From Chitinophagaceae bacterium (GTDB lineage: Bacteria; Bacteroidota; Bacteroidia; Chitinophagales; Chitinophagaceae), in the NCBI GenBank assembly GCA_004173235.1, contig SEAC01000020.1:210678-274677 (forward strand): a stretch of DNA of 64,000 nucleotides, written 5' to 3'. Below are positions 1-64,000 of the stretch, piece after piece. The position numbers were made by a program, and so were the translations under genes. The stretch's first letter is position 1, and each line of letters starts with the position of its first letter. The notes beneath the pieces were generated by a model, which was given only the letters and a program-made list of their open reading frames with translations, was not told the origin of the DNA and searched no databases.

Positions 1-2
1 GC

Positions 3-955
<953 letters not shown>

Positions 956-1071
956 CGTGAATCGTCAATCGTCAATCGTCAAAGCTGACGCCGATATTTA
1001 AAAACGGAAGCCCAAGGCTTCCGTTTTTCTTTGCCGCGCATCGCGGTTTCACGATTGACGATTAACGATTG
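956..1071. repeat. Inverted pair of degenerate 7-bp repeat arrays around a terminator
   Basis: Directly after the atpC stop, TCGTCAA-like heptamers are repeated about three times (956-983). The inverse complement, ACGATTGACGATTAACGATT, follows at 1051-1070. The two arms flank the atp terminator. Similar stuttering arrays occur in many gaps of this window. Confidence 0.75.
1001..1028 (+). terminator. Rho-independent terminator of the atp operon
   Basis: A perfect 12-bp stem (AAAACGGAAGCC at 1001-1012 with GGCTTCCGTTTT at 1016-1027), a 3-nt loop and a T-run that continues the stem. It lies 46 bases after the atpC stop and can act in both directions. Confidence 0.9.
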
Positions 1072-1130
1072 TCCTTTGCAGCGTTTTTCCCTTCCCGCTT
1101 GCCTACACTGGAAGCACTAACCCTTCGCAC

Positions 1131-2981
1131 ATGAGAATCCTGTTCCTGATCTGCGGTTTCATCGCCGCAAACGCTGCCGTACTCGCCCAGCCCCGTCGCC
1201 AAAACATCGAAGCTCCCGTGCAGGGCGTAACGGTTTACACCACCGGTGCCCGTGTGGAGCGGGCCGCCACAGCTTCTCTTTCGGCAGGCCGCAACGAGAT
1301 CCAGTTCACCACCCTCAGCAGCCAGCTCGACCCGCAAAGCGTGCAGCTGAAGGCCGATGCTTCCATCACGCTCCTCTCGGTGAAGGCTACCAGGGATTTT
1401 CTCACGGAGCGCCGCATCGAGCAGGATGAGCGCAACTTCCGAGACCGTATTTATACGTTGAGCCAGCGCAAGCTCGCCGACGAAAAGCTGCTCGACGTCT
1501 TCCTGAAAGAGGAAGAGATGATCGTAAAGAATCAGTCCATCGGTGGAAGTACAGGTGTGAAGGCGCCCGACCTCAAAGCCGCATTGGACCTGCAACGGCA
1601 ACGCCTGACCGAAGTGTATGAGAAGCAGCTCGAAATCCGTAAGCGCATCGACGAGCAGGCTGCCGATATCAACAAACTGCAGACGCAGCTCGGTGAGTTT
1701 AGCAAGAAACGCGACTCGGTACAATACGTGGTTACTGCCTTGCTCGATAGCAGGGAGCCGCGCAACGTGCGCTTCCAATTGTCGTATAACGTAAAGGACG
1801 CCGGCTGGTACGCCAACTACGATGTACGTGTGACCGAAGTAGGCAAACCACTGCAGGTGTTGATGAACGCAAACGTATACCAGCGCAGCGGCGAAACGTG
1901 GAAAGATGTGGCGCTCACGTTGAGCACGGGCACCCCCAACGACAATGCAACACCCTCGCAACTGCAACCCTGGATGCTGGGATTCTATATGCCTGGCGCA
2001 CCAGTGGCCCCGGCCGGAGCTCCGGGTGATATCAGCGGAAAGATCGTGGACGAAACGGGAGCGCCGGTGCCTTTCGCAACGATCCTCGTGATCGGAACGT
2101 CCAATGCGGTTGCTGCAGATGCCAATGGTTTCTTCAGGCTATCCGGGGTGCCGCAGGGAAGCACCATCAACGCTTCTGCCGTTGGCTACAAGGCGCGCAA
2201 TACGCAGGTGCGCACCGGCTACTACACGATCGCTTTGCAGAGCGCCAATACAAATCTTGAAGAAGTAGTGGTCACGTCGGGTGTGCGGATTCGCGGCACA
2301 AGCTCGGTGGGCTATTCCACTGCCAAGGTGCGGGCAGAAGAGATCCAGGCGGTGTCCATTCAAACGCAGTATCAGGCCACCACCACGGTGTATAAGATCG
2401 AAGAGAAATACACACTCGAAACCGACGGCAAGACAACTACCATCGGCATCAAGCAAATGGAAGTGGCCGCCAGCTACGAATACTTCGCAGCTCCGAAGGT
2501 GGACCCCGCCGCATTCCTCACGGCGCGCATCACCGGCTGGCAGCAGCTCGATCTCACGCCGGGCGAAGCGAGCCTGTATTTCGAAGGCGCCTACCTCGGC
2601 AAAACCTACCTCGACCTCAGCGCAGCTTCCGATACCTTGTCGCTTCCACTCGGTAAAGACAATGGCATCCGCATCACGCGCAAGCTGGTGAAGGAATACA
2701 GCACCAAACGCTTCCTCGGCTCCAACCGCATCGACAGCCGTGGCTGGGAGATCGAAGTGCGCAACAACAAACGCACGGCCATCAACATCACCATCAACGA
2801 CCAGGTGCCTGTGTCGACGATCAAGGAAATATCTGTGGAAGAAGAAAAGACCGATGGCGAGCGTAACAAAGAAACCGGCCTTATCGTTTGGCAGTTCGAA
2901 TTACCCGCCGGCGCCACACGCACGCTGCACCTGAGCTACGAAGTGAAGTATCCGAAGGATCGGAGAGTGGTTTTAGAGTAA
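1131..2981 (+). CDS. MuiA-like DUF4140/DUF4139 protein with inserted carboxypeptidase-regulatory domain
   Basis: 616 residues. A Sec signal peptide (residues 1-19, ending AVLAQ) indicates export. The N-terminal DUF4140-like part starts VTVYTTGARVERAATASLSAGRNEIQF-style at about residue 30 (not written out fully). A charged helical stretch (about 95-200) that may form a coiled coil follows. The C-terminal DUF4139 part resembles mucoidy inhibitor A. Around residues 300-375 sits a CarboxypepD_reg-like fold (SGKIVDETGAPVPFATI) followed by LEEVVVTSG, the sort of sequence seen before TonB plugs. The biochemical function of the family is not known. The gene stands alone after the atp terminator. The start is the ATG directly preceding a typical signal peptide. 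Confidence 0.8.
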   Translation: MRILFLICGFIAANAAVLAQPRRQNIEAPVQGVTVYTTGARVERAATASLSAGRNEIQFTTLSSQLDPQSVQLKADASITLLSVKATRDFLTERRIEQDERNFRDRIYTLSQRKLADEKLLDVFLKEEEMIVKNQSIGGSTGVKAPDLKAALDLQRQRLTEVYEKQLEIRKRIDEQAADINKLQTQLGEFSKKRDSVQYVVTALLDSREPRNVRFQLSYNVKDAGWYANYDVRVTEVGKPLQVLMNANVYQRSGETWKDVALTLSTGTPNDNATPSQLQPWMLGFYMPGAPVAPAGAPGDISGKIVDETGAPVPFATILVIGTSNAVAADANGFFRLSGVPQGSTINASAVGYKARNTQVRTGYYTIALQSANTNLEEVVVTSGVRIRGTSSVGYSTAKVRAEEIQAVSIQTQYQATTTVYKIEEKYTLETDGKTTTIGIKQMEVAASYEYFAAPKVDPAAFLTARITGWQQLDLTPGEASLYFEGAYLGKTYLDLSAASDTLSLPLGKDNGIRITRKLVKEYSTKRFLGSNRIDSRGWEIEVRNNKRTAINITINDQVPVSTIKEISVEEEKTDGERNKETGLIVWQFELPAGATRTLHLSYEVKYPKDRRVVLE

Positions 2982-3139
2982 TGTGGTGATGTGGTAATGG
3001 GGTAATGGGGTATTGGGGTCGCATTGGCGTGCTCAGCCTGACAAGCGCTGTGTCGGCCTGAGCGTAGCCGAAGGCGGGTGCCAAATCGCCTCGAGGTTGG
3101 CAGCTCACTTACCAATGAACCAATAAACCAATAAACCAC
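2982..3139. repeat. Intergenic degenerate repeats (GGTAATGG type, CTGAGCG type, AATAAACC type)
   Basis: The gap holds three short arrays: GTGGTAATGGGGTAATGGGG around 2991-3010, a CCTGAGCGTAGCCGAAGG unit at 3057-3074 that recurs at 41092-41109, and ACCAATAAACC repeats at 3111-3138 that recur near 14000, 20490 and 49450. No gene seen. Confidence 0.7.
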
Positions 3140-3144
3140 TTCCG

Positions 3145-3696
3145 TTAGTTCAGCTGCGGGTCGATCGGGAAGTTCATCATCATTTCGTAGTCGCCACCAA
3201 GGTGCCTGAGAGAGTCGCGCCAGATCTCTTCGGCCTGCTCGTGGAAGATGAGGCGGCGCGTGGCCTCCACCGTTAGCCAGGTCTTCTCGTCGAGCTCGCC
3301 CTGCAGCTGGCCACCGCTCCAGCCCGAGTAGCCGATGAAGAAGCGGATCATCGTTGGGTCGGCGGCGCCGCTGTTAATGAGGGCCACCACCGCTTCGAAA
3401 TCGCCGCCCCAGAATACGCCTTTCACCACTTCCACGCCGCCGGGTATCAGTTCGGGGTAGCGATGGAGGAAATGTACGGTGTTCATCTGAACAGGACCAC
3501 CATAATACACCGGCAGCTTGTGGCCTTCGATCTCGGGAAGCAGTTCGTCGAGCGTGTTCTCGTACTGGCGGTTAATGACGAAACCAATGGCGCCATCTTC
3601 GCGGTGCTCGGTAAGCAGCACGACGGTGCGCATGAAGTTCGGGTCTTTCAGAAATGGGTCGGCGATGAGCAGGACTCCGGAGTCGGGGGGCACCAT
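3145..3696 (-). CDS. yqgE: YqgE/AlgH family protein
   Basis: 183 residues, the usual length for the UPF0301/DUF179 family. Typical blocks are GVLLIADPFLKDPNFMRTVVLL near the N-terminus (family signature: mature protein released as a late product), GAIGFVINR, YYGGPV, and GYSGWSGGQLQGEL. The family is widespread and structurally known, but its role is not settled; a link to transcriptional or alginate regulation comes from a few proteobacterial reports. There is no signal peptide, so it is probably cytoplasmic. No upstream in-frame start exists because a stop lies six codons before the ATG. It is divergent from the kinase gene that follows. Confidence 0.88.
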   Translation of the reverse strand: MVPPDSGVLLIADPFLKDPNFMRTVVLLTEHREDGAIGFVINRQYENTLDELLPEIEGHKLPVYYGGPVQMNTVHFLHRYPELIPGGVEVVKGVFWGGDFEAVVALINSGAADPTMIRFFIGYSGWSGGQLQGELDEKTWLTVEATRRLIFHEQAEEIWRDSLRHLGGDYEMMMNFPIDPQLN

Positions 3697-3779
3697 AATT
3701 AAATGTACGGGTTAGACCACAAAATTGTTAAAGCTCTGAAGGCAACAAATTGATGCCACGATGGGTTAGGCCTCAGCCC

Positions 3780-3787
3780 TATTTTTG
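3780..3787 (+). promoter_or_regulatory. Bacteroidota -7 promoter box for the sensor kinase gene
   Basis: TATTTTTG matches the TAnnTTTG consensus exactly. It lies 30 bases before the GTG at 3818. It makes the upstream TTG start at 3785 unlikely, since that codon sits inside the box. No good -33 TTTG is seen. Confidence 0.55.
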
Positions 3788-3817
3788 CGTACCGGAGCTA
3801 ATTCCTACTTTCCCCGC

Positions 3818-5164
3818 GTGAAACGTGTCTTCCCACTTATAATCGTACTCATCAGTCTTTCGCTGGCCGGCATCGTGTACATCCAGTATTCGTGGCTGAA
3901 GAACGTGATGCTCGTGCAGCAGGAGCAGGTGCGGCATAAGGTACGCGAGGCTGTGGACCGCGTTGCCGACGAACTCGGTGCCTACAAAGGGGCGTCGGCG
4001 GCTTCCGGCATTGGCGGTGCGCGCACCTTCCCCGGCTTCGATTCCCGCCTCGACCTTCCGCATACCTACACCATTTCGCAGCGTTTCACTGCACAGGAGA
4101 TCTATGAGAAGATCCGCCGCGAGTTCGATGCCCAAAAGCTCGACAAGGTTCCGTTCGAATTCGGGGTCGCCACCAACCTCAACGGCTTCTACCTCGGCCG
4201 CCGTTCCAATCGTTTTGAAAACTGGAATGCCGACTCGGCAAACCATTACCAATACCTGCGTCCCATCAACCCGCCCGGCAGCTCCGCGATGGAGAACCTC
4301 GTGCCCGACGAGATCCTCATCGTGCTCATCCCCAGTGTGGAAAGCATCGTCAACATGCAGCTGCGCTCGCGTATTGCACTCGCCGTGCTGTTCACCATGA
4401 TCATCATGGCGGCATTCGGACTCACGCTCTATACCATGTTCCGGCAGAAGAAGCTTGCGCAGATCAAGAACGACTTCATCAACAACATGACGCACGAGTT
4501 CAAGACGCCCATTGCCACCATTTCGCTGGCGGTGGATGCGTTGCGCAACGAGAAAGTGCAGGCCGATGTGAAGAAGCTTTCCTACTTCAGCGAGATCATC
4601 AAGGAAGAGAATCAGCGGATGAACCGCCAGGTGGAAACGATCCTGAAAGCCGCACTGCTGGAGCGGCAGGAGATCCAGCTTAATCGCAAAGAGCTCGACG
4701 CCCACCAGATCATCCAGGATGTGGCCGACAATTTCATCCTGCGGCTGCAGGAAAAAGGCGGCTCGCTTGAGCTGAAGCTTGATGCCGACAACGCGCTCAT
4801 CTACGCCGACGAAGTGCACTTCTCCAACCTGGTGAACAACCTGATGGACAATGCGGTGAAGTACTCGAAGGAAAACGTAGCTCCGCGCATACAGCTTTCC
4901 ACCCGCGCCGACGATCGCCGCTTCTTCATCCGCATCGAAGACAATGGCATCGGCATGAACCGCGAGACGCTCAAGCGCATCTTCGAAAAATTCTACCGCG
5001 CCCATACCGGCAATATCCACAACGTAAAGGGCTTCGGCCTCGGACTGTCTTATGTGAAAGGAGTTGTGGAAGCCCACCAGGGGCATATCAAAGCAGAAAG
5101 CACGCTGGGCAAGGGCTCGGCGTTTACGATGGATTTTCCGTTGTTCCAGGAGCAGGAATCGTGA
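3818..5164 (+). CDS. Sensor histidine kinase, membrane-bound, orphan
   Basis: 448 residues from the GTG start. A transmembrane segment at about residues 4-24 and a second near residues 185-208 bracket a periplasmic sensor region of about 160 residues with no recognisable fold. No HAMP domain is evident. The HisKA helix carries NNMTHEFKTPIATISL with the phosphoacceptor His226. The ATPase domain has the N box (NLMDNAVKYS), G1 (DNGIGM), F box (FEKFYR) and G2 (GFGLGLSYVKG). It is therefore a complete kinase. No response regulator is adjacent: downstream there is only repeat sequence and convergent queA, so the partner must be encoded elsewhere. The GTG is preferred over an upstream TTG because of the promoter box. 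Confidence 0.88.
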   Translation: MKRVFPLIIVLISLSLAGIVYIQYSWLKNVMLVQQEQVRHKVREAVDRVADELGAYKGASAASGIGGARTFPGFDSRLDLPHTYTISQRFTAQEIYEKIRREFDAQKLDKVPFEFGVATNLNGFYLGRRSNRFENWNADSANHYQYLRPINPPGSSAMENLVPDEILIVLIPSVESIVNMQLRSRIALAVLFTMIIMAAFGLTLYTMFRQKKLAQIKNDFINNMTHEFKTPIATISLAVDALRNEKVQADVKKLSYFSEIIKEENQRMNRQVETILKAALLERQEIQLNRKELDAHQIIQDVADNFILRLQEKGGSLELKLDADNALIYADEVHFSNLVNNLMDNAVKYSKENVAPRIQLSTRADDRRFFIRIEDNGIGMNRETLKRIFEKFYRAHTGNIHNVKGFGLGLSYVKGVVEAHQGHIKAESTLGKGSAFTMDFPLFQEQES

Positions 5165-5349
5165 ATCGTGAATCGTGAGCCGTGAGCGGCGGCACGACCG
5201 GGCCGGCGTCATTGCGAGAAGGCGACCGAAGGGGTCCCGAAGCTTCGGGGGACGAAGCTATCTTTTGCTTGATGTGGGAAAGCCTGAATAAGTCATTGCC
5301 CGGGTGAGATTGCTTCGATATCGGCTTTGCCTCTATCCCTCGCAATGAG
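5165..5349. repeat. GTGAATC array plus GTCATTGCGAG-bounded interspersed element
   Basis: 5161-5186 is a stutter of GTGAATC/GTGAGCC units starting in the kinase stop codon. 5208-5349 begins with GTCATTGCGAG and ends with its inverse CTCGCAATGAG, with GAGATTGCTTCG inside. A second element with the same ends and inner motif lies at 38733-38861. It has no coding capacity and looks like a non-autonomous palindromic repeat. Confidence 0.7.
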
Positions 5350-5376
5350 GTCCATTACTTACACAGCGTTCATTCT

Positions 5377-6576
5377 CTACTTTTTCCAAAGCAAACTGCT
5401 ATCCCCATAACTCAAAAACCGGTACCCTTCTTCCAATGCATGGTCATACAACGCGCGCCAGTTGCCGCCAATGAAGGCTGCCACAAGCAGTATCAGCGTT
5501 GAACGCGGCTGGTGGAAGTTGGTGATGAGCGCATCGGCGGAGCGAAACTGGTAGCCGGGGCGGATCAGCAATGCCGTGCGGCAGTGCACTTCTTCCATAA
5601 CGCTTTTTTGGAGTTCCCGTAGAACTACGGTGATGCTCTCCCGGTAATTCATTTGTCCATCGAGTTCGTATGCTTCCCATTGACTGAGTTCGGTTTGCAG
5701 GCTTCCGCTGGTGGCGGTCTTTACCCCCAGCCAGTACAGGCTTTCAAGCGTGCGGAGGCTGGTAGTGCCTACGGCCACGATGGGTCCTGCTTCTATGAGT
5801 GCGCGGAGCGTGGCGGCAGTAACGCTGAAGTGCTCGGCATGCATGGTGTGCCCGCTGATGGTTTCGCTTTTCACCGGCTTGAACGTGCCTGCACCCACGT
5901 TGAGCGTCACCGGCACACGGCGCACACCAGCGGCTTCGAGTTGTTGCAGGATGTGTTCGGTGAAATGCAGCGCGGCAGTGGGTGCCGCCACCGACCCTTC
6001 GTTGCGGGCGAATACGGTCTGGTAGCGCTCGGCGTCGCTGTGTTGCGCGGCGCGGCGGATGTAGGGAGGAAGCGGAATGGCGCCCGCCACGTGAAGTACC
6101 TCGGCGAACGGAAATCCGCCGCTCCATCGTAGTTCTACAATATAGTCGTCGGGCTCTTTTGAAAGGAGGCGCGCCTCCAGCGTACAGGATTCCCCAAGCA
6201 CTTCGAGTTGTTTCGCAAGCACCTGCCCATCTTTCCACTTCGATGCGCCGCCCACCAGGCAGCGCCAGCGCACCGGCCCTTCGCTTTGAAGGGCCGTCGT
6301 CATTTCGGAAGGCTGGTAGGGCTCCAGACAAAATAGCTCGATGATGCCGCCGGTTGGCTTCTGGAAGTGGATGCGCGCTTCGATCACCCGGGTGTCGTTG
6401 AATACCAGTGTCGCGCCTTCCGGAAGGAGCGAAGGCAGGTCGCGGAAGCTCCGATCGGTGATTTTCCCACTTTCCGACACCAAAAGGCGGGAAGCGTCCC
6501 GCTCGGGAAGGGGAAAGGCTGCAATCCGGTCGTCGGGGAGCGTGTAATCGAAATCCTGAAGCGAAAGATTGTCCAT
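5377..6576 (-). CDS. queA: S-adenosylmethionine:tRNA ribosyltransferase-isomerase
   Basis: 399 residues. QueA transfers and isomerises the ribosyl moiety of S-adenosylmethionine onto preQ1 at tRNA position 34, giving epoxyqueuosine. Recognised by the N-terminal DYTLPDDRIAAFPLPERDASRL, the FNDTRVIEARI block, YIRR, TVFARNEGSVAAPTA, LNVGAGTFKPV, HAEHFSV, AVGTTSLRTLE and the C-terminal LITNFHQPRSTLILLVAAFIG. All are conserved and the length is in the family range. It is transcribed away from mraZ, with a 212-bp shared upstream region. It is a single-gene unit ending near the interspersed repeat. Confidence 0.95.
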   Translation of the reverse strand: MDNLSLQDFDYTLPDDRIAAFPLPERDASRLLVSESGKITDRSFRDLPSLLPEGATLVFNDTRVIEARIHFQKPTGGIIELFCLEPYQPSEMTTALQSEGPVRWRCLVGGASKWKDGQVLAKQLEVLGESCTLEARLLSKEPDDYIVELRWSGGFPFAEVLHVAGAIPLPPYIRRAAQHSDAERYQTVFARNEGSVAAPTAALHFTEHILQQLEAAGVRRVPVTLNVGAGTFKPVKSETISGHTMHAEHFSVTAATLRALIEAGPIVAVGTTSLRTLESLYWLGVKTATSGSLQTELSQWEAYELDGQMNYRESITVVLRELQKSVMEEVHCRTALLIRPGYQFRSADALITNFHQPRSTLILLVAAFIGGNWRALYDHALEEGYRFLSYGDSSLLWKK

Positions 6577-6696
6577 CTGTTGTTAATAACTGCGGGTTTA
6601 TCCACACCAGCCATTCGGTTATGCACACTAAATTCACCGCACTGGTACTCTTTGACGCTGAAAAATACCGTGGAACCGAGTGAAATCAGGCCTTCA

Positions 6697-6720
6697 CAGG
6701 GTAAATGGGTAGGTGGATAA
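6697..6720 (+). promoter_or_regulatory. Three tandem octamers upstream of mraZ
   Basis: AGGGTAAA, TGGGTAGG and TGGATAAA follow each other without gaps (consensus TGGGTAAA). Direct TGGG-type repeats upstream of mraZ are the known operator style of MraZ in enterobacteria, though with a different spacing. Binding here is inferred. Confidence 0.4.
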
Positions 6721-6745
6721 AATAACCCTTCCGCATATGCTATGC

Positions 6746-6765
6746 AAAAGTGGTAAAAAGTGTTA
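6746..6765 (+). promoter_or_regulatory. Putative MraZ operator: two AAAAGTGKTA decamers
   Basis: AAAAGTGGTA (6746-6755) is followed at once by AAAAGTGTTA (6756-6765); they differ at one base. AAAGTG[T/G] direct repeats with 10-bp spacing are the described MraZ site in mollicutes. The pair touches the -7 box at 6764-6770, so binding would block the dcw promoter, which fits autoregulation. Confidence 0.6.
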
Positions 6766-6770
6766 TTTTG
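6764..6770 (+). promoter_or_regulatory. Probable -7 box of the dcw cluster promoter
   Basis: TATTTTG is a one-base-short variant of TAnnTTTG. It lies 18 bases before the mraZ ATG, so the leader would be only about a dozen nucleotides. Confidence 0.45.
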
Positions 6771-6788
6771 TGTCAACTAATCCCAAAA

Positions 6789-7262
6789 ATGACCCCAATC
6801 AGCTTTCTCGGCGAGTATGAAGCAACCTTGGATGCCAAGGGCCGCTTCTTGCTGCCTGCCGGTTTCAAGCGCCAGCTGCCGGAAGGCGAAGCTACGCGTT
6901 TTGTGCTGAACAGGGGCTTCGAGAAGTGCCTCACGCTCTACCCAATGCAGAGCTGGCAGCCGCTTTTCGACCAGATCTCCACTCTCAACGATTTCGACCC
7001 GAAGGTGCGCGAGTTCCGCCGCTACTTCCTCAACGGAGCGGTAGAAGTGGAGCCCGATACGGCTGGACGTATCCTTATTCCGAAAAACCTTTCGGAGTAT
7101 GCCCGCCTGGGCAAGGATCTCGTGCTGACCGGCGCGTTGAATAAGATCGAGATATGGGATAAGACCGAATACCAGAAGTTCTTTGAATCCGTTTCCACTG
7201 CCGACTTCAGCGCGCTTGCTGCTTCGGTGATGGCGCCCAAGACGGGAGGTTTCAATGGGTAA
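6789..7262 (+). CDS. mraZ: Transcriptional regulator / cell division protein MraZ
   Basis: 157 residues. MraZ is a DNA-binding ring-forming protein of the AbrB-like fold and the usual first gene of dcw clusters, where it represses its own operon. Two SpoVT/AbrB-type halves are visible: GEYEATLDAKGRFLLPAGFKR near the N-terminus (DAKGR signature) and EVEPDTAGRILIPKNL in the middle (DxAGR signature). The ATG at 6789 is chosen because an upstream GTG at 6750 lies before the promoter box, and the conserved FLGEYEATLD follows the ATG directly. The stop overlaps the rsmH start by 8 bases, which suggests translational coupling. Candidate operator repeats lie just upstream. Confidence 0.95.
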   Translation: MTPISFLGEYEATLDAKGRFLLPAGFKRQLPEGEATRFVLNRGFEKCLTLYPMQSWQPLFDQISTLNDFDPKVREFRRYFLNGAVEVEPDTAGRILIPKNLSEYARLGKDLVLTGALNKIEIWDKTEYQKFFESVSTADFSALAASVMAPKTGGFNG

Positions 7263-8277
7263 GAAGCGTCAGCCATCAGCCGTCAGCCGTGAGCAAAAGG
7301 CTCCCGGCGAAATAGCTGCAAAGGCTCCCAGCTCAACGCTCACGGCTCACGGTTCGGCTGGATCGGCCGTTCCCAATGCCGACTACCACGTCCCCGTCCT
7401 CCTCAGCGAGGTGCTGGAAGCGTTGGCCATAAAGGAAGACGGCGTGTATGTGGACTGCACCTTCGGGGGCGGCGGCCACAGCAGCCACATTCTGAAGGCG
7501 CTTGGTTCCAAAGGCCGCCTGATCGTATTCGACCAGGATGCCGATGCAGCCCGCAATGTGCCGGATGATGCCCGCGTGACCTTCGTGCCGCACAACTTCC
7601 GCCACCTGAAGCGCTTCCTTCAGTTCCATGGCGTGCCGCAGGTGGATGGCATTCTGGCCGACCTCGGTGTGAGCAGCCACCAGTTTGATGAAGGCAGCCG
7701 CGGCTTTTCAACCCGCTTCGAGGGAGCGCTCGATATGCGGATGGACCAGCGTGGCGAGAAGACAGCGGCTTCGGTGCTCCAGACCTACAGCGAACCCGAG
7801 CTGCAAAAGATGCTCGGTGCGTATGGCGAGGTGACCAACGCGAAAACGCTGGCACGGACTATTGTAGAAATACGGAAGACGACCTCCTTCGATACCACTA
7901 CCGCCTTCCGCAACGCGGTGAGCAGCGTGGTGAAGGGGAACCCGAACAAATATTTTGCGCAGGTGTTCCAGGCCCTCCGCATTGAAGTGAACGACGAGAT
8001 GGGTGCGCTGAAGGAGCTGCTGGAGCAGGTGCCCGATGCACTGAAACCCGGTGGCCGCGCGGCTTTCATCACCTTCCACTCGCTGGAAGACCGGCTGGTG
8101 AAGGTGTTCTTTCGAAACGGAACCTTCGAGCCGGAAGAAGAACATCCCTTCGAATCGAAGAAGCGGTATAATCCGCTAAAGCTCGTCAACAAGAAACCGA
8201 TCGAGGCAGGAGGGGACGAATTGAAGCGGAATACAAGATCGAGAAGCGCAAAGCTCAGAGTGGCGGAGAAGGTGTAA
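7255..8277 (+). CDS. rsmH: 16S rRNA (cytosine(1402)-N(4))-methyltransferase RsmH
   Basis: 340 residues. It methylates N4 of C1402 in 16S rRNA using S-adenosylmethionine. Core motifs are HVPVLLSEVLEAL, VDCTFGGGGHS (SAM binding), LIVFDQDADA, GILADLGVSSHQFDE, RGFSTRFEGALDMRMD, FQALRIEVNDE and ITFHSLEDRLVK. The N-terminus is odd: about 40 residues of polar, low-complexity sequence precede the conserved core. They are encoded by an inverted pair of the intergenic-type repeat (CAGCCGTGAGC and GCTCACGGCTCACGG). No other in-frame ATG, GTG or TTG exists before the core, so this extension must be translated if the enzyme is made. Confidence 0.95.
   Translation: MGKKRQPSAVSREQKAPGEIAAKAPSSTLTAHGSAGSAVPNADYHVPVLLSEVLEALAIKEDGVYVDCTFGGGGHSSHILKALGSKGRLIVFDQDADAARNVPDDARVTFVPHNFRHLKRFLQFHGVPQVDGILADLGVSSHQFDEGSRGFSTRFEGALDMRMDQRGEKTAASVLQTYSEPELQKMLGAYGEVTNAKTLARTIVEIRKTTSFDTTTAFRNAVSSVVKGNPNKYFAQVFQALRIEVNDEMGALKELLEQVPDALKPGGRAAFITFHSLEDRLVKVFFRNGTFEPEEEHPFESKKRYNPLKLVNKKPIEAGGDELKRNTRSRSAKLRVAEKV
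7268..7359. repeat. Degenerate repeat pair inside the rsmH coding sequence
   Basis: Arm one has stuttering CAGCC(A/G)TCAGCCGT(G)AGC; arm two has GCTCACGGCTCACGG, its inverse. Both belong to the same family as the arrays at 5161-5186 and 22010-22025. Here they lie entirely within the reading frame. Confidence 0.75.
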
Positions 8278-8319
8278 AGACGCACCATGTGCGTCTCCGG
8301 AGACGCGTATGGCGCGTCT
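8278..8319. repeat. Two tandem 19-bp palindromes upstream of ftsL
   Basis: AGACGCACCATGTGCGTCT (8278-8296) and AGACGCGTATGGCGCGTCT (8301-8319) are each a 7-bp stem with a 5-base loop, joined by CCGG. They begin at the base after the rsmH stop and fill the gap to ftsL. They look like a REP-type hairpin pair; an effect on mRNA stability is possible but not shown. Confidence 0.75.
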
Positions 8320-8334
8320 ATACGAAAACAAACT

Positions 8335-8676
8335 ATGGAACAGGTTACCAACAAGAAAGACTTCGATCTCCGCTTTCGCTGGAAGCGGCTGCTGAACTAC
8401 GGCAACGTAGTGCAGCAGATGCCTTTCTTCCTGTTTCTCGCAGCGCTGGCGGTAGTGTATATCTACAACGGCCACCTCGCCGACAAACTGAATCGCGACA
8501 TCGCGAGAACGCAACGGGAGCTGAAGGAACTGGAGTACGAATACAAAACGGTGAAGGGGCAAGTGCTTTTTCAAAGCAAGCAAAGCGAGCTCGTAAAAGC
8601 CGTGGCCCCATTGGGTTTGAAAGAAATGAGCGCGGCTCCGATGGTGCTGAGCGACTCGATACCAAGTAAAAATTAA
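8335..8676 (+). CDS. ftsL: FtsL-like cell division protein
   Basis: 113 residues: a short basic cytoplasmic N-terminus (DLRFRWKRLLNYG), one transmembrane segment (MPFFLFLAALAVVYIYNG, about residues 26-44), then a periplasmic helix with leucine-zipper-like heptads (LNRDIARTQRELKELEYEYK). Size, topology and position between rsmH and ftsI are those of FtsL, which forms the FtsQLB complex; sequence identity in this family is too low for more. The ATG at 8335 is preferred because the upstream in-frame start at 8287 would translate the palindrome pair. Confidence 0.8.
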   Translation: MEQVTNKKDFDLRFRWKRLLNYGNVVQQMPFFLFLAALAVVYIYNGHLADKLNRDIARTQRELKELEYEYKTVKGQVLFQSKQSELVKAVAPLGLKEMSAAPMVLSDSIPSKN

Positions 8677-8678
8677 CA

Positions 8679-8740
8679 AGTGAAAAGTCAAAAGCGCTGG
8701 CGACGATCCGGGTTTTGACTTTTGAATTTTGACTTTTGAA
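8679..8740. repeat. Inverted degenerate repeat pair between ftsL and ftsI
   Basis: GTGAAAAGTCAAAAG is followed after about 20 bases by TTTTGACTTTTGAATTTTGA, the inverse with one extra copy. Same stutter style as the other gaps. Confidence 0.65.
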
Positions 8741-8750
8741 TTAAAGAGCG

Positions 8751-10892
8751 TTGGAAATAAAGAAGGACATATTATGGCGCGTTTACCTCAGCTTCATCGG
8801 CATTGCGCTGCTGGGGCTCCTGGTGATGGGCCGTGCCTTCTACATCCAGCGCTTTGAAGGCGACCACTGGCGCGCACTCAGCGACTCGCTCCACCAGAAG
8901 TACGTGGCACTCGGCGCCGAGCGCGGAACCATCTACAGCGAAGACGGCCAGATGCTTTCCACCTCCATTCCCTACTTCGACGTATACATCGACTTCGGTG
9001 CGGAAGGCCTGCGCGAAAAGAACGGCAAGCGCTTCAAGGCCAATCTCGACTCCTTCGCGATCGCCTGCAGCAACTTCTTCCGCGACAGCACCGGCAGCCC
9101 CGAAAAGACCATCAACGAATACAAAAAAGAACTGAAGGCTGCTTATAACAACGGCAACCGCTATTACTCACTGCACAAAAATCTTTCGTTCGATCAGTAC
9201 AAGAGCTTTCGAAGCTTTCCGCTCGTGCGCCTCGGTCGCAACAAAAGCGGCGTGATCGTGGAGACCAACACGCGCCGCCTCAACCCGTTCGGGATGCTGG
9301 CCCGGCGCACCATCGGGCTCGCCCGCGACAAAGATCACAGCGTGGGCCTCGAGCGCACCTACGATACCGTGTTGAGCGGTGTGTCGGGCAAGCGACTCGT
9401 GCGTTTCATCTCCGGCGGCGCCTACGTTCCGGTGGAAGGCTACGAGATCGACCCGGAAAACGGTAAGGACATCGTTACTACCATCGACGTCAACATCCAG
9501 GATGTGGCGGAGAATGCGCTGTACAAGGTTCTCAGCGAAAATGGCTCGAAGTACGGCACCTGCATCGTGATGGAAACGAAGACGGGCAAGATCAAGGCCA
9601 TCGCCAACCTCGGCCGCCGCGCCGATGGCGGTTATGACGAGGATCTCAACTATGCCCTTCACACAACCGAGCCCGGATCTACCATCAAGCTCGCCACGCT
9701 CCTGGCTGTGCTCGAATCGGGCTCCAGCCGCGTCAACGACCTCGTGGAAGTGGGCAGCGCAGGCGCCGAATACGTGGGCGTTCGTGTGATTAACGATGCC
9801 GAGCGCGCACCCAAGCCTGTGCTCACTGTGCGCGAAGCCTTCGCCCACTCTTCCAACGTAGGCATGGCCAAGCTCGCTTTCAAAGCCTTTGCCGCCAACC
9901 CCGACCAATTCAAAAATTACCTCCACCGCTTCCGCCTCGACCGTAAAGCCGGTGTGGGCCTGGTGGGTGAGGAATCGCCGTTGCTACCTAAATGGAGAAA
10001 GAACAAAGAGGGCTTGCACGCCATGCTGACGATGTCGTTCGGCTATGCCATCGAAGTGAGCCCTATCCAAACCCTGATGCTGTACAATGCCGTTGCCAAT
10101 AACGGCAAGCTGATGAAGCCTTACCTCGTGAGCAGCGTCCGCCGCAACGGTGCGGTCGTTCGCGACATCGAGCCCGAAGTGCTCGACCCGCAGATCGTGC
10201 GTGCCGATGTAGTTACGGCCGCACGCAGCTGCATGGAAGCCGTGGCCACCGAAGGCACTGCGAAGGAAGTGTTCAAGGACATGCCCTTCCCTGTGGCCGG
10301 AAAGACAGGCACGGCGCACGTTGCCGGTAAGGAAGGGCAGCAGATCATCCGCTATGGCGATGGCGTGTACCAGGCTTCGTTCGTGGGTTACTTCCCTGCC
10401 GACGCGCCTGAGTACACCTGCATTGTAGTGGTGAAAACGCAGCCGCACGCACCGCGGCACTTTGGCGGACAGCTGGCAGCGCCGGTGTTCAAGGAAGTGG
10501 CACTGAAGCTCTATGCTACCAAGGTGCAACGCAAGCGCGGAACACCGGTGCAGGTGACGCCCGACAGTGTGCGTTACGAGTATGCCGGCTATGCGCCGGG
10601 TATGAAAGACGTGCTTCGTACGGTGGGCGTTCGCTCGGTTCGTGATTCTTCGAAAGTGGGTGAATGGGCGCGGATGGATGCTTCGGCCACGGGCGCAATT
10701 GCCAGGCCGATTGCCACACCCCGAAAGGCCATCCCCGACGTGCGCAACATGACCCTGCGTGACGCACTGTATGTGCTTGAGAATATGAACGTGAAGGTGG
10801 CTGCTAAGGGACGCGGCAAGGTGCTCCTGCAGGACATCGCCCCGGGCACGCCGATCACAAAAAATCAAACAGTAACCCTCTTGCTCAACTGA
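8751..10892 (+). CDS. ftsI: Septal peptidoglycan transpeptidase (class B penicillin-binding protein)
   Basis: 713 residues from a TTG start. One N-terminal transmembrane anchor (about 8-28), a dimerisation/pedestal domain containing ERGTIYSEDGQMLSTS, then the transpeptidase domain with SxxK at Ser310-Lys313 (GSTIK), SxN at Ser367-Asn369 (SSN) and KTG at 518-520. A C-terminal PASTA domain (IPDVRNMTLRDALYVLENMN, about 660-713) is present. It crosslinks septal peptidoglycan together with FtsW. The TGA overlaps the murE ATG by one base. All catalytic residues are intact and the length is normal for this phylum. Confidence 0.95.
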   Translation: MEIKKDILWRVYLSFIGIALLGLLVMGRAFYIQRFEGDHWRALSDSLHQKYVALGAERGTIYSEDGQMLSTSIPYFDVYIDFGAEGLREKNGKRFKANLDSFAIACSNFFRDSTGSPEKTINEYKKELKAAYNNGNRYYSLHKNLSFDQYKSFRSFPLVRLGRNKSGVIVETNTRRLNPFGMLARRTIGLARDKDHSVGLERTYDTVLSGVSGKRLVRFISGGAYVPVEGYEIDPENGKDIVTTIDVNIQDVAENALYKVLSENGSKYGTCIVMETKTGKIKAIANLGRRADGGYDEDLNYALHTTEPGSTIKLATLLAVLESGSSRVNDLVEVGSAGAEYVGVRVINDAERAPKPVLTVREAFAHSSNVGMAKLAFKAFAANPDQFKNYLHRFRLDRKAGVGLVGEESPLLPKWRKNKEGLHAMLTMSFGYAIEVSPIQTLMLYNAVANNGKLMKPYLVSSVRRNGAVVRDIEPEVLDPQIVRADVVTAARSCMEAVATEGTAKEVFKDMPFPVAGKTGTAHVAGKEGQQIIRYGDGVYQASFVGYFPADAPEYTCIVVVKTQPHAPRHFGGQLAAPVFKEVALKLYATKVQRKRGTPVQVTPDSVRYEYAGYAPGMKDVLRTVGVRSVRDSSKVGEWARMDASATGAIARPIATPRKAIPDVRNMTLRDALYVLENMNVKVAAKGRGKVLLQDIAPGTPITKNQTVTLLLN

Positions 10893-12358
10893 TGAAGGTA
10901 CTCGCCGACATATTATACACCGTGCGCCTCAGGGCCATCGCCGGCGACAGCAACACCACCGTTGCTGCCGTACAGATCGACTCGCGCAACGTGGCGCCGG
11001 GTGCGCTTTTCGTCGCAGTGAAGGGATCGGCGTCGGATGGGCACGCGTTCATTGGCAAAGCGCTGGAACTCGGTGCAGCCGTCATCGTATGCCAAACGAT
11101 ACCTTCCGAACTGAAGGAAGGCGTAACCTACGTGCAGGTAGAAGACAGCGCCGAAGCCGCAGGCATCATCGCGCACAACTTCTACGGCCAGCCTTCGGCA
11201 CATATGAAGCTTGTTGGCGTTACGGGCACCAATGGCAAGACCACCATCGCCACCATCCTGTACAAACTGTTCAGCGCACTTGGCTACACCTGCGGGTTGG
11301 TGAGCACCGTGGAGAACCTCGTGGCCGGCGAAATCATCCCCTCTACCCACACAACACCCGATACCGTGAGCCTGAACGCGCTGCTGGCGCAGATGATGGA
11401 GCGCGGCTGCAGCCATGTGTTCATGGAAGTGAGCTCGCATGCGGTGCACCAGCGCCGTATTGCAGGCCTGCATTTCGCAGGTGCGCTGTTCAGCAACATC
11501 ACCCACGACCACCTCGACTACCACAAAACTTTCGACGAATACATCAAAGCCAAGAAGGGCTTTTTCGATGGCCTCTCTGCCGAGGCCTTTGCCATCACCA
11601 ACGCCGACGACAAGCGCGGGATGGTGATGCTGCAGAACACGGCTGCGAAGAAGATGTCGTACAGCCTGCGCACCGTTGCTGATTTCAAAGGGAAGATCCT
11701 GGAGAACGCGCTCACCGGGCTGGTGATGACCATCAATGAGCAGGAAGTACACTTCCGCCTCATCGGCGAGTTTAATGCCTACAACCTGCTGGCCGTTTAT
11801 GGCGCGGCCGTTTCGCTGGGCGAGGACAAACAGGAAGTGTTGCAGGCTCTGAGCAACCTTTCGGGTGCCGAAGGCCGCTTCGACTACATCGTATCGGCAA
11901 AGGGCCGCATCCTCGGCATCGTGGATTATGCGCACACGCCCGATGCGCTTGTCAATGTGCTGACCACTATCAAGAAACTGCGCAAAGGCCACGAGCAGAT
12001 CATTACCGTGGTGGGCTGTGGCGGCGACCGCGACAAAACGAAGCGCCCCATCATGGGCGAGGTGGCCTGCGCACACAGCGACAAGGTGATCTTCACTTCG
12101 GACAACCCGCGCAGCGAAGACCCGCTGCAGATACTGGCGGACATGGAGGAAGGACTGAACAGCGCGGCACGCCGCAAGTTCGTGTCTATCGCCGACCGTG
12201 GCCAGGCGATTAAGACCGCGGTGAGCATGGCGGGACCTGAAGACATCCTGCTCATTGCCGGCAAAGGGCACGAGAAGTACCAGGACGTGAAGGGAGTGAA
12301 GCAGCACTTCGACGACAAGGAAGTGTTGCAGGAAATGTTTGAGCTACTGGATAAATGA
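10892..12358 (+). CDS. murE: UDP-MurNAc-L-Ala-D-Glu:meso-diaminopimelate ligase
   Basis: 488 residues. An ATP-dependent ligase adding the third amino acid of the stem peptide in the cytoplasm. The P-loop GVTGTNGKTT lies at about 109-118, the central Mur ligase domain includes HTTPDTVSL and EVSSHAV, and the C-terminal domain carries DYAHTPDAL and GCGGDRDKTKRP. The DNPR motif at 404-407 (TSDNPRSEDP) is the known marker for meso-DAP rather than lysine. Hence the organism most likely has DAP-type peptidoglycan. It overlaps ftsI by one base and is followed by a repeat-filled gap before mraY. Confidence 0.95.
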   Translation: MKVLADILYTVRLRAIAGDSNTTVAAVQIDSRNVAPGALFVAVKGSASDGHAFIGKALELGAAVIVCQTIPSELKEGVTYVQVEDSAEAAGIIAHNFYGQPSAHMKLVGVTGTNGKTTIATILYKLFSALGYTCGLVSTVENLVAGEIIPSTHTTPDTVSLNALLAQMMERGCSHVFMEVSSHAVHQRRIAGLHFAGALFSNITHDHLDYHKTFDEYIKAKKGFFDGLSAEAFAITNADDKRGMVMLQNTAAKKMSYSLRTVADFKGKILENALTGLVMTINEQEVHFRLIGEFNAYNLLAVYGAAVSLGEDKQEVLQALSNLSGAEGRFDYIVSAKGRILGIVDYAHTPDALVNVLTTIKKLRKGHEQIITVVGCGGDRDKTKRPIMGEVACAHSDKVIFTSDNPRSEDPLQILADMEEGLNSAARRKFVSIADRGQAIKTAVSMAGPEDILLIAGKGHEKYQDVKGVKQHFDDKEVLQEMFELLDK

Positions 12359-12360
12359 AA

Positions 12361-12493
12361 AGGTGAATGGTCAATGGTGAATGGGCAATGTTCTTCACCA
12401 AAGGCCTGCGCCCTGTAATGATAGAAACGAAAATGAAAACAATGGAGAGGGCAGTGGTGATCTTATTCACCATTGACCATTGACCATTCACCA
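12361..12493. repeat. Inverted degenerate repeat pair between murE and mraY
   Basis: GGTGAATGGTCAATGGTGAA at 12362-12381 and the inverse CACCATTGACCATTGACCAT at 12468-12487. The arms are about 80 bases apart; the sequence between them has no gene. Confidence 0.75.
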
Positions 12494-12504
12494 ATAAGGA
12501 CCAC

Positions 12505-13776
12505 ATGCTGTATCACCTCATACAATGGCTCGAGTCGAACGGGACGCACATCCCGGGTAGCGGCGCCTTTGGCTTCATCACCACGAGGCTATTGCTGGCG
12601 GTATTGCTTTCGCTCTTCATCACCACCGTGTATGGCAAGCGTCTCATTCGCTACCTGCAGAAGAAGCAGATCGGGGAGAGCGTGCGCGAGCTCGGTCTTG
12701 CGGGTGAAAGCACGAAGAAGGGAACGCCTACGATGGGCGGCATCATCATCATCCTCGCCATTCTCATCCCCACGCTGTTGCTGGCCAACCTCACAAAGGT
12801 GTATGTGCGCCTGATGATCTTCAGCACCATCTGGCTCGGCGTCATCGGCTTCATCGACGACTACCTCAAGCTCCGCGCCAAGCGCATCGCGCAGGCACAG
12901 GGCTCGGCATATAAGAAAAGCGACAAGGATGGACTGGCCGGCTGGTTCAAGATCTTCGGACAGGTAGCACTCGGTATCACGGTTGGCGCCACGCTATGGT
13001 TCAATGGCAACGTTAAGACCTGGCGCGAATACCAGGGCGCCAACCCACCCGTGGGCGCACACGTAACGCAGATCAACGGTAAGACGCGCACTTACGTGGA
13101 TGCGAAGGAAGTGGTGACCACCATTCCCTTTGTGAAGAACCACGAGTTCAACTACGCGCGCCTCCTGCCGCAAAGCCTGCGTGGCTATGCCTGGGTGCTT
13201 TACATCGCCATCGTGATCCTCATCATTACCGCGGTGTCGAACGGGGCAAACCTCACCGATGGCCTCGACGGCCTTGCCACGGGCACATCGGCACTGATAT
13301 CGGTTGCGCTGGCGGTGTTTGCCTACGCATCGGGGTCGCTGCTGATCGCCGACTACCTTAACATCATGTACATCCCCAACCTGGGCGAGCTGTCCATCTT
13401 TATTGCGGCAATGCTCGGGGCCTGCGTTGGTTTTCTTTGGTACAATTCGTACCCGGCGCAGGTGTTCATGGGCGACACGGGATCGCTGACACTCGGCGGG
13501 CTCATTGCGGCACTGGCCATCATCGTGCACAAGGAGCTGCTGATTCCCATCTTCTGCGGCATTTTCCTGGTGGAAAATCTGAGCGTGATGCTGCAGGTGA
13601 CCTGGTTTAAATACACGAAAAGCAAATACGGTGAGGGACGGCGGATCTTTTTGATGAGCCCGCTGCACCATCACTATCAAAAGAAAGGATACCACGAGGC
13701 CAAGATCGTTACCCGTTTCTGGATCATCACCCTCCTGCTGGTGGTGCTCTCGATCGTAACGCTCAAGCTGCGCTAG
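12505..13776 (+). CDS. mraY: Phospho-N-acetylmuramoyl-pentapeptide-transferase
   Basis: 423 residues, a polytopic membrane enzyme that makes lipid I from UDP-MurNAc-pentapeptide and undecaprenyl phosphate. Signatures are [16 protein letters not shown] (catalytic Asp pair), [26 protein letters not shown] and the [10 protein letters not shown] loop. About ten hydrophobic segments are visible. Between the third and fourth conserved blocks lies a hydrophilic insertion of about 50 residues (residues ~175-225), usual for this enzyme in Bacteroidota. The start directly follows the repeat pair. Confidence 0.95.
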
Positions 13777-13862
13777 ACGATACAACCCTGATGAAGAACC
13801 ACCCTTCGAACGAACGGACCGGATGTTAAACACCAACTTTATTTATTTCAGATGTAGGAGGG

Positions 13863-14030
13863 AAGAGGGTTGAGAGAAAGAGAACGAGAGAACATGAGAA
13901 CATGAGAACATGAGGACATGAGAACATGAGAACATGAGAACATGAGGAGGTGAGGACATGAGGAAGTGAGAACATGAGAAATGATAATCGGCCACCGATA
14001 GACCAATAAACTAATAGACCAATAAACACA
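13863..14030. repeat. Decamer array GAGAACAT plus AATAAACC array between mraY and murD
   Basis: From about 13870 to 13985 the decamer GAGAACATGA is repeated roughly ten times with substitutions (GAGGACATGA, GAGGAGGTGA). ACCAATAAACTAATAGACC follows at about 13999-14030. Copies touch without spacers, so this is not a CRISPR array. A remnant of the same decamer occurs near 36150. Confidence 0.85.
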
Positions 14031-14035
14031 CTTAC

Positions 14036-15373
14036 ATGAAGCGACTCGTAATACTGGGCGGCGGAGAGAGCGGGGTGGGGGCAGCGTTGCTGGCCAGCCA
14101 GCGCGGCTACGACGTATTCCTGTACGACGAGGGCGCATTGAAGCAAGGCTACCGCAACGAGCTGGGGGGGGCAGGCATCGCCTACGCCGAGAAGGGTGTG
14201 GACGAAGAGCGCATCCTCAATGCTGACGAAGTGGTGAAGAGTCCCGGCATCCCGGAAAAGAACGAGCTGGTGAAGAAGATCCGCGCCGCCGGCATACCGG
14301 TGATCTCGGAGATCGAATTGGCATACCGCTACAAGGGCGAAAGCACCATCATCGCCATCACCGGCTCCAACGGCAAGAGCACCACTACCGCGCTTATTTA
14401 TCATATGTGCAGAACTGCCGGTCTGGACTGCGCGCTGGTGGGCAACATCGGCTACTCGTTTGCCAGGCAGGTTGTTGAAGATCCTAAGCCGCTGTACGTG
14501 GCCGAGATATCGAGCTTCCAGCTGGATGATATCCACGCCTTCCGCCCCGACGTGGCGCTCCTGCTCAACATCACCGAAGATCACCTCGACCGCTATAACT
14601 ACCAGTTTGAAAACTATATCCGGAGCAAGTTCCGCATCGCAATGAACCAGCGCGCCGGAGATCACTTCATCTACAATGCGGACGACGAAGTGATCGAACA
14701 ATACATGAACCTTATCCCCAACAGCGTAAATAAAATTCCCATGAGCTTGAAGCGAAAAGAAGAACCCGGTGCCTATGTGCAGGACAATGAGTTGAACGTA
14801 AACGTGCCGGGTGCCGAGCAGCAGCAGATGAGCGTGTACGATTTCGCCCTTAAAGGCAAGCACAACCAATATAATACTATGGCAGCGTGTGTAGCGGGCG
14901 CCACGATGGAGATCCGCAAGAGTAAGATCCGTGAGGCGGTGCAAACCTTCCAGAGCCTGGAGCACCGCATGGAGCCCGTTGCTACCGTGCGCGGCGTTGA
15001 GTTCATCAACGATTCGAAAGCAACCAACGTGAACTCCACCTGGTATGCCCTAGAGAGCATGACGAAGCCTACCGTGCTGATACTCGGTGGCATCGACAAG
15101 GGCAACGATTATGGTCTCATTGCCGACCTGGTGCAGGAAAAGGTGAAGGCGATCGTGTGCATGGGCACCGACAACAGCAAGATCCATGAAGCCTTCAGTG
15201 GCAAGGTGGAACTGGTGGACACTGCTTCAGCGCTGGATGCCGTTCGCGCTGCCTACGAGCTGTGCGCCCCCGGCGATGCGGTGCTCCTCAGCCCCGCCTG
15301 CGCTTCCTTCGACCTCTTTAAAAACTATGAAGACCGCGGCACTCAATTCAAAGAAGCCGTCAAGAACCTCTAA
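14036..15373 (+). CDS. murD: UDP-MurNAc-L-alanine:D-glutamate ligase
   Basis: 445 residues. It adds D-Glu to UDP-MurNAc-L-Ala in the cytoplasm. The N-terminal Rossmann-like domain starts VILGGGESGVGAALLA, the P-loop AITGSNGKSTTTALI is near 105-120, and EISSFQLDDI, LNITEDHLDRY and the C-terminal NDSKATNVNSTWYAL and LSPACASFDLFKNYEDRG blocks are conserved. The TAA overlaps the ftsW ATG by one base. Length is normal. Confidence 0.95.
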   Translation: MKRLVILGGGESGVGAALLASQRGYDVFLYDEGALKQGYRNELGGAGIAYAEKGVDEERILNADEVVKSPGIPEKNELVKKIRAAGIPVISEIELAYRYKGESTIIAITGSNGKSTTTALIYHMCRTAGLDCALVGNIGYSFARQVVEDPKPLYVAEISSFQLDDIHAFRPDVALLLNITEDHLDRYNYQFENYIRSKFRIAMNQRAGDHFIYNADDEVIEQYMNLIPNSVNKIPMSLKRKEEPGAYVQDNELNVNVPGAEQQQMSVYDFALKGKHNQYNTMAACVAGATMEIRKSKIREAVQTFQSLEHRMEPVATVRGVEFINDSKATNVNSTWYALESMTKPTVLILGGIDKGNDYGLIADLVQEKVKAIVCMGTDNSKIHEAFSGKVELVDTASALDAVRAAYELCAPGDAVLLSPACASFDLFKNYEDRGTQFKEAVKNL

Positions 15374-16719
15374 TGGCGCAAACTGCTGACATATCATTTG
15401 CCGAGCTGGCCAAGAACGCCAACGTGCTCAAGAAGACCCGCGGCGACAAGGTCATCTGGGCACTCGTGGGCCTGTTGGTGCTGGTGTCGCTGCTGGTGGT
15501 ATACAGTGCAACGGGCTCGCTTGCCTACAAGAATTATAAGGGCAACACCGAAGTGTACCTGTTCAAGCAGGTAGTGTTCATCGCCCTGGGCTTTTGCGTC
15601 ATCTACTTCGCGCACCGTGTGAATTATACGCTGTATTCGCGCGTGGCGAAAGTGCTGTTCCTGCTATCGATTCCCCTCCTCATTTATACGCTGTTCTTCG
15701 GGGCCACCATCAACCAGGGAAGCCGCTGGATACGCCTGCCCATCATCAACATGACGATGCAGACCTCCGACCTGGCTCGTCTCGCACTCTTCATGTACCT
15801 GGCGCGTATCCTCAGCCGTCGCCAGAACGTGATCAAGGATTTCAAAAAAGGATTCCTTCCGGTAGTGGGTCCCGTTGCGCTCACCTGTGCGCTCATCGCT
15901 CCGGCCAACCTCTCTACCGCGCTGCTGCTCGGTGCCACCTGCATGATGCTGCTGTTCATCGGCCGCGTGTCGGGCAAACACCTGCTGCTGGTGCTGGCCG
16001 TTGCTGCCATCCCTGTTACCATACTCATCTCCGCGGCGGTAGTGAAACACAAGACCGGCGGCGGCGATGAAGAGGAAGTTGCTGCAACAGCCGCAACGCA
16101 CAAGGTGAAGTCGGGCAACCGCCTTACCGCGCGCGTGAGCACCTGGGTGAGCCGCGTGGAAAACTTCATGTACGGCTCCAAGGAAGTGTCCAACGACGAC
16201 TCTTACCAGGTAGACCAGGCCAAGATCGCCATCGCCAAAGGCGGACTGCTGGGCAAAGGCCCCGGCAACAGCGAGCAGCGCAACTTCCTGCCGCAGGCCT
16301 ACAACGACTTTATCTATTCGATCATCATCGAGGAGTATGGACTGATGGGCGGCGCGTTCATCATCTTCGTCTACCTCGCGTTATTATATCGCTGCATCCG
16401 CCTCTATAAACGTTGTCCCTACGCATTTGGAGCATTCCTCGCGCTCGGGCTTTCGTTTACACTCGTGCTGCAGGCAATGGCCAACATGGCTGTGAACGTA
16501 AACCTCTTCCCGGTAACGGGTGTAACGCTTCCGCTCGTCTCCATGGGCGGATCCAGCTTCCTCTTCACCTGCCTGTCCATCGGCATCATCCTCAGCGTTG
16601 CACGCAACGTAGAGCAGATCGAAGGCAGGGAGAAACTCAAAGAGGAGCGCGCGCAGCGACAAGCCGAGCTTGACGAAGAGGAAGATGTCATTGAAGAAGA
16701 GGAGGGCATCACCGCATGA
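15373..16719 (+). CDS. ftsW: Peptidoglycan glycosyltransferase FtsW (SEDS family)
   Basis: 448 residues. SEDS polymerase of septal glycan strands working with FtsI. Multiple membrane helices from residue 28 on. The large periplasmic loop contains QGSRWIRL, SDLARLALF and, after an acidic insertion, DSYQVDQAKIAIAKGGLLGKGPGNSEQRNFLPQ-type sequence. NLFPVTGVTLPLVSMGGSS near the C-terminus is typical. The final about 30 residues are very acidic (DEEEDVIEEEEG). It sits between murD and murG, the order usual in Bacteroidota, and overlaps murG by 4 bases. Confidence 0.94.
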   Translation: MAQTADISFAELAKNANVLKKTRGDKVIWALVGLLVLVSLLVVYSATGSLAYKNYKGNTEVYLFKQVVFIALGFCVIYFAHRVNYTLYSRVAKVLFLLSIPLLIYTLFFGATINQGSRWIRLPIINMTMQTSDLARLALFMYLARILSRRQNVIKDFKKGFLPVVGPVALTCALIAPANLSTALLLGATCMMLLFIGRVSGKHLLLVLAVAAIPVTILISAAVVKHKTGGGDEEEVAATAATHKVKSGNRLTARVSTWVSRVENFMYGSKEVSNDDSYQVDQAKIAIAKGGLLGKGPGNSEQRNFLPQAYNDFIYSIIIEEYGLMGGAFIIFVYLALLYRCIRLYKRCPYAFGAFLALGLSFTLVLQAMANMAVNVNLFPVTGVTLPLVSMGGSSFLFTCLSIGIILSVARNVEQIEGREKLKEERAQRQAELDEEEDVIEEEEGITA

Positions 16720-17810
16720 GCAAGCGATTCATCATAGCAGGCGGAGGCACGGGCGGGCACATCTTCCCGGCATTGGCCATCGCCAACGCGCTGAAGCAGC
16801 TCGATCCGACTGTAGAAATACTGTTTGTTGGCGCACGCGGCAAAATGGAGATGGAGAAAGTGCCGCAGGCCGGTTACCCCATCAAGGCTATCGACATCGC
16901 GGGCTTCAACCGCAGCTCTTTGATCAAGAACCTTTCGCTTCCGTTCAAGCTGGTGAAGAGCTTTTTCCAGGTGCGCGGCATCATTCGTGCGTATCGTCCG
17001 GATGCCGTGATCGGCGTGGGCGGATACTCCTCGTTCCCCGTGCTGCGTTATGCACAGGCGAAAGGCATCCCCACTTTCCTGCACGAGAGCAACTCCTTTG
17101 CAGGAAAAAGCAACATGCTGCTCGGTAAAAAAGCAACGCGCGTGTTTGTGGCATCGGAAGGAATGGAGCAGTTCTTTCCGGCGGACAAACTCACGATCTC
17201 GGGCAACCCGATCCGCCCCGGCATCGTGCAGGCTGCGCAGCTTTCGAAAGCAACGGCGCTGCGCTTCTTTGGATTGCAGGAAGGCCGCGTGACGGTGCTT
17301 GCTGTGGGCGGTTCGCTCGGTGCGCGCTCCATCAACGAAGCGCTGGCTTCGAAGCTCGATGCGCTCACAGGCGCAGGCATCCAGTTGATCTGGCAAACCG
17401 GCAAGACCGATGCGCAGCGTTGGAAACAGGTTGCGGACGGCAAGCCGGGCATCTGGGTGGGCGATTTCATCACGCAGATGGAGCAGGCCTATGCGGCTGC
17501 CGACATCGTTGTGTCGCGCGCAGGTGCGATGGCTGTTGCCGAACTCTGCGTTGTGGCCAAGCCCGTGCTGTTTGTACCGTATCCGCATGCCGCCGAAGAC
17601 CACCAGACCGCCAATGCGCGTCACCTGGTAGCGCAGAATGCGGCGCTGATGATCAAAGACAGCGAAGCACAGGAGAAGGTTGTAGCCGAGCTGCTCGCCC
17701 TCGCAGCCGACGGCAACGAACAGGAACTGTTGAAACGAAACATAGGGAAGCTCGGTATCACCGATGCCGACCAGAAGATAGCACAAGCCATTTTTAAACT
17801 GATCGCGTAA
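16716..17810 (+). CDS. murG: UDP-GlcNAc:lipid I N-acetylglucosaminyltransferase
   Basis: 364 residues. A peripheral membrane GT28 enzyme converting lipid I to lipid II. The N-terminal GGGTGGHIFPALAIA loop binds the lipid side; GVGGYSSFP, HESNSFAGKSNMLL, the donor-binding GGSLGARSIN and SRAGAMAVAELCVVAKPVLFVPYPHAAEDHQTANA are all conserved. ATGA overlap with ftsW; 8 bases separate it from murC. Confidence 0.96.
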   Translation: MSKRFIIAGGGTGGHIFPALAIANALKQLDPTVEILFVGARGKMEMEKVPQAGYPIKAIDIAGFNRSSLIKNLSLPFKLVKSFFQVRGIIRAYRPDAVIGVGGYSSFPVLRYAQAKGIPTFLHESNSFAGKSNMLLGKKATRVFVASEGMEQFFPADKLTISGNPIRPGIVQAAQLSKATALRFFGLQEGRVTVLAVGGSLGARSINEALASKLDALTGAGIQLIWQTGKTDAQRWKQVADGKPGIWVGDFITQMEQAYAAADIVVSRAGAMAVAELCVVAKPVLFVPYPHAAEDHQTANARHLVAQNAALMIKDSEAQEKVVAELLALAADGNEQELLKRNIGKLGITDADQKIAQAIFKLIA

Positions 17811-17818
17811 GAACCACC

Positions 17819-19240
17819 ATGATGAACGAATCCACGCACGTACCGTCTATCCGGAATGTCAAAGCCATCTACTTCATTGGGATCGGCGGCATCGGGATGA
17901 GCGCGCTGGCCCGCTACTTCAAAGGGCGTGGCGCCCGCGTAAGCGGCTACGACCGCACCGAGAGCGAACTTACCCGCGAGCTCGTGGCGGAAGGCATCGC
18001 GGTTCATTACAGCGAAGACCTCAACCTCATTGATAAGGAAGCGCAAGTGGTGGTATATACTCCGGCCGTTCCGAAAGAACACGCCGAGCTCGTTTACTAC
18101 CAGCAGAACGGCTTTCCCGTGCTGAAGCGCAGCGATATCCTTGGCGGCATCACCGAAGAATCGTTCAACGTATGCGTGGCCGGCACGCACGGTAAGACAA
18201 CCACGTCCACGATGGTGGCGCACATCCTTCGCCAGAGTGGTTATGGCGGCAACGCATTCCTTGGTGGCATCTCCGCCAACTACAACACCAACTTCTGGAG
18301 TTCTTTCAACGACGTAGCCGTTGTGGAAGCCGACGAATACGATCGCTCCTTCTGGAAGCTGAGCCCGGATGTGGCCATCATTACTTCGATGGATCCCGAT
18401 CACCTCGACATCTACGGCGATGCAAAGACGATGGAAGATGCCTTCGTGACTTTCGGCAATAAGCTGAAGCCGGGTGGGCTGCTCATCGCCAAATTCGGAC
18501 TCGCACGCGCTAAAGAGATCAAGGCCGACCGCCGCTGGACCTACAGCCTGCAGAACGATGCTGCCGATGTGTATGCATCCAACATCCGCATCGAAGAAGG
18601 CGGCTACACCTTCGACCTGCAGCTTCCCGACACTACGTTTTACAATGTGCGCCTCAACATCGGTGGCATGCACAACGTGGAAAACTCGGTGGCAGCAATG
18701 GCTGCAGCCCATTCGCTCCATATCGAGGGCGAGCTGATCCGCAATGCGATGGGCGATTTCAAAGGCGTGCGGCGCCGCTTCGAATACATCCTGCCGCCAC
18801 GGCAGAAGGTGAAAGGCGAGCATGTGGCACCGGTGCTGATCGACGATTATGCACACCATCCAGAGGAGTTGAGTGCCCTGCTGAAGAGCGCGCGCAGCCT
18901 CTTCCCGGGCCGTAGAATTACGGTAGCATTTCAGCCGCACCTGTTTAGCCGAACAAAAGACCTGTTTCACGGATTTGCGAAGAGTCTTGAATGGGCAGAT
19001 CGCATACTTTTGCTGCCCATTTATCCCGCCCGCGAGCTGCCGATGGAAGGCGTTAGCAGCGCGCTCATCCTGGATGCGATTGATAAAGAGGACAAGCGAT
19101 TACTGGATAAGGACCAACTGCTGGAGTGGGCAAAGAATACCCAACTGGATAAGGAGTTCGGAGAAGTGATCATCACCGCAGGCGCGGGGGATATTGATAC
19201 CCTTGTGCCCCGGCTTAAAGAAATTCTGGAAAAAGCCTGA
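17819..19240 (+). CDS. murC: UDP-N-acetylmuramate:L-alanine ligase
   Basis: 473 residues. First amino-acid ligase of the stem peptide. Conserved features are the N-terminal YFIGIGGIGMSALARYF, the P-loop CVAGTHGKTTTSTMVA, EADEYDRSFWKL, SMDPDHLDIYGD, GVRRRFEY, DDYAHHPEEL and FQPHLFSRTKDL. Two consecutive ATG codons are possible starts (17819, 17822). The gene's TGA overlaps the ftsQ ATG by one base. Complete and of normal length. Confidence 0.95.
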   Translation: MMNESTHVPSIRNVKAIYFIGIGGIGMSALARYFKGRGARVSGYDRTESELTRELVAEGIAVHYSEDLNLIDKEAQVVVYTPAVPKEHAELVYYQQNGFPVLKRSDILGGITEESFNVCVAGTHGKTTTSTMVAHILRQSGYGGNAFLGGISANYNTNFWSSFNDVAVVEADEYDRSFWKLSPDVAIITSMDPDHLDIYGDAKTMEDAFVTFGNKLKPGGLLIAKFGLARAKEIKADRRWTYSLQNDAADVYASNIRIEEGGYTFDLQLPDTTFYNVRLNIGGMHNVENSVAAMAAAHSLHIEGELIRNAMGDFKGVRRRFEYILPPRQKVKGEHVAPVLIDDYAHHPEELSALLKSARSLFPGRRITVAFQPHLFSRTKDLFHGFAKSLEWADRILLLPIYPARELPMEGVSSALILDAIDKEDKRLLDKDQLLEWAKNTQLDKEFGEVIITAGAGDIDTLVPRLKEILEKA

Positions 19241-20400
19241 TGAACCGCAAGCGCATCATACGGAAAGTACTCACGGCCCTCTTCTGGTTGCTCACCGGAA
19301 CGGGAATGGTCGTGCTGCTGGTGGCGGCCAACCGCCCCGAGCAGGGGCACGCCGTACGCGAGGTGCGCATCCTCATAAAAGGAGACGGCGAACAATTCTT
19401 CATCGACAAGAGCGACATCCTCCAGCAACTCACCAAAGCTGCGCGCAGCCCGCTGCAGGGCCGCTCGCTCGATGGCCTCCAGCTCGACCGCCTCGAGCGT
19501 GTGCTGGAAAAAGGAGTATGGATCCGCGAAGCCGAATTATGGATCGACAGCCGCGACGTGCTGCACGTGCAGGTTACCGAGCGCGAGCCCGTGGCACGCA
19601 TCTTCACCACTACCGGCGCATCGTTCTATATCGACTCGTCGGGGCAGCATATGCCGTTGCTCGAAAAAGAAAGCGCCCGCGTGCTGGTGGTGACCAACTA
19701 TCCCGGCTCGGCGCGCTTCAACCACAACGACAGCGTGCATGCGGCCGATATCAAGAACATAGCGGTACGTGTGCGTGCCGATGAATTCTGGCGCGAGCAG
19801 ATCGCGCAGGTAGACATAACGCCCGGCGGTAGCTACGAAGCCATCCCGGTGGTGGGCAATCATATCATTCGCCTCGGTGATGCGCAGAACCTCGACACCA
19901 AGCTCGCGCGTTTGCTTCTTTTTTATAAGAAAGTGCTGGCGAAGGCCGGCTTCGACAAATACGGAGTTGTGGATGTGCAATTTGCCGGGCAGGTGGTAGG
20001 CGTTCTTCGCGGTGCAGTGTCGCAGGTGGATTCGATCCAGTTGCAGCGCAACATCCAGGAGCTGCTCGAGCGCTCGCAGCGCCAGATGCAGCAGGACAGC
20101 CTTGCGGCCGTGCAGCAAACGCTGGCAGCCGACACTGCGCGCAGCCGCCAGCTGTTGCCGATCGATTCCATCGCTACGCAACCCGAGCCGCAGGCGCCAG
20201 CTGCAACCACGCCGGCGCTTACAACACCACGCGATACCACGCAGCGGGCAGCAACCGTGGGACGCACGCCGCAACCCGCACGCAGCGCTACGCCACCACG
20301 GGCCACGCAGCCCTCGGTGCAGCGACGAACGCCGCGAGCGGTGATGCCACGACAGCAGCGGCCAGGAACCAGTCACCCCCCAAAACCAAACGAATACTAA
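19240..20400 (+). CDS. ftsQ: Cell division protein FtsQ with long basic C-terminal tail
   Basis: 386 residues. A short basic N-terminus (MNRKRIIRKV), one transmembrane segment (about 12-30), a POTRA-like region (VREVRILIKGDGEQFFIDKSDI) and the FtsQ beta domain with KGVWIREAELWID and ITPGGSYEAIPVVGNHIIRLG. From about residue 270 the sequence is a glutamine-rich helix followed by a Pro/Ala/Thr/Arg-rich tail of about 90 residues, which is not part of the family core and is predicted disordered. It bridges cytoplasmic and periplasmic division proteins. The identification rests on the motif pattern and the position between murC and ftsA. Confidence 0.85.
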   Translation: MNRKRIIRKVLTALFWLLTGTGMVVLLVAANRPEQGHAVREVRILIKGDGEQFFIDKSDILQQLTKAARSPLQGRSLDGLQLDRLERVLEKGVWIREAELWIDSRDVLHVQVTEREPVARIFTTTGASFYIDSSGQHMPLLEKESARVLVVTNYPGSARFNHNDSVHAADIKNIAVRVRADEFWREQIAQVDITPGGSYEAIPVVGNHIIRLGDAQNLDTKLARLLLFYKKVLAKAGFDKYGVVDVQFAGQVVGVLRGAVSQVDSIQLQRNIQELLERSQRQMQQDSLAAVQQTLAADTARSRQLLPIDSIATQPEPQAPAATTPALTTPRDTTQRAATVGRTPQPARSATPPRATQPSVQRRTPRAVMPRQQRPGTSHPPKPNEY

Positions 20401-20482
20401 TGAACAGTTTAAAAAGTTTAATGCGGTTTAGACCATCGCCGGCGAGACGATGGCGATTCGAGAACGTTGGTAACACAACCGT

Positions 20483-20519
20483 TACCAATAAACTAATAAA
20501 CCAATAAACCAATAAACTA
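20483..20519. repeat. AATAAACC repeat before ftsA
   Basis: Five head-to-tail copies of ACCAATAAA/ACTAATAAA in the 151-bp ftsQ-ftsA gap, the same unit as at 3111, 13999 and (inverted) 49441. Confidence 0.7.
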
Positions 20520-20551
20520 CCTACCAACAACAACTAAAAACAACAATAAAC

Positions 20552-21925
20552 ATGAACAACGAGCAACCCATCATCGTGGGATTGGACATCGGAACGACCA
20601 AGATCGCTGTCATTGCCGGACGCAAGAACGAGTACGGCAAGCTGGAGATCCTGGGTTTCGGCCGCTCCAACTCCAACGGCGTAAAGCACGGGCAGGTGCT
20701 GAACATCGATGAGACGATCAAGGCTATCAAGCAGGCCCTCGACAACTGCTACGCTTCCAACCCCAACCTGGAGGTGAATGAAGTGTATGTGGGCATCGCT
20801 GGCCATCACATCAAAAGCCTGCAGACGCGTGGCGACATCGTGCGGCACAACACCGACGACGAGATCGCGCAGAAGGAGATCGATCAACTCATCGCCGACC
20901 AATACAAGACGTACATTCCCGCCGGCGACCAGATCATCGACGTTATCCCGCAGGAATTTACCGTTGACAACTTCCAGAACATCCCTGATCCTATCGGGTA
21001 CAGCGGTGTGAAGGTGGGCGCCAACTTCCACATCATCACCGGCGACAAGAACGCGATCCGCAACATCAACCGATCGGTTGAAAAGAGCGGGCTTATCACC
21101 AAGGATCTTGTGCTCCAGCCGCTCGCCTCCTCGGCAGCAGTAATGGCGCAGGAAGACCTCGAGGCAGGCGTTGCCATCGTCGACATCGGCGGCGGTACCA
21201 CCGACCTTGCTGTATTCTATGAAGGCATCCTCAAGCACACGGCCGTCATTCCGTTTGCAGGTGAGAACATTACCAACGACATCAAAACCGGCCTGGGTGT
21301 ATTGAAGACACAGGCCGAGCAGATGAAGGTGCAGTTTGGATCGGCGCTTTCGAACGAAGCAAAGACCAACGCTTTCATCACCATACCCGGCCTCCGCGGG
21401 ATGCCTTCCAAGGAGATCTCGGTAAAGAACCTTGCGAACATCATTCAGGCGCGCATGAGCGAGATCCTCGACTTCGTGACCTATCACCTGAAGCAGGTGG
21501 GCCTCGACAACAAGATGCTCAACGGCGGCGTCATCCTTACGGGTGGCGGCTCGCAGCTGAAGCACCTCATTCAGCTCACGGAGTATGTGACCGGCCTCAA
21601 TGCCCGCATCGGCCTGCCTACGGAGCACCTGGCTTCGGGCCACATCGAGGAGCTGGCAAAGCCCACGTACTCCACTTGCCTCGGGCTCATTCTCAAAGGC
21701 TACGACGACTATGAGCACAACCGCAAGCAGTTCGAGCGCGACTACCGCCTGGTAGAAGTTCCGGATAACCTGCGCCAGCAAACTTCGGAGGCCGAAGGCG
21801 AAGGCACGATGCAGCACATCGTAGTGCCTGCCGAGCCCGCCGTGAAGCAGCGTGCACGCTTCTGGGACAAGTTCCGAAACAGCCTGATCGACATCTTCAA
21901 GGAAGAAGAAGATCAGAAACTGTAG
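20552..21925 (+). CDS. ftsA: Cell division protein FtsA
   Basis: 457 residues. An actin-like ATPase that tethers FtsZ to the membrane. Phosphate-1 loop GLDIGTTKIAVIAG near the N-terminus, the 1C subdomain (EVYVGIAGHHIKSLQTRG), phosphate-2 AIVDIGGGTTDLAVF and the adenosine motif NGGVILTGGGSQL. The C-terminal FWDKFRNSLIDIFKEEE is an amphipathic helix of the membrane-targeting type. It is separated from ftsQ by a repeat-filled gap and so may have its own promoter, although no clear -7 box was seen. Confidence 0.95.
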   Translation: MNNEQPIIVGLDIGTTKIAVIAGRKNEYGKLEILGFGRSNSNGVKHGQVLNIDETIKAIKQALDNCYASNPNLEVNEVYVGIAGHHIKSLQTRGDIVRHNTDDEIAQKEIDQLIADQYKTYIPAGDQIIDVIPQEFTVDNFQNIPDPIGYSGVKVGANFHIITGDKNAIRNINRSVEKSGLITKDLVLQPLASSAAVMAQEDLEAGVAIVDIGGGTTDLAVFYEGILKHTAVIPFAGENITNDIKTGLGVLKTQAEQMKVQFGSALSNEAKTNAFITIPGLRGMPSKEISVKNLANIIQARMSEILDFVTYHLKQVGLDNKMLNGGVILTGGGSQLKHLIQLTEYVTGLNARIGLPTEHLASGHIEELAKPTYSTCLGLILKGYDDYEHNRKQFERDYRLVEVPDNLRQQTSEAEGEGTMQHIVVPAEPAVKQRARFWDKFRNSLIDIFKEEEDQKL

Positions 21926-22026
21926 TATCGTGAATCGTGAATGCCCAAACCAGTTAAAATTGCCTGATCCCAACTCCCTTCCCTTTGGGAAGGGTTGGGG
22001 ATGGGTCGCTCACGGCTCACGATGAG
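21926..22026. repeat. Hairpin and inverted repeat arms between ftsA and ftsZ
   Basis: An outer pair (ATCGTGAATCGTGAATG at 21928-21944; GCTCACGGCTCACGATGAG at 22008-22026) encloses a strong hairpin at 21976-21994: CCCTTCCC, TTT, GGGAAGGG. It may lower read-through from ftsA to ftsZ, but no T-run follows, so it is not called a terminator. Confidence 0.65.
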
Positions 22027-22077
22027 CTCGCTTAACCTCTTCACCCAATCCTCCACCAGAGGCAAAAACTAAAACCC

Positions 22078-23952
22078 ATGATTCATTTCGATCTTCCCAA
22101 GGAGAAATCCTCCATCATAAAAGTCATCGGCATCGGCGGTGGCGGCTCCAATGCCGTCAACCACATGTATAGCCAGAACATTGAAGGCGTCAACTTCATC
22201 ATCGCCAACACCGACGCCCAGTCCATCGCGCAAAGCCCCGTGCCCAACAAGGTGCAGCTCGGTCCGCACCTGACGCAGGGCCTTGGCGCAGGTGCCAACC
22301 CCGAGATCGGCCGCCAGGCAACCGAGGAAAGCCTCGAGGAGCTGAAGTCGACACTTGAAGTGAACACGAAAATGGCCTTTGTTACTGCCGGCATGGGCGG
22401 TGGCACCGGCACCGGTGGCGCGCCCATCATTGCAAAGGTTTGTAAAGACCTCGGCATCCTCACGGTTGGTATCGTAACGACGCCCTTTGCCTACGAAGGA
22501 AAGAAGCGCCAGCTGCAGGCCGAAGAAGGTATCAAGAACCTCAAGAATTACGTAGACACGCTGCTCGTGATCTCCAACGATAAACTGCGCCACCAGTTTG
22601 GCAACCTCAAGATGCGCGAAGCATTTGCGAAAGCCGACAACGTGCTTGCCACCGCTGCAAAGTGTATCACCGATGTGATCAACAGCACCGGCCAGATCAA
22701 CGTTGACTTTGCCGATGTGTGCACCGTAATGAAAAACGGTGGCGTGGCCATCCTCGGCAACGCGGCCTGCGAAGGTGAAAGCCGTGCGCAGCGCGCCATC
22801 GAGGAAGCACTCAACTCGCCGCTGCTCAACGACAACGAGATCCGCGGCGCGAAGTGGATCCTCATCAACATCAACTCCTCCGAAGGCGAGCACGAGTTTA
22901 CGATGGATGAAGTGGACATCATCCAGAACTTCCTGCTGTCGCAGGCCGGTGAGCACACCGATGTGATCCTCGGCCTGGGCTACGACAACAACCTCGGCGC
23001 CAAGTTGGGCATCACGCTGATTGCCACGGGCTTCGAACACAAGGATCCGTTCATGCAAAGCGCGCCGAAGACGGCCGCCGCAGCGCCGGCCCCGCGTGAA
23101 GAAAAGATCGTGCTGACGCTGGGCGAACAACCGAAGCCTAAAGTGGAAGAAGCACCTGCTCCCGTGATGACCGTTGATCCGCTTGCTCCGCAGCTGGTAG
23201 AAGAGTTCACTTACCCGCAGCAGGAACTGCCGATGCAGTCCATCGTTTCGTTTGAGCCGATGGCAACGGATAGCAACGAAGACGTGCCAATGCACCTGCA
23301 GCTTACGTTAAAGGATGAAGAAGCGGAACGTGAGCGCGAGCGCCTCGAGCTGGAAGCACAGAAGCGCAAGCTCGACGACAAGTTTGAGCAGCTCCGTCAA
23401 AATATCATAGGCAGCGGTGGCGACCAGGGCCCTTCTGCTTCGAATGCAAACCTGCCGTCTGCAGCGGCGGGTGGTTATCTGGCCAGACCATCCAATATCT
23501 ACGCAGAATCCAAACCGGATGTTTCTACACCGATTTCTGCAGGAAAACCCGTTGCGGGACCTACTGCATCGAACGAAGAAGAGGAAACCTTCCAGATGCA
23601 ACTGGTGATCCGCAACGATCAAGCGACGGGTGAGGCCGCGCCACAACAAGCTCATACGCCAAACAACGAACCGACTGAGGACCCTGCGCCGCAGGACATG
23701 GCCGGGGAAGAAAAACGCAGGCAAGCCGAACGTTTGCAGAAGCTGAGAAATCTCTCCTTCAATATGCACGCGGCAGACGCCAATAACGAGTTTGAACAGG
23801 TGCCGGCCTACATCCGCCGCAATATGGAGCTGCAAAGCAACCAGAGTTCAGTGGAGAATTTTTACAGCAACTATACCGTGCAACCCGATGGAAACAACGG
23901 CGCACAGATCTCAACGATCAATACCTTCTTAGACGGCAAAAAGCCGGACTAA
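22078..23952 (+). CDS. ftsZ: Cell division protein FtsZ with ~300-residue C-terminal extension
   Basis: 624 residues; the tubulin-like GTPase core takes only about the first 325. Core features are KVIGIGGGGSNAVNHM, NTDAQSI, the GTP signature GGGTGTG at 107-113 and the T7 loop NVDFADVCTVM. The remaining part is a long variable linker rich in Pro, Gln and Glu with one charged helix (about 415-445). Near the end VPAYIRRN (575-582) resembles the conserved C-terminal peptide that binds FtsA, but it is followed by about 42 further residues ending NTFLDGKKPD. Last gene of the dcw cluster, followed by a strong terminator. Confidence 0.95.
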   Translation: MIHFDLPKEKSSIIKVIGIGGGGSNAVNHMYSQNIEGVNFIIANTDAQSIAQSPVPNKVQLGPHLTQGLGAGANPEIGRQATEESLEELKSTLEVNTKMAFVTAGMGGGTGTGGAPIIAKVCKDLGILTVGIVTTPFAYEGKKRQLQAEEGIKNLKNYVDTLLVISNDKLRHQFGNLKMREAFAKADNVLATAAKCITDVINSTGQINVDFADVCTVMKNGGVAILGNAACEGESRAQRAIEEALNSPLLNDNEIRGAKWILININSSEGEHEFTMDEVDIIQNFLLSQAGEHTDVILGLGYDNNLGAKLGITLIATGFEHKDPFMQSAPKTAAAAPAPREEKIVLTLGEQPKPKVEEAPAPVMTVDPLAPQLVEEFTYPQQELPMQSIVSFEPMATDSNEDVPMHLQLTLKDEEAERERERLELEAQKRKLDDKFEQLRQNIIGSGGDQGPSASNANLPSAAAGGYLARPSNIYAESKPDVSTPISAGKPVAGPTASNEEEETFQMQLVIRNDQATGEAAPQQAHTPNNEPTEDPAPQDMAGEEKRRQAERLQKLRNLSFNMHAADANNEFEQVPAYIRRNMELQSNQSSVENFYSNYTVQPDGNNGAQISTINTFLDGKKPD

Positions 23953-24021
23953 AACGCGGTGCCGGTCCTGCCCGGACCGGTTTCCGTCCTGTTGAAAACA
24001 GCCGCTCTTGGGCTTGTGTTT

Positions 24022-24222
24022 TTAGTTGTTAACCCCCGGCCTTGCGCCGGGGGTTTGTTTTGTATCATAGGCCACTTCCAACAGGTGCAGCCTTCCATAA
24101 GTGAACGGGCGATCGGGGTAATACCAGATGGCGTCTCCATCCGACGCAAGCCGGTAGCCGTTGAAGTCTTTATAGTTGCGCACGGGCGTGGCAAAGCGTA
24201 ACAGCTGCCCGCTGTTGATTTC
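24022..24222 (-). pseudogene. In-frame continuation of the DUF6544-like gene beyond a premature stop
   Basis: Directly after the TAA that ends the gene at 24223, the same frame stays open for 66 codons: EINSGQLLRFATPVRNYKDF, then NGYRLASDGDAIWYYPDRPF, then TYGRLHLLEVAYDTK. This is the kind of C-terminus expected for the family (a beta-strand region with an aromatic YPDR block). The stop probably replaces a Tyr codon after DDR. The last codons run through the ftsZ terminator. Confidence 0.7.
24031..24061 (+). terminator. Terminator of the dcw cluster
   Basis: Stem AACCCCCGGC (24031-24040) with GCCGGGGGTT (24046-24055), 5-base loop CTTGC, followed by TGTTTTG. It lies 78 bases after the ftsZ stop. 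Confidence 0.9.
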
Positions 24223-25131
24223 TTAGCGATCGTCGGACACGAAGTTGACCAACTCGCCGCGTTCATTGAAATAGAGCCGCGCATGCACGCATATCCCTTC
24301 GTTGCAAAAATGCGACTCGGCGCAGTGATCGTCTACCGAAGTCCAGGTGATGCGCGGATCGACGAGCGCTCCCGGCGCAAAGAGACAGATGTCGTTGAGC
24401 ATCGTAACCGTCTCGGCGCGGAAGAGTTCCTTACTGCGCAGGTTCACAACGGGGATGATGCCGAACGGCCGCACTTCCATCGAAGCACTCCCACCGGCAT
24501 AGTAGTGGTAACCCGGGATGACCCAGCCACCGAAGTCTGCTTTCATGAAGAACATCCGCTCATACTTACCAAAGCAATCGTATTGTTCGGAGTGAAACGG
24601 GAACCAGCTCTTTGTACGACTGCGCATCGTTCCTTCAAAGACGAGCCGCACCGACTTTGGACGCGGCCTACCGATGGCGCCGGTGAGGCGGATGTATTTG
24701 CGCACGGGCGAAGGAAGTGAAAGCAGATCGGCCTCAGTGAGCAGCGTGGTTGCCGGAGGTTCGTTTTGCAAGGCGTGGCGCACATCGTTGCGGTAGCGTT
24801 GTTCGAAGCGGGCACTGAAGAATGCGCCGATGGCTGGTAGGAAGAGGAGCACGTTGCCGATGGTGCCCCACCGCGCATCGCCCCAGGCACTGATGATCAG
24901 CACTTGCGAAACAAGTAGCCCGCACAGGGCCGGCAGCCACCAAACCCGTTCCCCTATCAGCTGGAGCAGCGCTGCGGTCATCAATAACAGTGCGGTTCCA
25001 AGCCACGCAATGCCGAGCGGGTTGGACAGCACACGCAGCGAATCATCTCTGGTGCCGATGGCTCGTGCAAAGCCCATGACATGGATGAAGCCATGAAAAA
25101 AGAGCAGCACGGATAGAAGAAGGCGTAGCAT
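24223..25131 (-). CDS. Membrane protein with DUF6544-like soluble domain, truncated
   Basis: 302 residues up to the stop. Four hydrophobic segments within the first 110 residues (for example LLLSVLLFFHGFIHVMGFA and NVLLFLPAIGAFFSA) suggest an N-terminal membrane part. After that a soluble domain starts LPSPVRKYIRLTGAIGRPRP and contains FEGTMRSRTKSWFPF and MLNDICLFAPGALVDPRI. This layout resembles DUF6544 proteins, whose function is unknown. The frame continues for 66 codons past the stop, so the product probably lacks its C-terminus. Family assignment is from memory of the motif pattern and is moderately sure. Confidence 0.65.
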   Translation of the reverse strand: MLRLLLSVLLFFHGFIHVMGFARAIGTRDDSLRVLSNPLGIAWLGTALLLMTAALLQLIGERVWWLPALCGLLVSQVLIISAWGDARWGTIGNVLLFLPAIGAFFSARFEQRYRNDVRHALQNEPPATTLLTEADLLSLPSPVRKYIRLTGAIGRPRPKSVRLVFEGTMRSRTKSWFPFHSEQYDCFGKYERMFFMKADFGGWVIPGYHYYAGGSASMEVRPFGIIPVVNLRSKELFRAETVTMLNDICLFAPGALVDPRITWTSVDDHCAESHFCNEGICVHARLYFNERGELVNFVSDDR

Positions 25132-25256
25132 CGCCCATTGTTTGCAACGAAGCTAGCAGGGCGCCTTTGCCACGACGATGACTGCCATTGTTCGTCCGCT
25201 GATTTTCATCAACGATGCAACACTTCGGGCAAGGCTGCTGTCAGTAGCAAAAAACG

Positions 25257-25691
25257 ATGAAGACGATCTTCTTTCGGGCGACCTGTCTGGCCGTCGTTGC
25301 CGTACTCCTTGTTCAATGCTGCAAGGACACCGGAAGGCCATCGGACACCGACCTGCAGAATGCCGACCTCGCAACCATACAAGCAGCCCTTGCCGGCCGT
25401 TGGGAATTGAAACGCATTTCCGGCGGCCTCTGCAACTTCTGCGAGCACCCTGTTGCGCATCGGCCTTATATGGTGCTTACGAATGCATCGGTAACATTCG
25501 GAAACGATTCGCTGGGCGTGGTGGAGCAAGGGCCGCTAACCTGGGCACGCGCCGATAATTTCGGCAATGCGTACGCTTTCACTGGCCCTTCGGGCAACGG
25601 CTACGTGCCGCTCGACATTCGTAACGATACGCTGCGGCTCCATCAGTACGCCTTTGACGGCGTGATCTACCATTACACGCGGCCCGACTAG
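25257..25691 (+). CDS. Small putative lipoprotein
   Basis: 144 residues. N-terminal MKTIFFRATCLAVVAVLLVQ followed by two cysteines: a lipoprotein signal with lipobox LVQC. The mature part has a WELKRISGG start and alternating hydrophobic residues (VTFGNDSLGVV, LDIRNDTLRLHQYA), suggesting a small beta-barrel of the lipocalin-like type, as is common for Bacteroidota lipoproteins. A CNFC pair is present. No specific function can be given. It converges with the response regulator gene, with only four bases between them. Confidence 0.7.
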   Translation: MKTIFFRATCLAVVAVLLVQCCKDTGRPSDTDLQNADLATIQAALAGRWELKRISGGLCNFCEHPVAHRPYMVLTNASVTFGNDSLGVVEQGPLTWARADNFGNAYAFTGPSGNGYVPLDIRNDTLRLHQYAFDGVIYHYTRPD

Positions 25692-25695
25692 GACG

Positions 25696-26106
25696 TCAGG
25701 CGCGCATGTTGAGCAGGTCGATCATCAGGTTGAAGGCATCCATCGACGAAGGGTTGTTGATCTTGAATGGCTTTACGATGTAGCCCGAAACACCGAGGCG
25801 CCTGGCTGCTTCCCGGTCTACCTTTTCGTCGGAGGTGGTGATCATGAAACACTTCAGTGTTTTGAAGCGCTCATTGCGGCGCAGCGCCTGCACAAACTCA
25901 AGCCCGTTCATCTTGGGCATGTTGATGTCTACCAGAACAACGTCCGGTAGTTGTACGGGATCCGCCTCCAGGCTTCGGATGCCTTCTTCGCCATTGCGTG
26001 CGTGGTGCAGGTGATACACGATCTTCATCTTGTCGAGCGTGCGGCGGATGTCCATGACGTCGAGCTCGTCGTCTTCAACAAGGAGGATGTTAATTATCTT
26101 TTCCAT
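25696..26106 (-). CDS. Single-domain response regulator
   Basis: 136 residues consisting only of a REC domain. The acidic pair is in ILLVEDDELDVMDIRR, the phosphoacceptor is Asp60 (VVLVDINMPKMNG), the switch Thr/Ser lies in MITTSDEK and the conserved Lys is Lys112 (VKPFKI). There is no output domain, as in Rcp1-type regulators that act by protein contact. It overlaps the kinase gene upstream by 13 bases, so the two form a translationally coupled pair and are likely partners. Confidence 0.9.
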   Translation of the reverse strand: MEKIINILLVEDDELDVMDIRRTLDKMKIVYHLHHARNGEEGIRSLEADPVQLPDVVLVDINMPKMNGLEFVQALRRNERFKTLKCFMITTSDEKVDREAARRLGVSGYIVKPFKINNPSSMDAFNLMIDLLNMRA

Positions 26107-27572
26107 TCGGGTTGTTTTTTCCAGGTAAACGAAAAGGTGCTGCCGAGGCCCGGCTCCGAGCTGAGCTCGATCTTCTCGTGCCGTGCATCAAGGATCTTTT
26201 TTACGATGGCAAGGCCCACGCCCGTACCGCTTGCGCTTTCCCCGCTTTGCAGCGTTTGGAAGATCTGGAAGATCTTCTGGTGATAAGCTTCCGATATGCC
26301 CGGGCCATTGTCCTGCACATAAAAAACGTAATAAGCGGGATGGTCTTCGTGCCACACTGCCAGTTGCGGACGCGCACGATCGTTGTATTTGAGCGCGTTG
26401 CTGATGAGGTTGTCGAACACCTGGTAGAGCGGAACGCGTTCGGTGTGCAACACAGGCAGCTCCGGTGATATCAGGAGTTCCGTGCCGGGGCGCGGCGCCA
26501 GGTTGCCAACGATCTCTTCGAGCAGGTCCCGTAGAACTACGGTCTCCGCCTGCATTTCCTCCTTACCCACTCGGGCGTAGCTCAGGATGCCGCTGATGAG
26601 GTGTTCGGCGCGGATCAGCCTGCCTTTGATAAGCCCGAAGTATTCCTGCACCTTAGGCGTCAGCTCGCTGCCATGGTCTTCTTCGATCCATTCCACAACG
26701 TTTCCGATGCCGCGCAACGGCGACTTCAGGTCGTGCGAAACGATGTGCGCAAACTGGTCGAGTTCGCCGTTCTTTCTTTTCAGTTCGGATATGTTCGTGT
26801 CGAGCACGCGCGCCATGTGGTTGAGCGACAGCGCGAGCCTTCCGAGCTCATCCCGTCCCGGTTCCACCTGCACTTTATAGTTGCCCTCGGCAATGGTGTT
26901 CGACATCTGCACGAGGCGGAGGATGCGTTTGGAGATGCTATACGTAACAAAGCCGGCAATGACGAGACCGATAACGATGGAGCAGAACGTGAGTATGAAC
27001 GACAGCCGGCGCGTGCTTACAATGGAGCCTGCCAGTTGCTTTTTGCGCACTTCGCGTCGTTTGTATTCTTCATTGATGAAGCTGCGTACTTCGGCCTGGA
27101 GGTCTTCGGCCACGTCGCCCTTGGCGATGATCGGAAATTCGTTCTTGTACACCACGCTCAGGTCCACAGGATCTTTGCTGGTGACTGCCGTGCGCTGCAC
27201 GTCGCCGAGGATATGCGTAAATTCGGAGGTCCACCTGCCGTTGAGTGTCTGTATGCGACGCAGCCCGGGCATTTGCGCGCTGTCGGCCATGGAGGATAGC
27301 TCGGTGAGGATGTTCTCGTTTTCCTGCCGTGCCGAAGCGAAGGCCTGGATGAACGTGCTGTCGCCGGTGAGGAAGTAGGCGCGCAGGCTGCTCACCACGT
27401 TGAGGATGTTGCGTTGAAAGCGGTTGCTTTGACGCACGACGGTGGCGGAATGGGACACGAATTCGGTATTCTCCTTAACCGCTTCCATCTGGCGGTAGTT
27501 GATCCAGGTGGTGAGCGAAAAGAGAATAAGGATGAATAGGAATCCGAAAAAGATCAGTTGGGCAATCTTCAT
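26094..27572 (-). CDS. Sensor histidine kinase with CHASE3-like domain and HAMP
   Basis: 492 residues from ATG 27572. Transmembrane helices at about 4-24 and 190-212 enclose an all-helical periplasmic domain of CHASE3 type (VVRQSNRFQRNILNVVSSLRAYFLTGD). A HAMP linker follows, then the HisKA helix with His280 (AHIVSHDLKSPLRGI), N box (NLISNALKYND), DNGPGI and the GTGVGLAIVKKI G2 box. It is similar in layout to phytochrome-type kinases that pair with stand-alone regulators. A longer start nine codons upstream is possible but less likely. Confidence 0.88.
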   Translation of the reverse strand: MKIAQLIFFGFLFILILFSLTTWINYRQMEAVKENTEFVSHSATVVRQSNRFQRNILNVVSSLRAYFLTGDSTFIQAFASARQENENILTELSSMADSAQMPGLRRIQTLNGRWTSEFTHILGDVQRTAVTSKDPVDLSVVYKNEFPIIAKGDVAEDLQAEVRSFINEEYKRREVRKKQLAGSIVSTRRLSFILTFCSIVIGLVIAGFVTYSISKRILRLVQMSNTIAEGNYKVQVEPGRDELGRLALSLNHMARVLDTNISELKRKNGELDQFAHIVSHDLKSPLRGIGNVVEWIEEDHGSELTPKVQEYFGLIKGRLIRAEHLISGILSYARVGKEEMQAETVVLRDLLEEIVGNLAPRPGTELLISPELPVLHTERVPLYQVFDNLISNALKYNDRARPQLAVWHEDHPAYYVFYVQDNGPGISEAYHQKIFQIFQTLQSGESASGTGVGLAIVKKILDARHEKIELSSEPGLGSTFSFTWKKQPEWKR

Positions 27573-27694
27573 GCGGGTGGCGTCAGGGGTGCAGTGCAAG
27601 TTAGCGCTGGGCCGCGCTTGCAGCCCCGGCTTTACGGTTAAAATCCTATTAGCGCGCTTGCTGAGTTTCGGTGGCCCGGGCGCACCTTTACAGC

Positions 27695-28615
27695 ATGACG
27701 ATTCTTATTACGGGCGGTACCGGCCTTGTAGGCAGCGCATTGAGCCAGGCATTGATCGCACGCCGCCACGACGTAATCATCCTCAGCCGCAGTGCAAAAT
27801 CTTCTACCCAACCCCGGCTCCGTTATGCCACCTGGGATGTGGCTGTAGGTACCATCGATCCGGATGCGCTTGCTGCGGCCGACGCCATCGTACATCTCGC
27901 GGGCGCGGGTGTGGCCGACAAGCGCTGGACGCCTGCACGCAAGCAGGAGCTGGTGCGCAGTCGCGTGGAATCGGGCAACTTGCTGGTGAAGGCCCTGGGC
28001 ACGATGCCCAATAAGGTAGCAACCGTTGTGAGTGCCTCGGCCATCGGTTGGTATGGTCCCGACCCCCAAGTGCCCAGCGGCAAGCCTTTCGTGGAAACGG
28101 ATCCCGCCGACGCATCCTTCCTTGGCCGCACCTGTGCCAGCTGGGAAGCAGCCATCCGCCCGGTACAAGATCTGGGTAAGCGTCTCGTCATCACGCGCAT
28201 CGGCATCGTGCTCAGCCGCGATGGGGGCGCCTATGCGGAGTTTCGCAAACCCATGCGGTTTGGTGTCGCTCCCGTGCTTGGCAGCGGCAATCAGATCGTT
28301 AGCTGGATCCATATTGACGACCTCGTGGAGCTGCTCATCACCGCTGTGGAGGACCGTAGTTATACGGGTGTCTACAACGCGGTGGCTCCGAAGCCCGTAT
28401 CCAACCGCGCGCTCATCGAAGCCATCAAAAAAGCGAAGGGAGGCTTCCACCTTCCTGCGCCGGCACCCGCATTCGCACTCAAGGTTGCACTCGGTGAGAT
28501 GAGTGTGGAAGTGTTGAAAAGCACCACCGTAAGCAGCGCGAAACTGCAATCGAAAGGATTCGAATTTCGATACCCAACCATTACGGAGGCGGCCGCGAAC
28601 CTCGAGCGGAAATAG
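27695..28615 (+). CDS. TIGR01777-type NAD-dependent epimerase (YfcH-like)
   Basis: 306 residues. Extended short-chain dehydrogenase fold: the N-terminal dinucleotide motif is ITGGTGLVGSALSQAL. Then come IVHLAGAGVADKRW, VVSASAIGWYGP and GSGNQIVSWIHIDDLVELL, all typical of the YfcH/SulA family. The C-terminal region (LPAPAPAFALKVALGEMSVE) fits DUF1731. The substrate is not known. ATG 27695 is chosen because the Rossmann motif begins right after it. Divergent from the kinase gene; ends at a bidirectional terminator. Confidence 0.88.
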   Translation: MTILITGGTGLVGSALSQALIARRHDVIILSRSAKSSTQPRLRYATWDVAVGTIDPDALAAADAIVHLAGAGVADKRWTPARKQELVRSRVESGNLLVKALGTMPNKVATVVSASAIGWYGPDPQVPSGKPFVETDPADASFLGRTCASWEAAIRPVQDLGKRLVITRIGIVLSRDGGAYAEFRKPMRFGVAPVLGSGNQIVSWIHIDDLVELLITAVEDRSYTGVYNAVAPKPVSNRALIEAIKKAKGGFHLPAPAPAFALKVALGEMSVEVLKSTTVSSAKLQSKGFEFRYPTITEAAANLERK

Positions 28616-28655
28616 CCGCCTGGCAAAGCCCACGCGCCTGTAACCGCCCACGGCA

Positions 28656-28694
28656 ATGAGTAAGGCCCGTCGCATTGCAACGGGCCTTACTCAT
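28656..28694. terminator. Bidirectional terminator hairpin between convergent genes
   Basis: A perfect 15-bp stem, ATGAGTAAGGCCCGT (28656-28670) with ACGGGCCTTACTCAT (28680-28694), and a 9-base loop. It lies between the YfcH-like gene and the M16 pair. AT-rich sequence rather than a clean T-run follows. Confidence 0.75.
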
Positions 28695-28709
28695 AATTGA
28701 TTTCTCATT

Positions 28710-30026
28710 CTAGAAGCTCTTCACAGGCGTTTCCTTCTGCTGGAACAAATTCTTGTCCACCTTTTCGGGATCGCCCTGCAGCACCCAGCTGATGTTCGTT
28801 ACATACTTGTTGAACACGCGATTCAGATCCTGGAGCGTAATCTTCTTCAGGTCTTCGTTGAGCGTGAGCGAGCGACGCCAGTTGTTGTGCAGCACTTCGT
28901 TGGTAGCCAGCGAGCCGGCTTGCGCAGCGGCGGTTTCCTGGCGATAGTATGTGGAAGTGAGGTAAGTGGTTTTCATGTTGCGCAGTTCCTGCTCCGTGAA
29001 GCCATCCTTGCGCACCTTGTCGAGCAGGCGACGTGCGGTGATCACGTATTTGTTGGGATCCGTTGTGGAAGCAAACAGCACGGAGTACGGTGTAAGTCCG
29101 CCGCTGAACCAGGTGGCTGGTGCATACGAAAGTCCGTTGTTGGAGCGGATCTCAACGAAGTGGCGGTTGTAGAAGATACGCATCGCCAGCATGAAGGCAT
29201 TGTAATCAGGAGTTCCGGGTTGCGGTGCGCCGCTCACGCCCTGCACGTAGTTGGTGGCGAGGTCTTTCTTGGTAGCGTTGTAGCTGTTGACAGCTGCCGT
29301 AAAGGATGACTTTTTCGGTACGAAGGCGGGGCCTGCAGGTACTTTGTCGAGGAGGGATTTCAATTGTTGCTCTAGTTCGACCTTCGGCAGATCACCCACC
29401 ACTACGATAAAGATGCGGCCTCGGTTGAGCAGTTTTTTAAAGTAATCGCGCGTGGCGGGTGCCGTAAGCGTTTTCACGCTTTCGAGTGTTCCCATCGGGT
29501 CGAGGGCATAGGGCTGACCGGCGAACGCCGTGCGGCGCGCCATCTGATCTACCGCATTGTCGGGGTTGCTTTCCATCGTCTTAATCCGCGTCAGCGCGTC
29601 TTCGCGAATGCGGTCGAATTCCTTCTCGTCGAATTTTGGCTGCAGCAGTGCTTCCATATAAAGCGGCCACACCCTGGCAAGGTCGCTTTTGATGCAGTTC
29701 ATCCGGAAGCTGGCGAAGTCCATCCCGGTTTCGCCGCCCATTTCCGCCGACACGGCATCGAGTGCGTTCTTGAATGCATTTTTGTCGCGACGGAGTGTGC
29801 CGCACTCGGTAAGGGCATCCATAGCGAGCGCTTCGATGCCCGCTTCTTTTTCAGGATAGTTCTGTACGCCGCCTTTGATGATGGTCCGTATTTCTACAAT
29901 CTCGTTGCCGCTCGGCTGCACAATCACTTTCACTCCGTTGATGGTCAGTTCGTAGGGCTTGCCCATCTGCGCCCGCGTATGCGTTGTTCCCAGCAGCACT
30001 GCCAGGAAGAAGATCAGCTTTTTCAT
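28710..30026 (-). CDS. M16 family peptidase-like protein, non-catalytic subunit
   Basis: 438 residues with a signal peptide (MKKLIFFLAVLLGTTHTRAQ). M16 fold motifs are present: an inverzincin-like N-terminal half, PALDP-type PYALDPMGTLES and the C-terminal substrate-binding RSNNGLSYAPATWF. The HxxEH zinc site is absent; the matching segment reads GIEALAMDAL. Such proteins pair with an active M16 partner, which is encoded 23 bases upstream. It is probably periplasmic. An ATG three codons upstream is an alternative start. Confidence 0.88.
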   Translation of the reverse strand: MKKLIFFLAVLLGTTHTRAQMGKPYELTINGVKVIVQPSGNEIVEIRTIIKGGVQNYPEKEAGIEALAMDALTECGTLRRDKNAFKNALDAVSAEMGGETGMDFASFRMNCIKSDLARVWPLYMEALLQPKFDEKEFDRIREDALTRIKTMESNPDNAVDQMARRTAFAGQPYALDPMGTLESVKTLTAPATRDYFKKLLNRGRIFIVVVGDLPKVELEQQLKSLLDKVPAGPAFVPKKSSFTAAVNSYNATKKDLATNYVQGVSGAPQPGTPDYNAFMLAMRIFYNRHFVEIRSNNGLSYAPATWFSGGLTPYSVLFASTTDPNKYVITARRLLDKVRKDGFTEQELRNMKTTYLTSTYYRQETAAAQAGSLATNEVLHNNWRRSLTLNEDLKKITLQDLNRVFNKYVTNISWVLQGDPEKVDKNLFQQKETPVKSF

Positions 30027-30049
30027 ATAATCCATTTTGAAGTGGGGCC

Positions 30050-31411
30050 TTAGTTTTTGAAGAACGTTTCGGGTTGCGCGGCCTTTGCCATCTCGTCGTT
30101 GATGACCATTCCCGCAACATAGGGCTTGCCGGTGATGTAGCGGCGCACATAGTTACGCAGGTCTTCGAGGGTTACGCGCATCAGGTTCGCTTCGTAATCG
30201 GTGTAGTATTCGAGCGAAGTGCTTGCCCACTGGTAGGAGAGCTGCATCGGCAGCGACGAAGGCTTTTCCTTGTTGCGGATCTCGTTGCGGCGAATCACTT
30301 CCTTGGCCGTTGCCAGCAGTTCTTCGCTGATATAGTCGTCGTCGCCAAAGCGATTGATCTGTTCCATGGTAGCGCGGAAGCACTCCTGCAACTTGCCGGG
30401 CGTGGGCACCACGGTGATGGTGATGGGGCCGGTGTAGTGGCAGGTTTGATAGCCCATGTCGGCATAGGGGGCGAGGCCTTTATCTACAAGCGCCTGCTTC
30501 CATTTGGATGCGTTGAGGCGCAGTACCGCCGAGAACACATCTGCTACCACGGTGTTGGCGGAGTCTTCTTTATAGGAAGGTCCTTGCCACGAGAGCATCA
30601 TATAGGGTGTTTGCGCAATGGAAGATTTCTTGATGAAGAACTCCGTTTGTCGCAGCGGCTCGAATGCCGGGATAGGGTAGCGGTCGAGCGGGTTGAAGCC
30701 GCTGTTCTTCCAATCGCCCCACACGCGCCTGGCCATGCGGAACGCATCTTCGGGCTTCACGTCGCCGGCGATGATAAGCAGCGAGTTGTTGGGGTGATAG
30801 TATTTGTCTTTGATGATCATCATCTTTTCGGGTGTGGCCGTGTTGATCACATCGTGCTCGCCGATCGGATTCTTGCGCGTGAAGTTGTCGCCCCACAGGC
30901 GCTTTTGAGTTTCGTACCAGATGAGGAAGCCCGGGTCGCTTTCGGCGCGTTGAAATTCACCATCCACCACGGGGCGTTCCTTGGCCATATCCTCGGCGCG
31001 GTAAATGGGGAAGCGCATGGCTGCGTTCATAAACCGGAGACCTGCCTCGAGGCTGTCTTTGGCAAACGTGAAGAAGTAGTTGACGCGCTCCACATCGGTG
31101 GTGCCGTTCCAGATGGCGCCCAATTCTTCGGTGCGCTTGATGAACTTTTCCTGGTCGGGATAATCTTTGTTGGCCTTGAAGAACATATGCTCGAAGAGGT
31201 GCGAGAGGCCGCTGAACTCGGGCCCTTCGGTGTAGGCGCCGTTCTTCACCGCGATCTCGATAGTGGCCAGCGGCACTTTGTGATTTTCGATCACTACGAC
31301 TTCGAGGCCGTTTTCAAGTTGCTGCCAGTGATAGTTGGCGGGCAGCCGGTGCTGCGCCTGTGCGGCCCCGCAGGCAAGCCCGAGGAGCAGGAGCAATCCT
31401 TTTCGTATCAT
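30050..31411 (-). CDS. M16 family zinc peptidase, catalytic subunit
   Basis: 453 residues. Signal peptide ending GAAQAQ at residue 20. Zinc ligands are His71 and His75 with Glu74 (HLFEH), and Glu152 exactly 76 residues after His75 in DGEFQ, which fits the M16 third ligand. The C-terminal half contains the RDK-like partner region (SYQWASTSLEYYTDYEANLM). Together with the inactive subunit downstream it probably forms a periplasmic heterodimeric clamp protease that degrades peptides. Confidence 0.92.
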   Translation of the reverse strand: MIRKGLLLLLGLACGAAQAQHRLPANYHWQQLENGLEVVVIENHKVPLATIEIAVKNGAYTEGPEFSGLSHLFEHMFFKANKDYPDQEKFIKRTEELGAIWNGTTDVERVNYFFTFAKDSLEAGLRFMNAAMRFPIYRAEDMAKERPVVDGEFQRAESDPGFLIWYETQKRLWGDNFTRKNPIGEHDVINTATPEKMMIIKDKYYHPNNSLLIIAGDVKPEDAFRMARRVWGDWKNSGFNPLDRYPIPAFEPLRQTEFFIKKSSIAQTPYMMLSWQGPSYKEDSANTVVADVFSAVLRLNASKWKQALVDKGLAPYADMGYQTCHYTGPITITVVPTPGKLQECFRATMEQINRFGDDDYISEELLATAKEVIRRNEIRNKEKPSSLPMQLSYQWASTSLEYYTDYEANLMRVTLEDLRNYVRRYITGKPYVAGMVINDEMAKAAQPETFFKN

Positions 31412-31439
31412 AAAAAGTTGTTTTGGAACGGAGAAGGTA

Positions 31440-31556
31440 CGAAAGTTTGAAGAGGGGGTTTTGAGAGGGGGCGAAAAAGGCGTGGGAAGGGTTTTGAAAA
31501 AGGGTTTTGAGAGGTTTTGAGGGGTTTTGAAAAGGTTTTGAGCGGTTGAGAAGCTT
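31440..31556. repeat. GGTTTTGA degenerate array
   Basis: GGTTTTGA is repeated about seven times, separated by a few A or G, in the upstream region of the M16 operon. It is the same stutter type as other gaps but in a single orientation. Confidence 0.7.
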
Positions 31557-31618
31557 CGGGAGCCTGCAGGGGGCGCGGAAGCGTATGCGCGATTAGCGAT
31601 GTGGTGGGAGCGTTGGGT

Positions 31619-32269
31619 TCATCGTTGATGGGACCAATGATAGATGTTGCTGAATGCCCCGAGGATGGCGCGGCCGTTTGCGAAGCGCAGTCGGTCAAGG
31701 CGAAGGTCGTCGATGTCGCGCTGGCGCACGCGGCGGTGCATCGGATGCATGGTGCCGCCGGTGACGCCCGCGGGCTTTGCGGAATCGTATTGGAACTGCG
31801 GATCTACGAGTGTGCCGCGCGCGCACATGATGCCGGGCGTGCCGCGTCCGCGCCAATCCATATCCTGCGGATGGTCGAGGCCAAGCGTGTGGCCGAACTC
31901 GTGGGCTGCCGTGGTGGAGCCAGGGTAAAGGTTTTCGAGGAAGAAGTAACCCGTGTTGCAACCGAGGCCATCTACGAACGAAATGTTGATCTCGGAATAG
32001 TCTTCGATGCGGAAGAAGTTGGCGCGCGGGTCGGTGTTGGAAAGCACACTGTATTCATCGAGGCCTGGATTGCATTCAGCGCTGATCGCGAAGCGTACCG
32101 TAGTTCTACGGCCACCGATGACCGCTATGCCGCGTGGTTCGTTCCAGAGGTCTTCGGTTTCGGCGCGGAGCTGCTCCGCGAGGGCGGGGGTAGCAAAGTT
32201 TCCGTAGAAGACGAAGTGCGCGTGGATCATTAGCTCGTTACGATCGGGTAGGAGTTCGGCTTCGCCCAT
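31619..32269 (-). CDS. Metzincin-type zinc metalloprotease
   Basis: 216 residues. Zinc-binding HEFGHTLGLDH at 123-133 (His123, His127, His133, catalytic Glu124) and a likely Met-turn at Met148 (GIMCA) define a metzincin close to the matrixin/M10 type. No signal peptide is apparent at this start. A second ATG at codon 14 is also possible. A stretch of 149 bp (31929-32077, residues ~65-114) is almost identical to a fragment at 34057-34205. The gene ends an accessory region; the upstream gap holds a 21-bp repeat array. Confidence 0.8.
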   Translation of the reverse strand: MGEAELLPDRNELMIHAHFVFYGNFATPALAEQLRAETEDLWNEPRGIAVIGGRRTTVRFAISAECNPGLDEYSVLSNTDPRANFFRIEDYSEINISFVDGLGCNTGYFFLENLYPGSTTAAHEFGHTLGLDHPQDMDWRGRGTPGIMCARGTLVDPQFQYDSAKPAGVTGGTMHPMHRRVRQRDIDDLRLDRLRFANGRAILGAFSNIYHWSHQR

Positions 32270-32327
32270 GGGTCAAAGGTCCGGGTATGCGTGATTTTTC
32301 GGGCAGGTTAGGGCGGGAAGTACTCCG

Positions 32328-32610
32328 AATTGCTCAAAATCCCCCGAATCTTTATCAGGGCGAAACCTATCTCTATCAGAAGCATAGGTATTTTTATCAG
32401 AATAAGGAAGAACGTTATCAATATTGCTGATTTTTTGTTCGGGATTTGGATTATCTTATTCAGGTAGCCCTCGAATACTTTCAGAATCACGTATATTTAT
32501 TTCAGAATAGCGAGTAACTTATTCAGATGTACCACAATTCTTGTCAATAGGGGCGGTATCTTAATCAGTTGAAGCAGTATCATTCGCAAAACGTGGGTGT
32601 GGTGTTTCGG
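32328..32610. repeat. Array of about 13 repeats phased at exactly 21 bp
   Basis: The 375-bp gap between the metzincin and Fic genes (32270-32644) is AT-rich compared with its surroundings. It carries the hexamer TATCAG and variants (TTTCAG, ATTCAG, TATCAA, TTTCGG) starting at 32353, 32374, 32395, 32416, 32437 (weak), 32458, 32479, 32500, 32521, 32542, 32563 and 32605, that is, always at multiples of 21 bases; 32332 and 32584 are degenerate. The wider consensus is TnTTATCAGAA then about ten free bases, often ending in GTA. Read in either direction it gives heptad-like peptides, but stops interrupt the plus frame. 21 bp is two helical turns, so all copies face the same side of the DNA. Confidence 0.85.
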
Positions 32611-32644
32611 TAGAACGCGTCCTTGCTTCTTCAGAAGTGTTTTT

Positions 32645-33991
32645 ATGGCAAAACGGGCAGAGAAAATAGCACAGCAACTGATACAGGTGCGGGAAGTACT
32701 TTCTGGTTACCCCGATGGATTACCTTTCGAAGAGCTTGCCAAAGCGGTGGCCATGAGCGCCATGACCCTCCGCCGTCGCCTTCCCATGTGGGAAGAACAG
32801 GGGATTATCCGGAAAACGGCTGTCACCCGGGGCAATCGATACGCGGTGGTGGAGCCAACGGAACGTGGCCGGGCCGGGCAGGAAACAGTGCCTCTATCGG
32901 AAGCGGGCCGGGCCATTACCGCTCTTGTGGACCAACCAGAAGCGCTGCGCCAGCCAGTTGGCTACAACTTCCAGTTTTTAGGAGGCTACGAGCCCAATCG
33001 CTCTGCTTACCTAACGGCGGAAGAGCGGGCGCAACTCCGGTCAGTTGGCGCAACACCCGCAGCGGAACAGCCGGCAGGCACTTACGCCCGCCAGGTGCTC
33101 CACCGCCTGCTGATCGACCTATCGTACAACTCCAGCCGCCTCGAAGGAAATACCTATAGTTTGCTCGATACGCAACGTCTGTTGCAGGCAGGGGTAGCAG
33201 CTACCGGAAAGGCCGCGGAAGAAGCCCAGATGATCCTCAACCATAAAGAGGCGATCGAATTTTTGCTGGAAGCGCCAGCAGAGATTGGCGTCAACCGCTA
33301 TACTTTGCTCAGTATCCATGCTTTGCTATCCGATAACCTCTTAGCCGATTCGGCGGCATCGGGCCGCCTGCGCCAGCAACTGGTAGGCATTAGCGGCTCG
33401 GTGTATACGCCGCCGGGCATTCCGCAGCAGATCGAAGAATATTTCGAATTACTTCTGGCGAAAGCAGCAGCTATCGAAGACCCATTCGAGCAGGCCTTTT
33501 TTCTGATGGTGCAATTGCCCTACCTGCAGCCATTCGATGACGTGAACAAGCGTGTTTCGCGACTCGCTGCCAACATTCCCTTGAACCGGCACAACCTGGT
33601 GCCGCTGGCCTTTGTAGATGTTCCGCAGGACGTGTACGTGCAAGGTCTGCTCGGCATTTACGAATTGAACCGCGTGGAGCTGCTGAAGGATGTTTTTTTG
33701 TTTGCCTACGAACGGTCAGCCGCCCGCTATTCAGTGATCCGCCAAACGATCGGCGACCCCGATCCGTTCCGGATGCAATACCGCGAGCAGTTGCGTGGAA
33801 TAATACGGGAAGTAGTGCTCAAGGGAACCGCGCTGGCTGCGGCCATCGCGAAGTCGGGCGTACCCCAGGCCGATCTTACCCGCCTGCGTCAGGTGGTGGA
33901 GTCGGAGCTGGAAAGCCTGCACGAAGGGAATATTGCGCGGTATCGGATTACACCGGGGCAGTTTGCGAAGTGGGCTAACGGCCGCCCTTGA
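32645..33991 (+). CDS. Fic family protein with N-terminal winged helix and altered active site
   Basis: 448 residues from ATG 32645. Residues ~8-70 form a winged helix (GLPFEELAKAVAMSAMTLRR, GIIRKTAVTRGNRYAVVE). A central Fic domain follows, with the inhibitory helix motif [S/T]xxxE[G/N] at Ser163-Gly168 (SSRLEG). The Fic loop reads QPFDDVNKRVSRL at about 295-307, where the consensus is HxFx[D/E]GNGRxxR: the catalytic His is Gln295 and the two glycines are Val300 and Lys302. AMP transfer is therefore doubtful; a regulatory or different transferase role is possible. The C-terminal about 80 residues are helical. An earlier start at 32597 would lie inside the repeat array region. No antitoxin gene is adjacent. 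Confidence 0.85.
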   Translation: MAKRAEKIAQQLIQVREVLSGYPDGLPFEELAKAVAMSAMTLRRRLPMWEEQGIIRKTAVTRGNRYAVVEPTERGRAGQETVPLSEAGRAITALVDQPEALRQPVGYNFQFLGGYEPNRSAYLTAEERAQLRSVGATPAAEQPAGTYARQVLHRLLIDLSYNSSRLEGNTYSLLDTQRLLQAGVAATGKAAEEAQMILNHKEAIEFLLEAPAEIGVNRYTLLSIHALLSDNLLADSAASGRLRQQLVGISGSVYTPPGIPQQIEEYFELLLAKAAAIEDPFEQAFFLMVQLPYLQPFDDVNKRVSRLAANIPLNRHNLVPLAFVDVPQDVYVQGLLGIYELNRVELLKDVFLFAYERSAARYSVIRQTIGDPDPFRMQYREQLRGIIREVVLKGTALAAAIAKSGVPQADLTRLRQVVESELESLHEGNIARYRITPGQFAKWANGRP

Positions 33992-34015
33992 TGGATTTAT
34001 CCATCTGCTTTCTCC

Positions 34016-34042
34016 CTACTCAAACCGCATCGAATACAACAG
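34016..34042 (-). pseudogene. Remnant of a second nucleotide-cyclase C-terminus
   Basis: On the minus strand this reads LLYSMRFE and stop. The intact cyclase gene ends KLYSMRFE and stop. CTCAAACCGCATCGAATACA at 34019-34038 matches the intact end (35005-35024) with one mismatch. Nothing else of a second cyclase is visible. Confidence 0.6.
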
Positions 34043-34260
34043 TGGATCCAGCATACAGGTTTTCGAGGAGGAAGTAACCCGTGTTGCAACCGAGGACATC
34101 TACGAACGAAATGTTGATCTCGGAATAGTCTTCGATGCGGAAGAAGTTGGCGCGCGGGTCGGTGTTGGAAAGCACACTGTATTCATCGAGGCCTGGATTG
34201 CATTCTCCCGGATTAATTCCACTTCGCCCATAGCACCGGAGTTCGGCAATTACGGTTCTA
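34037..34260 (-). pseudogene. Fragment of a second metzincin gene
   Basis: The minus strand encodes, in one frame and without an own start, RTVIAELRCYGRSGINPG, then ECNPGLDEYSVLSNTDPRAN, then FFRIEDYSEINISFVDVLGC, then NTGYFLLENLYAGST, then a stop after a few unrelated codons. It matches residues ~57-119 of the metzincin at 31619-32269. 147 of 149 bases (34057-34205) are identical, while sequence on both sides is diverged. The zinc-binding part is lost: it is joined directly to the cyclase-tail remnant. It begins at the stop codon of the GNAT gene. Confidence 0.75.
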
Positions 34261-34788
34261 ATTTACATTCACGTTCACAAGTCGGAAATGCAGGAGCTCG
34301 TCGTCCGCCTCAGCCTCTAGCTGGAAGTGCAACTCCTGGAGCAGTTTCGATGAACGATCGTTTTGCGCATGCGTGTAGGCATGCAGCTCGCGCAGGCCGA
34401 GCGCCTGGATGCCAAACGCGATCACGCTGCCGAGCGCTTCGCGCATGAAGCCTTTGCCCTGGTTGTGAGGAAGCAGCTCGTAGCCGATCTCCGCACCCGA
34501 TCCGTCTTCCGCGAATTGGAACAGGCCTATCGTTCCAATCATCTGCCCCGTTTCTTTGCAATCGATGGCCCAATAGTACGTCTCCCTGGTGCGTGTGTTG
34601 GCCTGGATCATTTCGATAAAGGCCTGTGCGTCTTCGATCCTTTCGGCAGGCTTCCGTCCGAGGTACCTGTTTACTTCGGCATTAGAGCGCAGCGCAAAGA
34701 TGACGGCATCGTCGTGGCTGGCGAGGGGCCGCAACAGTAAGCGATCCGTAGCGAGGAGCGGCTGCGAAGCTTGTTCGTTGGGTGACAT
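34258..34788 (-). CDS. GNAT family N-acetyltransferase (RimJ/RimL-like)
   Basis: 176 residues from ATG 34788. ATDRLLLRPLASHDDAVIFAL is the typical opening of this subfamily. The acetyl-CoA loop is LPHNQGKGFMREALGSVIAFG (Q/RxxGxG/A), followed by LHAYTHAQNDRSSKLLQELHF, where Asn and Ser contact the substrate side. The acceptor is unknown. The start is preferred over an upstream one 27 codons earlier because ATDRL blocks usually lie 10-20 residues from the N-terminus. A metzincin fragment abuts its stop. Confidence 0.85.
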   Translation of the reverse strand: MSPNEQASQPLLATDRLLLRPLASHDDAVIFALRSNAEVNRYLGRKPAERIEDAQAFIEMIQANTRTRETYYWAIDCKETGQMIGTIGLFQFAEDGSGAEIGYELLPHNQGKGFMREALGSVIAFGIQALGLRELHAYTHAQNDRSSKLLQELHFQLEAEADDELLHFRLVNVNVN

Positions 34789-35001
34789 AAATCGTGTTAT
34801 AGTAGTTGGAGCAGGGGTGCAGTTCAAACTTACTGGATTCTGTGCGTGTGATGGAGAAAGCGGGATCAAGTATTGGATGGATTATAAAGAGGGAGACATT
34901 GAGCTGGGCTAAAAGGGTAGTTTCCTGGCATATCGTACCAGCTATGTTAAAGCCGGTCAGTTGAACGCGTTGCAGATGCTGGCAGCAGGGAAAGGCGCCA
35001 A

Positions 35002-36066
35002 TCACTCAAAACGCATCGAATACAATTTCACCCATTCCACTTTTCCTTTCAGCTCAATCCTGCCGATGGCTTTGATCCGGTAGCCGTGGGGCTTCTCGAA
35101 GTCGCTCATGAAAGCGCCCGAGAGCACGAAGCTTTCGTTCACGTCGTGGCACACCGAGCGGATGCGTGCCGTGGTATTCACCGTGTCGCCGGTATAGAGC
35201 ATGTCTTTCTTTACTACCCCTACGAAGCCTGCGGTTACCTCGCCGGCATGCACGCCCGCTTTGAAGCGCGGGATGTAGCCGAACTGCTTCTCGTATTCTG
35301 CCGCCTTGCGTTCCATCAGAAAGTAGGCATAGCGGAGAAAGCGGAGCGCGTTGAGCTTGTTCTCGGGCGTGTTGGCCCAGCTGAGCACCACCTCGTCTCC
35401 CACATACTGGTAGATCTCGCCCTCCGAGGCCAGCACGGGCATCGTGATCTCGGCAAAAAAGCGCCGGAGCATGAGGAAGTACCGTTCGTGGCCCAGCGTT
35501 TCGGCAATAGAGGTAGCCTCGTTGATGTCGAGGAAGATGAAGATGCGGTTCTGAACCACAGGCTTGTTGTATTCCCCGCTGATCATCGCCCAGAACATGC
35601 CCGGGCCGTATTTGTCTTTCACCTCCAGCATCGCTATCGACATCACGGTCATGATGGCCATATCGATGATGAAGATGCCGAAGGTGCGCGTGTGCATGAT
35701 CTTTGTAAAGAACGAATCGAGAAAGTGCCCGAAGTGGAAACTCTTTTTATACAGGAACACGTAGTAGAGCAGCAGCAGCAGGAAGGCGATCACAAAAAAG
35801 ATGACCACCGTGATGAGCAGCTTGTATAGCGATGCCCGCCACACGGGAAGGTGACTGAAGGCTGGCTTGAGGTAGAAGATGATGATGCCGGTGACGATGA
35901 ACCCAATGAGGCCGAAAACGATGCTGAACTGGTACAACGCCACGCGCACGCCCAGGTCGTTGCAGGCACGGATGAGGTTTTCGAAAAAGACCACTCCAAA
36001 AACGACCCAGATCAGTGAGATCAGGACCAGCGAGCGGAGATGGAGGTACAAGAGGCGACGGGGCAT
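35002..36066 (-). CDS. Membrane-bound class III adenylate/guanylate cyclase
   Basis: 354 residues from ATG 36066; an earlier TTG is less likely. Four to five hydrophobic segments in residues 10-160 form a membrane part. The class III catalytic domain follows, with IFLDINEATSIAETLG (first metal Asp), GEIYQYVGDEVVLSWA (second metal Asp), FKAGVHAGEVTAGFVG and GDTVNTTARI (transition-state Asn and Arg). The key catalytic positions appear present, so cyclic nucleotide synthesis is likely; cAMP versus cGMP cannot be told with confidence. A copy of its last eight codons lies at 34016-34042. Confidence 0.87.
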   Translation of the reverse strand: MPRRLLYLHLRSLVLISLIWVVFGVVFFENLIRACNDLGVRVALYQFSIVFGLIGFIVTGIIIFYLKPAFSHLPVWRASLYKLLITVVIFFVIAFLLLLLYYVFLYKKSFHFGHFLDSFFTKIMHTRTFGIFIIDMAIMTVMSIAMLEVKDKYGPGMFWAMISGEYNKPVVQNRIFIFLDINEATSIAETLGHERYFLMLRRFFAEITMPVLASEGEIYQYVGDEVVLSWANTPENKLNALRFLRYAYFLMERKAAEYEKQFGYIPRFKAGVHAGEVTAGFVGVVKKDMLYTGDTVNTTARIRSVCHDVNESFVLSGAFMSDFEKPHGYRIKAIGRIELKGKVEWVKLYSMRFE

Positions 36067-36131
36067 ATGGGGCTGCCCATGCAAAAGGTGTGCAAGGGGA
36101 GGGGGGAGGGATTATTGAGGAGGGAAGAGGG

Positions 36132-36240
36132 GGAGTACTTGATTAATTGAGTACATGAGAACATGAGGGCAGAGTTGGTGCATCCCGGGCGGCACCACCC
36201 TCTTGAAATCGAGTAATCATGTATTCAAGTAATCAAGTAT
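36132..36240. repeat. Inverted pair of TACTTGATTAATTGAG-type repeats
   Basis: AGTACTTGATTAATTGAGTA on the left arm and AATCATGTATTCAAGTAATC on the right arm are imperfect inverse complements. A GAGAACATGAGG remnant of the decamer at 13863 lies in between. It fills the gap before the cyclase gene. Confidence 0.6.
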
Positions 36241-36241
36241 T

Positions 36242-38617
36242 CTAATTCCTCACCGGCTTTCCATTCTTCAATACCCCCTGTATCCGTTCGAGCGTTTTCC
36301 GCTCGCCGCACAGGCTGAGGAAGGCTTCGCGCTCGAGGTCAAGCAGGTATTGTTCCGATACGAGGCTTTGCTCGGAGAGGTCGCCGCCGCACATCACGAA
36401 GGCCAGCTTGCGGGCAACGAGGGCGTCGTGGGCCGTGGCGTAGCCCGCGCTTTCCATTCCATGGATGCCGGCGTACAAGGAGCCGAGCGCCGAGCGGCCC
36501 AGAACGCGCACGTCGGTGCGGGGAACGGGTTGCACATAGCCGGCGTCGAACATTTCGGCTACCGACTGCCGGGCAACCGCCACGCGCCGCCCCTGGTTCA
36601 GCACAACCTCATCCAGTCCCTTGCGGTACACACCCAGGTTGAAGCCTTCGAATGCAGACGTGGCGACCTTGGCCGTGGCGATGCTGAGGAAGCGGTTCTT
36701 AAGCGTAATGGTTTCGGGCTCGTCCTCGTGCATCTCGTCGGAAGCGCGGAGGGCAAACTCCTTGGTGCCACCGCCCCCGGGGATCAGGCCTACGCCCAGT
36801 TCAACGAGGCCCGTGTAGGTCTCGGCTGCAGGGCAGCACTTGTCGGCATGCAGGCTCATTTCGCAGGCACCGCCCAGGGCGAGGCCGTGCGGCGCAACTA
36901 CTACCGGCACCGACGAATAGCGCACGCGCATCATCGTGTTCTGGAAGAGGCGGATGGCGAAGTCGAGCTCGTCGTATTCCTGCTCGATGGCCAGCATGAA
37001 GATCATCCCCACGTTGGCCCCCGCCGAAAAGTTCGGGCCTTCATTGGCGATCACCAGTCCTTTGTAATTCTTCTCAGCCAGCTCGATCGCCTTGTTGATG
37101 CCCGCCAGCACGTCGCCGCCGATGGAGTTCATCTTGGAGCTCCACTGGAGGCCAAGCACGCCTTCGCCGATGTCGTGCACCTGGCAGGCGCTGTTCTTCC
37201 ACACCTGCGGGTTGTGTTGCAGCACGATGAAGTCGCCACCACCGGGTATGTCCTTATAGGTTTTGGTAGCCGGGTCGTACGACTGGCGCCGCCCGTTTTC
37301 CACTTTGTAAAAAGTTTTGTTGCCAGCGGCCAGCATTTCGTCCACCCAGGGCGCAACGGCATATCCTGCTTCTTTCATCTTGGCTACACTGCGCTCCACG
37401 CCGAGCGTATCCCAGCTTTCAAAGGCGCCGATCTCCCAGCCAAAGCCGGCCATCATGGCGTCGTCGATGCGAAACACTTCGTCGGAAATCTCGGGGATGC
37501 GGTGCGAGATGTAGGAGAAGAGTCCGTAGTGAAAATGACGGAGGAACTCGCCGGCCCTGTCGGGGGCGGCGGTCAGCATCTGGAGGCGTTGCCTGAGGTC
37601 TTCAACAGGCTTCGCCGCATCAACAGAGGCAAATTTCGGCTTCACGCGCGGGCCATACTCCAACGTTTTCAGATCAAGCGTCAGGATCTCCTTCTCGCCC
37701 CCGGCACCCTTTGTTTTCTTGAAAAATCCCTGGCCGGTCTTGTCGCCCAGCCAGTTGTTCTCCACTACTTTGTTCAACCACGAAGGGATCTGGAATACGT
37801 CGCGCTGTTCGTCCTGCGCGCAGTTGTCGAACACGCCTTTGGCCACCTTCACGAGCGTGTCGATGCCTACCACGTCGGCGGTGCGGAAGGTTGCGGATTT
37901 CGGTCGCCCGATGAGCGGCCCCGTGAGTGCATCCACCTCGTCGATGCTCATTCCCATTTTGTCGATGAGCCCGAAGATGGCCATCATGCCCCATACGCCG
38001 ATGCGGTTGGCGATGAAGGCGGGTGTGTCTTTCGCCAGCACCGTGGTTTTGCCGAGAAAGCGGTCGCCGTAATCCATGAGGAAGTCGACGATGGCGGGGT
38101 CGGTATCGGGTGTGGGTATGATCTCGAGGAGGCGCAGGTAGCGCGGCGGGTTAAAGAAGTGCGTACCGCAGAAGTGCTTGCGGAAATCTTCCGAGCGGCC
38201 CTGTGCCAGCATGCCGATGGGTATGCCGGATGTATTGGAAGTAACGAGCGTTCCGGGTTTGCGAAACTGCTCCACGCGCTCGTAAAGCGATTGCTTGATA
38301 TCGAGGCGCTCCACCACCACTTCGATCACCCAGTCGCACGACGCGATGTCCTTCAGGTCGTCGTCGAAGTTGCCGGTCGTGATCTTCTTCACCACGTCTT
38401 TTGTGTAGATGGGGGAAGGATTGCTTTTCACTGCGGCCGCCAGTGCGTCGTTGACGATCTTGTTGCGCGCGGCCTTGTTGTCGCTTTCCTTTGCTTCGGC
38501 AGGAACGATGTCCAGTAGAACTACGGGAAGCCCGATGCCTGCAAAGTGGCAGGCGATGCGGCTACCCATTACACCCGAACCGAGTACCGCTACTTTCTTT
38601 ATGATGCGCTTGTCCAT
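36242..38617 (-). CDS. 3-hydroxyacyl-CoA dehydrogenase / enoyl-CoA hydratase, fused (FadN-like)
   Basis: 791 residues. The N-terminal NAD-binding domain starts KVAVLGSGVMGSRIACHFAG and contains NTSGIPIG, GTHFFNPPRYLRLLEIIP and KDTPAFIANRIG, typical of 3-hydroxyacyl-CoA dehydrogenase. A C-terminal crotonase domain (about 480-720) has GLVIANEGPNFSAGANVGM (oxyanion hole) and GLVELGVGLIPGGGGTKEF. Domain order (dehydrogenase first) is that of Bacillus FadN rather than E. coli FadB. It performs two successive steps of fatty-acid beta-oxidation. No thiolase or acyl-CoA dehydrogenase gene is adjacent. Confidence 0.92.
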   Translation of the reverse strand: MDKRIIKKVAVLGSGVMGSRIACHFAGIGLPVVLLDIVPAEAKESDNKAARNKIVNDALAAAVKSNPSPIYTKDVVKKITTGNFDDDLKDIASCDWVIEVVVERLDIKQSLYERVEQFRKPGTLVTSNTSGIPIGMLAQGRSEDFRKHFCGTHFFNPPRYLRLLEIIPTPDTDPAIVDFLMDYGDRFLGKTTVLAKDTPAFIANRIGVWGMMAIFGLIDKMGMSIDEVDALTGPLIGRPKSATFRTADVVGIDTLVKVAKGVFDNCAQDEQRDVFQIPSWLNKVVENNWLGDKTGQGFFKKTKGAGGEKEILTLDLKTLEYGPRVKPKFASVDAAKPVEDLRQRLQMLTAAPDRAGEFLRHFHYGLFSYISHRIPEISDEVFRIDDAMMAGFGWEIGAFESWDTLGVERSVAKMKEAGYAVAPWVDEMLAAGNKTFYKVENGRRQSYDPATKTYKDIPGGGDFIVLQHNPQVWKNSACQVHDIGEGVLGLQWSSKMNSIGGDVLAGINKAIELAEKNYKGLVIANEGPNFSAGANVGMIFMLAIEQEYDELDFAIRLFQNTMMRVRYSSVPVVVAPHGLALGGACEMSLHADKCCPAAETYTGLVELGVGLIPGGGGTKEFALRASDEMHEDEPETITLKNRFLSIATAKVATSAFEGFNLGVYRKGLDEVVLNQGRRVAVARQSVAEMFDAGYVQPVPRTDVRVLGRSALGSLYAGIHGMESAGYATAHDALVARKLAFVMCGGDLSEQSLVSEQYLLDLEREAFLSLCGERKTLERIQGVLKNGKPVRN

Positions 38618-38732
38618 AAATTAGTTAGTTATGCAACTATTAGGGTGAAGGTAAGAGAAAAACAAGTTGCAAAGTCGGAACCGGGAAGTCGGAAGAAGCA
38701 GAAATTTCCACTAACGGCTGCAGACTCGGAGC

Positions 38733-38861
38733 GTCATTGCGAGCGGAACGAAGCAAGCCTTCGATCTTCAGTCTGAAGTCATTTAAGGAGAACCAACAAC
38801 AGCCGACTCCGTCTGAATGAGATTGCTTTAGCCCTTGCTTCGCTGCGGGCTTCGCAATGAC
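38733..38861. repeat. Second GTCATTGCGAG-bounded interspersed element
   Basis: GTCATTGCGAGCGGAACGAA at the left end and CTTCGCAATGAC at the right end; inside are GAGATTGCTTTAGCCC and TTGCTTCGCTGCGGG. It matches the ends and inner motif of the element at 5208-5349. It lies in the 271-bp gap between metG and the beta-oxidation gene, which holds nothing else recognisable. Confidence 0.75.
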
Positions 38862-38888
38862 GGGCCAAAAGGGTTGGGGCGGGTGCCG

Positions 38889-40979
38889 TCACTGTACCCC
38901 CGACCCGCTATCCGTTTGCTCATTCGGCCCTACCAAAATCAGCTTGCCATCGGGCTGTTCGGCCGTCAGGATCATGCCCTGGCTTTCGATGCCGCGCATT
39001 TTGCGGGGGGCGAGGTTGGCCACCACCAGCACCTGCTTCCCGATCATGTATTCGGGTGTGAAGTGCTGCGCGATGCCGGAAAGGATGGTGCGCACTTCGT
39101 TGCCCATGTCCACCGTCAGGTTGAGGAGTTTGTCGGCCTTGGGCACGCGCTCGCAGGCCGTTACGGTACCCACGCGCAGGTCTACTTTGGCGAAGTCGTC
39201 GAACTGGATTTCCGACTTTGTCTCTGATGTCTGATGTCTGATGTTTGATTTTTGTTCGCTTTGGGTCATTGCCGATTCGCCACTGCGGCTTCCCGGCTCC
39301 TCGCTTACGGCTAACGGCTGACCGCTCGCGCTATCCATCGCCGCCCGCGCTTTGTCCAATCCTGCCTTCAGTTTTTCCACCTGGAACGCCACTTCCTCGT
39401 CTTCGATCTTGCGGAACAGCAGCTCGGGCGGGCGCAATGAATAGCCCACGGACAGTAGCTTCAGCGAGCCGGCATTTTTCCATTCCAGCATGCCGTCCAC
39501 CACCTTCATCAGGTAGCACATCTTCTTCGCGGTGTTGGGCAGGAAAGGATTGATGAGGATGGCCAGGTTGGCGCACAACTGCAGCGAGAGATGCAGGCAG
39601 TTGTCGATTTCTTTTTGCGCTGCTTCTGCAACGGCGCCGCCTTCGGTAAGTTTCTTCGCCACCGACCAGGGCGCGCATTCCTGTAGAAATACGTTGCCCA
39701 GCGACGACAGAGCGATCACTTCGCCCAGCGCGTCGCGGAACTTATACTCTTCGAGCAGCGTTTCGATCTTTGCTTTCGAATTCTGAATTTCCTTTATGAG
39801 GTTGTTGTCGCGTTCGGTTACGATTTCGGCGTGCCACTTCGGAACCTTGCCGCCGGTAAGCTTGTGCATCAGCACCAGCGTGCGGTTGAGGAAGTTGCCG
39901 AACTTATTGAGCAGCTCGCCGTTCACTGCGTCCTGGAAGCCTTTCCACGTGAAGTCGCTGTCCTTGGTTTCGGGCGCGATGGTGGTAAGGTAGTAGCGCA
40001 GGCAGTCGGCAAGCGCCGGGCCACCATTGTCTTTCCTGATGAAGTCGTCGATGTAATCCTGCATATCGAGCTTCCACCCGCGCGAGGTGCTCATCTTGTC
40101 TCCCTCGAGGTTAAGGAATTCGTTGGCCGGCACGTTGTCGGGAACAATATAGTCGTGCAGCTTGAGCATCAGCGGGAAGATGATGCAATGGAATACGATG
40201 TTGTCTTTGCCGATGAAGTGCACCAGCTTCGTTTCCTTGTCCTGCCAATAGGGCCTCCAGTCTTTGCCTTCGCGTGCGGCCCATGTTTTAGTGGCGCTGA
40301 TGTACCCGATCGGCGCATCGAACCATACGTAGAGCACTTTGCCTTCTGCTTCTTTGAGGGGAACCTTCACGCCCCAGTCGAGGTCGCGGGTAACGGCGCG
40401 TGGCTGCAGCCCGCCGTCGATCCAGCTTTTGCACTGGCCCACTACGCTCGGGCGCCAGTCGTCCTTGTGGCCATCGATGATGTATGCGCGGAGCCAGCCT
40501 TCGTATTTATCGAGCGGCAGGTACCAGTGCTTTGTAGCGCGCTTTACGGGAGCGTTGCCGGAGAGCGTGCTAACGGGATTGATCAGTTCGTCGGGGCTGA
40601 GTGCGGTGCCGCACTTCTCGCACTGGTCGCCGTAGGCGCCGTTGAAGCCGCAGTTGGGGCAGGTGCCTTTAATATAGCGATCGGCGAGGAAGGTAGCGGC
40701 CTGCTCGTCGTAGTACTGCTCGCTTTCTTTTACGATCAGCTCGCCGCGGTCGTTGAGGTAGGTGAAGAATTCGCTCGCGGTTTCGTGGTGCACGGGAGCC
40801 GAAGTGCGGTCGTATACATCGAAGGACACCGACAGGTCCACCACGTCGCGGCCCTGCGCGCGGAGGTAGCGCACGTAGATGTCGGCGGGGATATAAGCCC
40901 CGGCCAGGTGGCCGATGTGCTTATGGCCGTTCGCGTAAGGGAGGGCGGAGGTAACGAGATAGCGCTTCGGATTTGTCAT
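38889..40979 (-). CDS. metG: Methionine-tRNA ligase with C-terminal tRNA-binding domain, internal deletion suspected
   Basis: 696 residues. Class I synthetase: HIGH-type signature KHIGHLAG (about 20-27), a CPNCG...CEKCG zinc knuckle, FIGKDNIVFHCIIFP, KMSTSRG, and a C-terminal tRBD/EMAP domain (VDLRVGTVTACERVPKADKL). Two oddities. First, RAQGRDVV is followed at once by DLSVSFDVYDRT; the block normally between them, about 40 residues with the CGSDEHG motif, is missing in frame. Second, the linker before the tRBD (about residues 545-585) is low-complexity sequence encoded by intergenic-type repeats. The first loss should inactivate an essential enzyme, so an assembly error is likely. Confidence 0.93.
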   Translation of the reverse strand: MTNPKRYLVTSALPYANGHKHIGHLAGAYIPADIYVRYLRAQGRDVVDLSVSFDVYDRTSAPVHHETASEFFTYLNDRGELIVKESEQYYDEQAATFLADRYIKGTCPNCGFNGAYGDQCEKCGTALSPDELINPVSTLSGNAPVKRATKHWYLPLDKYEGWLRAYIIDGHKDDWRPSVVGQCKSWIDGGLQPRAVTRDLDWGVKVPLKEAEGKVLYVWFDAPIGYISATKTWAAREGKDWRPYWQDKETKLVHFIGKDNIVFHCIIFPLMLKLHDYIVPDNVPANEFLNLEGDKMSTSRGWKLDMQDYIDDFIRKDNGGPALADCLRYYLTTIAPETKDSDFTWKGFQDAVNGELLNKFGNFLNRTLVLMHKLTGGKVPKWHAEIVTERDNNLIKEIQNSKAKIETLLEEYKFRDALGEVIALSSLGNVFLQECAPWSVAKKLTEGGAVAEAAQKEIDNCLHLSLQLCANLAILINPFLPNTAKKMCYLMKVVDGMLEWKNAGSLKLLSVGYSLRPPELLFRKIEDEEVAFQVEKLKAGLDKARAAMDSASGQPLAVSEEPGSRSGESAMTQSEQKSNIRHQTSETKSEIQFDDFAKVDLRVGTVTACERVPKADKLLNLTVDMGNEVRTILSGIAQHFTPEYMIGKQVLVVANLAPRKMRGIESQGMILTAEQPDGKLILVGPNEQTDSGSGVQ
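39222..39326. repeat. Degenerate repeats inside the metG linker
   Basis: On the plus strand TCTGATGTCTGATGTCTGAT (39223-39242) and GCTTACGGCTAACGGCTGAC (39303-39322) look like the stutter arrays of intergenic gaps. Here both are in the metG reading frame and encode a polar linker (HQTSETKSE and SGQPLAVSEE segments). Confidence 0.75.
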
Positions 40980-41019
40980 CGGCGCAAAAATACCGCAAGA
41001 ATGGGGTAATGGGATCGCT

Positions 41020-41110
41020 TCGGCTGCGCTCAGCGTGACAGGCTCTGTATCAGTGGGAGGCTCCGTGTCATCCTGAGAGGGTCGGTGTCATCCTGAGCGT
41101 AGTCGAAGGA
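41020..41110. repeat. GTCATCCTGAG repeats
   Basis: TGTCATCCTGAG occurs twice (about 41067 and 41087), the second continuing GCGTAGTCGAAGGAGGGG; related GCGCTCAGCGTGACAGGCTC and TCCGTGTCA pieces precede it. A related unit lies at 3057-3074. It fills the gap between metG and the next gene. Confidence 0.7.
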
Positions 41111-41114
41111 GGGG

Positions 41115-41876
41115 TCACCTGCCGCCGTTGGCGCGGAGGTCGGCCAGGCAAGCTGCATCGAGCACGGGCACGGGCTTGCGGCGCACCACCAGGCTGGGCG
41201 ATTCTTCGATGTCGGTGGTGTAATACATCAGGCATTGCTTATTGATGCAGTGCTTGCCATGCTCATTGTCTTTGTGGTCGCTTTGCAGGGGCGTGCCCAC
41301 GTTCACGAGTCCCATCAGGTGGGCCACCTCGTGCTGCAGCACTTTTGTTTCGAGGTTGGTGCGCGAGGGGCGGCGCAGCGCGTCGGAATTCTCCAGCACG
41401 TTCTTCCCGAAGATCACCGCCGACGTAGCACCATACGCATAACCCAGCGAGCTTGCCTCCACGAACACGCCGTTGGTGTAGAGGAGGTAAAGCGCCAGTT
41501 CATCTTCATCGTTGTAGTGCGCGCGGTATTTTCGCTCCAGCGTTAGCAGTTCGTCTACGCTGTAAATGGTGTCGCGCACGGTGGGAATCTGCTGCAGCAC
41601 CACGCGCACGCCGCCCGGCTTGTGGGAATAGCGCTCGATAAAGTGCACCGTGTTGCGCACTGCCATCGAATCGGGCGCGAATCCTTCCATATATTGGATC
41701 TCGATCAGCACCGACTGATACACCGAGTCGGTAAGCAGGTCGCGGGCGGCAGCACCCACGCGGCCCTCATTGCTGCTGTGGTCGGGCGGTGGGGGCGGAA
41801 GGGGCTGGCGCGCACAGCTAAAGATCAGCGCAGCGATGGCAAAAAACAAGATGATGGTATGTAAACTACGGATCAT
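41115..41876 (-). CDS. Lipoprotein zinc metalloprotease
   Basis: 253 residues. Lipoprotein signal with Cys21 in LIFSC, then a proline run. HEVAHLMGLVN at 182-192 is a HExxH site with a following Gly, and a downstream His-rich segment (DHKDNEHGKHC) and CLMYY (215-219, possible Met-turn) provide the rest of a metzincin-like site. Small Bacteroidota membrane metalloproteases have this pattern; substrate unknown. It is probably attached to the periplasmic face or the outer membrane. Divergent from the LD-carboxypeptidase pair. Confidence 0.8.
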   Translation of the reverse strand: MIRSLHTIILFFAIAALIFSCARQPLPPPPPDHSSNEGRVGAAARDLLTDSVYQSVLIEIQYMEGFAPDSMAVRNTVHFIERYSHKPGGVRVVLQQIPTVRDTIYSVDELLTLERKYRAHYNDEDELALYLLYTNGVFVEASSLGYAYGATSAVIFGKNVLENSDALRRPSRTNLETKVLQHEVAHLMGLVNVGTPLQSDHKDNEHGKHCINKQCLMYYTTDIEESPSLVVRRKPVPVLDAACLADLRANGGR

Positions 41877-42011
41877 GCAACACGCGCTTTTGATACCTGG
41901 CGCCTCCGTCTTAAAGATGCCCTTTGTTCCACTAAGTGGTGCCTTGTGTTTTGTTAAAGTGGCCTTGAAAATCGGCAGCGTGCATGTTGCATTTACCTAA
42001 CTTGTTCAACG

Positions 42012-43043
42012 ATGCAACGAAAGTCATTCCTCGGCACCTGCGCCACCCTTTTTGCCGGCAGCATCGCAGCCCGGGGCGCATCCGTATTTCTACGGGAAGG
42101 CGAGCCCGACGCGCGCCTTCGTGTGCCCCCCTACTTAAAGCCCGGCGACACGGTAGGCATCACGTCGCCTGCAGGCGCCATCACCGAAGCCGAGCTGCAG
42201 CCGGCACTGCAACAGCTGCGTGCCTGGGGCTTTTCGGTGCGCATCGGAAGCAGCATCGGCAAGAAGGATTTCTCTTTCGGCGGCACCGACGAGGAGCGCT
42301 GCAGCGACCTCCAGCAACTGCTCGACGATCCGGGCATTGCGGCCATTCTTTGCGCGCGTGGCGGCTATGGCTCGGCGCGTATTGTAGATGCACTTGCGTG
42401 GGACGGCTTTCGAAAGCATCCAAAATGGCTGATCGGCTTCAGCGACATCACGGTGCTGCATGCGCACATCCAGCGCCACTGCGGTGTGGCAAGCATACAT
42501 TCGAAAATGTGCAATTCGTTCCCGGACGATTGGGACAAGGCCGAGCCCATTCAAAGGGAAACCGTGCTTTCAATACGGGATGCGTTGCAAGGCGCGCGCG
42601 TGCTGCTGAATGCGCCCGCAAATGCGCGCAACCGCCCGGGTAGCGGCGAGGGGATGCTTATCGGCGGCAACCTGCGCACGCTCGAAAACCTGGCGGGCAC
42701 GCCTTCCGACATACAAACGAAGGGCAAGATCCTGTTCATCGAAGACACCGGCGAGTACGCCTACAGCATCGACCGGATGCTGGAGAACCTGCGCCGCGGT
42801 GGCAAACTGGCGTCCCTGGCAGGTTTGGTGGTGGGCGGGTTCAAGATCAGGCCCGACGACCCCGGCGAAGAATTCGGGCGCACGCTGGCCGACATCATCG
42901 CCGAAAAAACCGCCGGCACCCGTTATCCCATCGGCTTTGATTTTCCCATTGGGCACCAGCGGGCTAACTTCGCCCTGAAGTGTGGCCTCCGCCACCGCCT
43001 TGCGGTGCGCATCGACGGCAGCTCCTTAACCGAACTTCAATGA
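42012..43043 (+). CDS. LD-carboxypeptidase (S66), exported copy
   Basis: 343 residues. N-terminal about 25 residues (RKSFLGTCATLFAGSIAARG) look like a signal sequence, somewhat Tat-like but with only R-K. The S66 domain has PGDTVGITSPAGAI, AILCARGGYGSARIVD, the nucleophile Ser144 (GFSDITVLH), Glu near 244 (FIEDTGEYAYSIDRML) and His315 (PIGHQRANFAL). Such enzymes remove the terminal D-Ala from tetrapeptides during murein recycling. It overlaps the next gene by 4 bases (ATGA). Confidence 0.88.
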   Translation: MQRKSFLGTCATLFAGSIAARGASVFLREGEPDARLRVPPYLKPGDTVGITSPAGAITEAELQPALQQLRAWGFSVRIGSSIGKKDFSFGGTDEERCSDLQQLLDDPGIAAILCARGGYGSARIVDALAWDGFRKHPKWLIGFSDITVLHAHIQRHCGVASIHSKMCNSFPDDWDKAEPIQRETVLSIRDALQGARVLLNAPANARNRPGSGEGMLIGGNLRTLENLAGTPSDIQTKGKILFIEDTGEYAYSIDRMLENLRRGGKLASLAGLVVGGFKIRPDDPGEEFGRTLADIIAEKTAGTRYPIGFDFPIGHQRANFALKCGLRHRLAVRIDGSSLTELQ

Positions 43044-43960
43044 GTAAAATTCCAGCTCCCCTTACCGCGGGCGCCTGCATCGGCATCACGGCACCGGCCG
43101 GCTTCATGGCCCTCGAACGCATCAGCAGCTGCATCGACACGTTGCAGGAATGGGGCTTCACGGTGCGCCTCGGCGACACCACGCACAGCAATTCGAGCAA
43201 CTATTTTTCCGATGCCGACGAAGAACGCCGCATCGACCTGCAGCGCCTCCTCGACGATCCCGAAGTGGACGCCATTCTTTGTGCACGCGGCGGTTACGGC
43301 ACCAGCCGCATCATCGACCGCCTCGACTTCACGGCCTTCCGCCGCAAGCCGAAGTGGATCATTGGATTCAGCGACGTGACCGTGCTGCACAGCCACATCT
43401 GGATGGAGTATGGCATCGCCACGCTCCACGCGCCGATGGCGGCTGCCTTCAATCCCGATGGCCCGGGATATGCTACCCTTGCATCGCTTAAAGCCGCGCT
43501 CGAGGGCCAGCCTTCGCGCTACTCCGTGGCGGCACATCCATTCAACCGGCTGGGCCACGCCAAAGGCACGCTGGTGGGCGGCAACCTTGCCCTGCTCACG
43601 CACTGCATCGGAACGCCCTCGGAACTGAAAACCAAGAAGACGATCCTGTTTCTGGAAGACGTTGGCGAATACCTATACAGCATCGACCGGATGCTGGTGC
43701 AACTGAAGCGCAGCGGAAAGCTGGCGCGGCTTGCCGGCCTCGTGGTTGGCGGCTTCACCGGCATGAAAGACACGGAGCGACCCTTTGGCCGCGATGCCTA
43801 CGAGATCATCCGCGATGCGGTTTCGAAATACGATTACCCGGTTTGCTACGACTTCCCCGTATCGCACGCCGACCGCAACATGGCGCTGAAGCACGGCGTG
43901 CAGCACACGTTGGACGTGGAAAGCGATGAAGTGCGGTTGGAGGAGCGGGTGAAGAAATAG
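43040..43960 (+). CDS. LD-carboxypeptidase (S66), cytoplasmic copy
   Basis: 306 residues from ATG 43040, which overlaps the first copy's TGA. There is no signal peptide. Catalytic residues are conserved: Ser111 (GFSDVTVLH), Glu206 (FLEDVGEYLYSIDRML), His276 (PVSHADRNMAL). It is clearly a paralogue of the preceding gene with similar block order but low overall identity, so an old duplication. Cytoplasmic murein recycling is the expected role. Convergent with kup; only eight bases between stops. Confidence 0.9.
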   Translation: MSKIPAPLTAGACIGITAPAGFMALERISSCIDTLQEWGFTVRLGDTTHSNSSNYFSDADEERRIDLQRLLDDPEVDAILCARGGYGTSRIIDRLDFTAFRRKPKWIIGFSDVTVLHSHIWMEYGIATLHAPMAAAFNPDGPGYATLASLKAALEGQPSRYSVAAHPFNRLGHAKGTLVGGNLALLTHCIGTPSELKTKKTILFLEDVGEYLYSIDRMLVQLKRSGKLARLAGLVVGGFTGMKDTERPFGRDAYEIIRDAVSKYDYPVCYDFPVSHADRNMALKHGVQHTLDVESDEVRLEERVKK

Positions 43961-43968
43961 GGGTGAGC

Positions 43969-45939
43969 TTACTCCACCCGCTTCAACTTCAGGTTCGTAA
44001 CCGGCGCAACGATCAGCGGGAACTTCTCCACCGTCACCGTACTCACGTCGAGGCCGAAGCCGCGCTCCTCGGAGAGGGATGCTTCTTTCAGCCAGAAGTG
44101 GAATTTCATGATGACGCGCTCGAAGAAGGGCAGCTCGTTGTCCTGGCTCAGGTATTTTTCCATGACGATGAACTGGAAGTCGCCGACCACCTTAGTGCGC
44201 TCCAGGCTTTCGTAGCGGCTCGTAATGTTCACCTCTCGGTTCTTCACGAGGTCTTCCACCACCTTGCGGAACATCAGGTTGATGCGCGGCTCCACGCGGA
44301 AGCCGAGGCGGAACTCCACACGGATGATATCGTTGGGAATGATGTGATCCACCTTGTACTCCATCGTATAAGGATCATCCAGCGTATCCACGTGCACGAA
44401 CCAATAGATGTCGGCACGCTTGGGCTTGCGGTTGAGAATGGAGTAAATGATCTTATGCTCGATCTCGCGCGGGTTGTCGGCCGACGTGAGGTAAACGAGG
44501 TGCGTAGAGAACTTCGGCACCGAGCGGTCGTTGCTCAGCTCCTGGATCTTCGGAATGTAGTGGTCGAGGCGCACGAATTCCACGTAGCGGTTCTTGATCT
44601 TGCGCGCGCGGAACCAGTTGAACATGATGAAGAACAGCATGCCGCCCACGATCAGCGTCACGAAGCCACCGTGCGGGAACTTGTCCGCATTGGCAAAAAG
44701 GAACGCGAACTCGATGGTGAGGTACACCAGCAGGTAGAGGTAGATCCACACCGGTTTGATGCGCCGCAACACGAGGTAGTTGGCAAAAAGGATCGAGGTG
44801 GCGATCATGCAAAGCGTGATGGCCAGCCCGTAGGCCGCTTCCATTGCCGACGCCTTCTTGAAATAAAGTTCGATGCCCACGCAGCCGATGAACAGCATCA
44901 GGTTGACGCCGCCGATGTATACCTGGCCGCGCTCTTCGGTGGGATACTTGATCTGCAGCTTCGGCCAGAGGTTGAGGCGCATCGCTTCCGAGATCAGCGT
45001 GTACGACCCCGAGATGAGCGCCTGCGAAGCGATGATGGCCGCGGCCGTGGCGATGGTAATGCCGAAGTAGAGAAACCATTTCGGCATCAGCCCGTAAAAA
45101 GGATTGAACCCGCTCTCGATCATCTCCGGGGTGATCAGCTGGCCCATGTGCTGGTGGAGCAGCCAGGCGCCCTGCCCGAGGTAGTTGAGAATGAGGCAGG
45201 TCTTCACCATGATCCACGAGTAGCGGATGTTCCATTTGCCACAGTGCCCGAGGTCGGAGTATAGCGCTTCGGCCCCGGTGGTGCAGAGGAACACGCCTCC
45301 CAGTATGTAAAATCCTTTCGGGTAGGTGATGAGGAGCTTGATGCCGTAGTAGGGATTGAGCGCCTTGAAAACGTGCAGGTAGTCGGAGAGGTGGTAGACG
45401 CCGAGCGCCGCGAGCGTGATGAACCAAACTGTCATCACCGGCCCGAAGAAGCGGCCGATGAGGGCCGAGCCGAACTGCTGCAGGAAGAACATCATCGAGA
45501 TGATGCCGAGCACGATGTAGATGACCGTCCACTGGCTGATGTGTTGCAGCGCGGGCACCTGTTTCAAACCTTCGATGGCGGAAGTGACCGTTACCGGCGG
45601 TGTGATCATGCCGTCGGCGAGCAGGGCGGCGCCACCGATCATGGCAGGTGCCACCAGCCATCGCTTGCGGCGCCGCACGAGGGCGAAGAGCGAAAATATC
45701 CCGCCTTCACCCCGGTTGTCGGCGCGCAGGGTTAAGATGACGTATTTGATGGTGGTCTGAAGCGTGAGCGTCCAGATGATAAGGGAAAGCGAGCCGACCA
45801 CGAGTTCTTCGGTGATGGTCTTTCCGCTGGTGATGGCATTGAGAACGTAAAGCGGGGAGGTGCCGATATCGCCGTAAATGATGCCAAGTGCGATGAGCAG
45901 ACCCCCGAGGGTCGCCTTGCTGTTATGGGTTGAAGGCAT
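43969..45939 (-). CDS. kup: Low-affinity potassium transporter Kup
   Basis: 656 residues. Twelve or so membrane helices; IALGIIYGDIGTSPLYVL at the N-terminus is the family signature, then NRGEGGIFSLFAL, GGAALLADGMITPPVTVTSA, CTTGAEALYSDLGHCG and GQGAWLL. A cytoplasmic C-terminal part of about 190 residues follows. It imports K+ with H+. ATG 45939 is chosen over an upstream start 36 codons away, since the signature normally starts within 15 residues. Single gene; its promoter region is shared with the divergent gene. Confidence 0.95.
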   Translation of the reverse strand: MPSTHNSKATLGGLLIALGIIYGDIGTSPLYVLNAITSGKTITEELVVGSLSLIIWTLTLQTTIKYVILTLRADNRGEGGIFSLFALVRRRKRWLVAPAMIGGAALLADGMITPPVTVTSAIEGLKQVPALQHISQWTVIYIVLGIISMMFFLQQFGSALIGRFFGPVMTVWFITLAALGVYHLSDYLHVFKALNPYYGIKLLITYPKGFYILGGVFLCTTGAEALYSDLGHCGKWNIRYSWIMVKTCLILNYLGQGAWLLHQHMGQLITPEMIESGFNPFYGLMPKWFLYFGITIATAAAIIASQALISGSYTLISEAMRLNLWPKLQIKYPTEERGQVYIGGVNLMLFIGCVGIELYFKKASAMEAAYGLAITLCMIATSILFANYLVLRRIKPVWIYLYLLVYLTIEFAFLFANADKFPHGGFVTLIVGGMLFFIMFNWFRARKIKNRYVEFVRLDHYIPKIQELSNDRSVPKFSTHLVYLTSADNPREIEHKIIYSILNRKPKRADIYWFVHVDTLDDPYTMEYKVDHIIPNDIIRVEFRLGFRVEPRINLMFRKVVEDLVKNREVNITSRYESLERTKVVGDFQFIVMEKYLSQDNELPFFERVIMKFHFWLKEASLSEERGFGLDVSTVTVEKFPLIVAPVTNLKLKRVE

Positions 45940-46057
45940 TTTATTAAGCCGGTTGTATGAGTTGTTTGCCGCATAAAGGTAGCGGGAAAGCGTTATACCC
46001 CTCTTAAAAAACGATGCCGCACAAGGCCGCGTGCAGCAGGCCGGCAATAAGCCAACT

Positions 46058-46092
46058 TTTGACCCGTTTAAGGGGCGGAAACCCTAATTTTA
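46058..46092 (+). promoter_or_regulatory. Probable promoter of the gene at 46113
   Basis: TTTG at 46058-46061 and TAATTTTA at 46085-46092 (TAnnTTTG with one mismatch), 23 bases apart, in the Bacteroidota -33/-7 arrangement. The ATG follows 21 bases later. Confidence 0.45.
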
Positions 46093-46112
46093 GCCTGAAA
46101 ACCTGCGAACCC

Positions 46113-47639
46113 ATGAGCGTCACCCGCTGTGCTTTTTTATTCCTGACCCTGTTGAGCGCATTGGGCGCCGGAGCCCAGAAGATCGTTTATTCGGAGCCTG
46201 CCCGTGAAGACAACCGCCGCACCACCTTCGAAGTGATCGGCAAGGTGGGCGCCAATTACCTCGTGTATAAGAACAACCGTGGCCGCAGCTATATCTCCGC
46301 CTTTGATGTCAACATGAAGGACGTATCGAACGAAGTGCAGGCCTACCTTCCCGAAGACCGCCTCATCAACGTCGACTTCTTCCCCTACCTCGACCATGTG
46401 TTCGTGATTTACGAATACCAGAAAAAGAACGTAGTGTATTGCGAGGCGGTGCGCGTGGATGCCGAAGGCCGCAAGCTGAGCGATCCGAAGCTGCTCGATA
46501 CCGCGCATATCAACGCGGTGACCAACAATAAGATCTACAGCGTCATCGGCTCCGAAGACAAGGCGCGCCTGATGGTGTTCAAGATCAACTCGCGCAACAA
46601 AAGCCGCTACAAGCTGAGCACGGTGCTGCTAGACAGCTCGCTCATCGAACTGCGCCGCAGCGAGCACTTCATTGCCATGGAAGAGCGCGACGACAACCTC
46701 GGCCAGTTTCAGCTCGACAACGACGGCGACCTCGTGTTCACCCGCTTCACGCGCGTCAACGACGACAACGTGAGCCAGGCATCGCTCTTTTATAAATCCG
46801 CAACCAGCGACAGCCTCGAAGTAGCCGACATCAAGCTCGATAAGATCTTCCTCGACGAGATCAGGATCAAGGCCGACAACCCGAACAAACGCTATTTCCT
46901 GACCTCTTTTTATTACAACAAGAAGCGCGGCAACATCGAAGGGTTTTACTTCTACGTGTGGGATAAGGCAACGAAGAAGCCAGTGCTGGAAAGTGCCACG
47001 GCGCTGGGCGACGAGCTGCGTCGCGAGGCACGCGGCGATGCTTCGCCGCGCATGGCGTTCAACGACTATTTCATCCGCAACATCATTGTTCGGAAGGACG
47101 GAGGATTCATCATAGGCGCGGAGAGCTATTACACCACGTCGAGGCTGAACAACTGGAACCGCTGGGACTACCTCTACGGATCGCCCTACGGCTTCGGCAA
47201 CTACGGCTATTACAACTATTCGCCCTACAACAGCTGGTATTCGCGCAACCGGTTCAACAGCAGCCAGGCGGTGCGTTATCATGCCGACAACATCACGGTG
47301 CTTTCCTTCGACCCCACGGGCAAGATGCAGTGGAGCAGCGTGGTGCACAAAACGCAGTTCAACGACGATTCAGACGACGGCCTTTCGTACCAGGTAATGA
47401 ACACGGGCGGCGCGCTGCACTTCCTCTTCAACCAAGATGAAAAGCGCGTGCAGTTGCTCACCGATTACGTGCTTACACCCGACGGACAAATGACGCGCAA
47501 CCCTACCCTGAAAAACCTCGATCGCAACTACGACTTCCTGCCGCGCTACGGCAAGCAGGTGTCGGCCCGAACCTTTATCGTTCCCTGTTACTACCGCAAC
47601 TATATTTGCTTTGCAAAAGTTGACTACACCAATCCATAA
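46113..47639 (+). CDS. Secreted protein of unknown function
   Basis: 508 residues from ATG 46113. Signal peptide (AFLFLTLLSALGAGAQ, cleavage about residue 22). The mature part is a series of short beta-strand-like segments with repeated charged turns (KVGANYLVYKNNRG, VFVIYEYQKKNVVYCEA, GDLVFTRFTRVNDDN), which suggests a beta-propeller-like fold, and a Tyr/Asn/Gly-rich loop around 345-375 (GFGNYGYYNYSPYN). I do not recognise a family with known function. It lies 5 bases before the next gene, which suggests co-transcription. Confidence 0.75.
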   Translation: MSVTRCAFLFLTLLSALGAGAQKIVYSEPAREDNRRTTFEVIGKVGANYLVYKNNRGRSYISAFDVNMKDVSNEVQAYLPEDRLINVDFFPYLDHVFVIYEYQKKNVVYCEAVRVDAEGRKLSDPKLLDTAHINAVTNNKIYSVIGSEDKARLMVFKINSRNKSRYKLSTVLLDSSLIELRRSEHFIAMEERDDNLGQFQLDNDGDLVFTRFTRVNDDNVSQASLFYKSATSDSLEVADIKLDKIFLDEIRIKADNPNKRYFLTSFYYNKKRGNIEGFYFYVWDKATKKPVLESATALGDELRREARGDASPRMAFNDYFIRNIIVRKDGGFIIGAESYYTTSRLNNWNRWDYLYGSPYGFGNYGYYNYSPYNSWYSRNRFNSSQAVRYHADNITVLSFDPTGKMQWSSVVHKTQFNDDSDDGLSYQVMNTGGALHFLFNQDEKRVQLLTDYVLTPDGQMTRNPTLKNLDRNYDFLPRYGKQVSARTFIVPCYYRNYICFAKVDYTNP

Positions 47640-47644
47640 TCCTA

Positions 47645-48628
47645 GTGATCGCACTCTTTAAACAGAAGGCGCCCGGAACCGTTGCCGTACTCTTCATAAC
47701 AGGGCTGCTGCTGAAGCTGCCGCTCTTTACCGGTCCCGCGCTGCAAACCGCTCCTTCCGATGGCCCGCTGTTTCGCCTGCTTGCTTCACAGCTCAGAGGC
47801 GCCGCGCCGGTGGCCTCGGGTCTTATCGCTTTCGTGTTGCTTTTTGCCGGCGCGCTCACCATCAATTCGCTGGTGAACTTTTACCGGATGATGAGCCGTC
47901 AGACCTTTCTGCCGGCTTTGTCGTTCCTGCTCATCACCTCGCTGGTGCCGGAGTGGAGCCGCTTGTCCGCACCGCTGTGCGCAACCGTGCTGCTCACGTT
48001 TGCATTTGCCGTCATCCTGCAACTCTATGGCTCTCCCAAGGCCGGCGGCAAGATCTTCAATATCGGCCTGCTGGTGGGCCTGGCGGGATTCTTCTTTACG
48101 CCGGCACTTCTCTTCGGCATCATCGGCATACTCGGCCTGATGGTGTTGCGGCCACTGCGTGCGCAGGAGTTGCTCCTCTTCCTGCTCGGCGTAAGCACGC
48201 CCACTTATTTCTATGCCGTTGGCCTTTTTCTATACGACCAGTTCAGCTGGAAAAGCCTCGTGCCCTGGCTGCATTTCGGCATCATCAACAAGCGGCCGTC
48301 GTATGCACTGCTTGGTTCCATCGTATTGCTCGTAGCGCCCTTCCTGCTTGGATCGTTTTATGTGCAGGCCAACCTGCGCAAGATGTTGATCCAGGCGCGG
48401 AAGAACTGGAGCCTCGTACTCTTTTACCTGCTGCTGGCGCTGGCCATGCCGTTCTTCAACAACGACGGCCAATACACCGCCTGGGTGCTCGTGGCCCCGC
48501 CACTGGCGGCCTTCCAGGCATGCGCTTTCCTTTACCCCGCGCGCAGGTGGACGCCGCTGCTGCTGTTCTTCGTGCTCATTTGCTACATACTCGCGTTGCA
48601 GTACGGGGTAGAGATGATCCGGAGGTAG
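47645..48628 (+). CDS. Integral membrane protein, DUF6427-like
   Basis: 327 residues from a GTG start. About nine hydrophobic segments (such as TVAVLFITGLLLKLPLF, IFNIGLLVGLAGFFFTPA, LLFGIIGILGLMVLRPL). FRTP-like polar pairs and KRPSYALLGSIVLL occur in the middle. It resembles Bacteroidota membrane proteins of the DUF6427 group, whose function is unknown; the assignment is tentative. It follows the secreted protein by 5 bases and may work with it. Confidence 0.65.
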   Translation: MIALFKQKAPGTVAVLFITGLLLKLPLFTGPALQTAPSDGPLFRLLASQLRGAAPVASGLIAFVLLFAGALTINSLVNFYRMMSRQTFLPALSFLLITSLVPEWSRLSAPLCATVLLTFAFAVILQLYGSPKAGGKIFNIGLLVGLAGFFFTPALLFGIIGILGLMVLRPLRAQELLLFLLGVSTPTYFYAVGLFLYDQFSWKSLVPWLHFGIINKRPSYALLGSIVLLVAPFLLGSFYVQANLRKMLIQARKNWSLVLFYLLLALAMPFFNNDGQYTAWVLVAPPLAAFQACAFLYPARRWTPLLLFFVLICYILALQYGVEMIRR

Positions 48629-48752
48629 CAGTTTACAGTTTACAGTTTATAGTTTACAGTTTGTAGTTTATGGTTGATGGGTGGGTGGTACCTGTTGCGG
48701 AGCGCGCGCGTTGCGCAATCGAAAACCCGAAACTGTAAACTTCAAACTTAAA
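48629..48752. repeat. AGTTTAC array and its inverse before purQ
   Basis: AGTTTACAGTTTACAGTTTA at 48629-48648, continuing to 48668. About 60 bases later comes the inverse AAACTGTAAACTTCAAACTT (48730-48749). Another inverted stutter pair; it ends just upstream of the purQ promoter box. Confidence 0.75.
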
Positions 48753-48760
48753 ACTCCCTT

Positions 48761-48768
48761 TAACTTTG
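48761..48768 (+). promoter_or_regulatory. -7 box of purQ
   Basis: TAACTTTG matches TAnnTTTG exactly and ends only five bases before the purQ ATG. The transcript would start almost at the start codon, so it may be leaderless. Confidence 0.5.
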
Positions 48769-48773
48769 CCCCC

Positions 48774-49445
48774 ATGAAATTCGGAGTAGTCGTTTTCCCC
48801 GGTTCCAATTGCGATCGCGACATGCACGACGCGCTGGTGCACGACCTTGGACAGGAATGCCAGATGCTGTGGCACAAGGATCAAGACCTTTCCCATTTTG
48901 GCCCCGACGACTGCATTGTGCTGCCGGGCGGCTTTTCGTACGGCGACTACCTGCGCACCGGCGCCATTGCGCGCTTCAGCCCGATCATGGGTGCGGTGAT
49001 GGCCCACGCGAAGCGCGGTGGCAAGGTGCTGGGCGTGTGCAACGGCTTCCAGATTCTCTGCGAAAGCCACCTCCTGCCGGGTGCACTGCTGCGCAACAAC
49101 AACCAGCAATATATCTGCAAGAACCTGTACATCAAAAACGGCCACGACGACGTGCTGCAGATACCGATCGCGCACGGCGAAGGCCGCTACTACGCCGATG
49201 CCGCCACGCTCGACGCCCTGGAAGCCAACGGCCAGGTATTGTATCGCTACTGCAACGCCGATGGTGTGGTGACGCCCGAAGCCAATCCCAACGGATCGGC
49301 GCGCAACATCGCCGGCATCTGCAACGAAGGCCGCAACGTGTTCGGCATGATGCCGCACCCCGAGCGCGCCTGCTCCCTCGCCCTCGGCAACACCGATGGC
49401 CGCAGCGTTTTCCAAGAGCTGTTCCGCGGAGTGCTGGTTTATTAG
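48774..49445 (+). CDS. purQ: Phosphoribosylformylglycinamidine synthase, glutaminase subunit
   Basis: 223 residues. Class I glutamine amidotransferase that supplies ammonia to PurL in purine synthesis. [18 protein letters not shown] at the N-terminus, [17 protein letters not shown], the catalytic Cys in [12 protein letters not shown] and the His/Glu of MMPHPERA are all present. ATG 48774 is chosen because the conserved [11 protein letters not shown] follows. No purL or purS is adjacent in the window. Confidence 0.95.
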
Positions 49446-49516
49446 TTTATTGGTTTATTCGTTCATTAAACTCTTCAACTTTTCAACCCCTCAACGCCTC
49501 AACCCCTCAACTCTTT
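49439..49516. repeat. TTAGTTTATTGG and CTCAACCCCTCAAC arrays
   Basis: The purQ stop codon lies in an inverted copy of the AATAAACC unit (TAGTTTATTGGTTTATTCG). It is followed by a 9-10 bp stutter, TCAACCCCTCAACGCCTCAA, up to 49511. Confidence 0.65.
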
Positions 49517-49569
49517 TTTAACTTCCCCCTTTCTTTTTAACACCGAAATTTGCCTTTCAGTCCTACAGC

Positions 49570-50022
49570 ATGAAAAAACTACTTTTTACCCTTTCCCTTT
49601 TCCTCCTGGTGTCCGCGGCGGTGTCGGCACAGAACCCCGTGAGCTGGTCGTTCAGCACAAAGAAGCTCGACGACAAGACTTACGAGTTGCACATGACGGC
49701 GAATATCCAGAAAGACTGGCACTTGTATGCGCAGAACCAGCCCGGCGATGCCATCGCGGAGCCTACCACGTTTGCATTCAATAAAAACCCGCTCATCAAC
49801 TTCGAAGGAAAAGTGAAGGAGAAAGGAGTGCTGGAAAAATACAAGGACAAAGTGCTGAATGTTTCTGCCCATCAATACAGCAACCGTGTAGACTTTGTGC
49901 AGGTGGTCAAGATCAAGGCGAAGGCAAAGACGGCGGTTACGGGCAAGCTGGTGTTCCAGACCTGTAACGGCGACAAGTGCCTGCGTCCCGAGACGGTGCC
50001 CTTCACCTTTGCACTCAATTAA
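49570..50022 (+). CDS. Periplasmic DsbD-alpha-like protein
   Basis: 150 residues. Signal peptide MKKLLFTLSLFLLVSAAVSAQ. The mature part starts NPVSWSFSTKKLDDKTYELH and has the immunoglobulin-like pattern of the N-terminal domain of DsbD. Near the C-terminus two cysteines lie in FQTCNGDKCLRPE, as in the alpha domain that passes electrons from DsbD to periplasmic partners. It lies just upstream of dsbD with a small terminator between them, so it is probably functionally linked to it. Confidence 0.82.
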   Translation: MKKLLFTLSLFLLVSAAVSAQNPVSWSFSTKKLDDKTYELHMTANIQKDWHLYAQNQPGDAIAEPTTFAFNKNPLINFEGKVKEKGVLEKYKDKVLNVSAHQYSNRVDFVQVVKIKAKAKTAVTGKLVFQTCNGDKCLRPETVPFTFALN

Positions 50023-50047
50023 ACTGTTTTTGACTTTGTTTTGCAAG

Positions 50048-50078
50048 CGGATTCTTTACGGGATCCGTTTGTTTTTTT
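50048..50078 (+). terminator. Terminator between the DsbD-alpha-like gene and dsbD
   Basis: Stem CGGATTC (50048-50054) with GGATCCG (50061-50067, one T-G pair), a 6-base loop and the run TTTGTTTTTTT. It may reduce but not abolish transcription into dsbD. Confidence 0.7.
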
Positions 50079-50090
50079 AAAACACCCTGT

Positions 50091-52022
50091 ATGCTCCGTC
50101 GCCTGCTTCCGATGCTCGCTCTTTTTTTCAGCTGCGTTAGCTTGTCTGCGCAAGACACGGTGCGCTTTGCGTGGAAGGTTACGGCGAAAAGGGTGGACGC
50201 AACCACGTACCAGGTGGTATTCAGCAGCAACGGCGCGCCGGGCTGGCAGCTTTATCAGCCGGAGCAGGCCAATGTGCGCGATTTCGCTTTTGCGGAACTG
50301 CAGCTGCGCGACAGCAGCGCGCAGGTATCGCCAATCGTAAGTGAAACGGCGGCCAGCGGGAGTGTGAACAGCCCCATTTTCGACGGCAAAAGCGTAGCGC
50401 TGAACAATGGCGCCGTGCAATGGCATGCCCTGGTAACCTTCAAAGACGCCGTGCCCGGGCAACTCCGCGGAACGCTGCTGTATAGTTACGGTCGCAACGA
50501 TGAATTTTACCCCGGCACCGAGCAGTCATTTTCGGTGGCTCTCGAAGGAGGCGCAGTGGCGCAAAACCGAATCCTCATTCCTTCTATCGACATCAGCAAG
50601 CCGGTATCCGATTGCGGCGATGCCTCCACCGAAGATGAAAGCATCTGGACCGTCTTCTGGCTTGGGCTTGGAGCCGGCTTCCTCGCTTTGCTCTTTCCCT
50701 GCATCTACCCGCTGATTCCGCTCACGGTTTCGTTTTTCACCAAGCGCGCACCCACACGCCGCCGCGGCGTGCGCAATGCATTCCTGTATGGCTTTTCCAT
50801 CTTCATCATCTACACGGCACTCAGCCTTCCTTTCCACCTCTTTCAACTGCGGCCGGAAGTGCTGAACAACATCTCCACGAACGTTCCGCTCAACCTCGCC
50901 TTCTTCGTAGTATTCGTGGTGCTGGCCATCTCTTTTTTCGGAGCTTTCGAAATATCGCTGCCCAGCGGGCTCGCCAATCGCGCCGATTCCAAGTCGGGCT
51001 CGGGCGACATCTGGGGCATCTTCTTCATGGCGCTTACGCTCGCCATCGTTTCCTTCTCCTGCACCAGCGGCATCCTCGGTGGTTTGATCGCCGGTTCGCT
51101 GAAAGGCGCCAATGCGGCCTGGCAGCTGACGGCTGGTATGGCCGGTTTTGGAATAGGCCTTGGGTTGCCGTTCGTGCTGTTCGCGCTCTTCCCGGGCTGG
51201 CTGCAGTCGCTGCCCAAGAGCGGTGGCTGGATGACCGAGCTGAAAGTGGTATTCGGATTCATCGAGCTGGCCATGGCCATCAAGTTTCTTTCCAATGCCG
51301 ACCTGGTAGAGCACTGGGGCGTGTTGCCGCGCGAAGTTTTCCTGGTGTTGTGGGTGCTCATCGGCATCGGTGTGGTGGGCTACCTGCTCGGTTTCTTCCG
51401 GAAGGGACCGAGGCCAAAGATGGGGGCCGTGCGCCTCGCGTTTGTGGCGGTGTTCGGTGCCATCACGCTGTACCTGATCCCGGGCATGTTCAACGTGCGC
51501 TCCGCGGGTCTTACCCTCATCAGCGGCTTCCCGCCACCGCTGTCATACAGTATCTATCCCAATCACAAGGCGCTGCAAGGTGCAGTGAAGCCGATGCACA
51601 ACGATTACGATGGTGCATTGCGGCGCGCACGCGCCGAGGGCAAGCCAATCCTCATCGACTTTACCGGTTGGGCCTGCGTGAACTGCAGGCGGATGGAAGA
51701 GCGCGTGTGGACGGACCCAAAAGTAGCCGGCCTGATGCGCGACGAGTTCATCGTGGTGTCGCTATACGTAGACGAGCGGCGCAGGCTGCCGGCGGCGGAG
51801 CAGATAGAATACACGGCACGGCGTGGCGACAAGCGTTCGATTGAAACAGTAGGCGACAAATGGGCCACCTTTCAGTCGGAGAACTTTTTTGCCGTATCGC
51901 AGCCGCAGTACGTGATCATCAGCGCCGACGAGAAAGCACTCACAAGGCCTAAGACCTACACGGAAAGCACTTCGGATTTTATCGCATGGCTGGAATGCGG
52001 ACTCCAGGCCGCCAAAAAGTAG
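50091..52022 (+). CDS. dsbD: Thiol:disulfide interchange protein DsbD
   Basis: 643 residues. Signal peptide, an N-terminal DsbD-alpha-like periplasmic domain (about 20-165), then an eight-helix membrane domain with the two redox cysteines in FPCIYPLIPLTVSFF and FSCTSGILGGLIAG. The C-terminal thioredoxin-like domain has Cys529-Val-Asn-Cys532 (GWACVNCRRME). It moves electrons from cytoplasmic thioredoxin across the membrane. The N-terminal domain lacks the cysteine pair, which is instead present in the separate protein encoded upstream: a division of labour worth noting. Confidence 0.9.
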   Translation: MLRRLLPMLALFFSCVSLSAQDTVRFAWKVTAKRVDATTYQVVFSSNGAPGWQLYQPEQANVRDFAFAELQLRDSSAQVSPIVSETAASGSVNSPIFDGKSVALNNGAVQWHALVTFKDAVPGQLRGTLLYSYGRNDEFYPGTEQSFSVALEGGAVAQNRILIPSIDISKPVSDCGDASTEDESIWTVFWLGLGAGFLALLFPCIYPLIPLTVSFFTKRAPTRRRGVRNAFLYGFSIFIIYTALSLPFHLFQLRPEVLNNISTNVPLNLAFFVVFVVLAISFFGAFEISLPSGLANRADSKSGSGDIWGIFFMALTLAIVSFSCTSGILGGLIAGSLKGANAAWQLTAGMAGFGIGLGLPFVLFALFPGWLQSLPKSGGWMTELKVVFGFIELAMAIKFLSNADLVEHWGVLPREVFLVLWVLIGIGVVGYLLGFFRKGPRPKMGAVRLAFVAVFGAITLYLIPGMFNVRSAGLTLISGFPPPLSYSIYPNHKALQGAVKPMHNDYDGALRRARAEGKPILIDFTGWACVNCRRMEERVWTDPKVAGLMRDEFIVVSLYVDERRRLPAAEQIEYTARRGDKRSIETVGDKWATFQSENFFAVSQPQYVIISADEKALTRPKTYTESTSDFIAWLECGLQAAKK

Positions 52023-52027
52023 CAGCA

Positions 52028-53236
52028 TCAGCGGTGGGGGAGGAACAGCTCGATGGCCGTGCCGCGGTTGCCGAGCACGTGCAGCTCCTTGCGGCCTCCC
52101 ATTTCAAACACCAGATCTTTTACCAGCGCCAGCTCCACATGAAAAGGGCGGCCCGACAAATGCTCGGTGCCGAGCTGCGGGAATTCGGGCATATAGCGAA
52201 GCAGCGCATCCACGAGGTTGTGCTCGGGAATCTGCAATTCCACATATAGCCCATCGGCCTGCCCCCGCGCCATGAGCCGGATGGCGGCGCCTTTCATGGC
52301 ACCGAGCAGTGCTCCAAAAAGCACGGAAAATACCATGCGCAGGGCAGTACGATCCTGCCGCAGCACGATGTCGCCCGCAATGAGCGGCGCTACTTTGTTG
52401 CCGCTCGATTTCACCAGCGGAGCCAGGTCGGTAAAGATCTCCTGTACCAGTTCAATGATGCGGATCGGCTCGGCTGGGGGAACATTCCCTGCCCGGTAGC
52501 CTGCGAGCAGATCGAGTGCTGCATTGAATGCGGCGATCTGGCCGCGGTGTTCGGTTGCCTTCGAAACAATGTCTGTAATGTCGCGTTTGGTAAAGCGCCC
52601 ATTGACGAGGCTGTCCATGCCGTTGTCGAGGTAGGCGGCCATATTGCTTGCCTGCAAGGTTGCCAGGTGGGCGAGGCGGGTAAACTGGCTGCGGAGGCGT
52701 GCTTCCTGCTCCCTGCTTTTACCGAGCTGCGCGGTGAGCGCGTCCGCCTGCTTGCGGCGCTGGCGAAGTTCGATGAGGAAAGTGGCCTGGCGGGCGAGTT
52801 TTGCGAGGATATTGGCTTCCTTCCAGCTGAGGTCGCGCGGCGCGCTGTCGATGATGCAGAGGGTGCCGAGCTTATGGCCGTCGGGCGAGTGGATGAGTGC
52901 GCCTGCATAGAACCGAACGTGCGGGTCGCCGGTAACGTAAGGGTTGTCGGCGAAGCGGGGATCCAGCGTAGCGTCGGGCACCACGAAGATGTCGTCCTGA
53001 AGGAGCGCTTTGTCGCAAAATGCGGCGGAGCGCTCGGTTTCGGTGAGCGATACGCCGGTGGCGGCCTTGAACCACTGCCGGTCGGCGTCGAGGAGGGTGA
53101 TGAGGGAGATGGGTACGCCGCACAGGTCGGAGGCGAGGTTAACAAGGTCGTTGAATTCGGCTTCGCGGGGCGTATCGAGGATATCCAGCTCTTGCAGAGC
53201 GCGAAGCCGCTCTTTTTCCGGTTCTGGTGTTTCCAT
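52028..53236 (-). CDS. GAF domain protein with histidine-kinase-like but degenerate C-terminus
   Basis: 402 residues, cytoplasmic. The opening ERLRALQELDILDTPREAEFNDLV and LCGVPISLITLLDADRQWFKA, SFCD-like AAFCDKAL and FYAGALIHSPDGHKLGTLCIID are characteristic of the GAF domains that precede kinases or diguanylate cyclases (about 5-160). A helical region follows (160-260) with one His (RLAHLATLQ) but no typical HxxxP. The C-terminal part resembles an ATPase domain in length, ending GTAIELFLPHR, but lacks clear N, G1 and G2 boxes. It may be a pseudokinase or scaffold. Divergent from the giant adhesin-like gene. Confidence 0.75.
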   Translation of the reverse strand: METPEPEKERLRALQELDILDTPREAEFNDLVNLASDLCGVPISLITLLDADRQWFKAATGVSLTETERSAAFCDKALLQDDIFVVPDATLDPRFADNPYVTGDPHVRFYAGALIHSPDGHKLGTLCIIDSAPRDLSWKEANILAKLARQATFLIELRQRRKQADALTAQLGKSREQEARLRSQFTRLAHLATLQASNMAAYLDNGMDSLVNGRFTKRDITDIVSKATEHRGQIAAFNAALDLLAGYRAGNVPPAEPIRIIELVQEIFTDLAPLVKSSGNKVAPLIAGDIVLRQDRTALRMVFSVLFGALLGAMKGAAIRLMARGQADGLYVELQIPEHNLVDALLRYMPEFPQLGTEHLSGRPFHVELALVKDLVFEMGGRKELHVLGNRGTAIELFLPHR

Positions 53237-53613
53237 CAGCGGTAAGATACGAACTTTTTGAAGCGCTAAGAAAAATACTTATTTAACAAGTAGAGTGACA
53301 AGCTGTTTAATGAACGGCGTTTCTTTCAAGTCAATACTTAAAACGGCGCTCTGTCCGTCCTCATCCTTAAAATAAGTGTAAACACTTGTAGTAGAAAAGT
53401 TAATAGGACCGTTGGACGGGAAAAGTAGGTGTTTGGACTAAATTCATTTACCCAAAAAACCAGTAAAGCTACTTTTGTCGTAAGTAGAACTTCTTAGATA
53501 GCCACTTCAACAAGCTTAAGGGAATCGTACCCTCACTATTTATGAGCCGCCCCCACTCTAATCCGGCCCAACGGCCTGCCTCATCTATCTCCAAGACAAA
53601 TACCCTACGTGTT
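53237..53613. promoter_or_regulatory. Divergent upstream region with -7 box for the giant gene
   Basis: A 377-bp gap without repeats of the stutter kind and lower in G+C. TACTTTTG at 53470-53477 matches TAnnTTTG and would give a leader of about 130 bases to the ATG at 53614. AAGTGTAAACACTT at 53374-53387 is a near-perfect palindrome and could be an operator. An alternative in-frame ATG for the giant protein lies at 53542. No other gene seen. Confidence 0.45.
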
Positions 53614-56600
53614 ATGAATCCGTCCGTCCAACGCAAGTCGGGCCTGGCGCTGCTGTCGCTGCTGGCCATCCTGCTGTCTCCGCTGTCGCTCCTCGCGCAG
53701 CAGGCACCAACTTCGCTGAAGTATCCCACGCCCAACGTGTACATCGTGAACGCGAGTTCCGTATTCCTGTCGCCGACGGTTTCGGGCAACGTGGCATCCT
53801 ATTCCATTTCTCCCGGCCTGCCCTCGGGAATTACGCTCAACACCAATACGGGCGTGATTTCGGGTACGCCTACGGTTGCATCGCCGGCCACCTCTTATAC
53901 AGTGACGGCCACGAACGCGTCGGGTTCTACGAACGCCACCCTCAGCATACAAGCTACCACGAGCTATTTCGATAACAACAACGCGCAGATCAGTTTCAGT
54001 ACGGCAACACAGATCACCGGCACCAACGGTGGCCGCACGGTAGGCGACCGGATGCTGTTTACCAACGTTGCTACGCTGAGCGGTACGCAGATCGACTGTA
54101 TCGTTACCACAACGTCGATGACCAACGTTACCACCTACGACACTTACGACCAGGCGGCCGTATCGGGTGCGAACTTCAACAGCAACGATCCGAAGTTCTT
54201 CTCGCCCCAGTTCACCTTCAACGCAGCCGCCTCTGCAGCAACGCCTGCACAGGTGCGTTTCGATTTCCAGTTCATCCTGGGCAATTCGTACAACGCCGGC
54301 ACCAACCCCAACGGAACAGCAGTGATCCTGCAGAACGTTACGCTCAACTCTTACGACGTTGATGGTAACGGTACGGCCGGCTCCAACCAGTTCAACCTCT
54401 TTGGCGGGTTCAATACCTACCAGCTGAGTGGCACGCCCGCTTCCACGATCGGGGTCAGCTACGATGCCACTTCGCGCCTTACAAAATTCCGCTCGAATGT
54501 TCCCGACAACAACACAACGGTGATCGCCGATGAAACGCAGATTCGCCTCAACTTCAGCAACGTAAGCAACTTCCCGGTGATCGTTGGTGCGGAAGAAGGC
54601 GGCCAGGCTTTCTTCTTCCTGGACTTCAGCGCTTCCAATGCGTTCACCACCCCTGTTACAGTTACCGCTCCCAGCATCGACCTCGGCACATCGCTCACGG
54701 GTGTGAACAATGAAACTTCCGGCTGCGCAGCTTCGCAATCGTTTACCAGCGGCACCACCAACGCCGCAACGCCAACGGGCAACACGTTTACATCGCTCAC
54801 GGTATCGGTGCCCACGGCAGATATCCTGAACGGCTCGAGCGAACTGCTGCTCGTGAACGGTGCTACCGGCACCGGCGCCAGCAACGCGCTCAACGCCGAC
54901 TTCGCCAGCCGCAGCCTCACGCTCGGTGGCATCAACTATAACGTAGTAGCAACTTCTACCGGAGGCATCCGCACGCTCACCTTCACCCGTGCATCGGGCA
55001 CCTTCCAGCAAACGAACGTGGAAGCCCTCCTCGACGCCTTCCGCTATTCGAACGGGGCGAATCCCGCAACGAATGGCGTACGCACCTTCACGGTCAACGC
55101 ATTCAATGCTACGATGAAGAGCCCCGATGCGATCTTCAAAGCAACGGTAAGCTGCGTGAGCATCAGCGGTAACATCTTCCACGATGCCAATGGCCTCACC
55201 GATGCAACGGTAAATGCCAACGGCTCGCCCACGGTGACGGCCAACTTTGCCTATGCCGTTTTGGTGAACCAGAGCTCAGGCCTCTCGATCGCTTCGCAGG
55301 GCATTGCAGCCGGTGGGGCCTATTCGTTTGGTACGGTTGATACCGGAAGCTATTTCATCTACATCCGCAACGCACCTGTAACCAACGGAACGGCGATCTC
55401 TTCGTCAACCTACCCCACAAGCGCAGGCGGCGGTGTTTATAAAAGCGTAGGTGAGAACTTCGGTTCCGACGCCGGCAACGACGGTCTCACCGATGGCAAG
55501 ATCGTGATCAAGGTCGGATCTACTTCGGTGGCCAATGCCAACTTCGGTATCGAGATCCCGCCCACAACCACCAGCACCACGATCAATAACGTTGCGAACC
55601 CGGGTGGCTACAACAACTATACAGTTCCGGTATCCGGCGGCTTTACCTATGCCGACGAAGACGGTACGGTGCAGTCCATTACTATTACCAGCTTCCCCAC
55701 GGGCGCGAATTACATCCGCCTCAACGGAACGATCTATACCAACGGGGGCACCTGCCCGCCGCAATCATCCTGCACGGCCTGGCCGGGCACGGTGATCGTT
55801 CCGGCGGCCAACGTTTCTGCCATCGCGGTTGACCCTTCGGCTGTGGGCGCCGCTTCGGTGGTAATTCCGTTCCGCGCTACCGACAACGGCGCGCCTACCG
55901 ACATCAATGGATCGCCCAACAGCGTTACCATCAACTTCATTGCACAGGCAGTGCCCATCACTGTATCGGGCAATGTTTGGGACGACGTGAACGCTAATGC
56001 AGTGAAGGACGCTCCAGAGCAATTCACCAACGTCGCTTCTGCAGGCCAGACGCTTTATGCGCTCCTGGTGCAAACGACCAACACGTATTCGGGCGCTCCT
56101 ACGGTATATGCATCTACTGCAGTTGCGGCCAATGCAACCAGCTACACCTTCAGCAACGTTCCTTCGGGCAACGACTATGAAGTGCGCCTTGCTTCGCTGG
56201 CAGCGCAGCCCTCCGATGGCGTGGCGCTGAGCACCATCACGCAGGCGCTGGCAACCGGCTGGACGGGTGTGAGCTACAGCAACAACGGCTCGCTCACCAC
56301 CAGCCTCAATACTACGGCTCCGGTAATTACACTCGGCACGGTAGCTGCTTCGAAACCGAACGTAAACTTCGGCATCGATGCGCTTCCCACGGCAGTGAAC
56401 GCCGGCACCTCCACGCAGGTGAACCCCGGTGGCACCAACAGCGCCGTGGTACCCACAACCAACTTCTCGGGCACAGACGCCGTCGATCTTTCTTCGACCG
56501 GCTCGATCGCTTATATCCGCATCACTGCCTTCCCCAATGCAAATGCAACATCGATCACCATCACGGGCGCAAGCACTCCGGGTGGCGCGATCACGACCAA

Positions 56601-59600
56601 CACCTACAACCCGGGCAACTTCCCCGCGGGTGGTGTATACGTTGCGGCGGCAGCCAACGGCAACCTTGCAAGCAGCGGTCTGGTTACGGTTGACCCGGTA
56701 AACGGCGCCGTAGTGGTAGCGATCCCTTACAAAGTAGTGGACGCGGCCAGGATCGAATCTTCTAACACGACCAACGCAACGATCTCCTTCACCGACCTGA
56801 GCATTTCCGGTTCGGTATACGACGACGTGAATGGCGGCACCATCGACGGATCGCTGATCTCGAATGCCGGCGGACAGCTGTATGTAAACCTGGTGAACAC
56901 ATCGGGCAACACGGTTGTAGCCAGCAAAGCCGTTACCAGCGGTGCATTCAGCTTTACCACAGCAGATGGTCTTCAAAATAATGTAGGCACATACAAGCTC
57001 GTACTTGCTTCTTCAGCGGCTGCTACAACAGCAGGGTTGCCCACAACAGCCTGGGTCAACACGGCCGAAGGCACGAGCAGCACATCGGGCGACGGCACCG
57101 GCGACGGTACGTTCACTTTTGGCGGAAACGTTGCGGCCAATGCCACGATCGATTTCGGTATTGATGCCCTGCCTTTCGCCACTGCACTCACAACGGCCAC
57201 CAGCCAGGTAAACCCCGGCGGCACCAACACGATCACGATCCCGGCCGGCACCTTCAGTGGCAACGATGCGGGTGACCTCAGCGGCGGTATCATCTCTTAT
57301 GTACACATCACTGCCTTCCCCACGAACGCCACCGGCATTTCGTTTGTCGCGGGCGCGCTCACAGCGGGTGGTGCTACTTCGGCAGTAAGCTATACTTCCG
57401 GCACCTTCCCCGGAGGTGGCGTTTATGTAGCCACCAACTCGTCGGGTAATCCTTCTTCGGCCATTAACGTCGACCCGGTCAATGGAGCCGTGAACGTGGA
57501 TCTTACTTATCGCACCGTAGACAATGCGGGCAAGGAAAGCCTTGCCACCGGCACTGCACGCCAGCCGCTTACCGACCTGAGCATCTCTGGTTCGGTATAC
57601 GATGATGTGGACGGCGGAACGATCAACGGAACGCTCATCTCCAACGCAGGTGGACAGCTATATGTAAACCTTGTCAACACCTCGGGCAATACTGTTGTGG
57701 CCAGCAAGGCCGTTACATCCGGTGTTTACAGCTTCACCTCTGCAGACGGACTGCAGAACAGTATTTCTACGTATCAGCTTGTGCTCACCAACAGCGCGGT
57801 TGCTACCGGCTCCACACTTCCTTCGGCAGCATGGACCTACACTGCAGAAGGATTGAGCGGTACCACAGGCGACGGCGCGGCCAACGGTGTGTATGCTTTC
57901 GGCGGCACGGTAACGAGCAACGCTGTCATCGATTTCGGCATCGACGCACTTCCCACGGTGACGGCCCTGAACACTGCCGCGGGCGTTACTAACCCTGGCG
58001 GCACCAACACCATCACCATTCCGGCAGCCACCTTCACGGGCGCCGATGCCGGTGATCTGGCAGGTGGGCAGGTGAAGTACATTCATATCACTTCCTTCCC
58101 CACCAATACCACAACGATCAATTTCGCAGCCGGGGCGCTTACGGCCGGTGGCGCCACAGGCGCACTAAGCTATACTTCGGGCACCTTCCCTTCAGGCGGC
58201 GTGTATGTTGCGGCCAACACGAGCGGCAACCCCACTTCGACAATCAGCGTAGATCCCGCCAACGGCGCGGTGAACGTGGACATCAGCTACAAGACGGTGG
58301 ACAACGCCGGCAAGGAAAGCGCTGCCACCGGCATCGCGCGCCAGCCGCTCACCGACGTTACCATCAGCGGTTCGGTATACAACGACACCAACGGCGGCAC
58401 CATCAACGGTACGCTCATTTCGAGCGCGGGCGGACAGCTCTATGTGAACCTCGTGAACTCGGCGACCAACACGCTTGTAGCGAGCAAGGCCGTCACCGGC
58501 GGCACCTTCAGCTTCTCAACGGCGGATGGCCTGCAAACCAACTTGAGCACCTACTCACTGGTGATCACCAATAACGCTGCAGCAACTACTTCGATCCTTC
58601 CCTCTACTGCCTGGACGTACACGGCAGAAGGCATCAGCGGCGGCTCCGGCGACGGCGGCGCCAACGGTGCGTATGCTTTCGGTGGCAATGTAACGGCCAA
58701 CGTGGCCATCGACTTCGGTCTCGACGCACTGCCCACGGTGGTAGCGCTCACTACCGCTACGGGTCAATCCAACCCCGGAGGAACCAACACGATCACTGTT
58801 CCTGCTACCACCTTCACCGGCACCGATGCAGATGCAATCAATGGCGGCACCATCAGCTATATTCATATTACATCTTTCCCCTCCAACGCTACTTCGATCA
58901 CGCTCACCGGCAGCACTACGATCGGTGGCGCCGTGAGCACAACGAGCTATACATCCGGCACCTTCCCGGCGGGCGGCATTTATGTGGCCACCAACGGTTC
59001 GGGCAACCCTGCAAGCAACGTGCTGATAGATCCGGTGAACGGAGCGGTAAATGTGGACATCTCTTACCGCACGGTAGATAACGCGGGCAAAGAAAGCCTG
59101 GCCATCGGCGTTGCGCGGCAGCCTCTTTCCGACATCACCATCTCGGGCGATGTATTCGACGATCCGGATGGAGGCATCATCAATGGTACGCTCCGCAGCA
59201 ATGCAGGCGGCCAGCTGTATGTAAACCTCGTAAACAACGGTGTGCTGGTTGCATCGAAAGCGGTAAGCGGAGCGGGTTCTTATTCGTTCTCTACTGCCGA
59301 CGGACTGCAAAGCAACATCGCCACTTACTCGCTGGTGCTTACCAACAGTGCCGTGGCTACCACGTCCGTGCTTCCTTCTGCAAGCTTTACCTATACTGCC
59401 GAAGGCATCGCCAACGGCACCGGCGACGGCACGCCCAATGGTACCTATACCTTCGGCGGCAACGTAACCGCGAACACTGCGATCGATTTCGGCATCGATG
59501 CACTTCCTACGGTTACTGCACTCAACACAGCCAGCAGCCAGCCCAACCCGGGTGGCACCAACAGCATCGTTGTACCTGCGGGTACGTTCAGCGGTGCCGA

Positions 59601-62600
59601 TGCAGGCGACCTCTCCGGTGGACAGATAGAATACATCCATATTACGGGCTTCCCCTCCAACGCTACGAGCATCAGCTTTGCTGCAGGTGCTACGACCCTG
59701 GGCGGCGCTACATCTTCGGTGACCTACACTTCGGGAACCTTTCCTGTGGGCGGCGTTTACGTTGCAACCAACGCAGCGGGCAATCCCACTTCCGATATCA
59801 GCATCGATCCTGCCAACGGTTCGGTGAACGCAGACATCAGCTACAAAACTGTTGACAACGCAGGCAAAGAGAGCACTGCCACCGGCACTGCCCGCCAGCC
59901 TTTCAGCGACCTCGTGATCTCGGGTACGGTGTATGATGACGCCAATGGCGGCATCATCAACGGCACCGCTATTTCGAACGCGGGCGGACAGCTGTATGTG
60001 AACCTTGTTAATTCGGCAACCAACACGGTTGTTGCCAGCCGCACGCTCACCAACGGCACGTATTCATTTACCACCGCCGACGGTGTGCAGAATGACGTTG
60101 CGACCTATGCGGTGGTGCTTGCCAACAGTGCTTCGGCTACTTCCCCCGAGCTGCCTGCTCCGTCTGCCTGGGTAAACACTGCTGAAGGCCTTAGCGGCAC
60201 TACGGGCGACGTAAACGTAAACGGCCGCTACGCCTTTGGTGAAGCCGTTACTGCCAGCCAGGTGATCGACTTTGGGATCGATGCGCTGCCCACATCGGCC
60301 AGCACGACCGCGGTAAGCCAGGTAAACCCGGGCGGTACTGCAACGGTCACCATTCCTGCTTCCACGTTTGTTGCGTCCGACGCCGGCGACCTCAGCGGCG
60401 GCCAGGTGAACTACATTCATATTGTTTCATTCCCCACCAATACCACCATGGTGAACTTCGCCAACGCGGCCACTTCACTAAATGGTACTTACGGTGCACA
60501 GTCTTATACCAGCGCCACCTTCCCTGCGGGCGGTGTGTTCGTTGCTACCAACACAAGCGGCAATCCTACCAGCGCCATCACACTTGATCCGGTGAATGGT
60601 GCGGTGAACGTTGACTTCTCTTTCACAGCCATCGACAATGCAGGTCAGGAAGGAACCGTTACCGGTGTTGCCCGCCAGCCCCTCAGCGACCTTTCGATCT
60701 CGGGATCGGTATACGACGACATCAACGAAGGCACGATCAACGGTGATCTCATCTCGAATGCCGGTGGCCAGCTTTATGTCAACCTCGTGAACACCGCGGG
60801 CAACACGGTTGTGGCCTCCCAGGCAGTAACCGGTGGCACGTACTCCTTCACTACTGCCGACGGCCTCCGCAACGACATTACTACCTACCAGCTGGTGCTT
60901 ACTTCCTCCGCTGTTGCCACATCGGCCACCCTTCCTACAACGGGCTGGGTATACATTGCCGAAGGTGTGACCAACACATCGGGTGATGGCGCGGTGAATG
61001 GTACCTACGGTTTCGGAGGTGCTGTAACCACCAGTGCCGTGATCGACTTCGCCATTGAGGCGCTGCCGGTGCCCGCTACGCTTACGGTAGCCACAGCGCA
61101 GGTGAACCCCGGTGGAACGGCCACGGTAACGATCCCTGCTTCAACCTTCGTGGCTTCCGATGCCAACGACCTCAGTGGAGGCGCGGTGAGCTACATACAT
61201 ATCACTTCGTTCCCCACCAATGCTACGACCGTGAATTTCGCGAGCGCAGCCACTTCAGTGAATGGAACCTACGGACCTCTGTCATACACCTCGGGAACCT
61301 TCCCCGCAGGTGGCGTGTACGTTGCAACAAATGCGGGCGGCAACCCTGTTTCCGCCATCACGGTAGACCCGGTTAACGGTGCCGTTGATGTGGACTTCAC
61401 GTTCACTGCCATCGATAACAGCAGCAAGGAAAGCGTCAGCAGCGGCATCGCGCGCCAGCCTTTCTCCGACCTAACGATCTCCGGAACTTTGTACGACGAT
61501 GCCAACGGTTCGAAGGACAATAGCATCAACGGTACGGCAACGGGTACGCCTGCTGCCACGCAGATGTATGCAAACCTCGTAAACACGGGCACCAACACGG
61601 TTGTGGCCAGCCAGGCCATCGCTGCCGGCGGCACTTACAGCTTTGGTTCGGCCAACGGAGTTCAAACGGGCGTTGGCTACGCTGTGGTTCTTTCAACTAC
61701 GAACGGCACTACTACGGCCAGCACTCCGAGCGGATGGGTAAATACCGCCGAAGGCCGCGTGGCTGCCGGCGACGGCACGCCCAACGGCATCGATACCATC
61801 GGTACGATCACCACTTCGCAGGTAGTAAACTTCGGTGTAAACGGCATCCCAACGGCAACCAGCTCCACCATCACGGCACAGGCCGACCCGGGTGGAACCA
61901 CGCTGGTTACGATTCCGTCTGCATCGTTCCCCGGAACGGATCCCGACACGAATGGCGAGATCGCTTACGTGCACCTGACCGCTTACCCGAGCAACGCGAC
62001 TTCCATCACCGCTTACAGTGCTACCACCATTAATGGCACGCCCACCGTGGTGAGCTATACGGCGGGTACGTTCCCTGCCGGTGGTATCTATATTCCCACC
62101 GACGGCCCGGGCTACCTGCTTCCGGTTGATGCCCTCAAGATCGACCCGGCGCCCGGCGCTACACAGGCCCAGTTCCCCTACACCGTGATCGACATCGCGG
62201 GTTATGAGAGCAACGGTGCCACCACTACCGTTCCGTTTGTAACGAACGCCATTTCGGGAACGGTATACAATGACTTCAACGCACTCCTCGACGCTATCAT
62301 CAACGGTGTTGGTGTGAACCTCGGCGGACAGCTGTATGTAAATGCAGTAGCCGGCGGTGTGGTTGTAGGATCCGGCACGGTGAATGCCAATGGTACTTAC
62401 GTGATCGGCGGCCTGCCTGCCAACACGTATGATCTCGTGCTCACAACGGCCAACAATTCTATCACGCCTGCGCTGCCTGCGGGCTGGGCGTTCACCGGCG
62501 AAGGTCTTGTGCCCGCCGGCGACGGCACTGTTAACGGTACGATATCCGTCAACCTGAGCGGAAGCGGCGTAGCCAATGCCGACTTCGGTATCGATGCCCG

Positions 62601-64000
62601 TCCGATCGCGAACAACGTTACGGCTACCGCGCAGGTAAACCCCGGCGGCACCAACAACATCATCATCCCTGCCACCACCTTCAGCGGCGCCGATGCCGAT
62701 GCGGCCAATGGCGGTGAAATCGAGTACGTGCACATCACGGCCTTCCCAACCAATGCCACTTCGATCACCGTAACCGGCGCACTCACGGCTGGCGGCGCAG
62801 TGTCGACCAATACTTATAACGCGGGCAACTTCCCCGCAGGTGGCATATATATCGCCACCGAGGACAATGGAAACCTGCTCAATGCCAACGCCGTGCAGGT
62901 TGATCCTGTCAATGGCGCTGTTACCATCTCGATCTCGTTCAAAGTGATCGATAATGCAGGACAGGAAAGCACCAACACGGCAACAGCCGCGCAACCGCTT
63001 TCCGACCTTGCGATCAGCGGTACGGTATACGATGACGTCAACGGCGGCATCATGAACGGAACGGAAATTTCGAACGCAGGCGGCCAGCTCTATGTGAACC
63101 TCGTGAGCGGCGGCAACACGGTTGTGGCTTCGAAGCTTCTCACCGACGGCACCTTCAGCTTCACAACGGCGAACGGTGTTCAGAGCAACGTCGGCACCTA
63201 CACGCTCGTGCTCACCTCCGGGGCTGCAGCTACTTCGGCGACACTGCCGGGCGCAGCGTGGACATACACAGCAGAAGGCATCAGCGGCACCACCGGCGAC
63301 GGAACTGCCGACGGGTCCTATGCATTCGGTGGCAACGTGACCAGCAGCCAGGTGATCGACTTCGGTGTGGATGCACTGCCCACGGCACAGGACAATACCG
63401 CTGTCAGCCAGTCGAACCCCGGTGGCACCAACAATGCAACGATTCCTGCAACCACGTTCAGCGGCACTGATGCCGTTGACCTTGCAGGCGGCGCCATCAG
63501 CTACGTGCACATCACTGCCTTCCCGACAAATGCAGCTTCGATCACGGTCATCGGTAGCACTACGATCGGCGGTGCGGTGAGCACAACGACCTATACCAGT
63601 GGAAGCTTCCCGGGTGGTGGCGTTTATGTGGCTACCCTCGCCAACGGCAACCTCGCGACTGCAAATGCAGTGCAGGTGGATCCCATCGACGGCGCAGTGA
63701 CCGTAGACATTACCTACACGGTAGTAGACAACGCGGGTGTTTCGAGCGCAACTTCGGCCACGGCTTCGCAGCCTTTTGCAGACATCCTCATTACGGGTAC
63801 TGTTTACAACGATGTGAACGCAGGAATCATCGACGGCACGCCGATCTCAACTGCAGGCGGCCAGCTCTATGTGAACCTGGTAAATACGACCAACAACACG
63901 GTCGTTGCCTCGAAGCTGCTGACCGATGGTACGTTCAGCTTCGGCACTGCCGATGGCCTCGACAACTCGGTGACCACCTACCACCTTATCCTCACAGTTG
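53614..64000 (+). CDS. Giant secreted repetitive protein (adhesin-like), 3' end outside the window
   Basis: At least 3,462 codons with no stop before the window end. Signal peptide (LALLSLLAILLSPLSLLAQQ at about 11-30). Residues ~38-110 resemble a putative Ig-like He_PIG domain (SGTPTVASPATSYTVTATNA). A unique region to about 1,060 follows, holding the first degenerate copies of two modules: SGNVWDDVNA and NPGGYNNYT. From 56794 on the two alternate regularly in units of about 260 residues: an SGxVYDDxNGG module ending FGIDALP, and a QVNPGGTNT...SYVHITAFPTNATS...VDPVNGAV module. Probably a surface or T9SS-exported adhesin; the sorting domain would be beyond the window. The start at 53542 would add 24 residues. 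Confidence 0.88.
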   Translation, partial: MNPSVQRKSGLALLSLLAILLSPLSLLAQQAPTSLKYPTPNVYIVNASSVFLSPTVSGNVASYSISPGLPSGITLNTNTGVISGTPTVASPATSYTVTATNASGSTNATLSIQATTSYFDNNNAQISFSTATQITGTNGGRTVGDRMLFTNVATLSGTQIDCIVTTTSMTNVTTYDTYDQAAVSGANFNSNDPKFFSPQFTFNAAASAATPAQVRFDFQFILGNSYNAGTNPNGTAVILQNVTLNSYDVDGNGTAGSNQFNLFGGFNTYQLSGTPASTIGVSYDATSRLTKFRSNVPDNNTTVIADETQIRLNFSNVSNFPVIVGAEEGGQAFFFLDFSASNAFTTPVTVTAPSIDLGTSLTGVNNETSGCAASQSFTSGTTNAATPTGNTFTSLTVSVPTADILNGSSELLLVNGATGTGASNALNADFASRSLTLGGINYNVVATSTGGIRTLTFTRASGTFQQTNVEALLDAFRYSNGANPATNGVRTFTVNAFNATMKSPDAIFKATVSCVSISGNIFHDANGLTDATVNANGSPTVTANFAYAVLVNQSSGLSIASQGIAAGGAYSFGTVDTGSYFIYIRNAPVTNGTAISSSTYPTSAGGGVYKSVGENFGSDAGNDGLTDGKIVIKVGSTSVANANFGIEIPPTTTSTTINNVANPGGYNNYTVPVSGGFTYADEDGTVQSITITSFPTGANYIRLNGTIYTNGGTCPPQSSCTAWPGTVIVPAANVSAIAVDPSAVGAASVVIPFRATDNGAPTDINGSPNSVTINFIAQAVPITVSGNVWDDVNANAVKDAPEQFTNVASAGQTLYALLVQTTNTYSGAPTVYASTAVAANATSYTFSNVPSGNDYEVRLASLAAQPSDGVALSTITQALATGWTGVSYSNNGSLTTSLNTTAPVITLGTVAASKPNVNFGIDALPTAVNAGTSTQVNPGGTNSAVVPTTNFSGTDAVDLSSTGSIAYIRITAFPNANATSITITGASTPGGAITTNTYNPGNFPAGGVYVAAAANGNLASSGLVTVDPVNGAVVVAIPYKVVDAARIESSNTTNATISFTDLSISGSVYDDVNGGTIDGSLISNAGGQLYVNLVNTSGNTVVASKAVTSGAFSFTTADGLQNNVGTYKLVLASSAAATTAGLPTTAWVNTAEGTSSTSGDGTGDGTFTFGGNVAANATIDFGIDALPFATALTTATSQVNPGGTNTITIPAGTFSGNDAGDLSGGIISYVHITAFPTNATGISFVAGALTAGGATSAVSYTSGTFPGGGVYVATNSSGNPSSAINVDPVNGAVNVDLTYRTVDNAGKESLATGTARQPLTDLSISGSVYDDVDGGTINGTLISNAGGQLYVNLVNTSGNTVVASKAVTSGVYSFTSADGLQNSISTYQLVLTNSAVATGSTLPSAAWTYTAEGLSGTTGDGAANGVYAFGGTVTSNAVIDFGIDALPTVTALNTAAGVTNPGGTNTITIPAATFTGADAGDLAGGQVKYIHITSFPTNTTTINFAAGALTAGGATGALSYTSGTFPSGGVYVAANTSGNPTSTISVDPANGAVNVDISYKTVDNAGKESAATGIARQPLTDVTISGSVYNDTNGGTINGTLISSAGGQLYVNLVNSATNTLVASKAVTGGTFSFSTADGLQTNLSTYSLVITNNAAATTSILPSTAWTYTAEGISGGSGDGGANGAYAFGGNVTANVAIDFGLDALPTVVALTTATGQSNPGGTNTITVPATTFTGTDADAINGGTISYIHITSFPSNATSITLTGSTTIGGAVSTTSYTSGTFPAGGIYVATNGSGNPASNVLIDPVNGAVNVDISYRTVDNAGKESLAIGVARQPLSDITISGDVFDDPDGGIINGTLRSNAGGQLYVNLVNNGVLVASKAVSGAGSYSFSTADGLQSNIATYSLVLTNSAVATTSVLPSASFTYTAEGIANGTGDGTPNGTYTFGGNVTANTAIDFGIDALPTVTALNTASSQPNPGGTNSIVVPAGTFSGADAGDLSGGQIEYIHITGFPSNATSISFAAGATTLGGATSSVTYTSGTFPVGGVYVATNAAGNPTSDISIDPANGSVNADISYKTVDNAGKESTATGTARQPFSDLVISGTVYDDANGGIINGTAISNAGGQLYVNLVNSATNTVVASRTLTNGTYSFTTADGVQNDVATYAVVLANSASATSPELPAPSAWVNTAEGLSGTTGDVNVNGRYAFGEAVTASQVIDFGIDALPTSASTTAVSQVNPGGTATVTIPASTFVASDAGDLSGGQVNYIHIVSFPTNTTMVNFANAATSLNGTYGAQSYTSATFPAGGVFVATNTSGNPTSAITLDPVNGAVNVDFSFTAIDNAGQEGTVTGVARQPLSDLSISGSVYDDINEGTINGDLISNAGGQLYVNLVNTAGNTVVASQAVTGGTYSFTTADGLRNDITTYQLVLTSSAVATSATLPTTGWVYIAEGVTNTSGDGAVNGTYGFGGAVTTSAVIDFAIEALPVPATLTVATAQVNPGGTATVTIPASTFVASDANDLSGGAVSYIHITSFPTNATTVNFASAATSVNGTYGPLSYTSGTFPAGGVYVATNAGGNPVSAITVDPVNGAVDVDFTFTAIDNSSKESVSSGIARQPFSDLTISGTLYDDANGSKDNSINGTATGTPAATQMYANLVNTGTNTVVASQAIAAGGTYSFGSANGVQTGVGYAVVLSTTNGTTTASTPSGWVNTAEGRVAAGDGTPNGIDTIGTITTSQVVNFGVNGIPTATSSTITAQADPGGTTLVTIPSASFPGTDPDTNGEIAYVHLTAYPSNATSITAYSATTINGTPTVVSYTAGTFPAGGIYIPTDGPGYLLPVDALKIDPAPGATQAQFPYTVIDIAGYESNGATTTVPFVTNAISGTVYNDFNALLDAIINGVGVNLGGQLYVNAVAGGVVVGSGTVNANGTYVIGGLPANTYDLVLTTANNSITPALPAGWAFTGEGLVPAGDGTVNGTISVNLSGSGVANADFGIDARPIANNVTATAQVNPGGTNNIIIPATTFSGADADAANGGEIEYVHITAFPTNATSITVTGALTAGGAVSTNTYNAGNFPAGGIYIATEDNGNLLNANAVQVDPVNGAVTISISFKVIDNAGQESTNTATAAQPLSDLAISGTVYDDVNGGIMNGTEISNAGGQLYVNLVSGGNTVVASKLLTDGTFSFTTANGVQSNVGTYTLVLTSGAAATSATLPGAAWTYTAEGISGTTGDGTADGSYAFGGNVTSSQVIDFGVDALPTAQDNTAVSQSNPGGTNNATIPATTFSGTDAVDLAGGAISYVHITAFPTNAASITVIGSTTIGGAVSTTTYTSGSFPGGGVYVATLANGNLATANAVQVDPIDGAVTVDITYTVVDNAGVSSATSATASQPFADILITGTVYNDVNAGIIDGTPISTAGGQLYVNLVNTTNNTVVASKLLTDGTFSFGTADGLDNSVTTYHLILTV
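56794..64000 (+). repeat. Tandem ~780-bp coding repeats
   Basis: Copies start (DLSISGSVYDD-type codon) at 56794, 57574, 58354, 59131, 59908, 60688, 61468, 62242, 63004 and 63781, giving periods of 780, 780, 777, 777, 780, 780, 774, 762 and 777 bp. All differences are multiples of three. Protein sequence is well kept, while third codon positions differ a lot between copies, which points to old duplication under purifying selection rather than recent expansion. The copies at 61468 and 62242 are the most diverged, with a small insertion in the former (NGSKDNSINGTATGTPA). Confidence 0.92.

Follow-up and report, generated by a model that had tools for sequence, protein, structure and literature searches.

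The 64,000-nucleotide stretch of DNA analysed here (the window) contains an array of short direct units in 21-bp phase ahead of a gene for a Fic protein, and this array is quite probably the autoregulatory operator region of that same gene. As judged from the sequences, the evidence for self-operators is good across the family of related Fic proteins, and the window array is given its place in this scheme on account of its position and its family. The array and the core-like copy that follows it are located as follows:

Positions 32332 to 32610, plus strand: phased array of about 11-13 direct units, defined from lag identity, phase count and column counts.
Positions 32629 to 32637, plus strand: extra core-like copy, CTTCAGAAG, shifted by 3 bases from the common phase and located 8-16 bases before the Fic ATG.

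The periodicity was evaluated over 32339-32640 with 2000 dinucleotide-preserving shuffles of the same region as control. Identity at lag 21 was 0.434 (z 6.7) against a shuffle mean of 0.263, and at lag 42 it reached 0.469 (z 7.6); neither value was attained by any of the shuffles, for which the maximum at any lag from 5 to 60 was 0.380. Conversely, lags 7 and 14 fell below chance (z -2.2 and z -1.7, respectively), so that a 7-bp repeat was considered and rejected. Between 32330 and 32644, a single phase modulo 21 is common to 11 of the 12 TCA[G/A] words on the plus strand (32334 to 32565), the twelfth, at 32631, being displaced by 3 bases, and two such words occur on the minus strand. A preliminary description of this DNA had claimed an exact 21-bp phasing beside the Fic gene and proposed autocorrelation as the check, and both the peaks above all shuffles at lags 21 and 42 and the phase count confirm the claim. 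Of the units that it listed, two (32437 and 32605) are poor; no unit is recognisable at 32584, and an in-phase word is found already at 32334, ahead of its first unit at 32353.

The core of the array reads [T/A][A/T]TCAG, with TATYTT ahead and often AA behind. Across 11 units the columns of TCAG hold T in 11, C in 11, A in 10 and G in 9, and an A five bases ahead of the core is present in 10; six of the 21 columns, five of them in the spacer, carry less than 0.1 bit when 12 units are counted. [A/T]TCAG is found nine times in 32330-32644, compared with 0.66 per 315 bases elsewhere in the window, and by the summed lag 21 and lag 42 score the array is the top place in the 64 kb (0.914; runner-up 0.742). 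Queried against the own genome, the array DNA gave a single match, and the exact two-unit pattern occurs there solely in the window's array. The tract was correctly described as AT-rich in G+C-rich surroundings, with 41% G+C in 32270-32644 against about 57% across the window. Shorter units are also arrayed elsewhere in the window, namely 8-bp GAGAACAT at 13880-13984, 10-bp GGTTTTGAGA at 31446-31547 and 7-bp CAGTTTA at 48629-48675.

In addition to a binding platform for the Fic winged helix, the preliminary description offered two readings of the array, as iterons for replication or recombination or as a decayed heptad-coding gene. Both would account for the regular spacing, 21 bp being equal to seven codons, and the frames that it reported are indeed present: a 60-residue frame on the minus strand (32308-32490), whose reading frame has one stop over 32339-32640, and a plus-strand frame with Gln at a fixed place and several stops, of which four were counted over the same interval. 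Still, at least one stop interrupts each of the six frames there, the four stops in the fixed-Gln frame count against a heptad gene, and no replication initiator or recombinase gene was found among the five neighbouring proteins scanned, leaving the iteron set without support. Moreover, the related arrays described below use both strands and mix steps of 10, 11, 20 and 21 bp. Either reading is thus hardly credible, and among the three the family evidence favours the binding platform.

The Fic gene and the elements of its product map as follows:

Positions 32645 to 33991, plus strand: Fic gene, 448 aa (Pfam Fic, E 1.8e-10; homologues).
Positions 32648 to 32848, plus strand: predicted winged helix, codons 2-68 (AlphaFold2 model).
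Positions 32759 to 32797, plus strand: predicted recognition helix AMTLRRRLPMWEE, codons 39-51 (alignment and AlphaFold2 model).
Positions 33131 to 33151, plus strand: inhibitory-helix-like SSRLEGN, residues 163-169 ([S/T]xxxE[G/N] pattern).
Positions 33527 to 33553, plus strand: QPFDDVNKR, the Fic motif (residues 295-303), in which Gln occupies the site of the catalytic His.

An AlphaFold2 model built from 40 sequences (mean pLDDT 80.1, pTM 0.65; pLDDT 75-91 over residues 1-70 in blocks of ten) predicts an N-terminal winged helix composed of helices 2-20, 28-34 and 39-51 and strands 55-60 and 63-68. The recognition helix carries M40 and R43, compared with the Arg and Gln usual in the family. 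The Fic domain, which places the protein in the Fic/Doc (Fido) family, follows the winged helix in the model, and FICD and further Fic proteins are its top matches in structure. The pattern [S/T]xxxE[G/N] lies N-terminal to the Fic core (S163-G168), as in class II Fic proteins, and SSRLEGN is invariant across the 40-sequence alignment. The catalytic motif HPFx[D/E]GN[G/K]R is replaced by QPFDDVNKR, and the residue at the position of the catalytic His is Gln in 89 and Arg in one of 90 homologues, the window not counted. The spread of the gene is sporadic: at E 1e-60 homologues were detected in 29 of 394 genomes of the bacterial family, the window's genome included, whereas the other 17 genomes of the genus had none; the nearest relative is 58% identical and no closer one was found among 298 further genomes of the order. 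Likewise, no conserved neighbour gene emerged from 203 ORFs around 52 loci, where the largest cluster covered three loci.

The upstream regions of the homologues provide the main evidence for self-operators. The best 80 of 373 relatives in named genomes were taken, and the 250 bp upstream were used for 79 of them, L083, with 2 bases upstream, being omitted. From the set of 90 homologues 19 duplicates and L140 (without the motif) had been dropped, and later counts on that set also omitted L083 and L141, the latter with the gene in two pieces. TTGTCGC occurred 95 times, in 45 of the 79 loci, against an expectation of 1.7 derived from the remainder of the same loci. A matrix trained on the 79 upstreams without any spacing rule, consisting of an A/T-rich part followed by TTGTCGCAATA, gave 390 sites in 65 of the loci, with at least three sites in 60 and a median of six in those. 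Once overlapping palindromic matches had been combined, 266 pairs of neighbours lay within 46 bp, and 260 of these pairs were in helical register (about 9-12, 18-23, 29-33 and 40-44 bp, ranges that make up 46% of the possible distances). Direct runs of fixed step were observed as well, for instance every 11 bp in L107 and every 10 bp in L093. The sites occur in both orientations, and this use of both strands argues for a protein on double-stranded DNA rather than for RNA.

A test blind to the motif led in the same direction, with repeats above all 60 shuffles in 32 of 89 Fic upstreams, the window included in the 89, and in one of 180 control upstreams drawn from 267; the window itself was equalled by 1 of its 60 shuffles and is therefore outside the 32. 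Motif finding de novo at single loci was too noisy for use. TAnnTTTG is a promoter element of Bacteroidota. It was present in the 120 bp upstream of 40 of 88 homologues, compared with 76 of 1958 control segments, and ran into an operator-like word in 29 of the 88, whereas it was absent from the 330 bp examined in the window. Inverted TTGTCGC..GCGACAA pairs were found as 12 distinct cases in 14 genomes, seven of them directly upstream of fic by coordinates, with no pair at all in eight of the genomes. The recurrence beside related Fic genes that the preliminary description had envisaged was thus borne out in part: the TATCAG version was absent from all 79 upstreams, but arrays of other motifs were found at most of them. 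The window motif was also considered as an in-register variant of the family operator, a candidate that was rejected, its match to the family matrix being no better than that of unrelated 21-bp arrays. Ten viral-classed contigs carry relatives of the Gln-Fic genes; by eye, L156, L157, L158 and L165 among these have repeated upstream sites of TGTCGC or GGCGCG type, and L163 and L164 have none.

The motif was further compared with the recognition helix at 88 loci, using TGTCG[C/T] as motif A and TTGCG[C/T] as motif B (background per 265 bp, 0.12 and 0.06, respectively). At 68 loci of QRRL type 253 A and 2 B sites were counted, and at 15 Q[YH]RL loci 2 A and 58 B sites. At least two strict A or B sites were present in 69 of the 88 loci, with fewer than two strict A sites in 14 of the 68 of QRRL type. 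The eight loci with H-type Fic genes (L009-L016) had two A or B sites altogether, a weak control, as other motifs are possible there. In a FastTree tree of the Fic part, read with support values left aside, the B loci form a single clade with L108 nested inside; consequently, the A/B contrast may represent one evolutionary change and is inflated by relatedness. More telling, at the level of sequence, are the scattered off-type helices. L075, L089, L108 and L138 have at most one A or B site and a repeated motif of their own, L091 has retained motif A, and the window, with M40 and R43, has neither A nor B sites. Motif change follows the recognition helix broadly but not strictly, the motif having changed at L038, L086 and L130 with the same helix core.

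As the binding of the arrays by Fic proteins is something that we infer, a host regulator other than Fic could be envisaged to bind at these promoters. Yet the motif tracks the Fic recognition helix and not the host given in the record title: the QRRL-type loci L068, L071, L076, L085 and L093, titled Proteobacteria, have motif A, and among the 15 Q[YH]RL loci, the majority likewise titled Proteobacteria, 14 have at least two B sites, although such titles may be wrong for binned genomes. The location of seven of the 12 distinct TTGTCGC..GCGACAA pairs directly upstream of fic speaks against a general host factor as well, and we consider this explanation very improbable.

Self-motifs were found also in a sister clade with the Fic motif Q[PA]FxDGNKR, assembled by searching 195 genomes of the bacterial family with part of L007 and adding L006-L008. 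Thirteen of 15 loci were counted, L148 being the same locus as L008 and L151 lacking its 5' end, and each of these 13, complete at the 5' end, carries a self-motif in 3-6 copies. The motif is TGAGCT at nine loci with the helix [YI]AT.KR, TGAGCG at L146 (IATLKR), GAGAGGAAA at L153 (VSTVNR) and TGATAGGA at L154 and L155 (IPT[IL]NR), the cores of four loci having been chosen by reading the sequences; L144 and L146 share the helix IATLKR and differ in motif. Tetrads with steps of 22, 19-20 and 22 bp are seen in L144, L145, L146, L149, L150 and L152.

The main rival to a Fic operator in the window, and a serious one, is that the array is one of the genome's 21-bp intergenic arrays, generated by some other process and situated beside the Fic gene by coincidence. 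In a sample of about 850 kb of the own genome (the window and forty 20-kb stretches, 800 kb), the summed lag 21 and lag 42 score was at least 0.80 at 13 places, the window's included, and five exceed the window. Seventeen strong arrays of period 13-45 were found, three with period 21 and four with period 42, and these seven include the window's array and a coding one in L199. Sharp-core and apparently noncoding 21-bp arrays are located at L219 5623-5938, L206 18041-18335 and L201 15432-15760; their motifs are, in that order, of CTTACAACGC type, CGTCCCGG/ATT and GAAC..TTC, and their neighbours are a Mrr-type endonuclease, Tex and an AcrB-type pump, not Fic. The array at L199 10955 encodes a coiled coil, and that at L208 1736 is a plain tandem repeat. 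The sharp-core noncoding arrays are possibly a class of their own, and the window array shares their 21-bp period, sharp core and noncoding character.

The coincidental reading draws further weight from the composition of the repeats in the genome and the bacterial family. (ACATCAG)n or CATCAG heptamer repeats occur at many places in the window's genome, and several genomes of the bacterial family have heptamer repeats with TATCAG. Three phased TATCAG words with at most two mismatches were matched in 290 of 394 genomes of the bacterial family, a search that says little, the matches listed being mostly scattered or heptamer repeats. Four places chosen from this list, in three genomes of other genera, are 21-bp or 42-bp arrays, some of TATCA type, and neither tblastn nor the motif revealed a Fic gene in the 6.6-8 kb around them. 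A 12-copy degenerate 21-bp array of TGATATCAG was observed in a genome of another genus (L189 2318-2630), where no Fic gene was found in 8 kb. The absence of a TATCAG version among the 79 homologue upstreams and the fact that the window motif resembles the family matrix no better than unrelated arrays do also speak against the Fic operator.

Against this, the window array lacks the 7-bp period of the heptamer repeats, and its sharp core with uninformative spacers is unlike the decay of a tandem repeat, though other arrays share that trait. More important is the position. Self-arrays lie at 69 of 88 relatives, and a chance landing exactly there is unlikely: by a rough extrapolation from the sampled rate the genome would have 15-25 arrays of this sort, the number of genes being taken as 3000. 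In combination, these observations make coincidence an unlikely, if serious, explanation of the window array.

Comparison with genomes of the same genus provides a further view of the locus, which involves two larger features:

Positions 32274 to 36241, no strand assigned: segment of about 4 kb with the array, Fic, a 164-bp protease fragment, and acetyltransferase and cyclase genes, unmatched at the corresponding place of two same-genus genomes.
Positions 31914 to 32077 and 34042 to 34205: 164-bp direct duplication of an inner part of a metalloprotease gene, flanking the array and Fic.

The protease start of G016 is separated by 602 bp from the match to window position 36653, a distance of 4.4 kb in the window, and in G009 it lies 117 bp from the match to 36242 (4.0 kb in the window). 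In G012 the match ends at 32273 and only the protease copy matches rightward, which makes this genome uninformative. The two protease copies are alike at 158 of 164 bases (96%). None of seven protease orthologues examined in the genus, out of 15 other genomes with the orthologue, has an array. Since the segment with the array and Fic is missing in two relatives, and the orthologues lack the array, the latter is not tied to the divergent protease gene but belongs to the acquired segment.

In the preferred reading of the window array as an operator of its own Fic gene, the N-terminal winged helix of the Fic protein would contact one TATCAG-type core per two helical turns, always from the same side of the DNA. 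Several Fic molecules would then sit side by side and keep the promoter shut, such that the protein limits its own expression, and the array motif would have diverged together with the window's unusual helix (M40, R43). Binding, cooperativity and repression by the Fic protein are what we infer here, and the Gln-Fic domain would presumably serve in pairing or in the sensing of a ligand and not in AMPylation. A more tentative extension, possible but on balance doubtful, is that the Gln-Fic clade as a whole consists of solitary autoregulators of transcription, with a one-time AMP-transferase fold that now serves for sensing or assembly, and that helix and array change together. Each protein would then form a cooperative row mainly at its own promoter, the co-change would keep horizontally moved copies from silencing each other, and the window would represent one switch, to TATCAG at strict 21-bp steps. 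The phased arrays ahead of most clade members examined, whose motifs are broadly in step with the recognition helix, give the Gln clade a directly testable role, autoregulation, and the homologue loci constitute natural pairs of protein and array that differ in specificity.

Open-licence PMC full text yielded no paper describing operator arrays for Fic genes of the Gln clade, and the string DVNKR retrieved no Fic paper there, as judged by titles. The clade itself appears to correspond to a known group: Khater and Mohanty (2015) described Fic/Doc clade D2, with the motif Qx[F|Y]x[D|E][G|V]NKR, 45 sequences and an open function (PMC4454073), and this motif is present in the window Fic. Clade D2 proteins are usually single-domain, whereas the window Fic has a predicted winged helix, but membership is still possible; the description of the clade mentions neither a winged helix nor operator arrays (PMC4454073). 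The 2009 Fido paper proposed a possible role in the control of fic expression for HTH domains in Fic fusions and named the winged-helix fusions duf977 and duf1612, with no operator sites or arrays mentioned in its account of these fusions (PMC2686095).

Closer functional parallels exist for the individual parts. CbFic2 of Coxiella burnetii is, like the window Fic, of class II, and its winged HTH binds DNA; unlike the window Fic, it retains the His and has the HTH at the C-terminus, and the assays reported used random DNA, their description making no mention of a cognate array (PMC10628234). Head-to-tail assembly of winged-helix proteins, at intervals of about one turn on direct repeats or over extended regions, is described for BldC (PMC5859096) and RdfS (PMC11963761), which differ from Fic in being small, in lacking a Fic domain and, according to these accounts, in having several targets or no consensus motif. 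The nearest counterpart is CccR of Yersinia pseudotuberculosis, an HTH-containing Fic protein that binds, as a dimer, to repeats in its own promoter and thereby represses it (PMC9755527). Its HTH is C-terminal, whereas the winged helix of the window Fic is predicted at the N-terminus; it has the catalytic His and is toxic by AMPylation, in contrast to the Gln of the window Fic; and its operator is reported as a single pair of inverted repeats, each of 10 bp and separated by 26 bp, compared with a multi-site phased array in the window (PMC9755527). Both have a short motif repeated at the own promoter, and CccR is a tested precedent for a Fic protein repressing its own gene via an HTH (PMC9755527).
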